Virus record (IMG/VR): IMGVR_UViG_3300030419_007196
Coordinates: 20,292 to 84,291 of that record
DNA: 64,000 nucleotides
From: a virus
Direction: 5' to 3' (one strand)
Numbering within the stretch: position 1 is the first letter of the stretch; each line of letters begins with the position of its first letter. Of this stretch, positions 1 through 64,000 are shown piece after piece. The position numbers and the translations under genes were made by a program. Under the pieces are notes generated by a model. It saw only the letters and a program-made list of their open reading frames with translations. It ran no database searches and had not been told where the DNA came from.

Positions 1-12
1 GGTTTTCCACAT
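1..12 (-). CDS. possible 5' end of a gene running off the left edge
   Basis: An ATG read on the minus strand at position 12 is preceded by GAGGA five bases upstream, a reasonable ribosome binding site. Only four codons (M-W-K-T) lie inside the window, so no product can be proposed. The alternative is that bases 1-113 are an untranslated spacer. A GTG-initiated frame is also open here, so the start is uncertain. Confidence 0.2.
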
Positions 13-26
13 GTTTCCTCGTTCTT

Positions 27-50
27 GAGGCACCTTTTACCCCGTGCCTC
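27..50. other. stem-loop in the left-edge spacer
   Basis: GAGGCAC (27-33) pairs with GTGCCTC (44-50), a perfect 7-bp stem with a 10-base loop. On the minus strand it is followed by AAGAACGAGG, not a U-run, so it is not a normal intrinsic terminator. It sits between the 67-residue ORF and the possible start at position 12. It could be an RNA processing or stability element. Function unknown. Confidence 0.35.
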
Positions 51-113
51 CCTGCGGGAACTCGTAGCCACGATAAGTGAAATCACCCCCTTGTTGTGGA
101 TATATTTACGAGA

Positions 114-317
114 TTAGTATAGTTTTTTATGTAATTCAAATTCAACTTCTAAATCACAAATAGAAGCAATCACCCACTCCTGTAAAGTATCAGCCTTTAG
201 TTTAAAAGCCTTGTTTTTTGAGTAAGTATATGCACCCTGAAAAGTACTGTTAATAATAATATCTATTTTTGTTTCACTTGTTTTTACACAAGAAAAGACA
301 ACTTGGTAACGTCTCAT
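114..317 (-). CDS. small hypothetical protein (67 aa)
   Basis: This is a short ORF starting at an ATG eight bases after the endolysin stop, so it is probably co-transcribed with it. It begins M-R-R-Y-Q-V-V-F-S-C and has mixed charge with no signal peptide, membrane segment or known motif. The length and an internal IDIIINS-like strand pattern suggest a small beta-rich domain. I do not recognise the family. Its place after the endolysin fits a late accessory gene, but that is only positional. Confidence 0.5.
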   Translation of the reverse strand: MRRYQVVFSCVKTSETKIDIIINSTFQGAYTYSKNKAFKLKADTLQEWVIASICDLEVEFELHKKLY

Positions 318-324
318 GTAAAAC

Positions 325-1275
325 CTAGAACCAGTTCACCTTCCATTTACAGTTCTTAGCTTCGTCCCAATAAACAAATTTTTCGGCCCTTGCTAAAGAA
401 TATGCTTTCAACAATTCTTCACCAAAAGTAGATTTGCGAGGCTCTAAGCCTTCTTCCCACTGGAAGTGCCACCATTCCGAGCCGCCATAAGCGCCACCTC
501 TAAAAAAACTACGGCGGCCTGAAATTCTTTCAAACCCGTGCTTTTTCGCCAACTCAGTAAAATTAAAAACTCTAGCTGTAACTTCCTTTGTCTTAAGAAT
601 GGTGTATTTTTTACCTTTTGCATTTCTTTTCGTTACAACATAAGAAGATTCAATTGTTCTTTCTGGAACGTCGGGGTTATCTGTTTTGCACCAAATAATC
701 CATTTCCGGCTGTCGCCCTCTCTCTGAACCAAGTAAGGGTCGCGTTCTGGATCTTGCATCCCTGTTGGCAACGCCATGTCAAATGCTCTGCCAACATAGT
801 GCATGGACTTCTTACTTCTTGCTGGGCTTGCTTTGCTGCCCAGCCCTCGTCGTCCACCGGCAGATGTAATGATGCCACCTAACTCGTGAACTTCTTTATA
901 CAAAGCGTTATATGCTTCAGCGGTATCAGAACGCAAGGTCACTCTTGTGAAGCCGCCTCTGTTCGCGAACTTATCAGCGGGGCACTTTACCCATTTAAGT
1001 TTGTTTTCGCTGTCCACCAATTCCTCTTGCGGTGGCTGTAAATCCAAATGAAGTTCCATCATCGGAGAGCCGAGCGCGGCATTTAGCGCCTTTGCTGTTG
1101 ATGGGCCAACGAGTCCATCGGCATAGAGCTTTGATTTCTTTTGAAATGCCTCGACGGCATCCTCAGTCATTTGTCCGTAATGTCCGTCAATTGGCCCGGG
1201 GTGGTAACCCAAATAAGCCAAGCCCTCTTGTAACTTCTTAACCAAGTCGCCCTTGGTGCCTTCTCGTAAAATCAT
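325..1275 (-). CDS. endolysin: peptidoglycan-binding domain plus M15 (VanY-type) peptidase
   Basis: This is a probable lysis enzyme that cuts peptidoglycan cross-links. Residues 1-68 form a PG_binding_1 domain (repeated GD.V..LQ..L pattern, GPIDG..G..T..AV..FQ). Residues about 105-290 match zinc D,D-/L,D-peptidases of family M15: H159 and D166 in SMHYVGRAFD, then catalytic E267 and zinc ligand H270 in SEWWHFQW. All expected ligands are present, so the enzyme should be active. There is no signal peptide, so export needs a holin; a candidate lies about 41 kb upstream at 42094-42288. The start ATG has AAGGGAG upstream and sits just below a late-type promoter motif. Confidence 0.88.
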   Translation of the reverse strand: MILREGTKGDLVKKLQEGLAYLGYHPGPIDGHYGQMTEDAVEAFQKKSKLYADGLVGPSTAKALNAALGSPMMELHLDLQPPQEELVDSENKLKWVKCPADKFANRGGFTRVTLRSDTAEAYNALYKEVHELGGIITSAGGRRGLGSKASPARSKKSMHYVGRAFDMALPTGMQDPERDPYLVQREGDSRKWIIWCKTDNPDVPERTIESSYVVTKRNAKGKKYTILKTKEVTARVFNFTELAKKHGFERISGRRSFFRGGAYGGSEWWHFQWEEGLEPRKSTFGEELLKAYSLARAEKFVYWDEAKNCKWKVNWF

Positions 1276-1286
1276 AATATTTCTCC

Positions 1287-1302
1287 CTTAAAATATATAG
1301 TT
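1287..1302 (-). promoter_or_regulatory. late-promoter-like motif before the endolysin
   Basis: The minus strand reads AACTATATATTTTAAG, 12 bases before the endolysin start. It resembles the AACTATTTATTA element found before capsid, scaffold, neck and sheath genes, with one T-to-A change in the core. It lies in a perfect inverted repeat, CTTAAAA (1287-1293) and TTTTAAG (1301-1307), and overlaps the end of the ribonucleotide reductase gene. A promoter here would let the endolysin be made late although it lies after replication genes. Confidence 0.45.
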
Positions 1303-3159
1303 TTAAGTAATCTCACATGCTCCACCAGCGCAAGCCAATTCACCTTGAAGGTCCGTATTGTCCTCCTCTTCTTGCACTTGTGTTAAGTCAATTTCTTTTA
1401 GTGACTCAACCAATACTTCGTAAGTTTCTTTAGAACAATCCTCAAATGGAGCCTGCTTATAAGTATGGTCTGAATATGGTAAAACACTTAAGCCGTTATA
1501 TTTATCGCGGTTTTCCCACATCCACTCACCAACATCGGACCACTCGGCGTCTTTAATGGTAATTGTAGCTGAAACGTTGTGAGTATTTTGGCCCTTTCTG
1601 TGTCCCGGCCTAACCCATTCACCAGCTACCTTGGACACTCTTTTTAAGAGTTGGAGTGCTGATTCGTGTCTAGTAATAGCACCCTCGGGTGCTTTTTGAG
1701 GGATGCTAATAACAGCAGTATCGTGTGGTCTAAAATATTCATCTTCAATTAAATCTGTATGGTTCAAATAAAGATGCCAGTAGATTGCCTCGTTTTTACC
1801 CACTCTAATTCTTCGAATGTAATAATCATTATGCCACGCATGAATTCCCGAACTAGTTCCAAGGGTCAGGCTTGTTGTGCCGGCCGGCTTAACAGTTGTA
1901 CAGCGTGCGGCCGGTCTAATATCTAAAATCTTGGCAACTCTTTCATTTTCTTCTTTAACAACTTTGGCAGCTTGCGTCATATCAAGATTTAATACTTTGC
2001 CAGACGCAATTCCCGTCATAGAAACGCCGATTAACGCGTCCTTTTCAGTAGTTCGACGCCATACATCTCTAAGGTAATGAAAGTCCGTGTAACCAGCCTG
2101 TAGGGTGCCTAGAAATGATGCTGTTTTAACTCTCTTGTCCAACTCTTCTTGGGTCTCTACATCACTTACATTAACTTCTGTAAGATTACAAAATTGATAA
2201 GGTCTCAAAGCAATTTCACAACATGGGTTTGTTCCCCAATCTTTATCATTTGAGAAGTAAAAGCCGGGTTCTCCAGCCCCAGAAGCTTTTACACGCTCCC
2301 AGAGGGACTCAAAAACCTCCTTTGTGATTCTGTGGCGTAATAATACGACAGAATTGTTGGCACGTCCTCGCTGCGGATTCTTTTCCCACCAATTACCAGT
2401 CTTGGCAGAAAGCATCTCATCGTCGTCAGCAGAGAAGAGACTGATAAGCGCAGCACGGCGTATGCCGCCAGCGAGAACAGCATCAGCAATGTGACACACG
2501 ATGTCATGAACCTCAATAGCTTGGAGCTTGTCTCCATCATTCTTCTCATCTAAAATACCTCTAACCTTAAGCAGGCACTCTTTTAGTGGCTGCGGCCCGG
2601 GCGCTTTACCACCCGAAGTAATTAGTCTCGCACCCTTGGGACGGATGTCACTAAAGTCAAATCTTATGGTCGATCCACCAAAAAAATAGCTTCTCACTAG
2701 TGCTTTTACCGCATCTGCCCAACCTTCGATGCTATCGCCAATCAAAAATCTGCGGGATCGCTTAGGATTTGGCCTTCTAATTTCCGGTAGTTTATCAACG
2801 TGGTGCTGCTGAACGCTATACCCAACGCCCGTTCCACCGAGCAACAAGAACATAATCTCACTAAACACTCGCCAATCATCGATGGGGGCATAGGCGCAAT
2901 TATAAATGCGGTTAGGAGCAACTTCAATTGGCTTGCCTCCAAACTGCATGGAGCGCATAGAAGGCAAAACTTTTTTATTGTGGACTAGTTTATAAGCCTC
3001 TGTGATTTCATCTTTTAAGTCTGGATATGTTTTCCAGTGCATTCGCTTGTTTCTATTAACCAATTCTCGCCACGTCTCTCTACGCTTCTTCTTTGGCAGG
3101 TAGCGTGCGTACTTCATATGTACGGTGATATCAGACAAAATTTCAGTTGCTATTTTCAT
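1303..3159 (-). CDS. nrdJ: adenosylcobalamin-dependent (class II) ribonucleoside-triphosphate reductase
   Basis: Reduces ribonucleotides to deoxyribonucleotides for phage DNA synthesis, using a vitamin B12 radical. It is the monomeric Lactobacillus RTPR type (618 aa; the L. leichmannii enzyme is about 740). Key residues are visible: redox cysteines C88 (in IYNCAY) and C324 (in QFCNLTEVN), the thiyl-radical cysteine C313 and E315 in NPCCEIAL, the spacing C313 to C324 matching C408/C419 of RTPR, and the C-terminal shuttle pair C610/C615 in ACAGGACEIT. No small subunit is needed or seen. It is the last gene of the replication block, 10 bases after the helicase. Dependence on host or environmental B12 follows from the family. 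Confidence 0.92.
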   Translation of the reverse strand: MKIATEILSDITVHMKYARYLPKKKRRETWRELVNRNKRMHWKTYPDLKDEITEAYKLVHNKKVLPSMRSMQFGGKPIEVAPNRIYNCAYAPIDDWRVFSEIMFLLLGGTGVGYSVQQHHVDKLPEIRRPNPKRSRRFLIGDSIEGWADAVKALVRSYFFGGSTIRFDFSDIRPKGARLITSGGKAPGPQPLKECLLKVRGILDEKNDGDKLQAIEVHDIVCHIADAVLAGGIRRAALISLFSADDDEMLSAKTGNWWEKNPQRGRANNSVVLLRHRITKEVFESLWERVKASGAGEPGFYFSNDKDWGTNPCCEIALRPYQFCNLTEVNVSDVETQEELDKRVKTASFLGTLQAGYTDFHYLRDVWRRTTEKDALIGVSMTGIASGKVLNLDMTQAAKVVKEENERVAKILDIRPAARCTTVKPAGTTSLTLGTSSGIHAWHNDYYIRRIRVGKNEAIYWHLYLNHTDLIEDEYFRPHDTAVISIPQKAPEGAITRHESALQLLKRVSKVAGEWVRPGHRKGQNTHNVSATITIKDAEWSDVGEWMWENRDKYNGLSVLPYSDHTYKQAPFEDCSKETYEVLVESLKEIDLTQVQEEEDNTDLQGELACAGGACEIT

Positions 3160-3169
3160 TTATTTTCTC

Positions 3170-4537
3170 CTATTTTTTTCCCATTAGTTTGTCGTATTTT
3201 TCTCTCAATAACTCTTTTTGATTCTTTGCAGGATTTTTCTTACCATTTATTTCTGACATGGTTGATTTTTTATGAACGTTAATATACACCTTGCTTGTAT
3301 CCATATCAATTGGGTATACTAAGCCATCCGGTCCAAAACGATTTTTTGCGACAAAAAAGCGTCCGGAGTTTTCGTTTTTATCATCAGCAGTCCTAGAAAG
3401 AGTAAAAATAAAATCTGCCACAAAACACTTAGAAAACGCCTCTGATATGCTTTCAGCAGACACTAGTTCTGCGTTGTAGCCAGTTCTATTTGTCTGACTG
3501 CAGGTCCAGATTGGGCATTCAAATTCTTTTGCAATTCCGCGAAGATCCTCATAAATAGATTCCAAATCATGTCTTTTTTCAGAATAACTCTTTTTTGGTT
3601 TTAATAAATCTGCGTAATCAATTAAGATTAGATTTACATCAATTCCTCGTGTTCTTAGTTTGTCCAAGTGAGACCTGATGGTCATAGCAGAGGCAGATTT
3701 AGTTGGATATTCTTTAACTATCAAAGAACCTTCAATATCTTTTACCGTCTCTAAGATTTTTTCTTTATTGTCATTTAAAAACGACAACGGTACCCCTGTA
3801 ATGCAGCTATCATACCGTCTTGCAATAACTGTATCTCCCAACTCTAAAGTATAGTGCGCGACGGTAAGGCCGTTTTTAACAGCCTGAGCACCCAAGTGCA
3901 CAAGGACATGGCTTTTTCCGGCACCAGTTGCGGCAATTGCGACACCGAGTTCACCTTTGCCTAATCCGCCTTGAGTGATCATATCAAACTCATTCCAGCC
4001 AGTTGATACAGGATCACGGGCTTTTAATAAAAAGCGTTGCTCAAAGTCCTTTAAATAATCATAGCCAAAATCATTACTAGCACCCAGTTTAAGCGCTGTG
4101 TTGATAACGTCTGCAATCTCATCAAAAGAAGAACTCTGCAGCAAGTCCACAGACTTTATAATCGCAGCCTTAAGCTTTTGTTTTCTACAAAAATCAAGAG
4201 AGGCATCTTTAATAAAGTCGACTCCTTCAACATCTTGGCTTGAGTGAATTCTAATGAGGAAGTCCTTCATTTGCTTGAAGATAACTTCGTCGTGCTTTTC
4301 TTCTTCGGATAACAAAACGGAGGCCATGGTGTTTAGTGATGGGTGAACTCGATAGTTTCCCTTGTAATCATAAAGAATTTCCATAAAACTTTGCAAGTAG
4401 CTTACATCAAAAAATGACATATCTAACACCTCGCCAATCCGATCTGCAAAAACCCTATCAACAAAAATAAGTTTCGCTAGGCTCTCCTGAAACTTAACTC
4501 CAAATTTAGAAAAACTAGCTACGTCGTCTTGATACAT
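3170..4537 (-). CDS. replicative DNA helicase, DnaB/T4 gp41 type
   Basis: This is a hexameric 5'-3' helicase that would unwind the fork ahead of the polymerase. The N-terminal 165 residues are a helical primase-interaction-type region. The RecA-fold core has Walker A ATGAGKS (about 203-209), Walker B LILIDYADLL (D307) and a sensor stretch WTCSQTNR (345-351). At 455 aa it is the size of T4 gp41 (475). It starts one base after the 5'-3' exonuclease stop, so translation is probably coupled. The partner primase is encoded far away at 45441-46484, inside the late region. Confidence 0.9.
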   Translation of the reverse strand: MYQDDVASFSKFGVKFQESLAKLIFVDRVFADRIGEVLDMSFFDVSYLQSFMEILYDYKGNYRVHPSLNTMASVLLSEEEKHDEVIFKQMKDFLIRIHSSQDVEGVDFIKDASLDFCRKQKLKAAIIKSVDLLQSSSFDEIADVINTALKLGASNDFGYDYLKDFEQRFLLKARDPVSTGWNEFDMITQGGLGKGELGVAIAATGAGKSHVLVHLGAQAVKNGLTVAHYTLELGDTVIARRYDSCITGVPLSFLNDNKEKILETVKDIEGSLIVKEYPTKSASAMTIRSHLDKLRTRGIDVNLILIDYADLLKPKKSYSEKRHDLESIYEDLRGIAKEFECPIWTCSQTNRTGYNAELVSAESISEAFSKCFVADFIFTLSRTADDKNENSGRFFVAKNRFGPDGLVYPIDMDTSKVYINVHKKSTMSEINGKKNPAKNQKELLREKYDKLMGKK

Positions 4538-4538
4538 T

Positions 4539-5486
4539 TTAACCTCTATTAATTTTGTTCATATGGGCGAACAAAGTGTCCCAATTTAATTCTGCAAAAC
4601 CATCTTCTAACATCATTTTTCTAATCTCTGTTTTGCTAAACTCTTTTGGATAATTTTTAATATTGTTTTTAATAATACTTGCTGTTTGAGTTGAAATGGA
4701 TGGTGTATATAGTTGCATAATTTTATAATTTTTTCCAATCAAATTTTCATTTTCAATAATGTCATTGTGGATTTTTAATTTGCTTTCAGCATTATCACAC
4801 ACTTCTCTCAAATACGCAAGGGTATAGTCTCTGTCTTCTGACAAAAAACTGAATCTTTTTGCTAACGTCTTAAGACCCGCCCCTTTAATTCCGTCCAAGT
4901 TATCTGATCGATCTCCGCAGATAGCTCTTGCAAGTGCAAAGTTTCTTGGATGAATTCCAAATTTTTCAACAATATTTTTCTTGTTTAAAACTTCCTTCTG
5001 TACTGGACGGTACAAGACGGTTGTATCATCTAATAGCTGAAAGAAGTCTTTATCGCTAGAAACGATTACCTTGTGTTCGCCTTTGTGAAAGTTACACAAG
5101 GCAGCAATAACATCATCAGCCTCCGTGTAATCAACCATAATCTGACTAATCGGCATATTATTGAAATACTCTGCCAGTCGAAGTTGTTGCCAAATCTTAT
5201 TTTTCAACTCTTCTTCTTCTGAAAGAACTCTAACGTTCCTGTTCAGACGAATTGGCTTTCGACCCTCTTTATAATTGCTATTAGTTTTTCTCCTTTTGGA
5301 AGAGCCTTCTCTCCCATCCCAGCAAATATAAACCTTGCTTGGCTTAATTTCTCTGCATAATTTTTGTAGAATTTTCAGACTGCCCTTGATACCGCCAATT
5401 GGCTGGCCATTAGAAGACAAAGAAGGGTCTACAATATAAGCCCTATAATACATGTTTAACATGTCAACGATCATTATTCGATCCAT
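4539..5486 (-). CDS. 5'-3' exonuclease / RNase H (FEN family)
   Basis: This is a flap-endonuclease-family nuclease that would remove RNA primers and flaps, as T4 RNase H does. The N-terminus carries the PIN/FEN signature: D7 in IMIVDMLN, VYICWDGREGSSKRR with an acidic site, DYTEADDVIAAL with the clustered acidic residues, and SSDKDFFQLL. A helix-hairpin-helix-like segment follows (GDRSDNLDGIKGAGLKTLAKRF). It supplies the 5'-exonuclease activity missing from the short family A polymerase at 8328-9482. The start ATG has GGAGG ten bases upstream, inside an inverted repeat that may control it. Confidence 0.88.
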   Translation of the reverse strand: MDRIMIVDMLNMYYRAYIVDPSLSSNGQPIGGIKGSLKILQKLCREIKPSKVYICWDGREGSSKRRKTNSNYKEGRKPIRLNRNVRVLSEEEELKNKIWQQLRLAEYFNNMPISQIMVDYTEADDVIAALCNFHKGEHKVIVSSDKDFFQLLDDTTVLYRPVQKEVLNKKNIVEKFGIHPRNFALARAICGDRSDNLDGIKGAGLKTLAKRFSFLSEDRDYTLAYLREVCDNAESKLKIHNDIIENENLIGKNYKIMQLYTPSISTQTASIIKNNIKNYPKEFSKTEIRKMMLEDGFAELNWDTLFAHMNKINRG

Positions 5487-5492
5487 AAAAGA

Positions 5493-5528
5493 AAACCTCC
5501 AGTAGAATATACATTCTACCAGAGGTTT
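5493..5528. promoter_or_regulatory. inverted repeat over promoter and ribosome site (operator or attenuator)
   Basis: Arms AAACCTCCAGTAGAAT (5493-5508) and ATTCTACCAGAGGTTT (5513-5528) are complementary except at two central positions, with a 4-base spacer. On the minus strand one arm contains the -10 box TAGAAT. The other contains the GGAGG ribosome site of the exonuclease gene and is followed by TTTTCTTTT. It could be a repressor-binding dyad, a stem that hides the ribosome site in read-through mRNA, or a second weak terminator. Confidence 0.6.
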
Positions 5529-5541
5529 AAAAAGAAGTCAA
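5513..5541 (-). promoter_or_regulatory. sigma70-like promoter for exonuclease-helicase-RNR
   Basis: Read on the minus strand: -35 TTGACT (5536-5541), a 17-base spacer, then -10 TAGAAT (5513-5518). Spacing and both hexamers fit host sigma70. The -35 lies in the terminator stem of uvsX and the -10 lies in the inverted repeat at 5493-5528. Initiation would fall near 5505, about 20 bases before the exonuclease start. Confidence 0.65.
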
Positions 5542-5565
5542 GCTTGGCTACCTACCTTGGCTTCT
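5533..5565 (-). terminator. intrinsic terminator after uvsX
   Basis: AGAAGCCAAG pairs with CTTGACTTCT (one mismatch on the minus strand, a G-U wobble on the plus strand) around a 13-base loop, followed on the minus strand by TTTTTAAA. It lies 18 bases past the uvsX stop. A T-rich stretch on the other side (5571-5576) could make it bidirectional. Confidence 0.65.
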
Positions 5566-5582
5566 ATAGTCTTTTTTAGATT

Positions 5583-6689
5583 TTAATTTTTATCTTCCTT
5601 GTCGCCATAAAAATCGTCTGCCGTTCCAAGCCTCTTATCAAATTTCATTACAACTTCATGCTCCAGCAGTTCTATTACTCTATTATAAAATTTCTCATTT
5701 TCTAATTTATTGAGCCAGTCTTTTGTCTGAAACTTCTCCACTTTGCCGTCATCATACTTTAAAGTGAACCAAGCACCCGCATTAGTTAGGTGTTCTGATG
5801 ATTTGATCGCTTCAAACCAACTTTCTTTATCCATAATCTTCACTTCATCACCGCCCCAGACAATTTTGAAATTACACTCGCGGCCCTGAGTTCCGAAGCG
5901 ACTCTTTTCAATTTTTGCCTTCACTTCAGTTCCAATACGAAACCCCTTATCATCATAGATAAAACTCTTCTTTCCTTTCCTCGCTGTGAGCCACACACGC
6001 AGAGAATACGAGTAAGCTAGGGCCTTACCCCCCGGCGTGAAATACGGCGTTGTAAGGGCCTCTGCTGGCCGTCTAGTGATGTTTGTTTTCAACTGGTTAA
6101 GAATCAATAATGTTGATTTAGTGTTGGCGATCGGCTGAATCAGCTTAGATAAGCCCTTAGAAAGGATACGAGGCTTTACTGCCATCGTTGATAAGGGATT
6201 AAAGTCTGATTCAATATCACTAATAGATGGTGTTAAAGCCATCGAATCCCAGATAAAAAGCATCTGGCTATCATTATTTGCCAACAAACTCTCAATAGTT
6301 TCCAACACAAATTCCACCGAACTTGCCTGAACATAAAGAAGCTTCTCTACATCGCAACCAGCATTAGCTAAAAATTCTGGGTCGATAGCACTTTCTGAAT
6401 CAAAATAGATTACATCAATCCCGATCTTCTGAGCGTTGCCTGCGATTTGTGCTGCCATGTAAGATTTGCCAGTTGCTTCCAAACCAGCGATCTCACTAAC
6501 CTTGCCAACAGGAATGCCGCCCCAATCGCCTCTTTTGATAATGCCATCAAGCCATTTGCACCCAGTTGGGATAAACTGATTGACCTCAGTTGGGTTATCA
6601 TCCGAAAGTGAAAAAGCAACATTCGTGCCGGCTTTTTTATTAATCAATTTTTTCATATCGGCAATTGATAACCGACCTGTTTTTGCCAT
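5583..6689 (-). CDS. uvsX: UvsX-like RecA-family recombinase
   Basis: This is a strand-exchange protein for recombination-dependent replication and repair. Walker A is GLEATGKS (69-76), followed by DVIYFDSESAIDPEF with the catalytic acidic residue. Walker B is MLFIWDSMAL and the sensor stretch is TLLILNQLKTN. At 368 aa it is close to T4 UvsX (391). The N-terminus (LSIADMKKLINKKAGTNVAF) looks like the UvsX helical cap. It follows the ssDNA-binding protein gene after a strong terminator and ends before another, so its level probably depends on read-through. Confidence 0.92.
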   Translation of the reverse strand: MAKTGRLSIADMKKLINKKAGTNVAFSLSDDNPTEVNQFIPTGCKWLDGIIKRGDWGGIPVGKVSEIAGLEATGKSYMAAQIAGNAQKIGIDVIYFDSESAIDPEFLANAGCDVEKLLYVQASSVEFVLETIESLLANNDSQMLFIWDSMALTPSISDIESDFNPLSTMAVKPRILSKGLSKLIQPIANTKSTLLILNQLKTNITRRPAEALTTPYFTPGGKALAYSYSLRVWLTARKGKKSFIYDDKGFRIGTEVKAKIEKSRFGTQGRECNFKIVWGGDEVKIMDKESWFEAIKSSEHLTNAGAWFTLKYDDGKVEKFQTKDWLNKLENEKFYNRVIELLEHEVVMKFDKRLGTADDFYGDKEDKN

Positions 6690-6708
6690 AAATTACTCCA
6701 AATAAATT

Positions 6709-6730
6709 GCGGGGGGCCGAAGCCCCCCGC
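6709..6730 (-). terminator. strong UUCG-loop terminator between ssb and uvsX
   Basis: A perfect 9-bp GC stem, GCGGGGGGC and GCCCCCCGC, closes a UUCG tetraloop on the minus strand and is followed by AATTTATTT. It lies 11 bases past the ssDNA-binding protein stop. The U-run is weak, so it may act as a partial terminator or as a 3' stabiliser giving more ssb than uvsX mRNA. Confidence 0.8.
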
Positions 6731-6741
6731 ACAAACTTCAA

Positions 6742-7488
6742 CTAGCTAGCAAGAAGCTCCTTGAAAGAATCTCCAATCTCATCGGAGGAGTTGGCTTTAT
6801 TGTAGGAATTAACTTCGCCATGCTCCTCTTCAGAGGTTCCGTTACGATATTTTTCAAAAATATCTGCAACCTCTTCAGTTGTTTTTGTTGAAAAGAGATT
6901 CTTGTACGGGATCTCTGTTGAGACAAACTCGTTTGCCTTAGAAGAATCCTTGTGAAGGACACTTGCGCGGCGTCGAGGTTGCACATCCGTTGAAGGGAAC
7001 ATTTGACCCGCCTTCTTTCCGTACTCGATAACCAAGTCAGTACCAGTTTCAGGGTCGGTAATATCGCCGTAATCTGGGTTGAGGACAAGATTTAGAAGAC
7101 GCTCATAGACAGTCTTGCTGTATCCCCACAGGCGAACACCTTCGCCCTCCTCACTACGGACAACGACAGGTGAAAAGAAGCGCTGCTTGGCACGAAGTTG
7201 GTTGGCAAGCTTGCGGTCTTCCTCATCTCTGGTGTTGTAAAGCTTTGAAGTAAATTCACAGACAGGACAATCGTCTCCATGATTCTTCTTTGGGCACAAA
7301 AAACCCGGTTCGTCACCTACGTTGTAGTGAAACCAAAATTCACGGAAGGGGTCTCCATCTGGATCTGGGACGATGCGTAGAGTTTGCTCTCCGTCCTGCG
7401 GTTTCCAGAAAAACTTTTTGTTAGAACCGTTCTCACGGCTGTTCAAAGCACTATACTTCTGCTTCATTTTATCAAAATTAATAGCCAT
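6742..7488 (-). CDS. single-stranded DNA-binding protein, T4 gp32 type
   Basis: Coats single-stranded DNA during replication and recombination and would partner with UvsX. The N-terminal basic stretch (MKQKYSALNSREN) corresponds to the cooperativity region. An OB-type core carries a gp32-like zinc site H54, C65, C74, C77 in FHYN...LCPKKNHGDDCPVC, with spacing close to T4's H64-C77-C87-C90. The C-terminus is acidic (TSEEEHGEVN...SSDEIGDSF), as needed for protein contacts. Length is 248 aa against 301 in T4. It has its own sigma70-like promoter and an AAAAGGAG ribosome site. Confidence 0.88.
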   Translation of the reverse strand: MAINFDKMKQKYSALNSRENGSNKKFFWKPQDGEQTLRIVPDPDGDPFREFWFHYNVGDEPGFLCPKKNHGDDCPVCEFTSKLYNTRDEEDRKLANQLRAKQRFFSPVVVRSEEGEGVRLWGYSKTVYERLLNLVLNPDYGDITDPETGTDLVIEYGKKAGQMFPSTDVQPRRRASVLHKDSSKANEFVSTEIPYKNLFSTKTTEEVADIFEKYRNGTSEEEHGEVNSYNKANSSDEIGDSFKELLAS

Positions 7489-7536
7489 TTATTTTCTCCT
7501 TTTAAGTTATGGAATGAGTTGATATTTCACATTCCG

Positions 7537-8331
7537 CTATTGTATAAAATTTGTGTGGTAAAGTAAATAAATAAAATCCTGTTCATAATCAGTCTTTACT
7601 ATTTTATATTCTACCTTTTCTTGGTCCTTTTTTAAGAACTTTAAGGTCTCCTTGACCTTCTCCATAAAACTAATATCCTCTGCCAACGTTTTTTTTGTAC
7701 ACCCAAAGTATACATCTTTTTGTCGTATGTTGTCAAGAGGAAAAATCAACCTTTCCTCCCCCTCAGCAAAAACACCTAATGTATTCATGCGACAAGCATC
7801 GTTTCTTTGATCTATATCTGAATAGAAAGGTTCCGTATTTTTTAGCCATCCAATCATGTTAATCATCTTAGCTAGCGATTTTGAAAACTTTTTTTCATAC
7901 TCTAATATACTAACCTCCGCAAGAAAAGATTTTTTCACACTTAATTCATCAACACACAGAATACTTTGAAAAAGCCCAGATCTTGCATAGTTTTGCAGTA
8001 TTTTAAAGAACACGTCCTGTTGCTTGCTGACCGCCTCCGATAACAAATCGGGATCCCTAAGAATATAAACCAGATTAATTTTGGAATTCTTAATTTTCTC
8101 CAAAACTCTCAGCAGCGCTCCGGATATCTTTTCTTCTCCAGAACATATGAAGCAAATTTCTTGTTTGTCAAACTTCTTTAAAGAAATATTTGGAAATTTA
8201 TTCTCTGCCTCTTCCACAGATGTAACCTTGGGAAAATCTTTTTTAGCGATAGTTTTACTTTCAAAGCCGCCGACAGTTGACAACTCCTGACAAACTAAAC
8301 TTCCTATGCTTCCAAAGCCAATAACTTTCAT
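7537..8331 (-). CDS. unknown protein, possibly a divergent tubulin/FtsZ-like fold
   Basis: This 264-aa protein overlaps the polymerase stop by four bases (ATGA), so it is translationally coupled. The N-terminus MKVIGFGSIGSLVCQEL is a Rossmann-like glycine loop. The order that follows resembles FtsZ/CetZ: a strand-loop ICFICSGEEKISGA where the GGGTGTG loop would lie, then NLVYILRDPD, a helix QNYARSGL leading into QSILCVDEL, and SLAKMINMIG...YSDIDQRND, which resembles the PGLINVDFADVR region. The canonical GTP-loop glycines are missing, so GTP hydrolysis is doubtful. The similarity is my reading of pattern and order, not a database match. An unrelated Rossmann-fold replication accessory is the alternative. 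Confidence 0.55.
   Translation of the reverse strand: MKVIGFGSIGSLVCQELSTVGGFESKTIAKKDFPKVTSVEEAENKFPNISLKKFDKQEICFICSGEEKISGALLRVLEKIKNSKINLVYILRDPDLLSEAVSKQQDVFFKILQNYARSGLFQSILCVDELSVKKSFLAEVSILEYEKKFSKSLAKMINMIGWLKNTEPFYSDIDQRNDACRMNTLGVFAEGEERLIFPLDNIRQKDVYFGCTKKTLAEDISFMEKVKETLKFLKKDQEKVEYKIVKTDYEQDFIYLLYHTNFIQ
7539..7567 (-). promoter_or_regulatory. sigma70-like promoter for the ssDNA-binding protein
   Basis: Minus strand: -35 TTTACT (7562-7567), a 17-base spacer, -10 TACAAT (7539-7544). It is embedded in the last codons of the preceding gene. The predicted leader of about 44 bases contains GGAATG (7511-7516) and CATTCC (7530-7535), a short inverted repeat that could act in autoregulation as gp32 does in T4. 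That last point is inference. Confidence 0.5.
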
Positions 8332-9482
8332 ATCGTTTTCATATTCCCGAAATCTTTTCCACCAGAAAGGTTAACTTTAAATCTTCCCAATCTTGTCTCT
8401 GAGAAACATGATAACATATCTGTCATCATATTCAAGTCTTTTTTGCTAACATCTACAACTATAGAATCATGAACAATAAAAGCGATTCTAGAATTTTTGC
8501 CTTTCAAAAAGTTATTTAATTTTACGGCCTGCTCAAGCACCAAATCAGCGCAGGTGCTTTGAATGAGATAGTTTAGAGCGTGGAAATCATCAGATTCAAT
8601 TTTTCTTTTAAAGACTGTTTCTATTTGTTTGCCGTTATAACTATCTTTTAGAACTCTACTTTTATCGTAGTGTTCATCTAACAGGCGATCAGTTGACTCT
8701 GGATTGTACAGCCAAGCAAAAAACCTTTGTTTAGCTTCTGACCTTGTGCCCTTGCCGCTGAAAATGTGTTTGATATTCCAATTGTGAATATCCTCAGTTG
8801 GCTGTTCGTTTCCACCAAGAGCCAACAAGACCCTAGCCTCAGCGGCGTTGAAGTCAAATTCTGCGAAAATATCATTAGTCGGCTTAATAATTCCTCTCAA
8901 TTCCTTTTTAAGGGTTAGTATTGGAATGGAATTTGGTCGAGTAGTCAACCTACCGGTTCTACTACCTTTTAGATCATAACTAACATGTCTTGGGTTATTC
9001 TCAATTTTTGAAATCATTTTTCTGTTTCTAGAATTTTCTAGAATAGAAGTGGGCACGTTTCTAAAATCTAAATTTATTTTTTGCTCTTTAATTTTTTCAA
9101 GTAAAGATGCCACACTAGAAAGGTGTGCGTGAAAAGAATTTATTTTGTTTTTCTTGACATAGTTTTCTGTTGCAGCGTTTAGCAGGGAATAGTACTCAAC
9201 AATCAGATCCTTCGGTATCATATAACACAAATCGCCGTTGTTAATCCTACAAACCTTAAGGGCCTTTTTATGGGCCTGCATCTTTTTATGAGAGTCAAGC
9301 CACCTTAACTCCATACTAAAGGGCAAATAGTCCTCGACCTTGGCATTAGCAATAGCTTCTACATAAAACCCTGATTCTGTAGAATCGTAAAACCATGTTG
9401 CCCGGGGGCCGCTAGGAAGTTTTTGAACTATTTGATTGTTGTATAGAAAATTGTTTGAATCAATTTTTTGATAAAATATCAC
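8328..9482 (-). CDS. family A DNA polymerase, polymerase domain only
   Basis: Template-directed DNA polymerase. Motifs: thumb GSRTGRLT (173-180), motif A AEFDFNAAEARV (D210), fingers helix RSEAKQRFFAWLY (R247, K251, F254, Y259), NYLIQSTCADL (304-314) and motif C IVHDSIVVDV (H338-D339-S340, where most family members have HDE). There is no 3'-5' or 5'-3' exonuclease domain. A separate FEN gene lies downstream. The longer frame begins at a GTG at 9518 inside the promoter. I chose GTG at 9482 because AAAGGA lies about six bases upstream and it falls after the predicted transcript start. That gives 384 aa. Confidence 0.88.
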   Translation of the reverse strand: MIFYQKIDSNNFLYNNQIVQKLPSGPRATWFYDSTESGFYVEAIANAKVEDYLPFSMELRWLDSHKKMQAHKKALKVCRINNGDLCYMIPKDLIVEYYSLLNAATENYVKKNKINSFHAHLSSVASLLEKIKEQKINLDFRNVPTSILENSRNRKMISKIENNPRHVSYDLKGSRTGRLTTRPNSIPILTLKKELRGIIKPTNDIFAEFDFNAAEARVLLALGGNEQPTEDIHNWNIKHIFSGKGTRSEAKQRFFAWLYNPESTDRLLDEHYDKSRVLKDSYNGKQIETVFKRKIESDDFHALNYLIQSTCADLVLEQAVKLNNFLKGKNSRIAFIVHDSIVVDVSKKDLNMMTDMLSCFSETRLGRFKVNLSGGKDFGNMKTI

Positions 9483-9508
9483 TTTTATTCCTTTAATGCA
9501 CCTGTGGT

Positions 9509-9537
9509 ATAATAACACAGGGCAGGATACAAGTCAA
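9509..9537 (-). promoter_or_regulatory. sigma70-like promoter for the polymerase operon
   Basis: Minus strand: -35 TTGACT (9532-9537), a 17-base spacer, -10 TATTAT (9509-9514). This is the best sigma70-type match in the window and marks the border between late tail genes and the replication block. The predicted start is near 9502, giving a leader of about 20 bases before the GTG at 9482. Confidence 0.75.
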
Positions 9538-9553
9538 CAAGAAAATCAAACTA

Positions 9554-12496
9554 TCAGCAGCCCAGTTTCCCCTTCCCACATTTACAATTTAGCCAACCGG
9601 TAATCTTAATCTTCTTCTCCTCGCTCCCGACCATAAATTCATAAAAATTATCGTAGCTTATACCGGTGGCGTTATTCGATGCAGATAAGAAAAGTGCGAT
9701 AACCTTAAGGTCTGTTTGTTTGTTTTCACACATATAAGCCTTATCCTCGTCAGGTAGCGCCTCCATCGATTTTCTCACCGCAAACCAGCCGGGAGTTGCA
9801 ACTGTACCCGGCTTTGCGGCCATCTCCTTGAGCAGGCTTATTGTGGAATTGATCTTATTTTCGTATTCGTCCTTGGATACTAGCTTTGATTGGCAACCGG
9901 TCACTATCATATCAGCTAGTCCCTTATAGCTGCCATCAGACTGCTGAAACTTGATTATAGGCTGCTGACCCTTATTTAATGCGTTGTCTTCGTTGTCTGG
10001 CTTAGGAGTGAAAGTTGTCTTTCCGAACTCATTACATCTCAGATATTTGACAAAATATGACGCCATTTCCGTGTCGTCAATCCCGGCGGTTATATCACCC
10101 TGCACATATTTCATGAAACTACCGCCATCTTTAAATTCAGATGGGCGCCGGCAAAGGTAACATCTCTCTTCATCACTAAATTGTTGGAGCCTATCTTTCA
10201 CTATTTCTCTTTCTTTTGCTCCTGTATATCCATTAAACGCCTCATACATATCATAAAGTTTACTATATAATTTAGACTTAGCAATTGTTAGTTCATCAGC
10301 GTTAGCGGGGAGTGGACCGGGCACGATTTGGCCGGACCCTGCATCGTTAGAAAACAAGTTACTAACGTTTCTAAATTTACAACAGGGGTTGGTTGGTTTA
10401 ATCTCCACCAATTCAACCTTCTTTGGCTTAGGTGTTTTTGGGGCCGGTGGTGGTGGTTCCTCTTTCACCGGCTCTTGTGGTATAAAATCAGGACAAGGAT
10501 CCTTTTCTGCGATTATATCACTTAATTCTGGCAGCCTACAACACAATCTTTCAGTCTGGATTCTAGGTTCTATTAAGTTTTTATTAAAGTAAACGTTGTG
10601 TGCAATCATGGTTGCTTTCTTCTTTATATCACTCTCCTCAATTGGGCTTTGTTTATTATACGGGAAGCCTATAAAACCCTCTATAATTTTTAAAGTTATG
10701 TTTCTAAAGTCAGTATATTCAGAGTTGTTGTTCTCATAAAATTCAACAGCTTTAGAATATACTTCCTTAGTCTCCATTAAAATTAGGTTCCTAACTTGTT
10801 TAGAAATTTTTAAATTTTCTTCTTTTATTCTTAAATCAAGATAAAGATTTAAGAATTTTTCATCAAAAAAGTCGTTTTGAAGATTTTTAGTTGTTCTAAT
10901 ATCGTCCAGTTCGTTGATTACCCTTTCATTTTTAGAAAACAAAGATGAAAGCTTATTTGTAGATTTATGAAAGGATCCATAGTGTGGGTACTTTTTTATG
11001 TACATGTCATAAAAGCTGTCTAATTTTATTGGAAAATAAGTAAAATAAGAGTAATCATATACAGAGGAAAAGACTGAATTATAAATTTGATCTGTAGACA
11101 CATCCCATATGTTCTTCTTATTAGAGAATTTTAAAATTTGTTTTTCCTTTCTAACTGAGTCATATATAAATTCTACTAAACTTTGTTTCTCCTGAAGCTC
11201 CTCGACTACTAAATAATAGACTTGGGCGAACAAAGTTAAAACACCAAAAGGGGCATCCGGATTCTGTGGGTCGGGGTCGATCTGCATCAAAGCACCATAA
11301 TTTTGATCCAACTGGTCGCCTGTAAGGCCCCTCTTCTTTAGGCGTTTGTCTATGCTATATTTTTGAATCAGTTCTTTAAGTTTGTTAAAAGCCTTGAGGT
11401 CATCAAACAATTCTATTCTAAAATAATCTATGAAATATAAAAGCTTGCTCATCTGTTCAATTTTTATATCCGAAACCAGCACGGTCGGCTCGTTAAAATC
11501 TATTCCTGAAATATTATACTGTTCTGGATCTGATATCTTCTTAACGAAAGGCTCGGTGTCTAAAAAGCTATCCATTTGGAAATACTTTTTTTTCATAATA
11601 TCTACTATCGGCTTTGAATTGAGGTTAACAATAAGGCGCCATGGTTTGTTGGGATCAATCGAAAAGCCTGCTTGGCGAGCGGCATATTCATAAACAAAAT
11701 AATTTTTGTCTTTTAGAAAGTCTATTTTTCGTTTATCGCTGCCATCGACAGTGGCTGGGAGCACATCAAACGCGAGATAAGAATCATAAATGTCCGATTT
11801 TAAACTGTCAACATAACCAGAAAAGGTCATTATCTTAGACTCATTAATGCAAAATCTAACAAACTCGTGTGCAAAATCATCAAAATTTTTAATTTTTTTA
11901 GAGAATCTAAGTTGCTGACCGATCCCAGATTCAAACTCCTGATATACCTGCTCTATGTGCGCCTGATATTTTTCTTCTAAATTAATGGTTGATTCTAAAC
12001 CATTCTGCGCTTTTAGGTCTGCCAGAAACTGACTGCTGTTAGACAACTTTGTAGAAAAGTAGATACTTTTCATGTTTGCAAACGCATCCCCAACAAAATC
12101 AAAAACACAAATTGGATTGTCGGGGTCGTCGCTTATGTTTGTAAAAATCCAATAATTATGATAGATTAAGTTGTTTTTATTGTCCACCCTTCCATACAAA
12201 GGTCTTTTATACCATGTATCTAAGGGGCTTAAAAACCCATTTTTGAATTTTCCTTCACCGTTGGGGAAGTACATTTCATTTACAAGCTCTTTATAATTTT
12301 TGCGACTCTTAAATTTGTTTGAAGTTTTAGAACCGTTTGTGGCTCGCGGCAAGCTATTGCCATCTCTTAATAGTTTTTCCTTTGCTATGTGAGGCTCCAC
12401 AGATTTTAAGGTTTCAAATTTTTTTTCTGTTATTTTTTCATATGCTTCGATTTCGACCTCTAGTTCATCAATAGAGGAGAATTTTTTAAGTTTCAT
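9554..12496 (-). CDS. large virion structural protein, probable baseplate/tail component (980 aa)
   Basis: I do not recognise a family. The first 650 residues are charged and helical. A Pro/Lys-rich linker (EEPPPPAPKTPKPKK, about 705-720) is flanked by cysteines (LCCRL, DPCPD, NPCCKF). The C-terminal third includes CYLCRRP and ends in NCKCGKGKLGC, so it may carry a metal-binding or disulphide module. It overlaps the preceding 953-aa gene by 11 bases and lies at the end of the tail operon after tape measure and hub-type genes. A baseplate or tail-tip role is inferred from position. Confidence 0.6.
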   Translation of the reverse strand: MKLKKFSSIDELEVEIEAYEKITEKKFETLKSVEPHIAKEKLLRDGNSLPRATNGSKTSNKFKSRKNYKELVNEMYFPNGEGKFKNGFLSPLDTWYKRPLYGRVDNKNNLIYHNYWIFTNISDDPDNPICVFDFVGDAFANMKSIYFSTKLSNSSQFLADLKAQNGLESTINLEEKYQAHIEQVYQEFESGIGQQLRFSKKIKNFDDFAHEFVRFCINESKIMTFSGYVDSLKSDIYDSYLAFDVLPATVDGSDKRKIDFLKDKNYFVYEYAARQAGFSIDPNKPWRLIVNLNSKPIVDIMKKKYFQMDSFLDTEPFVKKISDPEQYNISGIDFNEPTVLVSDIKIEQMSKLLYFIDYFRIELFDDLKAFNKLKELIQKYSIDKRLKKRGLTGDQLDQNYGALMQIDPDPQNPDAPFGVLTLFAQVYYLVVEELQEKQSLVEFIYDSVRKEKQILKFSNKKNIWDVSTDQIYNSVFSSVYDYSYFTYFPIKLDSFYDMYIKKYPHYGSFHKSTNKLSSLFSKNERVINELDDIRTTKNLQNDFFDEKFLNLYLDLRIKEENLKISKQVRNLILMETKEVYSKAVEFYENNNSEYTDFRNITLKIIEGFIGFPYNKQSPIEESDIKKKATMIAHNVYFNKNLIEPRIQTERLCCRLPELSDIIAEKDPCPDFIPQEPVKEEPPPPAPKTPKPKKVELVEIKPTNPCCKFRNVSNLFSNDAGSGQIVPGPLPANADELTIAKSKLYSKLYDMYEAFNGYTGAKEREIVKDRLQQFSDEERCYLCRRPSEFKDGGSFMKYVQGDITAGIDDTEMASYFVKYLRCNEFGKTTFTPKPDNEDNALNKGQQPIIKFQQSDGSYKGLADMIVTGCQSKLVSKDEYENKINSTISLLKEMAAKPGTVATPGWFAVRKSMEALPDEDKAYMCENKQTDLKVIALFLSASNNATGISYDNFYEFMVGSEEKKIKITGWLNCKCGKGKLGC

Positions 12497-15347
12497 TTTT
12501 CTTTTCCTCTATTTTAATATCGAACCTCTCTCTCAAAGAAGCCACCTCGTTTAGTGTTTTTTGGATGTATTCTTTGATATCGTGTACAACGTGATTTGTG
12601 ATATTCTCTTCTTTTGGCTGGCCGGTGGTTGGTGGCGGGGTAGATATACTGTTTTTGGTCGGACATTTTTTCTTTTTAGCCTCTTCTTCAATTGGGGAGT
12701 ACATGTTTTTAGCTGTTACTGTTGTGGTATACTCACCCATAGAAATTTTATCAACTGTTTTACTTATTTGATAATATCCACTAAGACCAAACACATCCCT
12801 ATCCGGAGTGGCTGTTCGGACACCGATATTGAACTGGTTGACTGGAATGGCAAAATACGCAGTCCGCCCAAAATATAAATTATTTCCTACAAAATCAACA
12901 TTCGCCCCATAAGAATATCTTAGATATGGCGCCAAATGATTAGGGTTTCGCTTTGCTAATAGCGTGTTAAGATATGGATCGTTTACATAAGTAAAGTTTA
13001 ATTTCTTAACTATTCCATCAATTTGACCAGCGTAAACATGGTATATTCCGTCTGCATAGTCTGCAGCTTTGTTGAAAGTTCTTTCGCCAAATTTTTTCAA
13101 AAACGCGCTTTTGGCCTGCTTGGGGTTAGAGGGGTTGTTAAACGCTTCTTGATAATAATATACAAACGGTAGCTTAACCTCTGCTTTTTTTGACGGCTTT
13201 TTAACAGACTTCGCCAAATCTAATATTGCTTTTTTTCTTTTACTACTATCCTCACTAGCTAAATTTTTACCATTTTCTTCGTTATTAAAAAAGTCTCCCG
13301 ATATATCAAAAATTTGTCGTGTGATATATCCATGGTTTCCTTTAGAAAAGTGACCAGTACCAGCTTTAAGAACTGATGGTACCAAACTTTCAAAGATAGA
13401 GCCTATAAGATCCTCCATGGTAGGGGAAAATTTTTCTGGGTCTATAAAGTTTTTATATAACCACTCTTTAAAAAAGCTGGTCTCAATTAAAATGTCTCCC
13501 ATGTTGACAAAATATTTTTTTCCCATAGAATCGGTAAGGACGTTGCCTAGGCATATTGTTGGGAAATTCTTAGAATCCTGCTCCTCATCAAATGCAAAGT
13601 CCAATATAGCAGCAATCAAAGCTTTCAAAGGAAAGAAATTAAAATTACCATATGTAAAATTAAATTGCTGTTGATCTTGTCGAGTAATTGGAGCAATCTG
13701 TTCATCTGTTTCAGAGTCTAACCTCTCTGTGTGTACCATAAAATGCTGGGCACTCATTCTGGACAGGGTGAATGTTTGTAGTAGCTCATAAAAAGAATGC
13801 TTCTTATGCACTTCTTCAGAACCATTTCCTAAATTAAGTCTATCTGAGAATCTTTCTTTTATGTCCGAACTTCGATCTGGCGATTTTTGCTTTACCTCAC
13901 TAATAGATGTGGAAAACCTCAATTCAGGTTCTGAAAGGTCATCGATAATTTTTTGATAATCAAAAGAGGTAACTTTCGACAGCTTTTTATCTGCTTTGAT
14001 TGGAGGTTGGACTCTAACAATATCTGTGGTAAGCTCTGTGGTTAGATCGCCGCCGGTGACAAGATCTGAGTTGGACTTTAAAACTCCTGATTCTAGTTCA
14101 TATGGGGCAGGCCGAAATTTAATGTGATATAAGTGGCCCTTAGTCATAAAATATCTTGTGAAGAAATAATCAACGTAGGCTGACATCGCCCTTTTTATCG
14201 AATTGATTTTTTTTGTATTTTCCTCGATCATTTTATCTATAAGTTTGACATCTTTATTATCGCCCTCTGGACAATAATTACGAATTAGTGAGTCTCTCGT
14301 GGTGTTTAACGCCTTTAAATCAACCATTTGGCCCTTAATCTTTTCTGCTATTTCAAGTTTGGCGATTTTGGTTTCTGATTTCTCATCAAAGATTTCCTCT
14401 AGCACACTTGCTTTTGAAATGCTAAACGGGTCATTTCTTTTTTCCTCGGACCTTGAGGCCATGGCAGCCTCGGGGGCGGCAACATAGGAGACGTTTAGGT
14501 TTACCTCTCCCTTTTCACTAAATTGAAAATCGTGCTTGTAGCATGTCAATCTAAGTTCTTTTTTCTCTTCTTCTTCAAACCATTTTTTCATTAATGGGTC
14601 AACCAATTCAGCGCTAATGTCATCGGGAAACTTATAACCATATTCTAAAGTTAGGTATTCTCTAACCGTAACGCCATCATTTGTTTTAAACGAACCTTTC
14701 TTAATTAAACTAATGTAGTCTGAGCCTTGCGGAATACCAAACTTAGATAACATATAGGACATGCTTGGCACACCAGCATACTGTGATCCATTAGCAAACG
14801 TTGCAAAACTGTCAAAAAAGTAGTCAATTTGAACACTAAACCTGTTTGTCGTTCCGTAATATTGAAAATCTCTAGCAACATTTAAACTCTTTACGCCGGC
14901 GTTGCTACCACCCTTGTTCGCAACACCAAATATGACAGGGTTTTGATCTCGCAGTTTGTGGTCTTTAGAAAAAACAATTTCTCTTTTAGTTAACTCTTTG
15001 CCGTTAACAGTATATGTAACATACAGTCTTATATATGGCACCAAGGCTGCAATTTGGGCGGGCTTCATGTGTGTGAGAAAATCAACATATTTTCTCATTT
15101 TAACAGCGTCAAGGCGGGCATTACCCGTGGAAACCTTTGGCGTTGTCTGCAACACTCTTTTTTCAAATTCACTTTTAGAGAGGGCGTTCATACAAAAAAG
15201 CTTTCCCTCTGTCTGTTTAGACAAATCATCACCCTTCTGCATGAATTCGCGAACTTTCTTAAAGTCCGGTGAATACATTTGTGCAGTTAAGAAATCTGTA
15301 ACAAAGCCCTGTGGGGATAAGTTTTCTGGAAAAAAGATGTTTGACAT
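12486..15347 (-). CDS. large virion structural protein, probable baseplate hub (953 aa)
   Basis: This is a long protein directly after the LysM-type and tube-cap-type baseplate genes, which is where T4-like phages place hub components. Residues about 100-280 look beta-rich (LYVTYTVNGKEL, FSVQIDYFFDSFATF, EYLTLEYGYKFPDD). A charged helical stretch follows (KLEIAEKIKGQMVDLK) and then a beta-rich C-terminal half (VDFVGNNLYFGRTAYF, GLSGYYQISKTVDKIS), with a charged coiled C-terminus. No catalytic motif is seen. A gp27/gp5-type hub role is inferred from neighbours only. Confidence 0.6.
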   Translation of the reverse strand: MSNIFFPENLSPQGFVTDFLTAQMYSPDFKKVREFMQKGDDLSKQTEGKLFCMNALSKSEFEKRVLQTTPKVSTGNARLDAVKMRKYVDFLTHMKPAQIAALVPYIRLYVTYTVNGKELTKREIVFSKDHKLRDQNPVIFGVANKGGSNAGVKSLNVARDFQYYGTTNRFSVQIDYFFDSFATFANGSQYAGVPSMSYMLSKFGIPQGSDYISLIKKGSFKTNDGVTVREYLTLEYGYKFPDDISAELVDPLMKKWFEEEEKKELRLTCYKHDFQFSEKGEVNLNVSYVAAPEAAMASRSEEKRNDPFSISKASVLEEIFDEKSETKIAKLEIAEKIKGQMVDLKALNTTRDSLIRNYCPEGDNKDVKLIDKMIEENTKKINSIKRAMSAYVDYFFTRYFMTKGHLYHIKFRPAPYELESGVLKSNSDLVTGGDLTTELTTDIVRVQPPIKADKKLSKVTSFDYQKIIDDLSEPELRFSTSISEVKQKSPDRSSDIKERFSDRLNLGNGSEEVHKKHSFYELLQTFTLSRMSAQHFMVHTERLDSETDEQIAPITRQDQQQFNFTYGNFNFFPLKALIAAILDFAFDEEQDSKNFPTICLGNVLTDSMGKKYFVNMGDILIETSFFKEWLYKNFIDPEKFSPTMEDLIGSIFESLVPSVLKAGTGHFSKGNHGYITRQIFDISGDFFNNEENGKNLASEDSSKRKKAILDLAKSVKKPSKKAEVKLPFVYYYQEAFNNPSNPKQAKSAFLKKFGERTFNKAADYADGIYHVYAGQIDGIVKKLNFTYVNDPYLNTLLAKRNPNHLAPYLRYSYGANVDFVGNNLYFGRTAYFAIPVNQFNIGVRTATPDRDVFGLSGYYQISKTVDKISMGEYTTTVTAKNMYSPIEEEAKKKKCPTKNSISTPPPTTGQPKEENITNHVVHDIKEYIQKTLNEVASLRERFDIKIEEKKNET

Positions 15348-15348
15348 T

Positions 15349-15696
15349 TCAATATCCCATATCCTCTAAAGCTGTTTCTAGAGGAACTGGGATTCTAACC
15401 ACATCTCCAACAGAGTAATCTGAATCTGTTGGCTTTTTGTTGTACCAAGCTATGACCCACCAATAGCGCGGGTCATTATAAAATTGTTCTGCTAGCTTGT
15501 GAAGGCGGCTGCCGACGCCCCAAACCTCAAATTTAAAAACAGTTTTATTAAACTCCTCTGGCTTGGGATATTTCAAGTTAGCCTTGCGCAATTGGGCAAT
15601 TTTTTCACTCAAGCCAAAGCGACTTTTAAAAACTTTTTTATAGTCTAAATCGTCGTTATCTACTTCTTCTATGTTTGCGTATCTTGTAAGTGCCAT
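15349..15696 (-). CDS. LysM-like baseplate protein, gp53 type
   Basis: A small protein (115 aa) whose C-terminal half is LysM-like: GSRLHKLAEQFYNDPRYWWVIAW...GDVVRIP (about 60-105). LysM-like domains of this form occur in T4 gp53 and related baseplate wedge proteins, where they join wedge to hub. It is shorter than T4 gp53 (196 aa). It lies between the tube-cap-type gene and the 953-aa protein with 1-2 base gaps. It could instead be a separate tail LysM adaptor. Confidence 0.68.
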   Translation of the reverse strand: MALTRYANIEEVDNDDLDYKKVFKSRFGLSEKIAQLRKANLKYPKPEEFNKTVFKFEVWGVGSRLHKLAEQFYNDPRYWWVIAWYNKKPTDSDYSVGDVVRIPVPLETALEDMGY

Positions 15697-15698
15697 AA

Positions 15699-16553
15699 TT
15701 AATTACCAAATATACTGTCTATGGCCCGCTGGCGATCAGGGACTGGGATAATCTTCTTTGCATCCTCACCGGGCAATTTCTTTGTTGAAAATGGGAAATT
15801 TGTTTTTCTTTCACCAAGCCAATTATTAGTTTCATCCCAGCCAATTTTATGTTCGTGCAGAGGGTTAAAACTAAAACTAAAATTTAATATTCTTGGAAAA
15901 ATACAAGGCTTGTCACCAAAGCCAGATACGGCCGATGCCATAAAATATCCGTTATTGGGGTCCATCGTTACACTAAGGTTTGATATGTAGCCCAGCAACC
16001 CAGTAGAGGGGTTATCAGAATTACAGACAAGGTTTGCAAATTTTATTCTTGTTAGGGGTGCTCCAACGATAGCATAATTAGGCTCTAATCCTGTGGCTGC
16101 AGCCGCTAATGTATCGAACACCCCACTAGATCCAAATGGTTTGTAAGAAGGATATAAGTTCTGAATGATCCTATTTAACTTTTTTAGATTTTCATTAGCA
16201 TCAACAGCATCGTGACTCGGAACTTTAAAAGACAAGCTTAAAGTTCTTGTTGTGTTTGAGTAAACTGGAATTGGATCATTCCGCCCATAAACAGTCTGTG
16301 CATTCCAAGAGGGACTAAAATTTTCACTATGGTTTTGTAGAAACGCGGGAAACACAACTCTGCCATTTTTTTCTGTTACCGGAAAGGTAAAAACTAAATC
16401 AGCGAAAGGCAGAGAAGTTCGAATTGATGCTATGTTTTTATCACTAGTTCCAATAGTCTTATCAGTATTTTCAGCAACACTATCAAACCTTTGCTGCCTT
16501 ACGTTGCTTTCCACTTCCTGTATTTTGTTTGTTAATTCTTCAAATATAGACAT
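15699..16553 (-). CDS. baseplate tail-tube cap protein, gp48/gp54 type
   Basis: At 284 aa it is close to T4 gp48 (364) and gp54 (320), which sit on the hub and start tube polymerisation. The recognisable stretch is FSPSWNAQTVYGRNDPIPVYSNTTRTLSLSF (about 78-110), the Y-GR-DP...Y..T.R pattern of this family, followed by a beta-rich core. The N-terminal 50 residues are helical. Position after the tape measure gene and before the LysM protein supports the role. Which of the two T4 proteins it matches cannot be told. Confidence 0.6.
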   Translation of the reverse strand: MSIFEELTNKIQEVESNVRQQRFDSVAENTDKTIGTSDKNIASIRTSLPFADLVFTFPVTEKNGRVVFPAFLQNHSENFSPSWNAQTVYGRNDPIPVYSNTTRTLSLSFKVPSHDAVDANENLKKLNRIIQNLYPSYKPFGSSGVFDTLAAAATGLEPNYAIVGAPLTRIKFANLVCNSDNPSTGLLGYISNLSVTMDPNNGYFMASAVSGFGDKPCIFPRILNFSFSFNPLHEHKIGWDETNNWLGERKTNFPFSTKKLPGEDAKKIIPVPDRQRAIDSIFGN

Positions 16554-16595
16554 AAAACGTTTCCCTGTTATAATAATTAGGTTCTAGCTGGAATA

Positions 16596-18047
16596 TTAGG
16601 TTACTCCCATGGCTGCTTTGATTGCCAACCCAACGCTGGTTGGAAGGCCGCTAATCGAAGCAAGAAGGTCTTTTTTCTGCTTGTCGGTAAGGCCCATCGT
16701 CTCAACAACTTTCCCCAACTGAATAACTGCTTGTGACAAATTGGAGACCGCTATGTTATTGTTCTCTAATATGGCCTTTATTGCTTCTGGAATTTCGCCG
16801 GCGAGCAGTCTCCCTTGGGCGCGCATTTTGAGTTCGAACTCTTTTTCAACTGCGGTCATTATAAGGTTTGGAAAGTTATCAACCAAACTTGTCATGGACT
16901 TAAAAAATCTTGTTTGTCTTGCAAGAGTTTCTGTCATGATTTTAGTATTCGCCCTTTGAAGATTGACAATATTCTCTCTTCTTGCGATTAAAGCTTCTTC
17001 TCTTCTGCTAACTTCAGCAACTCGGCCGCCGCCACGTTCAAACGCCCCTGCTCTTCGGCCGCCTCCCTCTGCTGCAAAAGCCCTTAAATCCGCTACGGAA
17101 CCAAAACCGCCGGCTTGTGTTAAAGCTTGTGTTATTAAACGACCTTCCATGCCGCCCATTCCCCTCGCTCTAGTTAAAGCTTCCCTAGTTTTTGTAGAGA
17201 GATACTCCACTCTCTGCTTTGGATCCATTTCTTGTAAGGCAAGCGCATTAAACTCAATACCTAAAGAGGAAAATACCTGATTTAGTCTTGCGCCAATCTC
17301 TTGTGATTGCTCAATTGTATCAAATTTTGTAGCTATTCCGTAAAGTTTATTTGCCTCCATTCCCATGCGGCGTGACATAACCTGAAACTGCATAAAAGCC
17401 TGATTCATCTCTTTTGGATCTAGGAAGTCCATGAACGATTTAATATTGTTAGTATAGCTTTTTACGACCTCCTGTACTGATTGTCCAGTTTGGCGGGCAA
17501 AGCCGACTAGTGACCTTCTAGTAGAGTCGAGTTGATTGGCGTTCATGTCTAAATTAGAAGTTAACGTGCCAACCATTTCGTATGCATCTTTCGTATCAAC
17601 GCCAAAAGCCTTTAAGCGGCTGGCAAAATCAACAAGACCAACGGTGTTTTTCTTATAAATATCTAAGAGTTTTACGTTCTGCTGTGTAAAATCTCTAGTT
17701 ATTTTATAATTGTCGTCAATTGAAACACCAAACTCTCTAGTTTCTTTAGATAAATCAAACAGAGAATCACGCAAAGCCTCTTTACTTAATTTTAGTTGAT
17801 CAACGCCAGCCGAAGATTTATTAAGAGCTTCGTTTAAATCTATAAACCTGCTGGCCATGGTGCCGGTGGCTATGCCGGCAGCATCAAGGGCCTTCATGGC
17901 AACATTTGTTACTGATAATTTATTATTAAACAATTCTAAAAGAGAGGCAGAATCCGCAAGACCTTCTTTAATTTTGTTTTGAGTTTCTACTTGAGCTTTT
18001 AAAACAGCTATTTGAGCTTGTAATTGTTTTATTGTCGGTTTGGCCAT
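16596..18047 (-). CDS. tail tape measure protein
   Basis: A helical protein with the features of a short tape measure: N-terminal coiled coil (IKQLQAQIAVLKAQVETQNK), long amphipathic helices, Gly/Arg-rich hinge (EGGGRRAGAFERGGGRV, about 330-346) and a hydrophobic C-terminus. T4 gp29 has 590 residues. At about 0.15 nm per residue, 483 residues would specify a tail near 70 nm, which is inference. It follows the gp26-like gene and its overlapping ORF, the usual place after tail assembly chaperones, and precedes baseplate genes. Confidence 0.65.
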   Translation of the reverse strand: MAKPTIKQLQAQIAVLKAQVETQNKIKEGLADSASLLELFNNKLSVTNVAMKALDAAGIATGTMASRFIDLNEALNKSSAGVDQLKLSKEALRDSLFDLSKETREFGVSIDDNYKITRDFTQQNVKLLDIYKKNTVGLVDFASRLKAFGVDTKDAYEMVGTLTSNLDMNANQLDSTRRSLVGFARQTGQSVQEVVKSYTNNIKSFMDFLDPKEMNQAFMQFQVMSRRMGMEANKLYGIATKFDTIEQSQEIGARLNQVFSSLGIEFNALALQEMDPKQRVEYLSTKTREALTRARGMGGMEGRLITQALTQAGGFGSVADLRAFAAEGGGRRAGAFERGGGRVAEVSRREEALIARRENIVNLQRANTKIMTETLARQTRFFKSMTSLVDNFPNLIMTAVEKEFELKMRAQGRLLAGEIPEAIKAILENNNIAVSNLSQAVIQLGKVVETMGLTDKQKKDLLASISGLPTSVGLAIKAAMGVT

Positions 18048-18048
18048 A

Positions 18049-18060
18049 CTTTAAATAGTT
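18049..18060 (-). promoter_or_regulatory. weak copy of the late-promoter-like motif
   Basis: The minus strand reads AACTATTTAAAG, ending one base before the tape measure ATG. The core ACTATTTA is exact, but there is no room for a leader or ribosome site after a start point. If it is a promoter it would serve a further downstream start, so it may be a chance match. Confidence 0.2.
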
Positions 18061-18286
18061 ATGATTGCTCAGTTTTTATCATCTCTAATGATTTATCAAA
18101 AATCCAGCGTCTTAAAGAGACTGGTAGGCAATATAGTTCTGTAAAAGACCAATTAAAGTTTTTCATCATAATGAGAAAGGTTTTATAAACAGCGGCGCTA
18201 TACTCATTCGTTAGGGTAAAAAAAGCTAGCCCCGACTGGGACACCTCCTTTGTTCTCAGAGCCACACTTAATACAGGCGTGATCAT
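18059..18286 (-). CDS. small ORF overlapping the gp26-like gene; possible frameshift-made tail chaperone or gp51-like
   Basis: This frame is open for 75 codons and overlaps the end of the gp26-like gene by 83 bases. The well-formed part, MMKNFNWSFTELYCLPV and SLRRWIFDKSLEMI, lies after that gene's stop. In-frame ATGs at 18169 and 18166 have no good ribosome site, which suggests expression by frameshifting at the run of seven U residues (18218-18224). The T4 counterpart by order would be gp51, a hub assembly factor. A separate short gene of 36 residues is the alternative. Confidence 0.45.
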   Translation of the reverse strand: MITPVLSVALRTKEVSQSGLAFFTLTNEYSAAVYKTFLIMMKNFNWSFTELYCLPVSLRRWIFDKSLEMIKTEQS

Positions 18287-19034
18287 AAGTGAAATCTACA
18301 CCCGGAAGCATTTTCATGTACTGCTTCATAAAGTATCTTGAATCTCTGATTGCCATGTTCTGAACAAAAGAGGCAATATACATGGGATCTTGGTTCCCAT
18401 CAATCTCAGAAAATATTTGTTTATATCTTTCAATTATAAACTGTTCTGGTAAACCATGTTTCTTTTTTTGGTCTATTCTCGCTTGTATCGCTTTATCATC
18501 CTCACCAGTTAATATTTTTGCTTTAACTTTTTTCTTTGAAACTGGCAAGTCAATAAAAATTCCGCCGTCGCTTTTTATTTTATCAAAATCAACGTGATAG
18601 TGGTTAAGCTCATTTATATTAATTGAAAGCTCGTTCTTGGTACCACATGAATTACATACATATTCAAATTCATAATCTTCGCCGTATGCATTTGACCTAC
18701 AGGCAATTTGAATTGCTGACTTATCTCCGCTAAGAAGCGTGTCGACTTTAATCGCCCTGTCTAAAATAACACTTTCCAACAGCTTTTCTAAAACCACGCC
18801 CTTCTCAATATATGAAGTGTTTAAAAGGATATCCTCCTCTTTTGTAGTCATATATTTTATTTCTATGGTCTCTTTATTGTATAGTGGGTGGCCTTCGGGG
18901 TAAAGCGAACCCCTAGATGGCAAATCCACCAACATGGTTGGTACTGAATATAAATTATTGTTTTGTTGTCCCTGTGCCTGAGACATCATTTTAAGCAGAT
19001 TCGCATCAATCTGCGGTGCACCTTGTTGACTCAT
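18204..19034 (-). CDS. baseplate hub/assembly protein, T4 gp26 type, with zinc finger
   Basis: A 276-aa protein of the T4 baseplate (gp26) family. The N-terminal stretch VPTMLVDLPSRGSLYPEGHPLY (about 32-53) and IKYMTTKEEDIL are the family signature. A split zinc-binding site is visible: CNSCG (about 127) and CIKCG (about 258). T4 gp26 has 208 residues. It lies between the tube genes and the tape measure, which is also where tail assembly chaperones sit in other phages. The stop is preceded by a U7 run that could allow slippage. Confidence 0.68.
   Translation of the reverse strand: MSQQGAPQIDANLLKMMSQAQGQQNNNLYSVPTMLVDLPSRGSLYPEGHPLYNKETIEIKYMTTKEEDILLNTSYIEKGVVLEKLLESVILDRAIKVDTLLSGDKSAIQIACRSNAYGEDYEFEYVCNSCGTKNELSININELNHYHVDFDKIKSDGGIFIDLPVSKKKVKAKILTGEDDKAIQARIDQKKKHGLPEQFIIERYKQIFSEIDGNQDPMYIASFVQNMAIRDSRYFMKQYMKMLPGVDFTYDHACIKCGSENKGGVPVGASFFYPNE
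18218..18224 (-). other. U7 run, candidate frameshift site
   Basis: On the minus strand GCTAGC is followed by seven T and then ACCC, five codons before the stop of the gp26-like gene. A +1 or -2 shift here joins that gene to the overlapping ORF ending at 18059. A -1 shift does not. Shifts at runs like this between two tail genes before the tape measure are known in other phages. Confidence 0.35.
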
Positions 19035-19048
19035 TATAACCTCTTATT

Positions 19049-19699
19049 TTAGCCTACTAAATTTGTTCTTTCTAATGTTGAATAGTCTGATGTTGAACCA
19101 GCCACCTCTAACGTGGCGAAATCATATTTTACAGTAACAGATAAGTTTGTAAGACTATCTTGATCGTAACTTAATTGTGAAGGCTTAAGCGCTGTGATAT
19201 AAGCACCATGTAGTTCCCACAATTCAACAACGCCGCCATCAGCATTTAATGACTTTATTTTAACAGGTCCGAGAGCTTCTGTTAACTGTAATTTTCCTAT
19301 ATCTTTTATAAACTCTGTATTAATGTCATTTGGTGGATCCCAAACCAAATCATTTAATTTGTTGTAAAAATATCCAAGAACCGTAGTAAAGTTGTACCCT
19401 TCATAAATTTCTTTAATGGTAAAAGTGACTGGTTCCCAAGTTATTGAAGTTGGAATTGAAAAATTCCAATTTAAAAGCCGACTTTCTTGTGTTTGTATCG
19501 AATAAGATGGCCTGTTAACATCCACTATATAAGCGACATCAATACCTCTTAGTTCTAGAAAGAATCTGTGAGTGGCTTGTAAAACACCTTGTTCATGTAT
19601 TAAAGCTCTGGGCCGGCCACCATCAGATGGTAAAAGCTCCTCTTTAGAGCCTAGGAGCGCTCCGAACCTATTTAAACCTTTTCCACTTCCCCAAAACAT
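19049..19699 (-). CDS. second tail-tube-type protein (gp19 family paralogue)
   Basis: 216 aa with the T4 gp19-type tube fold, judged by similarity to the adjacent 185-aa gene: both have KIKSLNADGG/QVQALNADGV followed by VELWELHGAYI/AETWTLNNAWI and end in TVKYDFATLEV/TIVYDWADLEI. The N-terminus is extended (MFWGSGKGLNRFGALLGS). Two adjacent tube paralogues suggest that one is the bulk tube and the other a specialised ring, such as tube initiator or terminator. The longer copy is more likely the specialised one, by inference. Confidence 0.7.
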   Translation of the reverse strand: MFWGSGKGLNRFGALLGSKEELLPSDGGRPRALIHEQGVLQATHRFFLELRGIDVAYIVDVNRPSYSIQTQESRLLNWNFSIPTSITWEPVTFTIKEIYEGYNFTTVLGYFYNKLNDLVWDPPNDINTEFIKDIGKLQLTEALGPVKIKSLNADGGVVELWELHGAYITALKPSQLSYDQDSLTNLSVTVKYDFATLEVAGSTSDYSTLERTNLVG

Positions 19700-19728
19700 C
19701 TAAAGTAATTAGGTGTTGTTTAAAAAAG

Positions 19729-20286
19729 TTAGCCAATAGTTATTAGATCTTGGTTAATCTCTAGATCAGCCCAATCATACACAATAGTAAGATTCATGCC
19801 GAGTAGGTCTTCTGAGGCGTAATCAAAATCATCGTGTGATACTTTACTAATCCAAGCGTTGTTCAAAGTCCAAGTTTCAGCGATGACGCCATCGGCATTA
19901 AGTGCTTGCACTTGAATTGTACCTAAATTGCCTTGAACAAACTTCTTCTTGGAAATAGAGAAACGATGACCACTGTTATCGCCGGCCCATGTTGAGGGCG
20001 AGCGATAGCCAGCCTCTGTAATAATACTTAATAGTCTTCTCGATGCATCAAAATCAATAGGATCCACAAGTGTTACTTCGATATTGTCCCAAGTTACTCT
20101 ACCGGGGAATTTAAATTCGTGTCCCAAGAAGTTGTGCTTTCCCCCTTCTGTAACATTGATATTGGGTCTTCCAGCAGTTCTCACAACCCAAGCTGGGACA
20201 TCCGCAAGGATTAAGATATATTTAAATTTTCTTTTTGGCTCAATTCCTGCTGATTGCCATGGTGGTAAATTAGTCGCTTGTGGCAT
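19729..20286 (-). CDS. tail tube protein, gp19 type
   Basis: 185 aa against 163 in T4 gp19. Stacked hexamers of this protein form the inner tube through which DNA passes. Signature stretches are FKFPGRVTWDNIEVTLVDP (about 68-87), QVQALNADGVIAETW and MNLTIVYDWADLEI near the end. It follows the sheath gene directly, as in T4 (gene 18 then 19). GGAG precedes the start. Confidence 0.82.
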   Translation of the reverse strand: MPQATNLPPWQSAGIEPKRKFKYILILADVPAWVVRTAGRPNINVTEGGKHNFLGHEFKFPGRVTWDNIEVTLVDPIDFDASRRLLSIITEAGYRSPSTWAGDNSGHRFSISKKKFVQGNLGTIQVQALNADGVIAETWTLNNAWISKVSHDDFDYASEDLLGMNLTIVYDWADLEINQDLITIG

Positions 20287-20300
20287 TTATTAATCTCCTG

Positions 20301-23300
20301 TTAATCTTCAAAAGCTGCCCCTGTATTAGTAATTATGAAATCAACTGCGACAAATTCAATTGCCCGGGCTGGTTTCAAGAAAACCTTAGCATACAGAATA
20401 TTTTGATCAATTAGATCTGGTGTTGTAGTTGTTTTATCCAAAACCAATTTATAATCAGTTAAGCCAAATCTAGCCTTGACATCAGCCAAGAATGGATTCG
20501 CTCTTGAAATAAATCTGTCCCAAGTCTCCTGAACGTTTGGCTCAAAGAGAAGTTCATTTGAAATTCTGGATATCCCCTTCTTCACAAAGAGCAACAATCT
20601 TCTGACATTAATTCTGTCCAAGGCGCTTCTCTTAAGTTGCAAAGTCTTTTGACCAAAGATCACGATACCTTCACTTGGGAAGCTGGCGATTGGGTTAATG
20701 TTGGCGTCATACAAGTCATCGCGATCATCCGAGGTGAGCCTGTCTGTGACTCCAACAACTGGCAAGCCTGCAATACCGCTAGATAATCCACCACGGTTAA
20801 ACCCTGCTGGAGCAAACCACGGAGCTTTAACTCTATCGGTGTACGACATGGCCCCTATTGCCAAGACGGAAGGTGGCATGTAAACTAAGTCGCCAGTCAG
20901 AGTATCCCTAACCTGCACATAGGGGTAATAAGCACATGCGTAGCTGCTATTGATCTGACGATTCTTCATATTAGTAATCGTAGTGGATACTGAGCCGTAA
21001 TTAACAGTACCCGCATTTGCATTCGCGCCTTCGTGACCGGGCTGGAAATCTCCCTCTAGGTCGATAACTGCCAAGGCATCTGCTCTATCCTCTGTCACGT
21101 CAATCAAGTGTCGCGTTAAGCTGTTGTTGGTGATACCGGGGATTGAAACTATATTATATTCAGCGAACTCTGGATCCTTTACGGAATCAATCGCTTGTTT
21201 AATTGTGTTGTAAGCGTAGTTGCTTGTTTCTGTGGTACCATCATGGAACGTATTTCTAATTGGATTTTTCTCTGTGATGTCAAAGCCATCGGTTCCACCA
21301 TACAGTAACGTCGTAAAGGCTGAAATTCCAGTATCCAACAAGCTGGTGTAGCCACCACTAAGAGCGGTGTACGAAGTGCCTGCGCGGCGAGAGCCTGAAA
21401 CGTAACCGTATCTTTTGTTATCATCTTGATATTTAATATCGTCAAGCGTGAAAACCCATTGGTGGGTCAACAAAGGCGCTGTCGACGAGGGATCATGGAT
21501 CTCGGAAATGTCAGACGACGGGGTTCGAACCAAGTCAATAACATCTCTGTTGAAGACAACACTAGAATCACTCTTGCCTGTCCAGACGCCAAAGTTGACC
21601 TGACTCAGAGATGATAGTCCATCTTGATCCGAATTCTGTCTTAGTCTTGCCTCTGGGAACACAAGCTTGTAGCAAAGATCTACATGGGATGATGTGATAA
21701 AGTTCGTGCCTCCGAACGACTCAAGGCCGATTCGGGTGGCTCCAACGTCACCGCCCAGAGCAAAAGCGTGGACACCAGACTCTTTCACCGGGTTGTCGGC
21801 TGAAGAAGTGTAGTGCTGTTTTAGCTGTTGGACGCCATGGAAGCCGGTGGCGGGGTTTCCTGCGGCGCGGGATCCGGAAACAAAAATATCTCTGTATTTA
21901 ACCGGACCATATACACCAAAAGGAGTAAACGATTCATTCGCCGTGCCACCCTCAACAGTTGGATCCAATTCAACGCGAATATATTTAGACCTGTTAGCAA
22001 AACTACCTTTTTCTATCAATCTTCTCTTTGTAGTATCAAATTCAAAAAACCGGGTACCAATCTTGGCTCCAATAAAGTCTGCTGAATTTGGATCTAAGTT
22101 ACAGCCGCTGAACTTTTCAATTACCTGCTGGGCTTTATCATTATCCGCAATATTTCTAACAACAACGTCAAAGGTTGGGTATTTTACAAAATTGTTTGTT
22201 GGAGCTTTAATGTTCTGAATACTAATCTTTATATTCTTTTGTGCCCATGAACCGTGACCCAAGGAGATTATCTTAAACAACTTCTGCATACTTCTCGGAT
22301 TGTAGCTGCCAGTCAAAGACGACAAGTCTTGAGAAATAAACCAGCCTGTTCTTGGATCGGTGAATGACCTCTTTTGCCTTGCGTGGTGAACTTGCGTTTG
22401 AGTAGATCTGGCCTCAGTATCTGTCGCTAAGTGTAAAATAACACCCCAATATTTATTGCCGTTGGTGTTGGCGAGTGACGCAGTACAAGTTGTGGCAACA
22501 TGATTTACAAATGTGTTTTCGTAACTCTCGCCAAGCCAATAATTCTTTTGTGAGTTAGAGGGAGTTAAGTAAGATGATGTATTAACCAGCGTTGGGTTAG
22601 TATTAAAAACCTTTCTTATGAACCGGCCGCTGCTCTCGTCAAAGTTAAAGGTTATTTCTTCTAAGACATTCGTCCCTGAAATGACTGCTGTAAAGGCACC
22701 GGAGCTATCAGAGGCAATCGGCTCGGCTTGAGCAAACTCTTTTGGGTATGCAGATGAGAATGTCGAGTGGCCCTTTAAGCCAACAGACCCTTTGTTAACA
22801 TACCAGACTGCAGCCAAAGAACCAGTAGTTTGCTTTAAAGCTTTGTTTTCGCCGCCAGAGCCAGTAATTTTACTATCAAAAACCCAAAGGCCGAACGCGC
22901 CGCCTTTCATCTCAGACGGGCTTCCTACCGATGCGTTTAGCAAAGGTGAGCCTTCGACGCTCCAATCGGTTGATGCCTCGGCGGCGTCCATCAACTGATC
23001 TGTTTTCCAGCCGGCAAGAGCTTGGACATCACCTGTGTTGTTCAAATGTGCCGTACCACCTAATCTGAAATAAGTAAGCGTTGGCGAATTTTTTAACCAT
23101 GCTTGTGCGGCATATGTGCCGTACATCGGAGTAATTTTATTACCATTACGCCAAACATCATCGCCGTTGCCACCAGCAACGGGGTTACCATAAATGTTTA
23201 CAAATTCCTCAAACGAATCTACTGTAACGGGGCGATTGGCGGGTCCTCTAAAGGCCCGACCAATAATCATTGGACCTATTTCTCTTGGCTCTCTTGGCAA

Positions 23301-23366
23301 AATTGAATTATCAATTTCGTTTAGAAAGACTCCGGGTGAAACAAATTTAAACTTCTTAGCACTCAT
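20301..23366 (-). CDS. tail sheath protein, gp18 type
   Basis: The contractile sheath subunit. The N-terminus VSPGVFLNEIDNS...REIGPMIIGRAFRGPANRPVTVDSFEEFVNIYGNP is the family signature. The C-terminal domain (FVKKGISRISNELLFEPN, RFISRANPFLADVKARFGLTDYKLV) matches the conserved sheath core that binds the tube. At 1021 aa it is far longer than T4 gp18 (659), with the extra length in the middle (about 180-700), rich in Ser/Gly/Asn, probably surface domains. It carries a late-type motif and GGAG upstream. Confidence 0.88.
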   Translation of the reverse strand: MSAKKFKFVSPGVFLNEIDNSILPREPREIGPMIIGRAFRGPANRPVTVDSFEEFVNIYGNPVAGGNGDDVWRNGNKITPMYGTYAAQAWLKNSPTLTYFRLGGTAHLNNTGDVQALAGWKTDQLMDAAEASTDWSVEGSPLLNASVGSPSEMKGGAFGLWVFDSKITGSGGENKALKQTTGSLAAVWYVNKGSVGLKGHSTFSSAYPKEFAQAEPIASDSSGAFTAVISGTNVLEEITFNFDESSGRFIRKVFNTNPTLVNTSSYLTPSNSQKNYWLGESYENTFVNHVATTCTASLANTNGNKYWGVILHLATDTEARSTQTQVHHARQKRSFTDPRTGWFISQDLSSLTGSYNPRSMQKLFKIISLGHGSWAQKNIKISIQNIKAPTNNFVKYPTFDVVVRNIADNDKAQQVIEKFSGCNLDPNSADFIGAKIGTRFFEFDTTKRRLIEKGSFANRSKYIRVELDPTVEGGTANESFTPFGVYGPVKYRDIFVSGSRAAGNPATGFHGVQQLKQHYTSSADNPVKESGVHAFALGGDVGATRIGLESFGGTNFITSSHVDLCYKLVFPEARLRQNSDQDGLSSLSQVNFGVWTGKSDSSVVFNRDVIDLVRTPSSDISEIHDPSSTAPLLTHQWVFTLDDIKYQDDNKRYGYVSGSRRAGTSYTALSGGYTSLLDTGISAFTTLLYGGTDGFDITEKNPIRNTFHDGTTETSNYAYNTIKQAIDSVKDPEFAEYNIVSIPGITNNSLTRHLIDVTEDRADALAVIDLEGDFQPGHEGANANAGTVNYGSVSTTITNMKNRQINSSYACAYYPYVQVRDTLTGDLVYMPPSVLAIGAMSYTDRVKAPWFAPAGFNRGGLSSGIAGLPVVGVTDRLTSDDRDDLYDANINPIASFPSEGIVIFGQKTLQLKRSALDRINVRRLLLFVKKGISRISNELLFEPNVQETWDRFISRANPFLADVKARFGLTDYKLVLDKTTTTPDLIDQNILYAKVFLKPARAIEFVAVDFIITNTGAAFED

Positions 23367-23393
23367 TTAATCGGGTCTCCTAGTCATACTTTG

Positions 23394-23408
23394 CTATAGT
23401 AAATAGTT
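23394..23408 (-). promoter_or_regulatory. late-promoter-like motif before the sheath gene
   Basis: The minus strand reads AACTATTTACTATAG, ending 27 bases before the sheath ATG. A TTGACC stands 17 bases upstream of TATAGC, so this copy could also be read as a sigma70-like site. The shared core with the capsid and scaffold copies supports the late-element reading. Confidence 0.5.
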
Positions 23409-23427
23409 AAAGAAAGGTCAAAAAGTA

Positions 23428-24441
23428 TTAGTCTTTAAAAAATCCATCGCCGGCTTCATTAAGATCTCCGACTATAACATGTTCTCTGGGAAATCTAATT
23501 TTCACCTGATTTTCTACGACAGAATAATCACCTATATTGTCATTCACTCCACGGCCTGTAATATAGCCCAGCACTCTAAGCTTAACCGTGGCTTCATATC
23601 TTTTTTCCTCTTCAGCCAAATTGCTAATATTGTCGTCTAAAGTCATGCCATCCAAGAAAGCCTCATATCTATGATTTCTAGAATAAATCATAAAATTATT
23701 AATATTATTTGAATAAACTGCAAGATACTGGAGCATCTGGTTCAACTGGCTTTGATAATCAGACCTAATATTAATTGAATAATTAAAATTATAATAAATT
23801 GGAAGCGGAACATAATATCTTTTATACACAACCCTCTGATTCTTTGGGGTCGGAAAATTTTCATCCTCATTATTTATTCTTAAATTTGTTGCCCTTGCAA
23901 AATTTCTTGTCTTTTCCTGAAGCACTTTTTTACCAATATAAAATTGGTTCATTTCGCGATCAACACCATTTTGTTTTTTTCTAAAAACATTTCCCGGTAT
24001 GGGGCGGTTGCCGGCAACTGCTCGCTCCATCGTATCTCTCTTAATCGATATTAAAGGAAAAATTAAAGAATCTGAGTCTGATTGTCTTAGTTCTCTATTT
24101 GTTTTTATCTGGTGCGCTCTTTCTGAGGTAAGCCAAATTACTGGAACTTTTTTAAACCCTGAGTTGGTTTCTGTGTGTATGTTTAGAGTTTCATCAACCC
24201 ACTGCAGCACGGCATAATCAACCGTCTCTTGATTACTCTCTTTTAAAACTAACTGTTCTTGATTTGGAATCCCCAAAGTTTTTAAAAAAACTGCCCTGCT
24301 CTTGCAAGGATAATGTACACCCTTTGTATTTGTGTGGTGTCCGGTACAACCAATTTGCTGCGCAGCCTTTTGTGCCTTCTTGCTGCTTTCAAATGCATAT
24401 TTAACATCGGCAGCGTATGAACTCATTTGTTTACTTGGCAT
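23428..24441 (-). CDS. tail completion / sheath stabiliser protein, gp15 type
   Basis: 337 aa. The part resembling phage tail terminator/sheath stabiliser proteins is VVYKRYYVPLPIYYNFNYSI and NIRSDYQSQLNQMLQYL (about 203-240), preceded by VPVIWLTSERAHQIK and LIFPLISIKRDTMER, a pattern typical of that family. The N-terminus carries a short C/H cluster (GCTGHHTNTKGVHYPCKS, about 31-48), possibly metal-binding. Position between neck and sheath genes agrees with T4 gp15. It overlaps the gp14-like gene by 11 bases. Confidence 0.58.
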   Translation of the reverse strand: MPSKQMSSYAADVKYAFESSKKAQKAAQQIGCTGHHTNTKGVHYPCKSRAVFLKTLGIPNQEQLVLKESNQETVDYAVLQWVDETLNIHTETNSGFKKVPVIWLTSERAHQIKTNRELRQSDSDSLIFPLISIKRDTMERAVAGNRPIPGNVFRKKQNGVDREMNQFYIGKKVLQEKTRNFARATNLRINNEDENFPTPKNQRVVYKRYYVPLPIYYNFNYSINIRSDYQSQLNQMLQYLAVYSNNINNFMIYSRNHRYEAFLDGMTLDDNISNLAEEEKRYEATVKLRVLGYITGRGVNDNIGDYSVVENQVKIRFPREHVIVGDLNEAGDGFFKD

Positions 24442-24925
24442 TAAATTTACCCTCTCTGGCTCTTATACACTTGGCGACTATTTCAACCTTGGTGTCGGTC
24501 TGGCCAAACAGTTGTTGAGGTTCGCTTAAGGACACTATCTCATAAAACAAATCGCCGTATTTAACAAAATCTCCTTCTCTAACATATAAGTTTTGATCCT
24601 CTGTAAGTCTACGTTTATGAAAATGAATTGTAATTGCTCGCCTTCTATCAACGCCAAACTTGCCCGTCTCTGTAATATATTCATTCCATTCAATAAGCGC
24701 ATAGACTTTAATCGGTGGCAAGAAGGTTTTAGTTATTGCCTCGCCATATACCTCGTGAAATTCAGTATGTTCTACACTAATTGGATAATAAAAAACACCT
24801 TGCCCAATTACTCGCTCTACTACTTCATCTGTAACTTGTTTAACAAAGTTTCTTTCTTTTTCGCCAGTAAATAGAGGGGGTGGCGGTGCTTCTGGTCTTG
24901 TCCATTTCTCGTTGTCGTTAGCCAT
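24431..24925 (-). CDS. neck protein, gp14 type
   Basis: 164 aa, shorter than T4 gp14 (256). The stretch VFYYPISVEHTEFHEVYGEAI (about 46-66) and the C-terminal FYEIVSLSEPQQLFGQTDTK suggest a neck or head-tail connector protein. It is placed between a gp13-like and a gp15-like gene, the T4 order. The N-terminus is Pro-rich (RPEAPPPPLF). Assignment rests on order plus weak pattern. Confidence 0.52.
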   Translation of the reverse strand: MANDNEKWTRPEAPPPPLFTGEKERNFVKQVTDEVVERVIGQGVFYYPISVEHTEFHEVYGEAITKTFLPPIKVYALIEWNEYITETGKFGVDRRRAITIHFHKRRLTEDQNLYVREGDFVKYGDLFYEIVSLSEPQQLFGQTDTKVEIVAKCIRAREGKFNAK

Positions 24926-24928
24926 TCA

Positions 24929-26185
24929 TTATCCCATAAAAATTGGTAAGGGAATTTTTGTATGTAGCTTCTCAGCATTTTCTGCTAATTGTGCATCCCT
25001 CTCTGCCAATTTAGCGTAAGTTAATTCATCCAACACCTTGTTAAGTTCCTCTTTAAGTGAAGCCTTCTCCTCCTTCGCCTGTGATAATAAATCAGAAGCA
25101 TTAAGAGTGACATTATTGCCGGGGATCGGGATTGTACTCAGCTTACCTCTAATCTGACCCAGCACTTCCTTACTTAAAGCTAACGCGTATCTTCTAATCC
25201 ACTGTTTACCAATTGAGTTTATATTTTCAAACGGAATATTTGCATAAGGTAATGTGTTTAGATTATTAACACCTTCAATTCCAGATCTTCTATCTGAATA
25301 TTCATCTAAGGAACTCTTTTCAAGCCTAAATTTAAAATACATTTTTGATGGGTGAATTCCATCTGGGGCTGGATATATCCTCACCTTGTTGTTGTGAATC
25401 TCATATGAGTAATGTGAAATCCTTGTGTAGATTGAATCTTCATAAGCCATAGCCTGAGCTTTGTTCTGCCAAGTAGGCACTACTTCAAAAGTGGACTCGT
25501 CTGAATATTGACCATAACTAGATAGGTTGCCTACCACATTCATGCCACCGTAATAATTGAAGAACCTCCATTGTGCTCGGGGCGCAACATAGAAAACCTT
25601 AGTTACTGTAATTCTATTATTATTTAATGCATCGCCGGCGTCTAAGTCTAAGTTACCGGAGGCAATTGCGCCGGAAACCACATCCTGTAAATCATAGTCT
25701 TGTTTTTTATTTGTTAATCTAAAAGAGGCTGTATATTCGGTTACATCGCCGTTTAAAGCAGCTTGGATAGCCAAGCCATCCCCAACACGCTGACTGGCTT
25801 CAAACGTGAATCTGGGCATTTTTAAGGCTGCCCCGGTAGGCCCTTCTGTAATTTCACCATCCTCATTAAATGAAGCGGTGGCGTTTCCGAGTAAATCGCC
25901 AAGTGAATTTTTTGCCTGATGTAAGTTAACTATATAAGAATATTCTAAGACAGCTTCCTCATAAGAGGCATAAACATTACCTGTTTTTAATTCGATATCT
26001 AAGACATCGCCGCCGAGTTTCTTATAAGTATAGGCAACCTGATCTACTGCGCCTGCAAGAAAGGCTTCCGAATCACTATAAATTCCATATGGTAACAAAC
26101 CCGCAACTTCTGCGAGCGAGCCAGTTGAAGTCAATATGGATTTGCTTGTCTGGCTTTCCGGTGTTAAAGTTGGCAATGCTGGCAT
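24929..26185 (-). CDS. neck protein, gp13 type
   Basis: 418 aa against 309 in T4 gp13. The C-terminal part LPYANIPFENINSIGKQWIR followed by RYALALSKEVLGQIRGKL (about 308-346) and a late coiled coil (LLSQAKEEKASLKEELNKVL) fit gp13-type connectors, which attach to the portal. The N-terminal region reads as a helical adaptor. The gene opens the neck-tail operon, with a late-type motif and AGGAG upstream. Confidence 0.58.
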   Translation of the reverse strand: MPALPTLTPESQTSKSILTSTGSLAEVAGLLPYGIYSDSEAFLAGAVDQVAYTYKKLGGDVLDIELKTGNVYASYEEAVLEYSYIVNLHQAKNSLGDLLGNATASFNEDGEITEGPTGAALKMPRFTFEASQRVGDGLAIQAALNGDVTEYTASFRLTNKKQDYDLQDVVSGAIASGNLDLDAGDALNNNRITVTKVFYVAPRAQWRFFNYYGGMNVVGNLSSYGQYSDESTFEVVPTWQNKAQAMAYEDSIYTRISHYSYEIHNNKVRIYPAPDGIHPSKMYFKFRLEKSSLDEYSDRRSGIEGVNNLNTLPYANIPFENINSIGKQWIRRYALALSKEVLGQIRGKLSTIPIPGNNVTLNASDLLSQAKEEKASLKEELNKVLDELTYAKLAERDAQLAENAEKLHTKIPLPIFMG

Positions 26186-26200
26186 TATTTAGTCTCCTGT

Positions 26201-26214
26201 CTTAATAAATAGTT
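26201..26214 (-). promoter_or_regulatory. late-promoter-like motif before the neck genes
   Basis: The minus strand reads AACTATTTATTAAG, 15 bases before the gp13-like ATG. It is embedded in a perfect inverted repeat, CTTAATAA and TTATTAAG with a 4-base loop (26201-26220). TTGACT stands upstream near 26228, 17 bases from TAACTA, so a mixed promoter is possible. Confidence 0.5.
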
Positions 26215-26234
26215 ATTAAGTTAAGACAAATAAG

Positions 26235-26546
26235 TCAATTAGATTTCTTTGTTGCTGTAGTTGCTTTTTTATTGCTATTTGTCCGACGCGTACTTTTCTT
26301 TTTGCGGGAAGTGACCTTTGGTGCCGGCGGCTTTTGTTTTGGTGTTGTTACAGTTGGAGCTTTTGTTTTATTTTCTTTTGCCTCGTTTGATACGGCCGGC
26401 TCTACTTCTTCCTTTATATATTTGACAACAACAGGAATCTCCGCTTCTTCAACTTTTTCCTTTATCTCTTTTAAAACTTCAAATTTTTGTTTTAATTTTT
26501 TACCAAACTTTTCTATGTTTAAAAGATATCTTTTCTTCTTTCCCAC
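26235..26546 (-). CDS. small lysine-rich basic protein (103 aa)
   Basis: It starts at GTG (26546) with TAGGAG upstream. The first half alternates basic and acidic helices (GKKLKQKFEVLKEIKEKVEE). The second half is a disordered Lys/Pro/Thr tail (PKQKPPAPKVTSRKKKSTRR) like histone H1 C-termini. It probably binds DNA or packs inside the head, but that is inference. It lies after a terminator and before the neck promoter, with no late motif of its own directly upstream. Confidence 0.6.
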   Translation of the reverse strand: MGKKKRYLLNIEKFGKKLKQKFEVLKEIKEKVEEAEIPVVVKYIKEEVEPAVSNEAKENKTKAPTVTTPKQKPPAPKVTSRKKKSTRRTNSNKKATTATKKSN

Positions 26547-26569
26547 TTTAAACTCCTATAAAAAACAAA

Positions 26570-26594
26570 AACCCCTCCTATAATTGAAGGGGTT
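26570..26594 (-). terminator. intrinsic terminator after the decoration-protein operon
   Basis: Minus strand: AACCCCT pairs with AGGGGTT around an 11-base loop, followed by TTTTTGTTTTTT. This is a textbook U-run in the direction of transcription, 22 bases past the stop of the 66-residue basic protein. Confidence 0.82.
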
Positions 26595-26615
26595 CATGTA
26601 TAAAAAAATGTTAAA

Positions 26616-26816
26616 TTAAAACCTGTCTTCGATTCTAGCCAATTCTCTGTTCGCCAAAGATCGCTCACGACCGGGGGCAGCGCGTTTTGCCTTAATATAA
26701 GCTGCCAACCACTCTTCTACGGTAGGCTTTCTTGCCGGCTTGCTAGGAGCCTTTGGTGCTGGTCGAGCCTTTACTGATTCAACCTTTTTAGCTATAGTCT
26801 TTTTAATTGTTGCCAT
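26616..26816 (-). CDS. small Ala/Lys/Pro-rich basic protein, histone H1-like (66 aa)
   Basis: MATIKKTIAKKVESVKARPA continues into PKAPSKPARKP, an H1-like tail, followed by a helical Arg-rich segment (EEWLAAYIKAKRAAPGRERS). The start has GGAG upstream. With the neighbouring 103-aa protein it makes a pair of basic proteins beside the capsid decoration genes. It could condense DNA in the head or act on the host nucleoid. No family is recognised with certainty. Confidence 0.6.
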   Translation of the reverse strand: MATIKKTIAKKVESVKARPAPKAPSKPARKPTVEEWLAAYIKAKRAAPGRERSLANRELARIEDRF

Positions 26817-26850
26817 TTTGTTTAATTCTCCATATTATAATAATGTTATG

Positions 26851-27399
26851 TTATACCTGACTAAATAACACAGCATCGCCCGTGATTGAACCAGATACAA
26901 CCATTACACCGTCCAACAACCAGCCACGGTCACCAGCTTTTGTTATGGTATAATGAGAGCCTTGAAACCCTATTGATTGTGGTACATTAATTCCAGCGAC
27001 AGAAGCTGATAACACAGTTACTGCAGTAGTCCCATATGCCGCTTGGAGATAGTGGCTATCGCTAGAGGAACCTTTACTTAACTCGCCATGCTCAATTAAG
27101 AACAGGCCGCCTTCAATAGTATCTCCTGAAAGATTACCTATCTCTAATGTTGATCCGGTGACAGCATGGTGAAAGTGATCTACATTCACAAAGCTAATAT
27201 GCCAGCCGTCATGACAATCTGCACTAGCTGGAAGGTGCACCACTCCGCCGCCGGCGCCATAGCCAGAATCAGAGTAGTTACTACCAGTTGATAGTTCAAA
27301 CACCGTTCCACAGTCACGGACGTGAATCTCGTTTTCAAGAGTCATATCCAATTTTTGGACTCTAACTCTATCAGCATGTGAAAATCCGTGTTTAGCCAT
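26851..27399 (-). CDS. virion decoration-type protein, paralogue 4 of 4
   Basis: The start was set at ATG 27399 (GGAGG seven bases upstream, N-terminus MAKHGFSHADRVRVQKLD). The frame is open further, but the extension overlaps the upstream gene and breaks alignment with its paralogues. The 182-aa product shares the family plan: short N-terminal tag, DCGTVFELSTGSNYSDS, GGGVVHLPASADCHDGWHISF, DHFHHAVTGS, and a C-terminal WLLDGVMVVSGSITG. The four copies follow the major capsid gene, so they are probably capsid surface or head-fibre proteins. No enzymatic motif is seen. Confidence 0.7.
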   Translation of the reverse strand: MAKHGFSHADRVRVQKLDMTLENEIHVRDCGTVFELSTGSNYSDSGYGAGGGVVHLPASADCHDGWHISFVNVDHFHHAVTGSTLEIGNLSGDTIEGGLFLIEHGELSKGSSSDSHYLQAAYGTTAVTVLSASVAGINVPQSIGFQGSHYTITKAGDRGWLLDGVMVVSGSITGDAVLFSQV

Positions 27400-27400
27400 T

Positions 27401-27994
27401 TTATACCTCCAACTCGTAAATTGAATTCGTTGATCCGGCGCTTGTGACAGAGCCTGAAATTGCACTAACGCCCGTGAGTATCCAGTCACTAGTGCCATTT
27501 AAGACCTCTATTCTTGACCCCTTAAGACCAATTTGAGTAACTTCTTTTATTGTGTTAGTGGTAACAGAACCAGACATTAAAACTACTTTATTAAACCCTG
27601 TTGAAAGAGCAAATCGTGTATCAGAAGCTGCAGCCACACTAAGACCATCGTTTTCAACCATGGCAAGGCCACCGACGAACGTTGCATCCGCCGCGATATC
27701 GGCTGTGGCCATCCCAAGTGTAGCTCCCGTCACAGCAAAATGAAAAACATCCTTCGTTATAAAGCTGCAATTCCAGCCCGTTTCAATATCATCTCTTGCC
27801 GGCAAGATAATTGCCGCGCCGCCAGCAGAGAAAGCAGAGTCGGAATAGCTTCCGGTTGATAAAATAAACGTTTTGCCACAGTCAGAGGCTAACAATTGCT
27901 TGGTTAGAGGGTCACCACCGGGAGTTTCCTGTTCGCCGAGATCTATATCCTCAACAATCCCCTTGTTTGTGAATGAAAAACCGTTTTTAGACAT
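27401..27994 (-). CDS. virion decoration-type protein, paralogue 3 of 4
   Basis: 197 aa, beginning MSKNGFSFTNKGIVEDIDLG. It shares ASDCGKTFILSTGSYSDSAF, GGAAIILPARDDIETGWNCS and DVFHFAVTGATLG with its neighbours, and ends in WILTGVSAISGSVTS. The stop is immediately before the ribosome site of the next copy. Beta-rich, probably a compact jelly-roll-like or head-fibre domain. Function inferred from location only. Confidence 0.7.
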   Translation of the reverse strand: MSKNGFSFTNKGIVEDIDLGEQETPGGDPLTKQLLASDCGKTFILSTGSYSDSAFSAGGAAIILPARDDIETGWNCSFITKDVFHFAVTGATLGMATADIAADATFVGGLAMVENDGLSVAAASDTRFALSTGFNKVVLMSGSVTTNTIKEVTQIGLKGSRIEVLNGTSDWILTGVSAISGSVTSAGSTNSIYELEV

Positions 27995-28011
27995 TATTAT
28001 TACTCTCCATT

Positions 28012-28584
28012 CTATATGCTCACATCATAATAGCCGAATTCGTCAGCGTTAGTAGTTGGAACAGCACCGGAAATTGCAACAATACCAGATACTAACCAAT
28101 AATCAGTACCGGCAACGATTCGAACTTTTGAACCCGGGAGGCCGACACGCGTAAAGTTTGCATAAGACCCGGGTGATCCAGACACTAATGTGAGTGCGCC
28201 TGCAGCGTTATCCGCTGGTAGTTGTGCGTAGTAAGTGTTGCTTAATGCCCCGACATTTGTAGCTTCATGTTCCATTAGAGTGACGCCGCCATACCATTTG
28301 TCAGCGGTGTTCTTATAAAGAACTGATGCAGTTACAGCATGGTGAAACGTATCAACTCCAATAATTGTTATATTCCAACCTTCGTCAACATCAACTAGGG
28401 CCGGCAAGTAACAGTCTCTGCCACCTGCTGTGTAGGGGGTGTCGGCATAATTACTACCAGTCGACATTTCAAATACTTTACCGCAATCATTCAATACGAA
28501 GTATTTGGCGCCGTCAGCGGTTGCTCCGAGGTCTAGACCCTCGACCCTCTTTTTGTCACTAAATGTAAAAGCAGATTTACTCAT
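28012..28584 (-). CDS. virion decoration-type protein, paralogue 2 of 4
   Basis: 190 aa, beginning MSKSAFTFSDKKRVEGLDLG, with NDCGKVFEMSTGSNYADTPY, GGRDCYLPALVDVDEGWNIT, DTFHHAVTASVLY and the C-terminal WLVSGIVAISGAVPT. It is closest in pattern to paralogue 4 (DCG.VFE.STGSNY.D, FHHAVT). A weaker relative of the late motif (CCATTTATTTAATC) lies upstream at about 28603-28616, within the end of paralogue 1. Confidence 0.7.
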   Translation of the reverse strand: MSKSAFTFSDKKRVEGLDLGATADGAKYFVLNDCGKVFEMSTGSNYADTPYTAGGRDCYLPALVDVDEGWNITIIGVDTFHHAVTASVLYKNTADKWYGGVTLMEHEATNVGALSNTYYAQLPADNAAGALTLVSGSPGSYANFTRVGLPGSKVRIVAGTDYWLVSGIVAISGAVPTTNADEFGYYDVSI

Positions 28585-28605
28585 TAATGGATTTTTTCCC
28601 TAAGA

Positions 28606-29214
28606 TTAAATAAATGGTGTCGTTTGACTAGAACCCGAGATAGCGATTAATGATTCAACACCCCAGAAGCCATTCGAATTATCGACGCAGGTAATAGAGA
28701 CGTAAGAACCGTTATATCCTTTGCCGCTACCTGTGCCTCGGGGGGGCTGGCCTGCGATGAAAACATCGCCCTCACCTTGAGAACCACTCATCATTTGGAA
28801 AGCGCCGCTATAGCCGCTGCCGCCGGTGCCCGTTGGGTCTGTGAAGAATTGGTCATAAGAGCCACTAAGGCCGCCGCCACCAAGGCCGGTAACTCCGGTG
28901 CCGCCGAGGTTTTGGAGAGAACTAGACATCTCTGCGAAGGAACAGCCACCATAAAGTTTTTCATTACTATTGGAACATGAAATCACAGTAGTTTTTCCGG
29001 TCGATGGCGGGTGAATCGATGTGACTTTTATATTCCAGCCATTCTCAACATCAGTAATTGATGGTAAGGTAATTGTAATATTATTGGTTGCGTCCGTAAT
29101 GTAGTAGGTAGTACCGCTATCTTTTGAGCTTACTTCCTTCGTCAAGTCCGCTGCTGATGCATCGAGCGATTCTACCTTGACTTTGTTACTGAATGAATAT
29201 CCGTTTTTAGACAT
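28606..29214 (-). CDS. virion decoration-type protein, paralogue 1 of 4 (divergent)
   Basis: The start was set at ATG 29214 (AAGGAG eight bases upstream, MSKNGYSFSNKVKVESLD) and not at the upstream in-frame ATG at 29244, which falls inside the promoter motif. The 202-aa product keeps the N-terminal tag and C-terminal WGVESLIAISGSS. It has lost the FH.AVTG segment and gained a Gly/Ser-rich insertion (GGTGVTGLGGGGLSGSYDQF). It is the first copy after the capsid terminator and has its own late-type motif. Confidence 0.7.
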   Translation of the reverse strand: MSKNGYSFSNKVKVESLDASAADLTKEVSSKDSGTTYYITDATNNITITLPSITDVENGWNIKVTSIHPPSTGKTTVISCSNSNEKLYGGCSFAEMSSSLQNLGGTGVTGLGGGGLSGSYDQFFTDPTGTGGSGYSGAFQMMSGSQGEGDVFIAGQPPRGTGSGKGYNGSYVSITCVDNSNGFWGVESLIAISGSSQTTPFI

Positions 29215-29240
29215 GACTAATTCTCCTTCTGAATCTAGTA

Positions 29241-29254
29241 TCATAATAAATAGT
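29241..29254 (-). promoter_or_regulatory. late-promoter-like motif before the decoration genes
   Basis: The minus strand reads ACTATTTATTATGA, ending 26 bases before the ATG at 29214. It is identical over 14 bases to the copy before the scaffold gene (32310-32323). It stands directly after the strong capsid terminator, so these genes need their own promoter. Confidence 0.65.
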
Positions 29255-29268
29255 ATCTTATAAAAGAA

Positions 29269-29303
29269 GATTCCCCGCTGGTCATAAAAACCAGCGGGGA
29301 ATC
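29269..29303 (-). terminator. intrinsic terminator after the major capsid gene
   Basis: A perfect 14-bp stem, GATTCCCCGCTGGT and ACCAGCGGGGAATC, with a 7-base loop, followed on the minus strand by TTCTTTTATAAG. It is 26 bases past the capsid stop. Confidence 0.85.
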
Positions 29304-29329
29304 CCTCCGTTAGGTTAAGTTAATTAAGA

Positions 29330-31216
29330 TTAACCAACCAAGTCATGACAAATGACCAGACCGTACATGTCTGAACGCACCATTCTCTTGGCGTAGCGGG
29401 TCATGACACCCTTACGAGGCACGAAGTCCTCTGGCCCAAAGATGGTAGGCGTAACCTGTAGCGGAACGTAAGGAGCATAAACATAGCCACTCTCTAAGAA
29501 GCTGCTACCCTTGCGACCAACGAGAATTACATTTCGCGGGAAGTAAGGATCGACATAAGCGTCGAACTTCTTGCTGATAGAGCCTACCTTGACAGCACCA
29601 ACGGAACCACGATCAGCGTCAGCGGTGACGCTAGCGCGGAAACCAGCAGTAAACTCAAGGATGTTAGCAACTTCTGGTGAGCAAACGATGAAGTTTGCAC
29701 CGCCACGAAGCGTCTTACGGTGGATCTGAGCGCTTACGTCGTTAATGGTCTCAATAAGCGTCTCGTACCACTCGCTAACAGTACCGGTGAAGTCAGGAGC
29801 AGCCGTAGTTGCACCAACTTCTTTACCAGTTACACGGTTCAAGAACTTGCCAGCATGGCGTGACCAGTGAAGCGTACTAGCAGTAGCACCCTTAACCAAG
29901 TCTTCCAAGATCTCGCGATCAATTTCTAGAGCAACATGCTCAGAAAGAATGCTGGTTAGCTCAACCTCTGCGTCAAGGTTGTGGTAAGCGTTGAGGTCTT
30001 GACCCAACTCTGGAGTCCACTTAGCCTTGAGCTTCTTGGTCTGCGCAGTAACGGCCAACGAATCAACCTTAATGTCAAGTTCACGAATAGTCGTGTTCTC
30101 GCCAGTTACGGAGTTGATCTTATTCTCGCCGTCGCCTGCACCTTCAAGACCGATTAGATCAGCCTCAACGGAACCAACAGCATTACCCTGCGAGTAATCA
30201 TCCTTACGAGCATACTGGAAGCCAAGACCGAAACCGGTGTCGGCGGTTGCGACCGAAACCATCGCTGCAGCGTTCGTAAACACGAAGTAAAGATCGTTAG
30301 TACCCTTTGGACGGGTCGTAAGTCTACGAACCTGTCGAGTATCAGCGGCGGTGCCACCGACCACACAAAGAGCGCCAACACCACCGGTTCTGGTGGCAGA
30401 ACCAATTTCGCTGGTGTTGTCGGAGAGATTGCCACTAATCGCAATCAAGTTGTTGAAGTCGGCGTCGGTGAGACCACCAGAACCATCATTCTTGATACCA
30501 TCAGCCAACTTGAGAACCTTGATGAAATGACCCTCGTTTAGATCTGGATCATAAGCAATACGGTTAGCAACGTCACGCTCAACAACCGTTGAAAGCGAGC
30601 CGGCCTCTAATAGAGAACGAAGCTGTGCAACGGTCTTTGCACCACGAAGAGAAGTCTCGGTGGTGTGGGCCAACTGAGTTGTTGAACCAGAGGCAGCAGA
30701 ACCGGTTGGGCTTGAGTATGATTGGTTAAGAGCATAAAAGCTAGTTTCACCACTCAGAGTGCCGGCGTGGTAGGTGTCATCCAAATCAACACCACTCGTG
30801 GCGATCTCTGAACCGACTGCGTTACCACCGTAAACTGACTTGCCTGCAACTGCGCCGGCGTGCTTCATAGCACTATCGGCATAGGTGAAGTCCAAGAAGA
30901 AAATGAGGCCCGAGGGCAAGCTCATCGGCTGAACACTAACGAGATCGTTGGCAATCAAGCCACCGAAAACGCGTCGAACAATTGGGAACGCTACGGCTGC
31001 GAAGCCTTCAACGTCACCACCGCTCATTACGGAAGCTTCACGGAGAAGTTCCTTGGCTTGGTTTTCTAATAGCCTAGCCATGCTATTTTTATGAATATCG
31101 CTGTTGAGTCCCTCTAAAAGACCGGTTTTTTCCCACTTTGTGAGTAGGGCTGCACCTTCCTTCTGGAGATCACGCTCAACGATGTTTTCTGTCAATTTTT
31201 CTACAATATTAGACAT
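29330..31216 (-). CDS. major capsid protein, T4 gp23 type
   Basis: The main head shell subunit, HK97 fold. The gp23 signature is FPIVRRVFGGLIANDLVSVQPM (about 77-98) with SGLIFFLDFTYADS, and the C-terminal half holds the conserved core (AEVELTSILSEHVALEIDRE, FVPRKGVMTRYAKRMVRSDM). At 628 aa it is longer than T4 gp23 (521), with a Gly/Ser/Thr-rich middle that may be an insertion domain. The N-terminal 65 residues are helical and likely removed by the prohead protease encoded at 34222-34827, as in T4. It follows the scaffold gene and is insulated by a strong terminator. Confidence 0.92.
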   Translation of the reverse strand: MSNIVEKLTENIVERDLQKEGAALLTKWEKTGLLEGLNSDIHKNSMARLLENQAKELLREASVMSGGDVEGFAAVAFPIVRRVFGGLIANDLVSVQPMSLPSGLIFFLDFTYADSAMKHAGAVAGKSVYGGNAVGSEIATSGVDLDDTYHAGTLSGETSFYALNQSYSSPTGSAASGSTTQLAHTTETSLRGAKTVAQLRSLLEAGSLSTVVERDVANRIAYDPDLNEGHFIKVLKLADGIKNDGSGGLTDADFNNLIAISGNLSDNTSEIGSATRTGGVGALCVVGGTAADTRQVRRLTTRPKGTNDLYFVFTNAAAMVSVATADTGFGLGFQYARKDDYSQGNAVGSVEADLIGLEGAGDGENKINSVTGENTTIRELDIKVDSLAVTAQTKKLKAKWTPELGQDLNAYHNLDAEVELTSILSEHVALEIDREILEDLVKGATASTLHWSRHAGKFLNRVTGKEVGATTAAPDFTGTVSEWYETLIETINDVSAQIHRKTLRGGANFIVCSPEVANILEFTAGFRASVTADADRGSVGAVKVGSISKKFDAYVDPYFPRNVILVGRKGSSFLESGYVYAPYVPLQVTPTIFGPEDFVPRKGVMTRYAKRMVRSDMYGLVICHDLVG

Positions 31217-31235
31217 CGTTAAATCCTCCCTTGAA

Positions 31236-32288
31236 TTATTTTTGAATGCCTGCCAAAGCTTTCATGCGATTGGCAAACGTTTCTTGTAGATTATTACTCT
31301 TTTGAGACTCTTGAGCCTTTAAGAGCATAGAAGTGTTTGTGCGACGACCTACTGCTTCGCTCAGAGATTTTGGACCAGTCTTTGGAGTCCCAACTGCGCT
31401 TTGAAGAGTTTCGTACACTACTTTTGCTTTTTCTACACTATCAGTACTCTGAATTGATTCGACAATTTCATTTTTTTGCCGCTCATTCAAGGAGCCATTA
31501 GACAGAACTTTATTAGTGTATAAAAGCTTTGCATTAATGAGATTCATCTCATCAAATTTGGTTTTAAGACTTTCAACCGCCTCGTATAAGGCTTCATTTT
31601 CGTTTGTAAGTCTTGCGTTCTCTTTTTGTTCTTTTTTAAGGGTGTTTTCAGCCTTTTGTAAATTGACCTCTAAAACTTTTTGAGTCTCTTTATGCTCTTT
31701 TGTCAACTCTAGCTCCATTTCAGCAATAGCACTTGCTAAAAGATCAAGAGCGGCCTCCTCATCTAACACCTTTGTTCCACGATTCATCCAACCGGCTGGC
31801 GTGGCTTCAAAATCTAATTTCATCTTTTCTTCAATAACTTCTTCTTCCACTTCTTTATTTTCTTCCTCGTTTAAAGAAGCTTGCTCGTTTTCTAATTCTT
31901 CTGATACGAGCTTGTCTATTTCCTCATCAGAAACAGCGACCTCATCAGAGACGTTTGATTCTGCAACAATTTTTTCTAAATCGATTTCAATAACTTGGTC
32001 TTCCTCTAGTTCAAAATTATTACTGTCAGACAAGTCGCCAAAGGCATAAGCTTTACCGTCATACTCATCTAATTGGGCCTCAACGATGGACTTGTCGTCT
32101 TTATCCTCTGGGGCTACAGTATCTTCACCGTAACTCTCACCTTTTACTTCATCTTGCTCTAAAAGCGTCTCAATTGTATCTTTAATTTGACCTGAATACT
32201 TGGCTAAAACCGCCTGTTCGGCGCTTTGAATGGCCGCCTCTCTGAGGGCTTTTGCATCAACTATTGCTTGCTCTAACATCGCTGACAT
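31236..32288 (-). CDS. prohead scaffold (core) protein, gp22 type
   Basis: 350 aa, very acidic and helical, as expected for the assembly core that is later degraded. Glu/Asp-rich stretches (about 45-150: VEAQLDEYDGKAYAF, DLEKIVAESNVSDE, NEEENKEVEEEVIEEK) lead into a coiled coil (about 185-250: LELTKEHKETQKVLEVNLQK). The C-terminus is basic, probably contacting capsid protein. It sits just before the capsid gene as in T4 (22 then 23) and carries the best late-type motif plus AAGGAG. Confidence 0.85.
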   Translation of the reverse strand: MSAMLEQAIVDAKALREAAIQSAEQAVLAKYSGQIKDTIETLLEQDEVKGESYGEDTVAPEDKDDKSIVEAQLDEYDGKAYAFGDLSDSNNFELEEDQVIEIDLEKIVAESNVSDEVAVSDEEIDKLVSEELENEQASLNEEENKEVEEEVIEEKMKLDFEATPAGWMNRGTKVLDEEAALDLLASAIAEMELELTKEHKETQKVLEVNLQKAENTLKKEQKENARLTNENEALYEAVESLKTKFDEMNLINAKLLYTNKVLSNGSLNERQKNEIVESIQSTDSVEKAKVVYETLQSAVGTPKTGPKSLSEAVGRRTNTSMLLKAQESQKSNNLQETFANRMKALAGIQK

Positions 32289-32309
32289 AAGAATACTCCT
32301 TATTCTAAC

Positions 32310-32323
32310 TCATAATAAATAGT
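32310..32323 (-). promoter_or_regulatory. late-promoter-like motif before scaffold and capsid
   Basis: The minus strand reads ACTATTTATTATGA, ending 21 bases before the scaffold ATG, in an AT-rich stretch with no -35 hexamer. It would drive scaffold and capsid expression up to the terminator at 29269-29303. Confidence 0.65.
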
Positions 32324-32345
32324 AATTAAAATTTTAAAATGCTCA

Positions 32346-33164
32346 TTAAGAAGAAAGGGCTTGTGATAGACGGGAGGATTCGCTGTCAGTTAATTTTCTT
32401 GTAATGATAAAAAGGTCTGAAATATGCCCATTTAAAGGGAGTGAAGCACCGGTGCCTCTTGCTCCAATATAGGCTTGATCTGTTCTGTCAAAATCATAAT
32501 CAGCATCATTTGTTAAATCGCTGGCTCCAGCGGCAGTCAAGGATTCCCCATTTAAATGCTGGGTTAAAGCATCTGGAGTGGCTTCTGTATCGTGGGTAGT
32601 AACATAAACATATTCTGTATTAGAAGTAGTCGCTAAAGTGCTTAAGAAAAAGCTATCCTGTCCTCCACTTTTATCACCTATACCAGACCAAAATTTATCT
32701 CCACTGCTATCAATTGTTCCGTGGACTGCTCCACCATTAACTTCAGCATATCCTGAATCACCCAATTCCCAAACAATATTAGCCGCACCAAAAACACCCG
32801 TAATACAAAAGCGACTAACAACTGTAATTTTATCTGTGTTGGCTGGTATTAGCTGAATAGCATAGATTAAGTTCTCATTTGATTGAAATGAGTAGGCAGT
32901 TGTATTTAAAACTGAACTAAGCTCTGTGCTTGGAGGGTTTGAGCCAATAGTTGGCGATGTTCCCTCTACAACATCAATTGTTGAATTGCTCAAGTTTGAG
33001 CCAATTGTATTAGAAGTGCTCGTGGCATCAATCCAAGTAATAATATCACCACCACCAATAGCACGAATTAAAGAGCGTTTTGAACTGGCGCGATCAATGA
33101 GGCTTTGTTTACCAACAGAGCGACTTGATAAAGAGCCTTGTTTTCCACCAAAGCCGCTTCTCAT
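32346..33164 (-). CDS. LamG/concanavalin-like virion protein
   Basis: 272 aa. A basic N-terminal segment (RSGFGGKQGSLSSRSVGKQS, about 2-21) is followed by a probable LamG-type beta-sandwich (IITWIDATSTSNTIGSNLS ... FVYIGARG-like DQAYIGARGTGASLPLNGHI, SDLFIITRKLTDSESSRL). That closing pattern (house-keeping of the last strand and helix) is typical of concanavalin-like domains in phage structural proteins. It may bind sugars or act as a head decoration. It lies between S21/structural genes and the scaffold. Confidence 0.6.
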   Translation of the reverse strand: MRSGFGGKQGSLSSRSVGKQSLIDRASSKRSLIRAIGGGDIITWIDATSTSNTIGSNLSNSTIDVVEGTSPTIGSNPPSTELSSVLNTTAYSFQSNENLIYAIQLIPANTDKITVVSRFCITGVFGAANIVWELGDSGYAEVNGGAVHGTIDSSGDKFWSGIGDKSGGQDSFFLSTLATTSNTEYVYVTTHDTEATPDALTQHLNGESLTAAGASDLTNDADYDFDRTDQAYIGARGTGASLPLNGHISDLFIITRKLTDSESSRLSQALSS

Positions 33165-33581
33165 TTAACCAACCCCAAGAGAACCAGACCAGTTGTTTTC
33201 CAAGCTGCCAGTAGCAATACCGGTAAGGCCGGCCGCGACAGAAGCAGAGGTCTCGGCGGATTCGCCCATTAGATAAATTCTTGCAACTCTCCACTCTCCT
33301 GTGTAGGATTCGCCGTTATCCAAGGAGAAGTAGTTAGCGTTACCACCGGGCTTGGATCCGGTAATACCAAGCGATGAAAACCCAAACCTCAAGACAGAAT
33401 TGGTGCCAGTATTTGTGTTAACAACAGTAAAAAACCTAGTAACAGTTGGAAAATCAAATTGAAGTGGGCCGCTGGCGCTGTGAGGCACCCTAAAAGAAGC
33501 AGTCACAAAAGGTATGCCGCTCATTTGGTATTGGCCAACCGAGCTTAACCCCGCCCTATAATTAAAAAAAGTATCACTCAT
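33165..33581 (-). CDS. small virion structural protein, unknown (138 aa)
   Basis: Beta-rich protein (FRVPHSASGPLQFDFPTVTRFF, SVLRFGFSSLGITGS, ESYTGEWRVARIYLMGES) with a Gly/Ser-rich C-terminus. No family recognised. The stop overlaps nothing upstream; the start overlaps the bS21 stop by four bases, and the stop abuts the LamG protein start. It probably decorates or completes the capsid, by neighbours only. Confidence 0.58.
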   Translation of the reverse strand: MSDTFFNYRAGLSSVGQYQMSGIPFVTASFRVPHSASGPLQFDFPTVTRFFTVVNTNTGTNSVLRFGFSSLGITGSKPGGNANYFSLDNGESYTGEWRVARIYLMGESAETSASVAAGLTGIATGSLENNWSGSLGVG

Positions 33582-33790
33582 CGTTTATTCTGCTCCCGTT
33601 TTAATTTTTCTAAAACTTTTTCTCTTTTCATTTTCTCTTTTCTCTTCTTCACAGATGGTTTTATGTAATATCTTCTGTTCAGAACTTCTTTCACTATTCC
33701 TGCGTTTTTCACTTTTCTGTTAAATCTCTTTATAAGCGATTCGGCTGATTCGTTTCTGCGAGCTTTAACCTGTACATTACAACTATACAT
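33578..33790 (-). CDS. rpsU: ribosomal protein bS21 homologue
   Basis: 70 aa, the size of bacterial bS21 (about 70). The conserved pattern is clear: V-KARRNESAESLIKRFNRKV, KNAGIVKEVLNRRYYIKPS, then a Lys/Arg-rich C-terminal helix (VKKRKEKMKREKVLEKLKRE). bS21 sits near the 3' end of 16S rRNA and helps initiation. Phage-encoded bS21 is known from aquatic phages. It lies inside the late head operon and is coupled to the next gene by a 4-base overlap, so it is probably made late. It could steer host ribosomes to phage messages, which is inference. Confidence 0.9.
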   Translation of the reverse strand: MYSCNVQVKARRNESAESLIKRFNRKVKNAGIVKEVLNRRYYIKPSVKKRKEKMKREKVLEKLKREQNKR

Positions 33791-33800
33791 ATTTTGCCTC

Positions 33801-34241
33801 TTATTTAATTAGATGCTTCCAGCTATTCATGCCGGGAATAGAAGAAATATCTACACCGGGATCGTTTGGATTGACGCCGGTGAGCGTGCCCGCACCTTTT
33901 GTTTCTGATTCAGGTGCAGGGGTTGTTCCCTCAAATAAGTCCACGCCCCCAAAATTGTTTTTAAGAATTTCAGTCATTTTTTTCTTATTTTCAGAAAAAG
34001 CCTTTCTTTCTTTAGGTTGTTTCTTTTGCTTAGATGCCCTTTCCATAACCCTTTCTGTCACAACATTATGTTTCGGCGTATTGGTTATAGTGGGCTGTTT
34101 TGCCTCTAGCAAATTAGCCTTTACAAAGCCGGCAGCTATTTCTGAAACTAAATTGCTAATTATGCCCTCTTCAAAGAGAACCTCTTTAACACACTCTTTT
34201 ACGAGATTTTTTAGATCTTTTTTATTTGTTAACGATTTCAT
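33801..34241 (-). CDS. hypothetical head-region protein (146 aa)
   Basis: Overlaps the prohead protease gene by 20 bases. The N-terminal half is helical (DLKNLVKECVKEVLFEEGII, SNLVSEIAAGFVKANLLEA), the middle is basic (RASKQKKQPKERKAF), and the C-terminus is Pro/Gly-rich (GVNPNDPGVDISSIPGMNSW). By position it may be a prohead core component comparable to T4 gp67/gp68, but there is no sequence evidence for that. Confidence 0.55.
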   Translation of the reverse strand: MKSLTNKKDLKNLVKECVKEVLFEEGIISNLVSEIAAGFVKANLLEAKQPTITNTPKHNVVTERVMERASKQKKQPKERKAFSENKKKMTEILKNNFGGVDLFEGTTPAPESETKGAGTLTGVNPNDPGVDISSIPGMNSWKHLIK

Positions 34242-34827
34242 TAATCAACCTATTAATCCTATCTTTTTTAGTGAAAATTTTATTTTCGGGAATAGTATTT
34301 TCTGTTACTCTCATGAATGCGCCGGGAGTGGATGGGTCGCTGACTATATCAAAACAAATTAGTTGAAAGTCGTCTTGCACAATTGTCTCTCCAGATTGTT
34401 CCTTTACGGACCCAAGGCCCCTTGAGGAAATTCCAAGTTGGGCGCCACCGTCCACCAAAGATCTAAGTATGTTACCAGATGGAGTGTCCAAGACTTTTAA
34501 TTTGCCCATTACAGTTTTTCCATCCATCCAAACATCTATAATCATGTGAGACACATTATTTAAATTAATAATTGAAGACTCTGGATGGTCCAACTCACCA
34601 AGCGCTCTATTATCTTTTACTATGGTTTTATAATTTTCGACTTCTCTCTTTAAAATTTTAGTTGGATAAACTCTAAAGTTGCCATTTTTACGATCTCCCT
34701 CTTGAATTTTTCCAGTTAAGATCATGCCACCTTCTTTGACAAACTTTTTTTCTTCCTCGGTTAACAAATCTTGGCAGACCCCGCCCTCACAGAGTTCATA
34801 ATATTCTCTAAGAAGATTCTTATTCAT
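34222..34827 (-). CDS. prohead core protease, gp21 type
   Basis: Serine protease that matures the head by cutting scaffold and capsid N-termini. Catalytic candidates are H81 in ALGELDHPESS and S134/S135 in LGISSRGLGSV, the two signature blocks of this family, separated by MIIDVWMDGKTVMGKLKVLD. Length is 201 aa against 212 in T4. It lies between portal and scaffold genes as in T4 and is joined to the 82-residue gene by a one-base overlap. Confidence 0.88.
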   Translation of the reverse strand: MNKNLLREYYELCEGGVCQDLLTEEEKKFVKEGGMILTGKIQEGDRKNGNFRVYPTKILKREVENYKTIVKDNRALGELDHPESSIINLNNVSHMIIDVWMDGKTVMGKLKVLDTPSGNILRSLVDGGAQLGISSRGLGSVKEQSGETIVQDDFQLICFDIVSDPSTPGAFMRVTENTIPENKIFTKKDRINRLINEIVNK

Positions 34828-35075
34828 TATTGTGTTACCTCTGTAGTGTCAAGCGGCGCAGTAGTCTTAGCTTCTACGTCTTTCGCCACCACTTGCAAAG
34901 CAGCCATGGCGACTTCCTCATCCAAACCCAAACCCACTAAAGCCTCTAACGTATTTTTTAAGTTTTCTACTTCAACACCAAGTTGTGCGAGTGGCTGCTC
35001 TTTTAAAAGTGTTTGAACAGCCTCAACGATGGCTACGCGCTCGATCTCTTTATATCTTTTTACTTTAATCTTCAT
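34827..35075 (-). CDS. small hypothetical protein in the prohead cluster (82 aa)
   Basis: Mostly helical: AIVEAVQTLLKEQPL, VEVENLKNTLEALVGLGLDE, MAALQVVAKDVEAK. There is no known motif. It lies directly before the prohead protease, the place of gp67/gp68 core proteins in T4, so a prohead core role is possible. The N-terminus is basic (MKIKVKRYKEIER). Confidence 0.5.
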   Translation of the reverse strand: MKIKVKRYKEIERVAIVEAVQTLLKEQPLAQLGVEVENLKNTLEALVGLGLDEEVAMAALQVVAKDVEAKTTAPLDTTEVTQ

Positions 35076-35094
35076 TTTTCTATTCCTAAAGTAG

Positions 35095-35160
35095 CTAAGA
35101 GCCTTTGCAGCAATTAGTTGGTGGTCTAAGCATCCAGTGAGTTTCAGTCCAGATATTCAT
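35095..35160 (-). CDS. possible micro-ORF of 21 residues
   Basis: The ATG at 35160 overlaps the stop of the DUF1360-like gene (ATGA), with GGGAGA upstream. It encodes MNIWTETHWM...PPTNCCKGS and ends at TAG (35095). It fills what would otherwise be an 81-base gap in a very compact region. Tryptophan and a CC pair are notable but no function can be named. It may be non-coding spacer. Confidence 0.35.
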   Translation of the reverse strand: MNIWTETHWMLRPPTNCCKGS

Positions 35161-35459
35161 TTCTTGTCTCCCGATAATTTAATGCCAGAGTCATCGACCA
35201 CCATATCTAAAAAGTAGCTAGTTCCAGCACTAAGCCAACCAAGCAATAAGCAATTAGCCAAGTTGAACTCATATGTAATTAGTTGCGAATATTGAGAAAT
35301 GAACAGAACAATTATACCAACCCAAAAACCTGTGCACAAAGGACATTTAAATAACTCACCCAACTTGCCGGCTTTTGGCCTTATAGAGTTGAAAATTGAA
35401 CCATATAATAGAATAAGTGTTAATCCATAACAGATTAATACATATATAATTAATTGCAT
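35157..35459 (-). CDS. small membrane protein, DUF1360-like
   Basis: 100 aa with a first hydrophobic helix (LIIYVLICYGLTLILLYG, about 3-20), then KCPLCTGFWVGIIVLFI (about 38-54), a further hydrophobic stretch and LGWLSAGTSYFLDMVVDD. The CPxCxGFWVG motif between helices is the feature of DUF1360-type phage proteins. Function unknown; it lies in the inner membrane by prediction. Confidence 0.62.
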   Translation of the reverse strand: MQLIIYVLICYGLTLILLYGSIFNSIRPKAGKLGELFKCPLCTGFWVGIIVLFISQYSQLITYEFNLANCLLLGWLSAGTSYFLDMVVDDSGIKLSGDKK

Positions 35460-35460
35460 T

Positions 35461-36021
35461 TTACAGCCTATAAACTAAACCATATGGCAAAGAGTTCGGA
35501 TCTATACTGCCCTTGGTATCTTCCTGTGGCACTTCTCCCAACTCAGTACTATCTTCCGGGGTTGGCTCTACCATGTGTTGTTCGTATTCCTCTTCGTAAT
35601 CGTCAATTGCCTTAAAGAACTCAAGCTCGTCTTTCAAAAAGTTGTATATTGCCAAAAGCAAAGCTTGAATTGTATCTACTCTATCGTTTATAGGATAGAC
35701 GGCCTCAAGTGAACCGTATACATTACCACCCTGAATAGAATCCTGCACTATCATGCCCAATCGCGACAAGTAATCAAAAAATTTATCTTGAGAAGGATAT
35801 GGATCAGTCTTATGCTCTCGCTTTCTAAAAGTCACAACTTTATTTTTCTTTGGCATAACAACAATATCAAAAAGAGGGTGATCGTATATAAGATAATCCC
35901 CGTTCAAAGCTCTCCGGAGGTTTAGTTCTATAGTCGTTGGGAACTTTACATCAACCTTTACTGATTTTGTGACTGCTGTGGCGACATCCGAATCAATACT
36001 AATTTTAATTTTTTCAGCCAT
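35461..36021 (-). CDS. hypothetical head-region protein (186 aa)
   Basis: Starts M-A-E-K-I-K-I-S-I-D, mixed alpha/beta, with an acidic C-terminal part (DDYEEEYEQHMVEPTPEDST). No catalytic or metal motif. It overlaps the 271-aa gene by eight bases and ends one base before the DUF1360-like start. Probably a virion or assembly protein; no family recognised. Confidence 0.58.
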   Translation of the reverse strand: MAEKIKISIDSDVATAVTKSVKVDVKFPTTIELNLRRALNGDYLIYDHPLFDIVVMPKKNKVVTFRKREHKTDPYPSQDKFFDYLSRLGMIVQDSIQGGNVYGSLEAVYPINDRVDTIQALLLAIYNFLKDELEFFKAIDDYEEEYEQHMVEPTPEDSTELGEVPQEDTKGSIDPNSLPYGLVYRL

Positions 36022-36829
36022 TTTTAATTTCCTCTTTTAAGGATTGCATACTCAAAAGTTTCTTTAAAATTTCTTCACTAATATATTGCCCCTTAAAAGA
36101 AGCTATCTCTTTCTTTACTTCTTCTAAAGCGTTTCTCATACCTTCGGCATCCGCCTCAGCAATATAGCTATTGATTGTTTCTTTTACCTCATTCAATTCT
36201 TCGTTTATATAACTCTTAAGCTCAAGGCCGCCGTCTCTAACTGATTCGATATATAATTTTAAAAGAGTTTTTTGCCCTTCGTTTAAATTAGTATATTTTT
36301 TATTGAACTTGTTAGTGAAAATTTTATAAACTGCCTTGCTAACTTTCTCCATGTTCTCTGTTACGGCTGGTTTACTATCATTAACAATTGATTGTATTAA
36401 ATTGTTCTCAAGAATAACCCTAGATTTTATTGGCGTTTTTTCATTAAAAATTTGGTAAATTGTAGCTAAATTTTTATAATTTGGCACAAAATTTTCAAAT
36501 GAATGTTTTCCAATTAGTTTATTGATTGCTCCAATTAGTTTTGTTTGTTCGTTAAAAATATCTTTATTATTTAATTTTTCTCTGGTTTTTAACGCCTCGG
36601 AAATAATTTTTGAAATTATTTCTTTATTATATCCCTGAAGGTTTTCGAATTCTTTGTACAACTTAAGCTCTTCTGCTAGAATTTTTCCTTTTGAAAAATA
36701 TTCTTTCAAAACCTTTACAATTGTTTCTTGTAATTCCTGCCTATTGTTCAACGAACTCTTTGTAAGCTCTGATATTAATACTTCGTAAAGAAAAGCGGTA
36801 TTTCTTTTCTTATTATGATTTAGTTTCAT
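36014..36829 (-). CDS. hypothetical helical protein next to the portal (271 aa)
   Basis: Almost entirely helical and Lys/Glu-rich (QETIVKVLKEYFSKGKILAE, LKLYIESVRDGGLELKSYIN, RNALEEVKKEIASFKGQYIS). No motif recognised. It overlaps the portal stop by 17 bases. A prohead core or internal head protein is a reasonable guess from charge and position. Confidence 0.58.
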   Translation of the reverse strand: MKLNHNKKRNTAFLYEVLISELTKSSLNNRQELQETIVKVLKEYFSKGKILAEELKLYKEFENLQGYNKEIISKIISEALKTREKLNNKDIFNEQTKLIGAINKLIGKHSFENFVPNYKNLATIYQIFNEKTPIKSRVILENNLIQSIVNDSKPAVTENMEKVSKAVYKIFTNKFNKKYTNLNEGQKTLLKLYIESVRDGGLELKSYINEELNEVKETINSYIAEADAEGMRNALEEVKKEIASFKGQYISEEILKKLLSMQSLKEEIKNG

Positions 36830-38801
36830 CTTTTTTCTTCTCCAGTGAGTTAATAAGGTTGTCGATATCTTGTGAAGCTAACAACACCTTTCTTTCTATT
36901 TCGTCATTATAATTAGACTCGTTTACTACGCCTTTCGCTAATTTGTTTAATTCGTGGTATCCTTTGTGAGATTTGCGAGTGCCGCCCTGTTCCACGCCGG
37001 ATAAAGACAGGTAATTTTTCTTTCTAGCTCCCATGTCGCGCTTATCTGTTGTAACTGGCATATACCACTTATCTTTTGATTTGTTTGTGGTGGTTTTGCC
37101 GTCAGATGTTTTTGTTACTTTATACCACTCATCATCTCTTTTTCCTGCGCCCGGTTCAGCGCCGGGGGTAACTAATAGCCCGCCCTCCTCTTCTGGGGCA
37201 GCAGGTGGTGTGGCAGGTTCAGCCTCTGCTGGTGCTGGGGTTTCTGCGGCTGGTTCGCCTATGGCTTCGGCTTCGGCCCCTGTCTCTGTTGGGCCTCCCA
37301 GACCAAAGCCGCCACCGAAAGCGCCGCCGGCGTCTTCGACAGTTGCTTGAGCGATTTTACCCATGGCAGCTTCTAATTTTTTATCATAGAACTTTTCTCT
37401 CTGGTTTCTAATAAATTCTTCTTCGCTAATACCAAAAATGTTTTCAGATATCCAGCGAGCGCTGAAAACACTTTGTGTTGCTTGGTTTGCAATTTCAAAC
37501 TTTACTCTCATATTTTCCATCTCTTGCAATTGCGCAATTTTGGAAGGGTTTGTTAGACCAAGGGTAAAGGAGAGCAGGTCTTCACCTCTATATCCAAGCG
37601 TATAGAGATGGACAATACCAATTTTTTCTAGCTCGCTGACTATAGATCTTTGAATTCTTTGAATTGTTCTAGCAAAACGAATGTCTTTTTGTGCCAGAGT
37701 GGTTTTGTCCTCTGTTGCTCCAGCGGCCGAGTCTCTAATAACGTAAGACGGCGGCACTTTAATCGCGGACAACATTTTATCTCTGAGATATTTTACGTCT
37801 TCGATGTCATTAGTTCTTGCCTGACCGCCTACGTTTTCAATTTTTGTTCCAGAAGCACCACCACGAACCGGAATATAGTAATCCTCTTCGATGGAAGCTG
37901 GATTGTAGCGCAAGTCAACGCGGCCGGAATTAGAATCCACTACTTGATGGCGCTTCATTTGTGTCATAACCTTTTGCATGAACTGTTCGACATCTTCTGG
38001 TGGCACACCACCGACATCGACATAAAAGGCCCTTCGATCAGGTGCTCGGACAATACGATATGCCATCATGGCATCTTCCATCATGGTAAGCTGACGCCAG
38101 ATGCGGCGGGCAGAATCTAATACTGAGGTCCCATATGGTGCAAATTTATCATTTCCCAAAATACGAAAGTGGCCGACTTGCCAGTTTTCAAACGTCATGC
38201 CGGCAGAATTCCATTGATATTGAATATAGTTTGGATTTGTTTTATCTTCACCCTCCAATCTCTCAATTTCTTGAGGTGGTAAGCCAATAACAGATTTAAC
38301 ACCTAATTCATCGTCGATATCCAAATAAACAAAGTAGTCACCATACTTGCACATACTTCTTGCGTAACCATATAAATTGAACTCAAGATTTAAAACCTCA
38401 AAATAGAGGGTGTTTAGTATTTCTTTAATCTCTTGATTGTTACATCTAATTTTTAATGGTTTTTCAAATCCATCGTGATAGGTAATCTCATCGGCATAAA
38501 TATCAAGAGACGAGGCCAGTTCTGGAGTGTATTCCATCTGATCGAAATCCGCGTATCTCTCTGATCTACTAATATTTTTAACCACATCAGACATCATTGT
38601 GTCGTATGGATTGTAAGATTTTTTCTTAAAATCTTGCCCACTTGCAGTTCTAAAAGTACTTGCGTATTTGTCTAAACGCTTTCTTCGATCTTTTCGTACA
38701 TTTTGTTTTCTGTAGTTTATGATAGGTCCGGAAAACAGACGCGTTAGCCTCTTAAAAAGTTCCGAACTGTTATTTTTTGGATTTCTTGAATTATCAGCCA
38801 T
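36813..38801 (-). CDS. portal protein, gp20 type
   Basis: Dodecameric portal that nucleates the head and passes DNA. Family stretches are SLDIYADEITYHDGFEKPLK (about 91-110), FAPYGTSVLDSARRIWRQLT, MMEDAMMAYRIVRAPDRRAF and VGGVPPEDVEQFMQKVMTQM. At 662 aa it exceeds T4 gp20 (524). A GC-rich, Ala/Pro/Glu/Gly low-complexity stretch encoded at about 37150-37345 inserts a flexible linker before the C-terminus. The start is four bases after the terminase stop. Confidence 0.9.
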   Translation of the reverse strand: MADNSRNPKNNSSELFKRLTRLFSGPIINYRKQNVRKDRRKRLDKYASTFRTASGQDFKKKSYNPYDTMMSDVVKNISRSERYADFDQMEYTPELASSLDIYADEITYHDGFEKPLKIRCNNQEIKEILNTLYFEVLNLEFNLYGYARSMCKYGDYFVYLDIDDELGVKSVIGLPPQEIERLEGEDKTNPNYIQYQWNSAGMTFENWQVGHFRILGNDKFAPYGTSVLDSARRIWRQLTMMEDAMMAYRIVRAPDRRAFYVDVGGVPPEDVEQFMQKVMTQMKRHQVVDSNSGRVDLRYNPASIEEDYYIPVRGGASGTKIENVGGQARTNDIEDVKYLRDKMLSAIKVPPSYVIRDSAAGATEDKTTLAQKDIRFARTIQRIQRSIVSELEKIGIVHLYTLGYRGEDLLSFTLGLTNPSKIAQLQEMENMRVKFEIANQATQSVFSARWISENIFGISEEEFIRNQREKFYDKKLEAAMGKIAQATVEDAGGAFGGGFGLGGPTETGAEAEAIGEPAAETPAPAEAEPATPPAAPEEEGGLLVTPGAEPGAGKRDDEWYKVTKTSDGKTTTNKSKDKWYMPVTTDKRDMGARKKNYLSLSGVEQGGTRKSHKGYHELNKLAKGVVNESNYNDEIERKVLLASQDIDNLINSLEKKKDETKS

Positions 38802-38804
38802 CTT

Positions 38805-40379
38805 TTATCCTATGAAAAACGGTAAATTTATTACTTTTTCGTTGTTATTTTTAGTAATTACTTTCTGCTCGTGTTTTTTCATCCCCCTAACTGAAGTGTC
38901 CAACACAGATCTCTTTGTCGAGAAAGAAGCTAACATCGCTTGACTATAATTAGCTTCTCTCGTATTTGCTACCAACGCGGTGTCTCTGATCCAACAAGAA
39001 ATAGCAGCAGACATAACTAGATCGTCGTTATAACTTCTCATCGCCTGAGCCTTACCATTATGCCAAACAAATGTTTTTAATTCGTTGGCCAATCTAATTG
39101 AATTAATTTTAATAACCTTGTTACGAATAAACTCTTCCAATTTTGCGACAACTAAAGGTCTTGTCTTCATAGTTGTTGAAAAGCCACAAACAACTCCAGC
39201 CTGTTCCTCTGCCATAAACCTATCAACCTGCTCGTGACTAGATTTTCTACTCCAATAAAGGTTTGGGTGCTTCATCTCTTGAAGTTTAGAAATGACCGAC
39301 ATGCCAATAGAATTATTCTCAACTACAGTTAGACACATACCATACTGTTTTGAGACATCAAAAATTAAATTAGCAAAAGTATCTAATGGCATTTTACCAC
39401 GATATTCAGCGACCTGCTCAACTGTCTTTGTGCTAAAGACCTGAATTGCTGAATGGTCTGCACCGTCGCCTCGGGCCGGGTCGGCCACCAAAAAATACGA
39501 ACCGTCATTTTGAAACGACTCCCAGATCCAAAGATTCCTATCATAGCCAGTCTTATATTTTGGCTCCCTACAGTTTTCAAAAACTCTTTCTAAGTCTTCC
39601 CCCTCAATAAGGGTCGCACCGGACATATTAAAATTGCAAAGTAACTCCTGAGCAATCTCAGTCTTTTTCATGTTTTTGGTTTCTTTTTCAAACCAAACAT
39701 TATCTCTATCTGGGTGGACATCCCACGGGAGTCTCATGGGAACAAAGTCATTTAATTCTTGTTCTGCCTCTGTATACAACTTGTGAAACATGTTTCCCAC
39801 GCCTCTTGGTGTTGAAAGAATAATACAATTACCGCCAGTAGAAAGTGTTGGGTACAAACCGGCCCACAAATCGTCCAAGCCCTCAATAATTGCAGCCTCA
39901 TCAATAACCAAAAGAGACAAAGCCTCGGAACGGCCAGCGTCACCGGACGTAGAAATTGCCTTAACTTGCGATCCATTATCTAACTGGAAAGAGTTCCTGT
40001 TGTTAATAACAATTTTAGATATCATCATCCATTCCGGTAGGGACTTCATGGCTAATTTTACTTTCTTAACTAAGTTACCGGCGGTATCCAGCTTAGTTGC
40101 CATGACAACCACATTTTTGTTTCTGTGAAACAAAAGAAGCCATGTGATATACGCGGCACTAGTAGTAGAGAGACCAAGTTGCCTCGCCTTTAAAATAATA
40201 TTAAAACGATTCGAACTAAAAGATTCCACACAGTCCTTCTGGAAGGGATACAGACTAAAAGGAATTAATCCCTTGAGCGGATGTGCAACTTTTACATAAT
40301 TGTTAATAAAATAAACAGGATCTCTGCCACATTTAAGCAGTTCTTTCTTTAACTGAGATTTTGTAAGTTTGTAACCCAT
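38805..40379 (-). CDS. terL: terminase large subunit, gp17 type
   Basis: Packaging motor ATPase and nuclease. Walker A-like KARQLGLST (64-72), Walker B LSLLVIDEAA (D159, E160), coupling stretch CIILSTPRG, nuclease acidic sites FLVADPARGDGADHS (D299, D307), TVVENNSIG and SYNDDLVMSA. Size 524 aa against 610 in T4. The ATG shares a base with the stop of the preceding gene (TAATG), so they are coupled. Confidence 0.93.
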   Translation of the reverse strand: MGYKLTKSQLKKELLKCGRDPVYFINNYVKVAHPLKGLIPFSLYPFQKDCVESFSSNRFNIILKARQLGLSTTSAAYITWLLLFHRNKNVVVMATKLDTAGNLVKKVKLAMKSLPEWMMISKIVINNRNSFQLDNGSQVKAISTSGDAGRSEALSLLVIDEAAIIEGLDDLWAGLYPTLSTGGNCIILSTPRGVGNMFHKLYTEAEQELNDFVPMRLPWDVHPDRDNVWFEKETKNMKKTEIAQELLCNFNMSGATLIEGEDLERVFENCREPKYKTGYDRNLWIWESFQNDGSYFLVADPARGDGADHSAIQVFSTKTVEQVAEYRGKMPLDTFANLIFDVSKQYGMCLTVVENNSIGMSVISKLQEMKHPNLYWSRKSSHEQVDRFMAEEQAGVVCGFSTTMKTRPLVVAKLEEFIRNKVIKINSIRLANELKTFVWHNGKAQAMRSYNDDLVMSAAISCWIRDTALVANTREANYSQAMLASFSTKRSVLDTSVRGMKKHEQKVITKNNNEKVINLPFFIG

Positions 40380-40915
40380 TAAACATTTCTTATCTTATTT
40401 AACCGGTTGTGAATATTAAAAGCTGATGTTTCTTTAATAAAGTTCTTGATTGTATCTAATTTATGAGCCTTCTGCTCAAGACCCTGCACTTCTTCCGCGC
40501 CGGCGCCACCAACCTTGTATACTTTTTTAGCAACACAGTTATATCTTTTGCGGTTAAGGTATTGAATTAAAATATCCTCTTCGCCAACCTGACTTAAATT
40601 AAGTCTTCCAACACCCATAGCAGCACATTCCTTTTTTAGAAAGTTTTCAATATTGGTAAAAGTATCCAAAATATCCTGCTTAATATTTTCTGCTGACTTG
40701 CCATGAAAATCTCTAGGTGACATCATGGCATGGTAATTGATAATTAAATGATTTCCATGGAATCTGGCGCTGAAGCCATCCATGACCCTGCTATCAGTAA
40801 TTGGGTTGCCAGCTTCTCGCTTTAAGCCAATTGCGACACTTGGATCGCCGCTGTCATATCCCTTTTGAGACATGATGTTTGCAACTGCAGTTGCTAAGTC
40901 GTTAATGTTTGCCAT
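40379..40915 (-). CDS. hypothetical protein coupled to terminase (178 aa)
   Basis: Ends on the terminase start. Contains NHLIINYHAMMSPRDFHGKS, EDILIQYLNRKRYNCVAKKV and a C-terminal helix. In T4 the small terminase gp16 precedes gp17, and this protein or its 112-aa neighbour could play that part. No helix-turn-helix is obvious. Function not assigned. Confidence 0.58.
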   Translation of the reverse strand: MANINDLATAVANIMSQKGYDSGDPSVAIGLKREAGNPITDSRVMDGFSARFHGNHLIINYHAMMSPRDFHGKSAENIKQDILDTFTNIENFLKKECAAMGVGRLNLSQVGEEDILIQYLNRKRYNCVAKKVYKVGGAGAEEVQGLEQKAHKLDTIKNFIKETSAFNIHNRLNKIRNV

Positions 40916-40917
40916 GA

Positions 40918-41256
40918 TTATTCCCTCTTTCGGCCCTCATAATAAATTATATAGCACTTTTCGCAGGCGCCATATTTATGATAAAAGACTTTATCGTTTA
41001 AAGATGTAATTTTTACATCACACTTTTGACAAGTCTTAACCTTTCTCCTATTAATTAGTTTTTCGTCCAATAAAAACCCTGCCTCTTGTTCGATCTTATT
41101 TGACGTTACCTGTTGAGCGGCGCTCTTTAGTTGTTCTAAATATTTTTTTTCTTTCTCTGGAGTCCAATATTTAGCCGGGTTTTCAATTGCTTCTTCGCCA
41201 TATTTTTCTGATATGGCTTTCTCTAAGCCTGCGATATAATTTTGGTCTTTTTTCAT
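40918..41256 (-). CDS. small zinc-ribbon-type protein (112 aa)
   Basis: The C-terminal part has TCQKCD and ACEKCY, two CxxC knuckles separated by about 20 residues, a likely zinc ribbon. The N-terminal part is helical and charged (KAISEKYGEEAIENPAKYWT). It lies two genes before the large terminase. A DNA-binding accessory such as a small terminase or a transcription cofactor is possible; no evidence decides. Confidence 0.6.
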   Translation of the reverse strand: MKKDQNYIAGLEKAISEKYGEEAIENPAKYWTPEKEKKYLEQLKSAAQQVTSNKIEQEAGFLLDEKLINRRKVKTCQKCDVKITSLNDKVFYHKYGACEKCYIIYYEGRKRE

Positions 41257-41690
41257 TTACTCGCCTGTGCGGCGGCATAAAAGATTCCGATGGACATTCC
41301 AACACCGGCTATAAAGCCACCAACAAACCATAACTTAGTATAGTCTGGTTTTTGTGAATTTTTAAGGGCGGTGTGTAATCTTTTAACCTCGCCATCTTTT
41401 ATTCTCATAAGCTCATTAAACTTTTTCTTGTTTGTGTCGCGATCGATGACAATAAGTCTTTTTTCAAAATTACATTCGGCTTTAATCTTTTTAACTGAAT
41501 AGTCCATATTCAACTCGCAGATTTTAACAGCACTTTCTCTTTTTGCTGCAATAGTCGCCTCTGCCTTCTTGTCTAACAGGATGCCATCAAAGGGTGCCTT
41601 TTGACCCTTTTTTATTGCCGCTATTTTACCATTAGCAAAACAAAAAACTGGCATAAAAGTTATTAGTAAGATAATTGCTGTGGTTTTCAT
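41253..41690 (-). CDS. exported/membrane protein, possible spanin-type lysis component (145 aa)
   Basis: An N-terminal signal sequence (MKTTAIILLITFMPVFCFANG, cleavage likely after CFA) is followed by GQKAPFDGILLDKKAEATIA, a helical periplasmic part and a C-terminal membrane segment (LWFVGGFIAGVGMSIGIFYA). The KAPFDGILL motif recurs in phage and bacterial membrane proteins of unknown role. Position beside a holin-like gene suggests lysis, by inference. Overlaps its neighbours by four bases on both sides. Confidence 0.58.
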   Translation of the reverse strand: MKTTAIILLITFMPVFCFANGKIAAIKKGQKAPFDGILLDKKAEATIAAKRESAVKICELNMDYSVKKIKAECNFEKRLIVIDRDTNKKKFNELMRIKDGEVKRLHTALKNSQKPDYTKLWFVGGFIAGVGMSIGIFYAAAQASK

Positions 41691-42094
41691 TCTTCAACCT
41701 CAACGATCTCCAAACCAAACTCATCAGCTAAAACGTGCAAGCGCAAGTCTTCAGGCATCTCGATAATTTCTTTGATGCGCTTCTTTTCTTCCCGTTTAAT
41801 TTTTTTGCCTTGCGCTTTACGCTCTTCCTCTACCGCAGTAACAACTACACTAAAGTCCTCTTGAGCTTTTTTGATCTTCTTAACTTCTTCTTCATGGGCG
41901 TTATTTACAATTTTAAGCTCTTCTTTGCCTTGCTTTATCTTATCGTGAAACATCTCTTGATAAAGATATTTTGCTCTCTTCTTAGCAAATCTAGTAAGAA
42001 TAAAGCCCACGACTAAAATCACACCAGCCCACCAGTGTGTTTTAGTCCAAATCCAAATTTTGTTTAAAATATGTTTAGCTGTTAGCCAAGTCAT
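41687..42094 (-). CDS. membrane-anchored coiled-coil protein (135 aa)
   Basis: One membrane segment near the N-terminus (HWWAGVILVVGFILTRFA, about 20-37), then a long charged coiled coil (GKEELKIVNNAHEEEVKKIK, EEERKAQGKKIKREEKKRIK) and an acidic C-terminus. This layout matches inner-membrane spanins and some holin accessories, but also phage membrane scaffolds. It lies between the holin-like gene and the exported protein with 4- and 1-base overlaps. Confidence 0.58.
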   Translation of the reverse strand: MTWLTAKHILNKIWIWTKTHWWAGVILVVGFILTRFAKKRAKYLYQEMFHDKIKQGKEELKIVNNAHEEEVKKIKKAQEDFSVVVTAVEEERKAQGKKIKREEKKRIKEIIEMPEDLRLHVLADEFGLEIVEVEE

Positions 42095-42288
42095 TATTTT
42101 CCTTTGAAGCGAGCTACCACGTCAACGAAACCTTGCGTTCCGACGTATGCTGTAGCGATGATGATCCATTGTTCTGAATCAACTTTCTCCGCTAAGAGAA
42201 GCCCTGTTGTTGTTAGCCATACCAAAAGTTTCTTTGATACAAATCTTTCTAAGTGCCTATCGGCAAATGCTTTTACTGCTGCCACCAT
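42094..42288 (-). CDS. small membrane protein, holin candidate (64 aa)
   Basis: A basic N-terminus (KAFADRHLERFVSKK) precedes two hydrophobic stretches (LLVWLTTTGLLLA, about 21-33, and WIIIATAYVGTQGFVDVV, about 41-58) separated by a short polar turn. It ends in basic residues. This is a class II holin-like layout. It starts 21 bases after the cysteine-rich micro-gene and is followed by two membrane genes, which supports a lysis cluster distant from the endolysin. Confidence 0.55.
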   Translation of the reverse strand: MVAAVKAFADRHLERFVSKKLLVWLTTTGLLLAEKVDSEQWIIIATAYVGTQGFVDVVARFKGK

Positions 42289-42309
42289 TTTACCCTCTCT
42301 GGTTAGTTA

Positions 42310-42372
42310 TTAACCGCAGCAGCAATCGCAGCCGCAGTCCTTTTCACATTTACAATTATCACATCCACACAT
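42310..42372 (-). CDS. 20-residue cysteine-rich, metallothionein-like peptide
   Basis: The ATG at 42372 has AAGGA seven bases upstream and the frame ends in TAA (42310). The product has 9 cysteines in 20 residues, at positions 2, 4, 7, 9, 13, 15, 17, 18 and 19, arranged as CxC-xx-CxC and CxCxCCC, with Asp, Asn, Lys, Glu and Gly between. This is the composition of metallothioneins, though far smaller. It could bind Zn, Cu or Cd, or be a redox peptide. It fills the gap between the SbcCD fusion and the holin-like gene. Coding is inferred from start, ribosome site and composition. Confidence 0.6.
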   Translation of the reverse strand: MCGCDNCKCEKDCGCDCCCG

Positions 42373-42382
42373 TTTTTATTCC

Positions 42383-45300
42383 TTATTGATTAACAAATGC
42401 ATATCCGTCATCTGTTTTAGAGATTTCAATAGTCATATCGACAATATCTTTTAAACTCTCTATGTGAGTAATTAGTAAAGTAACATCAAAATATCCCTTT
42501 ACAAGATCCAAGATTCGAACAAAACCTTCCATATTTTCAGCGTCTAAAGCAGTCCCCGGCTCATCAAGAATAAACAGGTTGCTCTTGGGCATATTACTTA
42601 CATTCAACAGCGCAATTCTAATAGCTATAGCAGCTAAAGTTTTCTCTGCCCCAGATCCATTTTCCAAAGGTCGGGGGTCATGTTTAGGATGCTTAATCTG
42701 AATGTCAAGCTTATTATCGTTGTTTTCAAAAAATACTTGAAAGTCCACCACATTAGAAAGAACTTTTGCGATTTCATCGTTAATCAGCGGCAGCGCCCTT
42801 TTAATGACATCGAAAGCAATTCCGTTGCTATGCATACACGTCAGAAATAAATGATGTGCTGAATACTCAGCGCTCAACCTATCTCGCTCCTTCCTCAAGT
42901 GCTCTAAATTTTCTAGTTTTTGTTCTAGAGCGCCATGTGTTCCAATCAAAGAATACAAACACTCGTTGCATTCACCAATTTTCTTTTGCCTCTCTTCAAC
43001 TTCAGCTTTTTTAGACTCTAATTCTGAATAAAGCTTTTCTGTATTCTCTAAAAGCTCTTTGTTTTCTTCATAGTAACGAATCTTTTCCGTCAACTCTTGT
43101 ATTAGTGAAGTACTCTTTACTAAGCTACCCGACATTCTCTCATGTTGAAATTTTAAACTCATCAAGAGAGATTTTTCATCCCTCCCCTTGCTTGAAAGTT
43201 TATTATAGTTTTCTATTCTAGATCTAATCTTTCTAACATCAAACCCGCCTAATTCACGATTTTTAAAGCCTAGTTGGTCTTCTAAAGTTTTTATTAATTC
43301 TGTTTGTTTGCTGATTTCTTTTTCAGCCTTCAGAGCGCCGTCCATGTATTTGTGTATTGGACAGTGTTCGCTACACGGAACATCGTGTAAGACGCGAGTT
43401 TGTTTATTATAGTTATCAAGATCCTTTTCAGCATGACCTTTTTGCTGTGTTAGTTTAGCAATCTCTTTCTCAATCTCACCAACTCGGCTAAGTTCACTAT
43501 CAAGAGTGTCGATGTCGATCATCGCTAAAAGTTTTTCGCTCTTTTTAAGAAAGTTTTCCTTTTCACCAATTTGTTGTAGAAGGTCCTCTATTTTTTTAAT
43601 AAGCTTATCTTCATGGGCCTCTTGTTCAAGTAATTGCTGTCTAATATCATTAATGTCGATTCTTTCATCTGGAAGTTCGGATAAATTTGCCTCCAAGTCA
43701 GTTATTTCTTTCTGAAGTGTGCCTAGCTCTTCTTTCAAATCAGCACATTCATTTTTCTTCTTCGCAACATCAGCGCCGGCTTCAAAAATTTCTTTTTTAA
43801 CCCTCTTAATGTCCTCATCATAATCTATGTCCTTGACCCGCTTTAGAACACCTCTTAATTCTGATACCTCTTCTTTTGCTAATTTAAATTTTCTCTCAAA
43901 GAATTCAAGATCTAAGAATTTAGCCAAAATTTCTTTGCGCCTAGTTGAACCTTCGTTAATAAAGTTCATAGCGCCCATTTGCGAGGCCATAGAGGTGGTT
44001 AGGAAGTCCTCTAAGCTTCCAAAGACATTCCGTATCGCCTTGTCGGTTCCGCCGCGCTCAGTCTGGTTTAAAGAGCCTTTCTCGTCAGACACCTGATCTA
44101 CAAAATCGAAGTCCGCTTGAGTTCTCGCCTCATTCGTAGTCTTACCCTTAAGTTTCTTAACATACTTCTCCGATTTCCTAGAAATCGTGTAAGTCTTATT
44201 ATTTGCCTCAATCTCCACCACGCCAGAGCCTTGGTCCTTATTTTGGTTGATAATGTTGTAAGTCTTTCGAATATTTTTAGAAGTATTATTATAGATTGTG
44301 TAGAGCAGTGAATCAATGATGCTAGATTTACCACTAAAGTTTTTTCCAAAGATTCCCACAGTTCCAGCAAGTTTAGTAAAATCGACAGAATTGCCTTCTC
44401 CGTAGTTGAATAGATTGTCCCAGCCGAACTTCTTAATTTTCCAATGAACGTTCCTAGAAACGTCTTCACTTTCTTCGACAACCTTATTATATCTTGAATT
44501 AAGAGCGTAGACTTCATCCAAAGTTTCCTCAGATGGATTAAAGTCCATCAAGTACTCCTTAATTAGCTCTTGTTGAGTCTTTTCGTCTCTCAGATTTTCA
44601 AACAATTCTGCGTCAATTTTACCTTCAACAGATAGGTCGTTTGCACCATGTCGACTCAAGAAAGTAATTGATTCTGGCTTAAACCTATGCTTCGCGATCT
44701 TTACTGCTCTTCGAAGTTTTTCTAGTGGAATGTTAGAATTTGAAACAAGTCTCAACCTTGCCCCATGCTGACATTCGAATTTGTTGGGAATCCTGCCCGT
44801 TTTTGTAAGGTTGATTGTGACAAATGGCTTTGGGTTATTAAAATTTATCTTCCTTCTTTCGAAATCTGTCTTACTTTTAATGTCCCAAATGTATATCCCC
44901 TTGTCGTTGGTTTCGCCAAAGTTTTGTTGTATTGTTGAGCCTGCATAGGCGATGGTGCCTTCCTTGTTGAGATCTTGTGTCTTGTGGATGTCTCCTAAAA
45001 AAGCATAATCAAAATCATCAAAAATTGAAATGTCGTGCTCGCCATGTTCCATAACAAAACCGATATCTGTTCTAGAATATTTAACTGCGCCATGATAAAG
45101 GCCAATATTAATCTTTTCTGGCTTTGTTGGCTGAACCCAATTGTCCTCGTCAAAGACAGACAGAACATTAAGACAAAAATCTTTATCTAGATGGGTTTCG
45201 CCTGCATTTTTTAACAAATAAAGACTTGGATGATCCAAGGCTTCTACAATAGGAGTAATAGCATCTTGGCGATAAGAGTTGCGCAGGTTACCATCATGAT

Positions 45301-45535
45301 TACCCAGAATGACGTAAGTTGGAGCAATGTTTGCCAAGTTCTTCAAAAAATCTGAACACAGTTCAACGAACTCCGGGGAGATCTGTGTTTTAGTATGTGC
45401 GATATCTCCACAATGGATAATACAGTCTACCTTTTCTTCTTTAAGCGTTTTGTAAAGCTGTCCAAAAACTTCCCGATATTCCTTGTGGAATTTTAGGTTT
45501 TTGATGTGGGTGTCTGCGATGTGCGCGAATTTCAT
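42383..45535 (-). CDS. fused SbcD/Mre11 nuclease and SbcC/Rad50 ATPase (gp47-gp46 fusion)
   Basis: A single 1050-aa frame holds both halves of the end-processing complex. Residues 1-350 are the nuclease: D8 and H10 in ADTH, D44 in HCGDIAH, N79-H80-D81 in LGNHD, H148 in LYHGA, D182 and H184 in GDIHK. Residues 370-1050 are the ATPase: Walker A GKNFSGKS (397-404), long coiled coils, a hook-type CSEHC (721-725, where the usual form is CxxC), signature NGSGAEKTLAAI (959-970) and Walker B LFILDEP (987-993). In T4 these are separate genes 47 and 46. The start lies inside the end of the primase gene. Confidence 0.93.
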   Translation of the reverse strand: MKFAHIADTHIKNLKFHKEYREVFGQLYKTLKEEKVDCIIHCGDIAHTKTQISPEFVELCSDFLKNLANIAPTYVILGNHDGNLRNSYRQDAITPIVEALDHPSLYLLKNAGETHLDKDFCLNVLSVFDEDNWVQPTKPEKINIGLYHGAVKYSRTDIGFVMEHGEHDISIFDDFDYAFLGDIHKTQDLNKEGTIAYAGSTIQQNFGETNDKGIYIWDIKSKTDFERRKINFNNPKPFVTINLTKTGRIPNKFECQHGARLRLVSNSNIPLEKLRRAVKIAKHRFKPESITFLSRHGANDLSVEGKIDAELFENLRDEKTQQELIKEYLMDFNPSEETLDEVYALNSRYNKVVEESEDVSRNVHWKIKKFGWDNLFNYGEGNSVDFTKLAGTVGIFGKNFSGKSSIIDSLLYTIYNNTSKNIRKTYNIINQNKDQGSGVVEIEANNKTYTISRKSEKYVKKLKGKTTNEARTQADFDFVDQVSDEKGSLNQTERGGTDKAIRNVFGSLEDFLTTSMASQMGAMNFINEGSTRRKEILAKFLDLEFFERKFKLAKEEVSELRGVLKRVKDIDYDEDIKRVKKEIFEAGADVAKKKNECADLKEELGTLQKEITDLEANLSELPDERIDINDIRQQLLEQEAHEDKLIKKIEDLLQQIGEKENFLKKSEKLLAMIDIDTLDSELSRVGEIEKEIAKLTQQKGHAEKDLDNYNKQTRVLHDVPCSEHCPIHKYMDGALKAEKEISKQTELIKTLEDQLGFKNRELGGFDVRKIRSRIENYNKLSSKGRDEKSLLMSLKFQHERMSGSLVKSTSLIQELTEKIRYYEENKELLENTEKLYSELESKKAEVEERQKKIGECNECLYSLIGTHGALEQKLENLEHLRKERDRLSAEYSAHHLFLTCMHSNGIAFDVIKRALPLINDEIAKVLSNVVDFQVFFENNDNKLDIQIKHPKHDPRPLENGSGAEKTLAAIAIRIALLNVSNMPKSNLFILDEPGTALDAENMEGFVRILDLVKGYFDVTLLITHIESLKDIVDMTIEISKTDDGYAFVNQ

Positions 45536-46484
45536 ATATGTTACCTTTTAGTTTCTCATTAATAAGAAAGAAATCAGAATTAACCTCTGTGGCGTTATTT
45601 TTTCGGTCCTCAAAAACGCTTTTTGGCATTTCAGCGATGTCCTCATATCCCTTGGTATCAATAACAAAAATTTTAATGTTGTCTTTTAATAAATTTTTAA
45701 TAATTTGATTCTGCTTTTTAACTGCGTCGGCATCCAAAGCAAGATAAACAACTGTATTGTTTTCGACAACCCTCTTTCTCAGCAGAGATTTTTTGCTCAA
45801 AGTAGAGCCTAATAATGGTATTGCATTATTGCCAGCCCTAATAGCATCAAATACGCCTTCAACTATTATAACAGGTTTTTCAAAGTTAATCAACAATTCG
45901 TTAAAAACCATTTTGCTTTTAGCAATCGGAGGATTCTTATACTTATAAGAATCATCATAGTAAGTCCTAGCAATAAAAAAATTACAATCCCCTTGTTCAT
46001 CAAAAGAGGGTATTATAATTCTATTTTCATATTCTCCATAGGGACAAAATCCTATTTTATATTTAAGTATCTCTTGTGGGCCGATGCCCCGCCTTTTTAA
46101 ATAATTGATCGCCGCATAAGAGTTTGACAGATCCTTTCTTCCTAGAAACAAATAATCGTTTGGAAGTTCCAAAGCAACTTTCTTCTCTCCCTTGTTTGAA
46201 AACATTTCCAAAATTCTTTGATCGAAATTGTCAATTTTTATAGTTTTGTCTAACTTCAACCATTCAGAGATATCTTTTTGATCTCCAAATCGACGGATTA
46301 GAGAAAAAATCTTCTTGCCAGATGTGTCACACACCCAGCACTTCCAAGCGTTTTTACTTAAATTAATTGAAAGTTTCTTTTTATGATGATTACAAAAAGG
46401 ACAGTGAAAGAGGGTCTCACTTGAGGATTGAGAATAATCGCCCAAAATACCTTTTAAGATGAATTTTTTCTTTCTTTCTGACAT
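45441..46484 (-). CDS. DnaG-type DNA primase, gp61-like
   Basis: Makes RNA primers for the lagging strand with the helicase at 3170-4537. Zinc-binding site C28, C31, C49, C52 (HCPFCNHH...WKCWVCD). The TOPRIM core is VIIVEGVFDAIRAGNN (catalytic Glu) and YLALDADAV (Asp pair), followed by KGYEDIAEMP. At 347 aa it is close to T4 gp61 (342). The last 31 codons overlap, in a different frame, the start of the SbcD-SbcC gene (95 bases). Confidence 0.88.
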   Translation of the reverse strand: MSERKKKFILKGILGDYSQSSSETLFHCPFCNHHKKKLSINLSKNAWKCWVCDTSGKKIFSLIRRFGDQKDISEWLKLDKTIKIDNFDQRILEMFSNKGEKKVALELPNDYLFLGRKDLSNSYAAINYLKRRGIGPQEILKYKIGFCPYGEYENRIIIPSFDEQGDCNFFIARTYYDDSYKYKNPPIAKSKMVFNELLINFEKPVIIVEGVFDAIRAGNNAIPLLGSTLSKKSLLRKRVVENNTVVYLALDADAVKKQNQIIKNLLKDNIKIFVIDTKGYEDIAEMPKSVFEDRKNNATEVNSDFFLINEKLKGNIYEIRAHRRHPHQKPKIPQGISGSFWTALQNA

Positions 46485-46987
46485 TCTAAGTAACCAGCTT
46501 GGGCGATAATATAACTGTCTGCCCGATCATAACTTCCCGGCTTGGGATTATTGTTTCTGGTATATTCTACCTCAAAACCGCCTACGTTGTCAAGGACAAA
46601 TTTTAACACGACCGCTTTGGCTTTTTGGCCGCGCTGGATCTTAACACCGCTAGCTTTTCTAGCCGACGAGGCAGAAACATACTCTGGCTCTCTGGCGAAA
46701 ACATTATAACACAACCAACTAACAACCCCGTTAAATTTTGAAAGGAGTGTAAGAGTTTTTGCTGACGAAAAGCCCGCCCTGAACATTTGCAAAGATTGCT
46801 CAATCACAATTTTTGTGATTGGAAATTCTATCCTTATATCCATTAATTTATTATTAATAAATGAGGCTTTGTCAAAAAAGTTTTTTATTTTACGAGCATC
46901 CCAAGCTTCACAATAAACTACGTTGCCGCTGAGATCTATTACTGTCGCACCAGTAATACTAGTGGACACATCTAATCCTAATATCAT
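46454..46987 (-). CDS. RuvC-like Holliday junction resolvase
   Basis: 177 aa, RNase H-like fold. Catalytic acidic residues fit RuvC: D6 (GLDVSTS), E63 (VIEQSL), D154 and D157 (SYDRADSYIIAQAG). It would cut branched DNA before packaging, the job of gp49 (endonuclease VII) in T4, which is an unrelated fold. It begins inside the stop of a virion gene (4-base overlap) and overlaps the primase by 31 bases. Confidence 0.85.
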   Translation of the reverse strand: MILGLDVSTSITGATVIDLSGNVVYCEAWDARKIKNFFDKASFINNKLMDIRIEFPITKIVIEQSLQMFRAGFSSAKTLTLLSKFNGVVSWLCYNVFAREPEYVSASSARKASGVKIQRGQKAKAVVLKFVLDNVGGFEVEYTRNNNPKPGSYDRADSYIIAQAGYLECQKERKNSS

Positions 46988-48273
46988 AAATCTAATTTTA
47001 ACTTAAAAGTGTAATCTTGTTCAGTTGTTTTTTTAATTGGAGTCGCTAAATTTGCAACCGCAATTAAATCACCGTCTTCATCATAAATCCCTATCTTAGA
47101 AATGTGAGTGGTTGGTGAAAACGATTCAGAGTAGTTGCTAAAAGAGCTAGATACAACATTTTTAATAGTAACTAGAGTGTTCTCTTCATAGTGTTTAGAA
47201 CCAGAGGAAACAACGTATATTTGATCGTATGTTTTGGCGTCGTGGGTCTGTTTTCTCTCTATGAAGGTTGGATTGTTGCTCCAAACTAAGTCATTCTTGT
47301 TCGCATGGGCCATCATAGTATAGGTTGGCACTAGTGTTTCCCCTTCAAACTCTATTGTGTATGAGGAGCTAGCCGGGGCGTATCTAACCATTTCTGACTC
47401 TTTGCCAATAAAAGCCTTATAAGACATGAAGTGTGCCCATCTTGGATTGTCAACCCAGCCAGTACTAACAGACTGTGAATTTACCGGGCTTAAGTACCCG
47501 TCATATTTATCGTCATTTAAAGAATAGCTGGCCGTTATTACAATCAGGCCCTCTGGGTATAAGACAGTACCAATTGGTTCGCCGGGTTTGGCACCGGTTG
47601 TCTCATATAAAACGCCATTTTTATACAAATCTTGAGCCTCAGCAACCAAAGATCCAGTATAATAGAAAGAAAGTTTTAAACTACCCTCTTTTATTTTGTT
47701 ACCACGATATAGCCTCGGCACCTCTATTAGAGAAACATAAGCAGATAAGGGCTGGGCATAAGTTTTACCACCCGCAGGCAAGCCTTTGTTGGCTGCAACA
47801 TACTTTTCAAAATCAAAATATGGACTTAAATATTTATAATAGTTGTAGACGTTGTAAAGGCTTCCAAGCTTGTGCAGGGATGATTCAAAAGAAACACCAT
47901 CAAGCAACGTTGCCTCTCCGGAACCGCCCTGTACAATATAGTGTTTTTGTAAGCTAGAAGTTATATCTGTATAACTGGAGGTGTAAGTTGCGCCCACATC
48001 AAGAGCTTCCCACCCAGCATTCTTTTTTAATTGATCATTAAAGAAGCGTATTGGGTTATTCAATCTCTTTTCTAATTCAGGCTTTATAGTAAAACCGGTA
48101 TGGGAATAATCATAAACAGAAATAACATCTGTAGTATATTGGTCATGGACATCCAGACCAGAATTGATTTTTGCCTGATTAAGATAGAAATGAATTTTAA
48201 ATTTTGGATTAGCTTGAAGATAGCTTAAAAAGACATCATCTTTCTTAAATTTAAAACTTGCTTTATTAAACAT
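46984..48273 (-). CDS. virion structural protein with shared baseplate C-terminal domain (429 aa)
   Basis: Beta-rich. The C-terminus HISKIGIYDEDGDLIAVANL followed by ATPIKKTTEQDYTFKLKLDL matches the next gene's YITGVGLYASDGELMAVGKF and SKPIKKDASKSQLISVKLTH, so the two share a terminal domain. The middle has YLSPYFDFEKYVAANKGLPA and SYTIEFEGETLVPTYTMMAH. Probably a baseplate or tail component, by neighbours. No enzymatic motif. Confidence 0.6.
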   Translation of the reverse strand: MFNKASFKFKKDDVFLSYLQANPKFKIHFYLNQAKINSGLDVHDQYTTDVISVYDYSHTGFTIKPELEKRLNNPIRFFNDQLKKNAGWEALDVGATYTSSYTDITSSLQKHYIVQGGSGEATLLDGVSFESSLHKLGSLYNVYNYYKYLSPYFDFEKYVAANKGLPAGGKTYAQPLSAYVSLIEVPRLYRGNKIKEGSLKLSFYYTGSLVAEAQDLYKNGVLYETTGAKPGEPIGTVLYPEGLIVITASYSLNDDKYDGYLSPVNSQSVSTGWVDNPRWAHFMSYKAFIGKESEMVRYAPASSSYTIEFEGETLVPTYTMMAHANKNDLVWSNNPTFIERKQTHDAKTYDQIYVVSSGSKHYEENTLVTIKNVVSSSFSNYSESFSPTTHISKIGIYDEDGDLIAVANLATPIKKTTEQDYTFKLKLDL

Positions 48274-48281
48274 ATCATTTT

Positions 48282-49433
48282 TTAGTGTGTCAGCTTCACC
48301 GAAATTAGTTGTGACTTCGAAGCGTCCTTTTTAATTGGTTTCGAAAATTTACCTACTGCCATCAATTCTCCATCAGAGGCGTACAAACCAACGCCAGTTA
48401 TATACGCATACGCAGGGTTGTTTTTATTAACGCTGCCGTCGCTGTCAAGCCTAACTTGAATTTGACTTGATGTATTGACGTAAGATGGGTTGCTGCTATA
48501 ATTAAAATCGTTTGCGCCTGCTGTACAAAGATAGTTTGCAACATTTAATTGTGTGGCGTTTTTAATAGAAATATTTTGAATTCTATGCCTCATCCCCGTA
48601 GCACATTCTAGAATAGTACCAGAAATCATCGCGTGGCCAAAAGTGTATTGTTTTGCTTGGGATTGACTAACGAAAAGTATGGGAAGGTGGCCGACTGTAT
48701 CGCCGTTGGCACCAAAAATACTATTTGCGCCGAGGTTCGAACTTGATAGTTGAATCGCGGCGATGCCCCTAAATCTGTCCAAGATACCGACGTTGCCATT
48801 ATTTGTGGTTTCTTTAAGTATTCTTAACCCGTTTTCCAAATCAACAGACCCTGAATCGGTTATGATGCGAGTCCCAACAGCACTACCCGTGCCGCTAGCA
48901 TTAAAGGGGCGCCCATGTGAGCCGGTACCGATCGTTAATTCGAAAGAACCTTTTCTAATCTCATCCTTCATCATGAGTCTAGAAAAGTTAATAAAAATGG
49001 GCGTGCGCATGACGGTGGCAGTATTTTGAGTATTAAAATTGCCAGAAACATCAAAAACTCTTAAAGAGCCAGTTTGATTGTAACCAAGCATGACCGCTGC
49101 CATTTGCTTATAGATATTTTGTTTTGCTAAAATATCTGTTGACGTGCCTGAAACCGGGGCGGTGGAGCCGACCAACAACTCATTTAAATCAACTGGTGAC
49201 GAATTTGGCAAGTATCCGACCGTGATATCAAACAAGGGATTGGCACTCTGACTTAAATGAGGATAGTCGTGACATGTTTGATACATACCCTGATCGTGGT
49301 TTTTAATATTAGAAAGAGTGCTGGCCTGATCTGGGTAAGTTCCTGATAAGACAGAGCCGGTTACGGCAATTGTTTCCTTTACAAAATCCTTTGTGGTTGT
49401 TATTTGTATGTTTGTTGAATATTTGCTAGCCAT
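48282..49433 (-). CDS. virion structural protein with shared baseplate C-terminal domain (383 aa)
   Basis: Shares the C-terminal G(I/L)Y-DG-L-AV..F-KPIKK domain with the 429-aa protein. The remainder is Ser/Thr/Gly-rich and beta-predicted (IFINFSRLMMKDEIRKGSFE, FELTIGTGSHGRPFNAS). It precedes that gene by eight bases. Probably a baseplate wedge or peripheral tail protein; role not resolved. Confidence 0.6.
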   Translation of the reverse strand: MASKYSTNIQITTTKDFVKETIAVTGSVLSGTYPDQASTLSNIKNHDQGMYQTCHDYPHLSQSANPLFDITVGYLPNSSPVDLNELLVGSTAPVSGTSTDILAKQNIYKQMAAVMLGYNQTGSLRVFDVSGNFNTQNTATVMRTPIFINFSRLMMKDEIRKGSFELTIGTGSHGRPFNASGTGSAVGTRIITDSGSVDLENGLRILKETTNNGNVGILDRFRGIAAIQLSSSNLGANSIFGANGDTVGHLPILFVSQSQAKQYTFGHAMISGTILECATGMRHRIQNISIKNATQLNVANYLCTAGANDFNYSSNPSYVNTSSQIQVRLDSDGSVNKNNPAYAYITGVGLYASDGELMAVGKFSKPIKKDASKSQLISVKLTH

Positions 49434-49462
49434 TTATATCTCCGTTATTCCTTGTTAGCTCT

Positions 49463-50380
49463 CTATACCTTAATAAATTTCAACGGTACGCTTATGTTTA
49501 GGTTTGTTGTAAGCCCCTCAACAATCATTACGTTAGTAATGTTCTTTGCTGTGGATCCATCAGTAAAGCTGGTTGTATCCGTTGAACCCAGAGCAGTCCA
49601 AATCGCGTCACTTGCAACATTAATGTTTGGGGCTGCAGCAACAGGAATTCTTAATCTGGGACCTCTAGCGCCCTTAATTGGCGAGGCTGCTTCGTTTTGC
49701 TGCAAGTCTTGCCAATAAGGACTTCCATCCTGCGACTCTCTGGTGATTAAATATGTTGCAATAAAATCATCATCAACTGAAATTGGATGTAATTCTTGGC
49801 CCGGGTCGGTATTCGGTACAAGGACACGGCCCAATCTATAATCCAATTTAACTAAAACTTGGGTCTCTTCAAGATCTGCCGGCAGAAGTTGCAGAAAATT
49901 ATATGGACTATTGGCGCCGTCATCATTAACTCCATGATCTATGTAAATCCAACTATTTGAATTTTTTGATATTAAAGTTTTATCGTAGCCTTTTAAATAT
50001 CCGGCCGGCAAATTAGCTGCAGCAAATTTTGAATCGTAAGTTGTCTTGGTGGCAATTATAATGTAGTCATCTGTACTAGATTTTGCGGTACCGCCCTGTG
50101 AGGTGTCAGTAACAAGAAGAGTGCTGTTTAAGTGAGATGAGTCCAGCCTGCTTGACATTAATAGATACTTCAAAGCTTTTGAGTTCTCTGAGATAGCTTC
50201 AAAGATGGGGGTGTTAGCAAATTTGCTGTTAGGTTGTGACTCTAGCGCCTTGTCATAGACAATTTCATCGTCACTCAAAGAAAATTTTCTTATATCAAAA
50301 TTGCCTGCTGCCATACGGCGGCGACCTTCGTCGGTTAGAATAGCGTCTAACACTAATACAGAATCAGTTAAAAATGACAT
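49463..50380 (-). CDS. baseplate/tail structural protein (305 aa)
   Basis: The N-terminal block LDAILTDEGRRRMAAGNFDI and RKFSLSDDEIVYDKALE (about 11-48) is shared with the 257-aa protein at 55865-56638 (LVMTEKGREKLSKGKFK, SYSFYDNEVIYD). The pattern T.(E/D)GR..(L/M)..G.F....S..D.E(I/V).YD occurs in phage baseplate-type proteins. The rest is beta-rich and ends in LKFIKV. It opens the second virion block and carries a late-type motif. Confidence 0.62.
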   Translation of the reverse strand: MSFLTDSVLVLDAILTDEGRRRMAAGNFDIRKFSLSDDEIVYDKALESQPNSKFANTPIFEAISENSKALKYLLMSSRLDSSHLNSTLLVTDTSQGGTAKSSTDDYIIIATKTTYDSKFAAANLPAGYLKGYDKTLISKNSNSWIYIDHGVNDDGANSPYNFLQLLPADLEETQVLVKLDYRLGRVLVPNTDPGQELHPISVDDDFIATYLITRESQDGSPYWQDLQQNEAASPIKGARGPRLRIPVAAAPNINVASDAIWTALGSTDTTSFTDGSTAKNITNVMIVEGLTTNLNISVPLKFIKV

Positions 50381-50413
50381 TTATTTGCTCCTCTCTTATA
50401 TAATTAATTAGCT

Positions 50414-50426
50414 CTTATAAATAGTT
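50414..50426 (-). promoter_or_regulatory. late-promoter-like motif before the second virion block
   Basis: The minus strand reads AACTATTTATAAG, ending 33 bases before the ATG at 50380. It is centred in a perfect inverted repeat, TTATAAA and TTTATAA (50415-50431). It would drive genes from 49463 through the recombination, lysis, packaging and portal genes. Confidence 0.5.
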
Positions 50427-50454
50427 TATAAAAAATTGTTTTTATTTATGTTGT

Positions 50455-53400
50455 CTAGTAAAACTTTCCTTCTATGTCGATTATCAATTCTTGAACATTT
50501 TTGTCTTTTGAAGATAAGTCTGTTTGATCCTCTCCAACTTCTATGTTTCCTTCGTCTTCCTGAGTGTCCGAATCACCTATTGCAAATGGGACATTTCTTT
50601 TTAAAATCCTCTCGCACGTTCCGGTTTTTAAGCCAGTATCCTTACATTTATAGCCCTTTGAACAGCCTCCGGGCTGACCCGACTCAATACCGGGCTTACA
50701 ATATCTAATCGCATCACCGGATAATTGTTCTGGAGTTGCAACTGGTTTTTCAAAAGTTTGAGTTTTTTCAAATTCTTCTAAAAATTCCTCTTCTTCTTTG
50801 GTTAGGCCCGGGCCAATCATCTGTATTGGGGTTGGCTCATATTCAAAAACTAACTCTGCATCTTCAGGCACAGGTTCATCTTGTTTCATTTTCCTATAAC
50901 TAAAAATTACGTTTAAATCAAATCTTCTGCGGGTCTTTTTAGATGTTATTCTTAGTTTATGTGACGGTAGATATGGTTGCCCCGCCGGATCATTATCTTT
51001 AAAGACTACCTCAGAGTCTTGAAAAAGTCTATTTCTATAACTCTTTGATGTTCCATCAAAATCTTCCTTAACATAGAAGCCCGGGATAAAAATTTCAGGT
51101 TTTAAAGCCGATTGTAGAAACGTTGGTGAAACATTTAATATTTTTCTAAAAAGCTTCTCTTTTATTTTTTCCTCATCTTGTTTGAAAAAATAGACCTCCA
51201 ACAGCCCAAAAACATGGCTTTGCTCATTAACAATTCTTAACTTTAAGACTTTTGTTGGATCAGACATCACACCATCAGAACCAACAGCCACACCATAATA
51301 ATAATAGTCTACGTTTGGAAGAACATCATCAGTAAAGTTGGAGTATCGGGTGCCTAATATTTTATGTGGTTTTTTACCAAATGACTCATAATTGTCTGGC
51401 TTGGTTGAGGTTCTATAAATACGATATTCTTTTAAAGGAATGGCAAAAGTGGTGGCGAAGTCTCCAAGCTTGATAACATTTTCTTGCTCTTGAATGTCGG
51501 TGCCGGCCGTAGAAGCTTCGGCGCCAACGATAGTGTTGACAAGAACTAGCGCCTTATTTGTTACACCTTTTTGAGTATAAATCTGAATGTCGGGAGGGGC
51601 CGGCTTAGTTATAACAGTTTCGGTTTCTAGTTTAAGGTCTGGTGAGTTTAACTTGTCTGGCGATGCAACAGGTGTGTGGACGACTATATCATATTTTGAG
51701 TAGTCTATTTTTACATCTACCGAGATTTGTTTGTTGTTGTATATTGGAAGTATCTCATTTTCATCGCTTGAAACTAAATTATTTGGAACAGAGGGGAGAT
51801 TATATATCTCTCCATAATTTTTACCATATTTGCTATTAAGGTCAAACACATCTTGAGAAAACAGTTCTTTTTGATTTGGGTCCGGTAGTTGTTTTGGCGA
51901 ACTATACACCAACTTTGTTCCATACACAAAATTTATTTGCTCAATATTGTAATAGTAAGTCTTTTTCTCCTTAATTTGAGAGTCGAAATACTTTAGATAA
52001 CCAGCAAACCCGGGCTGATCATTCATAACATAAATTCTTTTTATTATAGAGTCATCATAATTGGCGGTTCCCTTCTTCTGAGTTGATTTTGTTATTATAT
52101 AACCCAGCACTTCAAATGGAGACAGGGTGCCAGCTTTTATCTTTTCAAAGTCTTTTATTCTTGATTTACTATCAACAGTAGATCCGGTCCATTTTCCGGC
52201 TGGAAATTTGTCGTCATATGAAACATTTGGTAAGTTATCACCATCGCTGAAATTTAAATTAGTGCCGGCGTTAGCATACAAGTCGACAAAATTTTCTCCC
52301 TGATTAAACAATACTGCTTGTAGATTGGTTGGAATGCTTTTTTGGTTATCAATATATTTTTTTAAATACCCGTACTTTTTAACACCCAAAGAACTTATTT
52401 CATTTACCTTGTTAGAGGAATTATTAGATTTAAAATTAGCATAAAACTCTAAAGATGAGTAGGGTTTGACAAATTCAACATACTGATTTGATTTTTCAAT
52501 CAGGGTTGAGGCAGCCAAGACTTCTGTTTCAAAATTGGCAAATGGCTCGCCTTGATAAATAAAAGTTTTCTCATCAAACTTGTTTGGATGACCTAGAGAC
52601 TGATAATAAAAACTAAAAACGTCGTTTTCATTCGCTTCATCAGGCACGCGTGGCTCATTTTTTGTTTCATAAAACGTTTTGAAAAATGTCTGAGGTGCAA
52701 CTATATTCAAGGAAGGTTTTTGGTTGTTTGAATTCAATTCAAAATTATAAAAATCAAAAAATATGTTACTGGCCGGCTTTAATAGCAGGGATAAAAATGA
52801 AGCCGGGGAAAATGAATTAATACCAGAAACTGACTTGATTGGGTAAAAAGATTCAAACGGCAAGGGGGTTTTAGGGGCACCGGGCATTTTAGAAGCCGCC
52901 AATTCTGCGGCGGATATAAACTTTCTTCCGAATAATTTAAAATCTTTTGATTTTGTATTGTACAAATAATCCATCGCAGCAAAGACTTTTGGATTTATAG
53001 TGAGGCGATAAAAATCAGGCTTGTTAGGAATTGGTAAAAAAGTGTTTGATGGCACCAATAAGATATTTCCAAAACCTAGGTCGACCGCTGTGCTTGTTTT
53101 AAGTAGTGTGTAAAGCTCTATATCCTTGTCTGATTTTGCCGTTATGTCATCTGCAACAGCGTTTTGGTACTTTAACAACTGATTGCCCTTATCAGGCGCA
53201 ATATTTAAATCTTCCGGTATTTTTGCCGTGTCCGGAATTAAAAGACTAAAAGAGTTATTATAGTAATTGTCGGCGGTATTATCCTCTTTAACAATATTAT
53301 TGCTAATACTAAATTTTTGTGGAAACACCTTCTGTAGCTTGCCGCCGGCCTGAGTTGTTAAAACTTGTGCCTCTATTTCATTTAAATTGACTAGTTTATA

Positions 53401-53592
53401 ATTTTCTAAAACAATACTTCCTAAAAGCTCTTGTGCGCTGGTTAATAAATAAACAGAATCAGACAACAGCATCGGCACATTTACATAGTCCGAATCAGGG
53501 CCAGACTGTTTTACCTTGAAAGTAATAGAGCCGCCCTGTTTATAAATAACGTTATTAAAAATTACAGCAGATTGTGGTTTTTGTAATGGCAT
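50455..53592 (-). CDS. large virion structural protein with fibronectin-like and cysteine-rich parts (1045 aa)
   Basis: Mostly beta-rich. A probable fibronectin III-type segment is visible (IPLKEYRIYRTSTKPDNYES, NVDYYYYGVAVGSDGVMSDP, about 755-840). Near the C-terminus four cysteines (965, 977, 983, 993; encoded at about 50614-50700) form CKPG...GGCSKGYKCKDTG...C, likely disulphide- or metal-bound. The tail is acidic. Probably a baseplate or tail-side protein; it follows the 399-aa protein by one base. No T4 counterpart recognised. Confidence 0.6.
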   Translation of the reverse strand: MPLQKPQSAVIFNNVIYKQGGSITFKVKQSGPDSDYVNVPMLLSDSVYLLTSAQELLGSIVLENYKLVNLNEIEAQVLTTQAGGKLQKVFPQKFSISNNIVKEDNTADNYYNNSFSLLIPDTAKIPEDLNIAPDKGNQLLKYQNAVADDITAKSDKDIELYTLLKTSTAVDLGFGNILLVPSNTFLPIPNKPDFYRLTINPKVFAAMDYLYNTKSKDFKLFGRKFISAAELAASKMPGAPKTPLPFESFYPIKSVSGINSFSPASFLSLLLKPASNIFFDFYNFELNSNNQKPSLNIVAPQTFFKTFYETKNEPRVPDEANENDVFSFYYQSLGHPNKFDEKTFIYQGEPFANFETEVLAASTLIEKSNQYVEFVKPYSSLEFYANFKSNNSSNKVNEISSLGVKKYGYLKKYIDNQKSIPTNLQAVLFNQGENFVDLYANAGTNLNFSDGDNLPNVSYDDKFPAGKWTGSTVDSKSRIKDFEKIKAGTLSPFEVLGYIITKSTQKKGTANYDDSIIKRIYVMNDQPGFAGYLKYFDSQIKEKKTYYYNIEQINFVYGTKLVYSSPKQLPDPNQKELFSQDVFDLNSKYGKNYGEIYNLPSVPNNLVSSDENEILPIYNNKQISVDVKIDYSKYDIVVHTPVASPDKLNSPDLKLETETVITKPAPPDIQIYTQKGVTNKALVLVNTIVGAEASTAGTDIQEQENVIKLGDFATTFAIPLKEYRIYRTSTKPDNYESFGKKPHKILGTRYSNFTDDVLPNVDYYYYGVAVGSDGVMSDPTKVLKLRIVNEQSHVFGLLEVYFFKQDEEKIKEKLFRKILNVSPTFLQSALKPEIFIPGFYVKEDFDGTSKSYRNRLFQDSEVVFKDNDPAGQPYLPSHKLRITSKKTRRRFDLNVIFSYRKMKQDEPVPEDAELVFEYEPTPIQMIGPGLTKEEEEFLEEFEKTQTFEKPVATPEQLSGDAIRYCKPGIESGQPGGCSKGYKCKDTGLKTGTCERILKRNVPFAIGDSDTQEDEGNIEVGEDQTDLSSKDKNVQELIIDIEGKFY

Positions 53593-53593
53593 T

Positions 53594-54793
53594 TTAAGTC
53601 TCTAGGATAAAATATTGATTTTCACCATCTATAAAATTAGTTTTGCACAAATAATTAGAATTCGTTGTCAAAACTGTTCTAAAATCTGAAAGCAAAACAA
53701 AGTTTGGAGATGAAACGGAAGCATATGAATGAGAAAGCAGAATATATATTTCATCCATATCTACGGATTTAACGCACCTTATGTTAGACCTAGTAGTATT
53801 TTCACTTTTAGAATCAACCAACTCTAAACAGGCAAAATCTATGTTTAGACTGGGCGCTTTAACTTTTAATGTGGAATCTTCTTTATATTTGTTTATTCTT
53901 TTAAAGTTGTTTTCAAGACTTGGTAGTGATTTAATGACTACTGTCGGAATATTTAATGACTTCGTGTAAGTTACACTCGTCCTCTCCTCGCGGTTAACAA
54001 CTAGGCCGTTTTCGATGTTAAGATCACTAGTCATGTTTTCATGCAACAACGGCTCAACAACTATTTTAAAACTATGACTGATTTGTCTAACGGGCGCAGC
54101 CCGTTTGGATACGGACATTCCAACAGCGGAGCCGTAATTTCTAGTTTTTATTTTAATTTTTTGATCGATAAAAGATATATCCTGCAACATCTCTCGCTTT
54201 AATAAATAATAGGTCCTATCAGTAACCAAAAAATTGTTTTTTGAAGCGCGATTATATATTTCTTTGTTCTGGCCTGTGATATCCTGAAGGTTATAGCACA
54301 AACTGGTCAAATCTGGCAAATCTTGTGACACAATATCTAATTTGGACATCGAATCTACAGTATTAATAAAATTAATTGCCCTTTCTCGCAAATTAAGCGC
54401 CTTATTAACTGATATATCAAGCAAAACCATATTAAAATCGTATTTTCTCTTTCGATGTGGACCAAAAAGCTGGCTAAAAGCAAAATAAGTAAAATTGCCC
54501 TCAACTCCTAAAATGGATAAAAGTTCTGGCTCTATGTGCCTGTCCTCTTCGCGGTATTTTAAGTTTGAATTAAAATAAGTTGTTAGAAGGCCGCCGTGAG
54601 GATCGTTCATATAAGGGACTATTCTAATTGATTGTATATAATCTAACAAATCATTTTTTCTATATAGCGTTGGAAATTTTAAATTCTCCTGCATTAGGGA
54701 AAATATATCCACTCCAAAGTATGCGCGGAGGAGGTGACCTTCATTTGTTTTTTCAAAACTAGTATAGAGATTGCTGAAGTTCGATATTTTCAT
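53594..54793 (-). CDS. virion structural protein, unknown (399 aa)
   Basis: Mixed alpha/beta. Starts MKISNFSNLYTSFEKTNEGH, 35 bases inside the preceding gene in another frame. Contains FGPHRKRKYDFNMVLLDISV and a basic stretch with VGMSVSKRAAPVRQISHSF. No known motif. Being between baseplate-type genes suggests a tail role. Confidence 0.55.
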   Translation of the reverse strand: MKISNFSNLYTSFEKTNEGHLLRAYFGVDIFSLMQENLKFPTLYRKNDLLDYIQSIRIVPYMNDPHGGLLTTYFNSNLKYREEDRHIEPELLSILGVEGNFTYFAFSQLFGPHRKRKYDFNMVLLDISVNKALNLRERAINFINTVDSMSKLDIVSQDLPDLTSLCYNLQDITGQNKEIYNRASKNNFLVTDRTYYLLKREMLQDISFIDQKIKIKTRNYGSAVGMSVSKRAAPVRQISHSFKIVVEPLLHENMTSDLNIENGLVVNREERTSVTYTKSLNIPTVVIKSLPSLENNFKRINKYKEDSTLKVKAPSLNIDFACLELVDSKSENTTRSNIRCVKSVDMDEIYILLSHSYASVSSPNFVLLSDFRTVLTTNSNYLCKTNFIDGENQYFILET

Positions 54794-55868
54794 TTGTACT
54801 AGCCCTCCTCATGTTAGAATTTGCAGCATTAATTGCGGAAGAGTCAACATCTATATTATGTACATGCGGCGGTACCCCAGAAACATCATACAGGTCAACA
54901 CACTTGGGATAACAATCACTTTGTGCCGGCTGTACAACAAAATTTATTACACGATGCATGTGATTGACTTTTGAATTTTGTGGGTTTACAGCCAATATTG
55001 CGTATCCGTTACCGTTAGTGTCTAAAACATATTTATGATTGTGGCCGGCATTATAAGATGTTTCCCCCTGTATATTTTTTAGTGGCGACGGTTTTACTAA
55101 TTTGGTTTTTTTGCCTGACTCGGACTTTAAATCTTCAAATGGAAATAATATTTCGTCATTCTCCACCACAATAGTTGATTGAATTGAATAATCTGCGTTG
55201 TTTGACAGCCCAATAAGTATCGGGGCGTTATTTTGTTCTATAAAATCGATCTCAAATTCTTGAGCGGTTGCAATATTGCGAACAACTTGACAATTGAACA
55301 TGCTTGATCTCAAGTCAGTTATGGTGTTTCTAACCATGGCGATAAATCCGCTAGAGTCGCCATAAGAGGCGGGATCTTCAGATGGTGGCACCTGTATAAA
55401 CGAGATTGTCAAAACACTAGCGGGATCGGCAAAAGTAATGTTTAGTTTTGCTTTATTGTTGTCCAACAAGACTATCTTGTTTATCTGATAGTTAAAATCA
55501 ACCAATCTTGAGTTGCTAGAAAAAAGGGCATCAGAAGATGCAGATAACGTGGCCGTGTCAATATTTGTCTCTAACACATTTTTTAAATCATCAATACTTA
55601 CAATATCAAAGTCGTCAACAACGTTTAAAACTTCAATATTTGAAGATGTTTTAAAATAAGAAAAGATAGAAGAAAATATTTTTGATTTTAATTCTTGTTC
55701 ATCCAAAGAAAGTTGGCCACTAGTTCTATTTGTAGCGGTTGTGATATAAAAGCTGACTCCTAAAATAGTCTTATATAAGATCGATCTATCATTAATAACG
55801 CTTGTTGATATGCGGATTGGAGTCCCATCAATAAAAATCTTACTATCTAATTGTTTAAACATGCTCAT
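54759..55868 (-). CDS. virion protein with three HxH motifs, possible metal-binding spike or fibre part (369 aa)
   Basis: Residues 276-337 hold three HxH motifs: GHNHKYVLDTNGNGYA (276-278), VNHMHRVINF (303-305) and PPHVHNID (335-337), with a CYPKC pair between the last two. HxH pairs bind metal in trimeric phage spikes and short tail fibres (for example T4 gp12 and P2 gpV). The N-terminal 270 residues are beta-rich (IFIDGTPIRISTSVINDRSI). A metal-stabilised trimeric tip is an inference. Overlaps its downstream neighbour by 35 bases and its upstream one by four. Confidence 0.6.
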   Translation of the reverse strand: MSMFKQLDSKIFIDGTPIRISTSVINDRSILYKTILGVSFYITTATNRTSGQLSLDEQELKSKIFSSIFSYFKTSSNIEVLNVVDDFDIVSIDDLKNVLETNIDTATLSASSDALFSSNSRLVDFNYQINKIVLLDNNKAKLNITFADPASVLTISFIQVPPSEDPASYGDSSGFIAMVRNTITDLRSSMFNCQVVRNIATAQEFEIDFIEQNNAPILIGLSNNADYSIQSTIVVENDEILFPFEDLKSESGKKTKLVKPSPLKNIQGETSYNAGHNHKYVLDTNGNGYAILAVNPQNSKVNHMHRVINFVVQPAQSDCYPKCVDLYDVSGVPPHVHNIDVDSSAINAANSNMRRASTNENIELQQSLY

Positions 55869-56638
55869 TCTTTACATTCATCCTTTGGAACTTCAATTTC
55901 TAACTTCTTCAATTCATCACTATAATTTATATCCAAAACTTCATCCGTGTCAACCGATATATTAAAAAAGTACTCTACATGTTCTGAGGACAAAGGCTCA
56001 TCTTCATCTACAAACTCAAGCTTTTTTAAGCTCTGCATGTCTCCTGAAAATTGAAAAACCTCTAAAATAAAATTTTCTTTATCGTCAAAAGCATTTTCTT
56101 CCAGTACTGACAGTTTCAGATCATCAGAGGTCCTTTTAATGTAGACTCTGCTTTTCTTTCCGTCCTCTTCAATATAAATTTTATATTCACAAAAAATATT
56201 TAATTGAGGAATCTTATCATGAATATAGTCGTCTAAAGTTGCCACCTTGCCGGCCTTCTCCAATTCTATTGGGAATTGTTTAATTGAGCCGGTAAACTCA
56301 CCCTCTTGTGAATATATTCTCCAAGCCGGCTTGTTTTGTTGTGTATAATCATAGCCCCCCAACTCAAAATATTTTGGATATTCTAAATCGCCTTTTTTCT
56401 GTGGGAAGGCTACAGAACTATCCCACGTCACTTGCTCTTGAGTTATCGGAACATTTTTAATCCGCTTTTGTGCGTTGTTTTGGGATTCAGTAATGTACGC
56501 GTGCTTGCTGTCGTAAATTACCTCGTTATCATAAAAGGAATATGAATGAGGCTTAAACTTGCCCTTGGAGAGCTTTTCTCTCCCCTTTTCGGTCATAACC
56601 AAATCAAACGTTTCTTCTTTTTTATTAATAAACGTCAT
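55865..56638 (-). CDS. baseplate/tail structural protein (257 aa)
   Basis: The N-terminal domain (LVMTEKGREKLSKGKFKPHS, YSFYDNEVIYD, about 12-42) is shared with the 305-aa protein at 49463-50380. The C-terminal half is acidic (EFVDEDEPLSSEHVEYFF, KKLEIEVPKDECKE). Coupled to both neighbours by overlaps of one and four bases. Probably part of the same baseplate assembly. Confidence 0.6.
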   Translation of the reverse strand: MTFINKKEETFDLVMTEKGREKLSKGKFKPHSYSFYDNEVIYDSKHAYITESQNNAQKRIKNVPITQEQVTWDSSVAFPQKKGDLEYPKYFELGGYDYTQQNKPAWRIYSQEGEFTGSIKQFPIELEKAGKVATLDDYIHDKIPQLNIFCEYKIYIEEDGKKSRVYIKRTSDDLKLSVLEENAFDDKENFILEVFQFSGDMQSLKKLEFVDEDEPLSSEHVEYFFNISVDTDEVLDINYSDELKKLEIEVPKDECKE

Positions 56639-58653
56639 TATTCATCTTCCCTGCAATACACTTTGGCCGATATCTGGCTTAAAGGTAAAATTGTACACTG
56701 GTCATATGGCCAGTTGTAAGACCAATCATAATCTAAATTTTTGTCATATTCTTGCCCAGTTTTCTTTTTAGTGTACACATCATAATTAGTTTCAGCCCTA
56801 TACTTCGCTTTAAATGTTTGTGCACGAATTGTCTTACCTTCAAATTTAAAATCTGATCCTAAAACCTGTTCGATTGGCACCGAAATGGTCTGAATTTGTG
56901 GCACCGATGTTGTCAGGCTCCCAGTTAAATTACCCTGCCAAAGTGCCAGCCTTTGATCTCGATTTAAGTTCAAAGAAAATTGGAATACTGCTGCGAAGTA
57001 CGGAGCGATAGATTTTCTATTTAAAGATATTTGTCCGCTAGCAATTGTCAACTCGCCGGCCCGGGCCGACTCTCTAATCGACATAAGCCAGTCTAATTCT
57101 GGTGGAAACACATATTTTTCCATGGCTAATATTATATCATCAATAAAATCTGCCCCTTCGAATGTAGAATTTTCTCTATTAAGAGTTATTGAGTCTAGTT
57201 GTGTGTCGGTAAAGTATCTGAATCTTAGTTGGTTGGTTTTTTCTAAAAAGAAAAGACGGTTTAAGACACGGGCTTCATCAAGCATTATTGGTTCAGCTTT
57301 GCAATCTTTGTCATTTATGTATGGTATAACAACTACTGACTCTTCTAGGGGCTTGGTTTCTACGATATCACCAATTTTTTGTTTGCCTTCAAAACCAAAT
57401 AATTTCGCAGCCGAAATGTTTCCATCATTAAAACTTACCCTGTCTGTAATGTTTGGATTACCGAGAGGATCGTCCTCCGTTAAAATTCTAAGGTATATAC
57501 CCTTGTTACTTTCATATTTTGGAACGTAAGAAGAGACCGTTGCAACGCTTGGCACATCACTTGAATAAGTGCCGGATAAAGCGGTAATAGTATAAGAAGA
57601 TGAGGCGGCGTCCAGCAAGGCTGTTACGTTTTCTCCGTTTGTTGAAACAAACGGGTTTCCGTCCTTAGTTGATCCAAAGATTAAATTATGCCTCATATCC
57701 ATCGGAGTTACATTAGTAAATTCAGCGCCGGTGTCGGCACCATATGTACCGACGCCTTTGTTGTGCATAGAATAGCTAGCGCTTGCTAGATACTCTTCAA
57801 AGCTCAATTCTTCTAGGGCGTCTGACGCCGGCTGGTATTCTATTTTTAACAATCTTCTATCTGGTACATTTAATTTTGATCTTAGCATAGGGTTAGATGA
57901 AGTTACCTCAAAGCCCTTGAAGTCTGTTGAACCTTGGTTAAAAACATCCACGGTGTGTTTGCCTAGGCCGCCATAAGGTAGTTGTGGATACCATGGCCAC
58001 GCTCCTATAAAATCAAAATTAGTGGTTGGCATGTAATCATTATCTATAGCAACCCACATAACAACATTACGAATTTTGTTATTGCTTCCCAGAACACGCT
58101 CACTAATTTTAAATTTACCTGTTACTGGGTCTGGCTTTTTAGTAGACTTAATTATACTTCTTTTAACTCCGTAAAAGTTTTCTATTTCACAAAAATAATT
58201 TTGCATAGCTAAAGAAGAAGCTGGCGAGTAGCCCTTTGTTTTTATTTCTGTATAAGACGCCGTTGTGTTTGTTGCATAAATTGTATCGAACTCATATACA
58301 AAATTCGGCAGCTTGCTAGAGTCCCAAAGAGCATTAACCGGTACATAATCAGACGAAACAAAGTTTCCTGATACTGTAGGGACATTCGAAGCGCTATATG
58401 CGTTTGGATAACTTCTAGTTGGGTTTGTTCTTACCGCGTAACTTGTGTTTAAGCCAAGCAGGTGTGAGTTATACATTAAACGACTGCCAAGGGCCGGCAC
58501 CGATTGTGAATTCTGAAAATTGGTGTAAATTACAGAGCCGCTTATATCTTCATACCATTTCTTCAAAACAGTAGTTGATCTTGTTTGCCAATAAAAATCT
58601 TTGTACGGCAAAAATTGTAACGCAGAATGACACTCAAATTCTAATTTCTTCAC
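56638..58653 (-). CDS. virion structural protein, probable baseplate/tail (671 aa)
   Basis: N-terminus MKKLEFECHSALQFLPYKDF, then a Ser/Thr/Asn/Tyr-rich beta region. Includes IGAWPWYPQLPYGGLGKHTV, EELSFEEYLASASYSMHNKG and a C-terminal part with TFKAKYRAETNYDVYTKKKT. No motif recognised. It lies between the giant leading protein and the 257-aa protein. Confidence 0.58.
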   Translation of the reverse strand: MKKLEFECHSALQFLPYKDFYWQTRSTTVLKKWYEDISGSVIYTNFQNSQSVPALGSRLMYNSHLLGLNTSYAVRTNPTRSYPNAYSASNVPTVSGNFVSSDYVPVNALWDSSKLPNFVYEFDTIYATNTTASYTEIKTKGYSPASSLAMQNYFCEIENFYGVKRSIIKSTKKPDPVTGKFKISERVLGSNNKIRNVVMWVAIDNDYMPTTNFDFIGAWPWYPQLPYGGLGKHTVDVFNQGSTDFKGFEVTSSNPMLRSKLNVPDRRLLKIEYQPASDALEELSFEEYLASASYSMHNKGVGTYGADTGAEFTNVTPMDMRHNLIFGSTKDGNPFVSTNGENVTALLDAASSSYTITALSGTYSSDVPSVATVSSYVPKYESNKGIYLRILTEDDPLGNPNITDRVSFNDGNISAAKLFGFEGKQKIGDIVETKPLEESVVVIPYINDKDCKAEPIMLDEARVLNRLFFLEKTNQLRFRYFTDTQLDSITLNRENSTFEGADFIDDIILAMEKYVFPPELDWLMSIRESARAGELTIASGQISLNRKSIAPYFAAVFQFSLNLNRDQRLALWQGNLTGSLTTSVPQIQTISVPIEQVLGSDFKFEGKTIRAQTFKAKYRAETNYDVYTKKKTGQEYDKNLDYDWSYNWPYDQCTILPLSQISAKVYCREDE

Positions 58654-58666
58654 TTATACACCTACC

Positions 58667-61600
58667 TCAAAACTTATCAATCTGTCTATGAATATCTTTC
58701 AATTCAAAAATTTCTTCTGTATAGCACGCCTCGCCCAACAAGCTCTTTCCCGAAGAGGGGTGGCCAAACAAGGTGAAGGAGCTTTCTACGTCTTCACCCT
58801 TTAAATAATTATCAACTGTATTCTCTCTTCTGTACTCTACAATCGCGCCCTTTGAAGGATTGTCTATTGCATTAATTGTAACAGTTTCATCAAAATATCT
58901 AAATGGTTTTCTATCATTAACAAAATCTGGACTAACTGAATCTGGCCGATTTGCAAAATTAATCTTATAGCCTAAAGACAGTTGAGCGAAAGTAGCGATC
59001 TCAAACGGCCCAGTTGAAATGTTTGCAAAGTGTTTAAACGCCTCATTATGGTTGATTGCCATCAATTCGCCATCATGGGTTGTTATTGTCACCCCAAAGT
59101 TTTTCTCAATTTCGAAAGTTTCAACTGGCCATGAGGAGAATAAACAATTTAAATATTCGCCACTTATACCTTCATAAGGCTGGCCTAGCGAATTGTTGAC
59201 CAAGGCGATTTTTCTAACAGCGGTTCTCTGATCAAAGCCAACCTCTCGATCGTATTGCGTTAGTGTTTGTAATATTTTTTGGCGCCTCGGATAAATATAC
59301 TCACCAAAATCAAAGTACTTTAGTTCAAAATTGCTTCTTTCTCTAACATTTTCGTCAAAAATGCAAATGTATCTATGGTTAGAACTTATATCTAAAATTT
59401 TCGTTTTATATTCATTAGGTAGTGCTCTAAAATTAGTCGAACCACTAGTAAAATACTCTGACAATCTTGGATATGAAATCTCATAATTTGTAGCATGAAG
59501 TGTATCGTCGCTCAAATTTTTGACTATAGCCGTATTTAACAAGCCCTTAGAAAATATTGGCGCTGTTTCGATTCTTACTGTCCCTTCGTCTTCTCTAGTC
59601 TCCGATATTTCTACAGGGATAGAATTTCTATATGTGCTGTTTTTAAGGACTGGCTGGACATGTCGCAATCTAGCTGCGCCTAGTGAGTGTTTATATGGCC
59701 CACTAGAGTTTAAGAAATACATATGAAGTTTTTTGCCTTCGGCTATACCTGCTGTAATATTGGGGTTTGTTGCCGACCCACTTGTCATGCCATCAATTTC
59801 ATAACCAGACGCGCCAACGGTAACATCCCTGCCCACAACAATATTTGTGCCATGAAAATCTATGCGTTGAGAGCCAAACGGAGTTGCTGTGACAACCTCT
59901 TCGCTATTTGGAATTGTAATGCTGGCCTCTTCATCATAATAAGAAGCAGTTAAAGGCGCGTAATCTAGAATATCAGTCGCTATGGATGAAAAGTGAGAAT
60001 TCACATATGGTGCATTATTATAGTCGCCTAGGCGAATAATGTTTGTTGCCCTGAACCATCTTTGATCGTAATTATTTTGTGAGTTCCTTGTTATGTATGC
60101 ACTATCGTATTCAACAACATATGACTGTAATTCATCTGTTGTGCGGCGGCGGTCAGCGACCTCCAGCCTCAAGTGAGGATTTGGATTTCCAGAGTATATT
60201 GCGGTGCCAGCCCCTTGACCGATAGAACGATAACTATGTCCATCATTAGCCAGCGGCGTTGAATAAGCTTTTCTTAAAGCCCTTTTGATATTTAAATTTT
60301 TATAATTTAAATTCTGTTGTGGCGAAGCTTGCTCGTTCTCAAGATCATACCTATCTCTAAAAATAGCGCGGTCGACTGCACGAATCTCTGAGGTACTCGA
60401 CGTGTTTTCAACCCTACTAATTGCCTTTCTATCATATGCTGCCAAGCCAGATATTTCTTCAACCATTACAGTCTTGGCTGCAGAGTAAGAAAAAATATTG
60501 CCGCTGACAGCAAGTGTTGATATGTCACGATCACTTGGAGTAATTCCAAATATTTCACCGGATGTTCCATCCCAGTTAAAGCCAGATTTATATTTTGTAA
60601 TATAGCTTCTCTTAACTTCGTGCACTAAGTTCGTTGGTATGCTAGAGTTTACCTTGAAGGAGCCTGCATTATCTGATTTTATCTGCGGGCTTTGAATGCG
60701 GATATCCGGATTTGCGCCGGCCGAGCCAACCATAATGTTTACAGAATATTTTTCTTTCCTATCAGCTTCATCTTTTAAAAGTTGAGAATCAAGAGTTTTT
60801 ATACCGACAGAAGACACAACTGACGGCTTTTGCTGGTATACCTCAAAGCCGATCCCAGAATTAAATGGCCTGTTTGAAGAAGATAAAATCTGAATTCCCA
60901 TAGGACCCAAAAGCGTATCAGCCGTATATTCTCCATAGGCTTCAGAGCTAGAATCTCCTACACTTGCTAATGCGCGGTGAAATCTTTTGCCGTATAGGGC
61001 AGTATCCGCGTGATCCTCAATCAAAGGGGCGGAAGAGCTTTGTATGGTTACCAAAATCCCATCTGCACTTGTATCTTGAAATCTTCTTGTTTGTAGGAAA
61101 ATATCATCACTATTAGAAGTGTTTGTACTGAGCGTTTCACCTTTTATGGCGCGAGCCTGACCACGAACAGCATATGGCGTCGATGCGGCCATGGCATTTC
61201 TAGTTTTAATTATTATATCAAGCTGAGTACGCAACGTATCGACATCTTTGGTGCCAACAATAATAGGGCTGCCGTTTCTGTCTTTTTCAGCCCGGTCTTT
61301 CATATAAACATATCTTTTAACAAAATTGCCATCTGAATTTGGTAGTCTTGTTACCTCTTTTGACCTCTCAAGTGATCGATTTGCCTCGTCAAAACCCTCT
61401 TCATCCACATAGTTGCCGCCACCCTTATAGCTTAATGTTGGGTCGCCCTTTGTTGTTAAGGTTGTTGCTGATTTGATGGCCGCTTTAGGATAGTCTGTTG
61501 AAACTGTAAATTCAGAATCATCTTGAGTTGCACCAATAGTTAAATCTGGACGGTTATTAACGTTTGTTAGTGTGATCCCAGTCAAGTCAACGTTGTCTGT

Positions 61601-64000
61601 GTTTAATTTCTCAGTCTTTGGAACATGTTTCCCTTCGTTTCCGGGTGGCCCCTCTGTGTTTTTATAATCATTATCAAAACTTTGTAACAACAACTCGTAG
61701 TGTCTTTTTACTTTGTGCCGATCTAGCACATGATCCTCTACTACAGTCCTAATTTTTTCCGACGTTGCGGCTGAAGCTGGTACTAGATTTGGAATTACAG
61801 AGTCTAAAGCACTATCCAAAAATTTATAAAGATTAACAAATTTGTCCAAATCTTCGACTTTATTAACTCTTGAAAAATAAAAATGCTTAAAGTGTTCAAG
61901 CTGCTTATAGTTGTCTCTGTACGAGTGAACTACTTCACCATACATGTTGTTAAAAGATATGACATCGGCAAAAAAGTTTAATATGTCTCTTGACAAGACT
62001 TCATTCTGGCTAGCTTCAAACGCAAAGAAGTATTTAACAGGCTTCTTGTTCATTTGATGTGCATCGAAATCATTATTTAATAGCCTAATCATATTTTTGC
62101 CATATAATGAATCTGGCCTATGAATAATTGATCCCTGCATAAAATCTAATTTTGTAAAATCCCCAGATGTGGAGCCGCTAGCCCATCTAGCAGTAAAATC
62201 TCTGCTGTTGTGTTTGCCGAAGCCGCTCATCGGGTATTGTTCGACTAGTTTTAAGGACCCGCTAGCACTATCCAAAATTTCATCACTAGACGAAACAATA
62301 GTATCAAATTCCCAATTTAACGCAAGAGTATCTGCCTTCAATATAAAACTTGCAGATGCCTCAGCCGATTCATAAGTGAAAGCTCTTTCCTGTGGGTTTG
62401 AAAGACCATAGTTTTTTGGATTTCTGGAATGTTTTGTTATCTCATCATTTGTTAGAAAAGAATTCCAAACCATAAATCTAGAAAATTTAACGTCACTCCT
62501 GTTAAGCAAAGCACCAGTAATGTTAGTTCGGTGGGCACCCAAGAAAAACCTCTTATTAGAGCCAGTTAAAAACTGACTAGCTGAAACATGAGAGATGGAT
62601 GCGCTGGTTTCAAATTGTGCTAATTTTTCACCTAAGTGTGTCTTTACACCATAAAAATTTAATGTAAAAGTTGTCGAATCCTTCACATAGCTAGAGAATG
62701 GATATTCTTGAGGATAAAGCCTGACTGCCAATTGCCATGGAATGCCATCATATACTAACTTATCTTCATCAGCAAAGAAGCTAGAGGTCAACATCGGTAT
62801 AAACCCAGTTGATGATGTTAGTACAAACTGTGCGTGGCCAGAACTGTTCCTTCTGGTTTGCACCTGAAAGTCAATATCACCATGGTCGGTGGTGGTGGGT
62901 ATATGTGTTTGATTGTGAAAAATACTGGCGCTGTGCACACCAAACAAACTAGCTGTAGTCAGATCCTGCAGGCCCTGTAGTGATGCAATATCTGGCTTTT
63001 TTGGGAAAAGTATTTGAGCCTCTATGGTCATCGGTATATTTTCATTTGAAGAAGAAGGGAAATAACCATATGAATCCATTTGCTCATCAGAGCCTGAATG
63101 GTATTGGAAAATAACACCTTCTCTATCATCAGAATCCTCAAACCCTGAAAAGTCAACTAGCCTCTTTTTTACTATTGAATCATAAACTTTATCATCTATT
63201 TGGTATTCAACACCATCCGCATAAAGATTAATCTTAAATAATTCATCATCTGTTCCGTAACACCTAAACAGGTTTCTAAATGCCTTTTCAGTTCCTTTTG
63301 ATTTTAATATCGATGTTAGGTTTGCGTATATATTCTTGTAAACTTTGTTTTTAAGATTGTATAATTTGTCTTCAAAAGTTCTTTTTTCATCCTGATCAAA
63401 AATAGTTGCCAAAACATCCGGGTCGACAAACATCTCAGGAACATTAAAGCCTGACGCTTGTAATAATCTAGCCGCATAATCAGTAGTTTTGTTACTTGAT
63501 GAAATATATTGAGCTTCTTTAAAGTTCTTAACATGCTCAATTTGCGCGTGCATGGTATCAAAATAGGAGCCAACAACTTGAAACAACTTCTTTATTTCTT
63601 GGCCTTTGAAGTTGTCCAAATCCCTCATCCATTGTGGTATGTTGCTGTAAAGCGCCGTACCATTAGAGACATCATAATTGCTTCCAGATGTCAAAAGTGG
63701 AGTGAGTGTGTTGTTATAATTTGGGTTATCTTCGAACAACAGCGGGTCTTTTGTTTCTGATTGGGCATAGCCCCCGGCGACCATAGCCGATTCTTCGCTT
63801 CTCATGGATAAAGTCGAATCATACCCAATGAATGTTCCGTTGTTTATTCTTCCAGAATAGTCTACAATTAAGTTGTCGCCAATTGATGTAGAGGACGTGA
63901 CCTCGTTACCATCAACATATAGGCCAGATCCAGAAACAGAACTAACGCCCTCATTAAATTTAAAATAAACGCCTAAATCAACTTTGTTAAAATGGGCACT
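58667..64000 (-). CDS. giant virion protein, partial at the window edge (at least 1777 aa)
   Basis: The frame stays open from the ATG at 63805 to position 64000 (65 more codons, read through with no stop), so the true start lies outside. The visible N-terminus (VYFKFNEGVSSVSGSGLYVD, NLIVDYSGRINNGTFIGY) looks LamG-like. A helical region follows (YANLTSILKSKGTEKAFRNL, FRCYG, a pattern of tail/baseplate I-type proteins), then a second LamG-like part (FFLGAHRTNITGALLN, RFMVWNSFLTNDEIT). Near the C-terminus FGVTITTHDGELMAINHNEA resembles the end domains of the 429- and 383-aa proteins. Probably a baseplate wedge scaffold such as the gp7 position in T4, or a fibre-bearing part. Confidence 0.7.
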   Translation of the reverse strand, partial: SAHFNKVDLGVYFKFNEGVSSVSGSGLYVDGNEVTSSTSIGDNLIVDYSGRINNGTFIGYDSTLSMRSEESAMVAGGYAQSETKDPLLFEDNPNYNNTLTPLLTSGSNYDVSNGTALYSNIPQWMRDLDNFKGQEIKKLFQVVGSYFDTMHAQIEHVKNFKEAQYISSSNKTTDYAARLLQASGFNVPEMFVDPDVLATIFDQDEKRTFEDKLYNLKNKVYKNIYANLTSILKSKGTEKAFRNLFRCYGTDDELFKINLYADGVEYQIDDKVYDSIVKKRLVDFSGFEDSDDREGVIFQYHSGSDEQMDSYGYFPSSSNENIPMTIEAQILFPKKPDIASLQGLQDLTTASLFGVHSASIFHNQTHIPTTTDHGDIDFQVQTRRNSSGHAQFVLTSSTGFIPMLTSSFFADEDKLVYDGIPWQLAVRLYPQEYPFSSYVKDSTTFTLNFYGVKTHLGEKLAQFETSASISHVSASQFLTGSNKRFFLGAHRTNITGALLNRSDVKFSRFMVWNSFLTNDEITKHSRNPKNYGLSNPQERAFTYESAEASASFILKADTLALNWEFDTIVSSSDEILDSASGSLKLVEQYPMSGFGKHNSRDFTARWASGSTSGDFTKLDFMQGSIIHRPDSLYGKNMIRLLNNDFDAHQMNKKPVKYFFAFEASQNEVLSRDILNFFADVISFNNMYGEVVHSYRDNYKQLEHFKHFYFSRVNKVEDLDKFVNLYKFLDSALDSVIPNLVPASAATSEKIRTVVEDHVLDRHKVKRHYELLLQSFDNDYKNTEGPPGNEGKHVPKTEKLNTDNVDLTGITLTNVNNRPDLTIGATQDDSEFTVSTDYPKAAIKSATTLTTKGDPTLSYKGGGNYVDEEGFDEANRSLERSKEVTRLPNSDGNFVKRYVYMKDRAEKDRNGSPIIVGTKDVDTLRTQLDIIIKTRNAMAASTPYAVRGQARAIKGETLSTNTSNSDDIFLQTRRFQDTSADGILVTIQSSSAPLIEDHADTALYGKRFHRALASVGDSSSEAYGEYTADTLLGPMGIQILSSSNRPFNSGIGFEVYQQKPSVVSSVGIKTLDSQLLKDEADRKEKYSVNIMVGSAGANPDIRIQSPQIKSDNAGSFKVNSSIPTNLVHEVKRSYITKYKSGFNWDGTSGEIFGITPSDRDISTLAVSGNIFSYSAAKTVMVEEISGLAAYDRKAISRVENTSSTSEIRAVDRAIFRDRYDLENEQASPQQNLNYKNLNIKRALRKAYSTPLANDGHSYRSIGQGAGTAIYSGNPNPHLRLEVADRRRTTDELQSYVVEYDSAYITRNSQNNYDQRWFRATNIIRLGDYNNAPYVNSHFSSIATDILDYAPLTASYYDEEASITIPNSEEVVTATPFGSQRIDFHGTNIVVGRDVTVGASGYEIDGMTSGSATNPNITAGIAEGKKLHMYFLNSSGPYKHSLGAARLRHVQPVLKNSTYRNSIPVEISETREDEGTVRIETAPIFSKGLLNTAIVKNLSDDTLHATNYEISYPRLSEYFTSGSTNFRALPNEYKTKILDISSNHRYICIFDENVRERSNFELKYFDFGEYIYPRRQKILQTLTQYDREVGFDQRTAVRKIALVNNSLGQPYEGISGEYLNCLFSSWPVETFEIEKNFGVTITTHDGELMAINHNEAFKHFANISTGPFEIATFAQLSLGYKINFANRPDSVSPDFVNDRKPFRYFDETVTINAIDNPSKGAIVEYRRENTVDNYLKGEDVESSFTLFGHPSSGKSLLGEACYTEEIFELKDIHRQIDKF

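Follow-up and report, generated by a model that had tools for sequence, protein, structure and literature searches.

Why does a virus of bacteria carry a ribosomal protein gene within its set of head-assembly genes, and what might the protein do there? We addressed this question in a 64,000-nucleotide stretch of viral DNA (positions 20,292 to 84,291 of IMG/VR record IMGVR_UViG_3300030419_007196), referred to here as the window. The open reading frame in question (33578-33790, minus strand) starts with ATG and encodes a 70-amino-acid phage bS21, a homologue of the rpsU product, preceded by a ribosome-binding site of its own (aagagg, SD dG -5.8). A preliminary description of this DNA had called it a full-length bS21 homologue, and family searches confirm this. 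The protein matches Pfam PF01165 Ribosomal_S21 (E=1.4e-14, 53.9 bits with a cut-off of 27, profile positions 1-52 of 55), NCBIfam TIGR00030 'S21p' (E=8.3e-13, 48 bits with a cut-off of 28.95) and PHROGs phrog_21469 'ribosomal protein S21' (E=1.4e-8). Furthermore, 28 distinct solved PDB sequences labelled bS21 or S21 match it in a sequence search at E<=0.001. Judged by these matches, a chance explanation of the family assignment is ruled out. This bS21 is the sole PF01165 match of the 124,864-base IMG/VR record that contains the window.

The gene lies in a T4-like head operon with the order terminase, portal, prohead protease, 146-aa protein, bS21, 138-aa protein, lectin-fold protein, scaffold and major capsid protein, all encoded on the minus strand. 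Four of the genes around bS21 have family matches: the large terminase (38805-40379; Pfam Terminase_6N, E=3.5e-8; phrog_2, E=8.9e-46), the T4 gp20-like portal (36813-38801; Pfam PF07230, E=2.7e-73), the T4 gp21-like prohead core protease (34222-34827; Peptidase_S77, Pfam E=6e-29; phrog_207, head maturation protease) and the major capsid protein, Gp23 (29330-31216; Pfam PF07068, E=2.5e-75). The prohead scaffold (31236-32288) has no strong Pfam or PHROG match and is assigned by its position directly before the capsid gene; it is conserved and carries cleavage motifs. In the order of transcription, the spacers upstream of bS21 are -1 nt between an 82-aa gene and the protease, -20 nt between the protease and the 146-aa gene (referred to here as gapA; 33801-34241) and +10 nt between gapA and bS21. 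Downstream, the bS21 stop overlaps the 138-aa gene (dnA; 33165-33581) by 4 nt in an ATGA, no spacer separates dnA from the lectin-fold gene (32346-33164), and 57 and 19 nt precede the scaffold and capsid genes. Just after the capsid gene lies an intrinsic terminator-like hairpin (29267-29305, minus strand) with a 17-pair stem, a T-rich tail and a folding z-score of -6.8. A hairpin of dG<=-12 kcal/mol (lowest-energy 45-nt fold at a distance of up to 120 nt from the stop) follows the capsid gene in all 98 capsid loci tested, with a mean dG of -24.4 there compared to -12.9 inside the capsid gene. The tight spacers and the terminator-like hairpin together indicate that bS21 belongs to a compact unit terminating behind the capsid gene. 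Since every one of the 123 genes called in the record (approximately 124 kb) is on the minus strand, strand agreement alone is no evidence of such a unit; the gene caller missed bS21 and a second gene, h100, and both are absent from the 123.

The preliminary description had placed bS21 between the prohead protease and LamG-type genes. Its head context stands, as the Gp23, Portal_T4 and Peptidase_S77 matches demonstrate; the protease is separated from bS21 by gapA, however, and the gene described as LamG-type (32346-33164) has no Pfam or PHROG match. A model of its product (mean pLDDT 58, low confidence) matches PDB beta-sandwich domains with a best E of about 2e-7, and we take their fold class to be of the concanavalin/LamG kind, so that the label is plausible at the level of fold only. 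The model of the beta-rich dnA product has a mean pLDDT of 77; a fold search of the PDB at E<=0.001 gave no hit for it.

We asked whether relatives keep bS21 in this position. Since bS21 itself as a bait retrieved one IMG/VR record only, we used the protease and the capsid protein as baits and took the best 80 loci for each from IMG/VR, a sample biased toward close relatives. Profiles made from window proteins were run on the 163 sequences, in many cases short contigs. Among these best 80 loci per bait, the bS21 profile matched 90 of the 163 sequences, gapA was found in 93 and the scaffold in 116. Dropping four loci that are repeats or near-identical to the window (L001, L002, L003 and L085) reduced the 90 bS21 loci to 86 records. 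Within the same sample, bS21 is present in 53 of the 55 distinct records that contain both protease and capsid genes, and in every record having all three (53/53) it lies between the other two on the same strand. Coupling of bS21 to virion genes, as first described, is thus borne out by this arrangement and by the window's own spacers. With repeats included, bS21 and protease strands agree in 87 of 87 loci (83 distinct records), and in 82 of 87 no more than 30 nt lie between the end of gapA and the start of bS21. Thirteen protease loci have no bS21. In 11 of them the sequence stops 0 to 1,921 nt past the protease gene, so that a more distant bS21 could be cut off; the true absences are L067 and L082, each with approximately 8 kb of sequence, and these are the two exceptions among the 55 records. 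The LamG-like gene is clade-specific, occurring in only 13 of the 86 bS21-bearing records, and is therefore no defining neighbour of bS21. A subgroup of relatives (e.g., L062, L064, L086, L102, L106 and L109) has dnA before bS21, the reverse of the window order, and in this subgroup the bS21 N-terminus is extended, mostly by basic residues.

The gene is also constrained. Median pairwise dN/dS is 0.058 for bS21 (17 usable of 34 pairs), 0.046 for the protease (34 pairs) and 0.118 for gapA (33 pairs); purifying selection acts on bS21 as it does on the protease. Distances among bS21 proteins follow those among proteases (Mantel r=0.48, reached by 0 of 2000 permutations) and those among gapA proteins (r=0.62), with the former value below the 0.69 obtained for gapA. 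These correlations suggest that bS21 and the head module have long been inherited together. Our data thus point to a real, conserved and functionally plausible gene, of a kind that, like the hypothesis attached to it, is already published.

According to Chen et al. 2022 (PMC9723584), bS21 lies near TerL, portal, protease and MCP genes in 47 phage genomes, and the protease is within ten genes of bS21 in 310 of 900 published bS21 phages. The same source reports metatranscriptomes in which bS21 of lake phages is transcribed in situ with structural genes, and proposes late-stage ribosome substitution. The timing hypothesis, which the preliminary description put forward as testable, was therefore anticipated, both in its placement argument and in late substitution, and with metatranscriptomic data. 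The freshwater Bacteroidetes phages of that study share a single bS21 near TerL, portal, prohead protease and MCP, and the window bS21 likewise lies a few genes from each of these. In their clades a-e, however, bS21 is on the strand opposite to the structural genes, whereas the window phage has it on the strand of those genes, with coupled spacers. Furthermore, those phages are described with SD-poor Bacteroidetes hosts while the genes of the window phage are SD-rich: an SD of dG<=-5 kcal/mol precedes 64% of the 123 called genes, and the figure for 337 internal ATGs is 15%. This speaks against a host from the Bacteroidia.

Isolated phages provide three further comparisons. Pelagibacter phage HTVC008M is a marine T4-like phage that also carries a bS21, but its bS21 is located at 91.2 kb beside CobS, Hsp20 and polymerase clamp genes, approximately 16 kb from the capsid gene and not in the head module. 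The Microcystis phage Mel-JY01 (PP395634) has the same order as the window: TerL, a portal-like gene, three genes, prohead protease, a 154-aa gene, an annotated RpsU (75 aa), two genes, a scaffold-like gene and capsid. Its host is cyanobacterial, its bS21 is 35% identical to that of the window, and it has no match to the gapA, dnA or LamG profiles. Flavobacterium phage vB_FspM_immuto is among the closest isolates (TerL 42%, capsid 47%, protease 46%) and has the same head-gene order; bS21 was not found in its head module. What is added here to the published picture is the same-strand, coupled bS21 of SD-using T4-like phages, together with a sequence test against the possibility that the protein is packaged, described below.

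We consider it probable that a T4-like, SD-using phage has here a resident bS21 in its head operon, made with the head proteins and sustaining initiation on SD-bearing messages generally. The gene would share a transcript with the genes from protease to capsid and be translationally coupled to them, and bS21 would be produced when head proteins are. At the 16S 3' end of 30S subunits the phage protein may then replace or supplement the bS21 of the host, and may sustain initiation on the SD-bearing messages of the phage as a whole, not on virion messages in particular. Late production here is suggested by the operon position and by the published lake phages. Several observations speak against this explanation. 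The T4 late promoter TATAAATA is not enriched (5 occurrences in the window compared to 5.05 expected, none of them in the head region), and the match of a gp55-like open reading frame (L164:10057-10755) is weak (E=0.0063). In addition, Chen et al. 2022 (PMC9723584) state that the bS21 region is not transcribed as a single operon in their phages, and the Mantel r of bS21 is below that of gapA. Mizuno et al. 2019 (PMC6375957) report that HTVC008M bS21 enters E. coli ribosomes and that ribosomes carrying it are only about 5% active in vitro. As a late sigma factor, the gp55-like candidate was set aside, its match being too weak to use. The head region has fewer sigma-70-like sites than shuffled sequence. 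A search for the sliding clamp phrog_223 gave no match, but neither did its control search, so that the negative carries no weight. If phage bS21 acts on ribosomes during head-protein synthesis, it would provide a natural example of ribosome remodelling by a virus through the swap of one exchangeable protein. We found no infection-time ribosome study of a bS21 phage in the open-licence literature; the many same-strand, coupled relatives and an isolate with the same gene order, Mel-JY01, offer a route to a direct test.

A neighbouring explanation, possible although we hold it doubtful, is that phage bS21 substitutes for host bS21 that is lost or degraded in infection and so keeps initiation alive without message selectivity. 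The loose binding and exchangeability of bS21 (Mizuno et al. 2019, PMC6375957) fit such a role, as does the change in message choice on bS21 loss in Flavobacterium (PMC9976891). However, the published accounts available to us contain no evidence of host bS21 loss in any infection, and by sequence this substitution is hard to tell from the general support of SD-message initiation that we favour.

A stronger version of the ribosome hypothesis holds that phage bS21 steers ribosomes specifically to virion messages, at the expense of the host's messages and the phage's remaining ones. The operon position of bS21 is in keeping with this, and selection of late phage messages by phage bS21 has been proposed in print (Chen et al. 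2022, PMC9723584). If such a bias, also suggested in the preliminary description, worked through SD pairing, virion genes might differ from others in SD strength. We found no difference between 11 head genes and 100 other called genes (mean dG -6.1 and -5.7, respectively; p=0.69), nor for the virion block of 23 genes (p=0.67). These comparisons, which concern the SD signal only, give the suggested bias no support, and we regard specific steering as unlikely.

A further reading begins from the C-terminal tail. A Tyr54-type aromatic residue stacks on the anti-SD in Flavobacterium (PMC9723584; PMC9976891), and an aromatic at the Tyr54 position is reported for all 61 bS21s of the Chen phages. The window bS21, in contrast, has no F, Y, W or H beyond Y42, and thus the stacking residue is missing. 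A C-tail without an aromatic is found in 33 of 72 distinct relatives by a rough motif search that misplaces the tail in some rows. It is conceivable, though we give it little credence, that in these SD-rich T4-like phages bS21 is a fixed head-operon gene whose dose is tied to capsid synthesis and which, without the stacking aromatic, keeps the anti-SD open on late ribosomes and favours SD-bearing phage messages, a mode distinct from the anti-SD occlusion of Bacteroidia phages.

We also considered whether bS21 acts outside the infection in which it is made, as a virion component: a basic internal protein of the prohead core that is injected with the DNA and is active from the start of the next infection. 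The protein is small and very basic (calculated pI 10.8), and its gene lies among prohead-core genes. T4-type head proteases cleave after [LI]xE. The motif [LI]xE[AGS] is present in 96% of gapA proteins (76 sequences), 93% of proteases, 99% of the proteins designated h271 and 100% of both scaffold and capsid proteins, each above shuffles; in gapA the mean count is 1.84 compared to 0.42 in shuffled sequences. By the same measure bS21 shows no excess, with the motif in 6% of 72 sequences and a mean count of 0.06 compared to 0.07 in shuffles. This pattern makes gapA a probable prohead-core protein, as yet unnamed, that the head protease processes, and suggests that bS21 is not processed. The missing motif argues against bS21 as a T4-type internal virion protein; it is not decisive, since packaging is possible without cleavage. 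Encapsidation is named as a possibility by Chen et al. 2022 (PMC9723584), and we found no virion-proteome report on phage bS21 in the open-licence literature, which is weak evidence. On balance, we judge it improbable that bS21 is carried in the virion. Within gapA, the motifs resembling head-protease cleavage sites are LLEA and LFEG, and [LIVM]FEG is found in 63 of 74 relatives.

The origin of the gene bears on the last alternative. Comparison with host rpsU sequences, which was expected to reveal a donor lineage, does not work for this gene. A scan of bacterial genomes, with phage-like peptide patterns used to pre-filter the cellular sample, yielded no cellular sequence close to bS21. The best non-phage matches have 30-52% identity, for the most part along short segments, and are scattered over Planctomycetes, Omnitrophota, Amoebophilaceae, Gemmatimonadota and others. 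In a tree of 123 sequences (47 cellular, 63 columns), the split of phage sequences has a support of 0.30 with four sequences misplaced, including HTVC008M and Mel-JY01, and no donor was identified from these scattered matches and this weakly supported tree. Since bS21 covaries with the head module and its nearest cellular sequences are distant and scattered, the gene has the look of an old resident. Phages often pick up host genes, but that bS21 was captured recently from the current host and has no function in infection is very hard to believe, given its near-constant placement among the best 80 loci per bait, the purifying selection, distances that follow the head module and the lack of a close cellular sequence.

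The best match overall, L172 (PBOB01000007.1), was binned in an Acidiferrobacteraceae metagenome-assembled genome and is a phage contig with gapA, bS21, dnA and scaffold, a relative of the window phage; this is a weak hint of the host or a binning error. Other translation genes lie outside the window. A tmRNA (L163:14945-15303, equivalent to G000:C1:15236-15594; Rfam RF00023, E=1.9e-46) encodes the tag ANDNVAFDYALAA, and six tRNAs are located near it. Together, bS21, the tmRNA and the tRNAs form a small translation kit of this phage; some Streptomyces phages also have annotated tmRNA genes.
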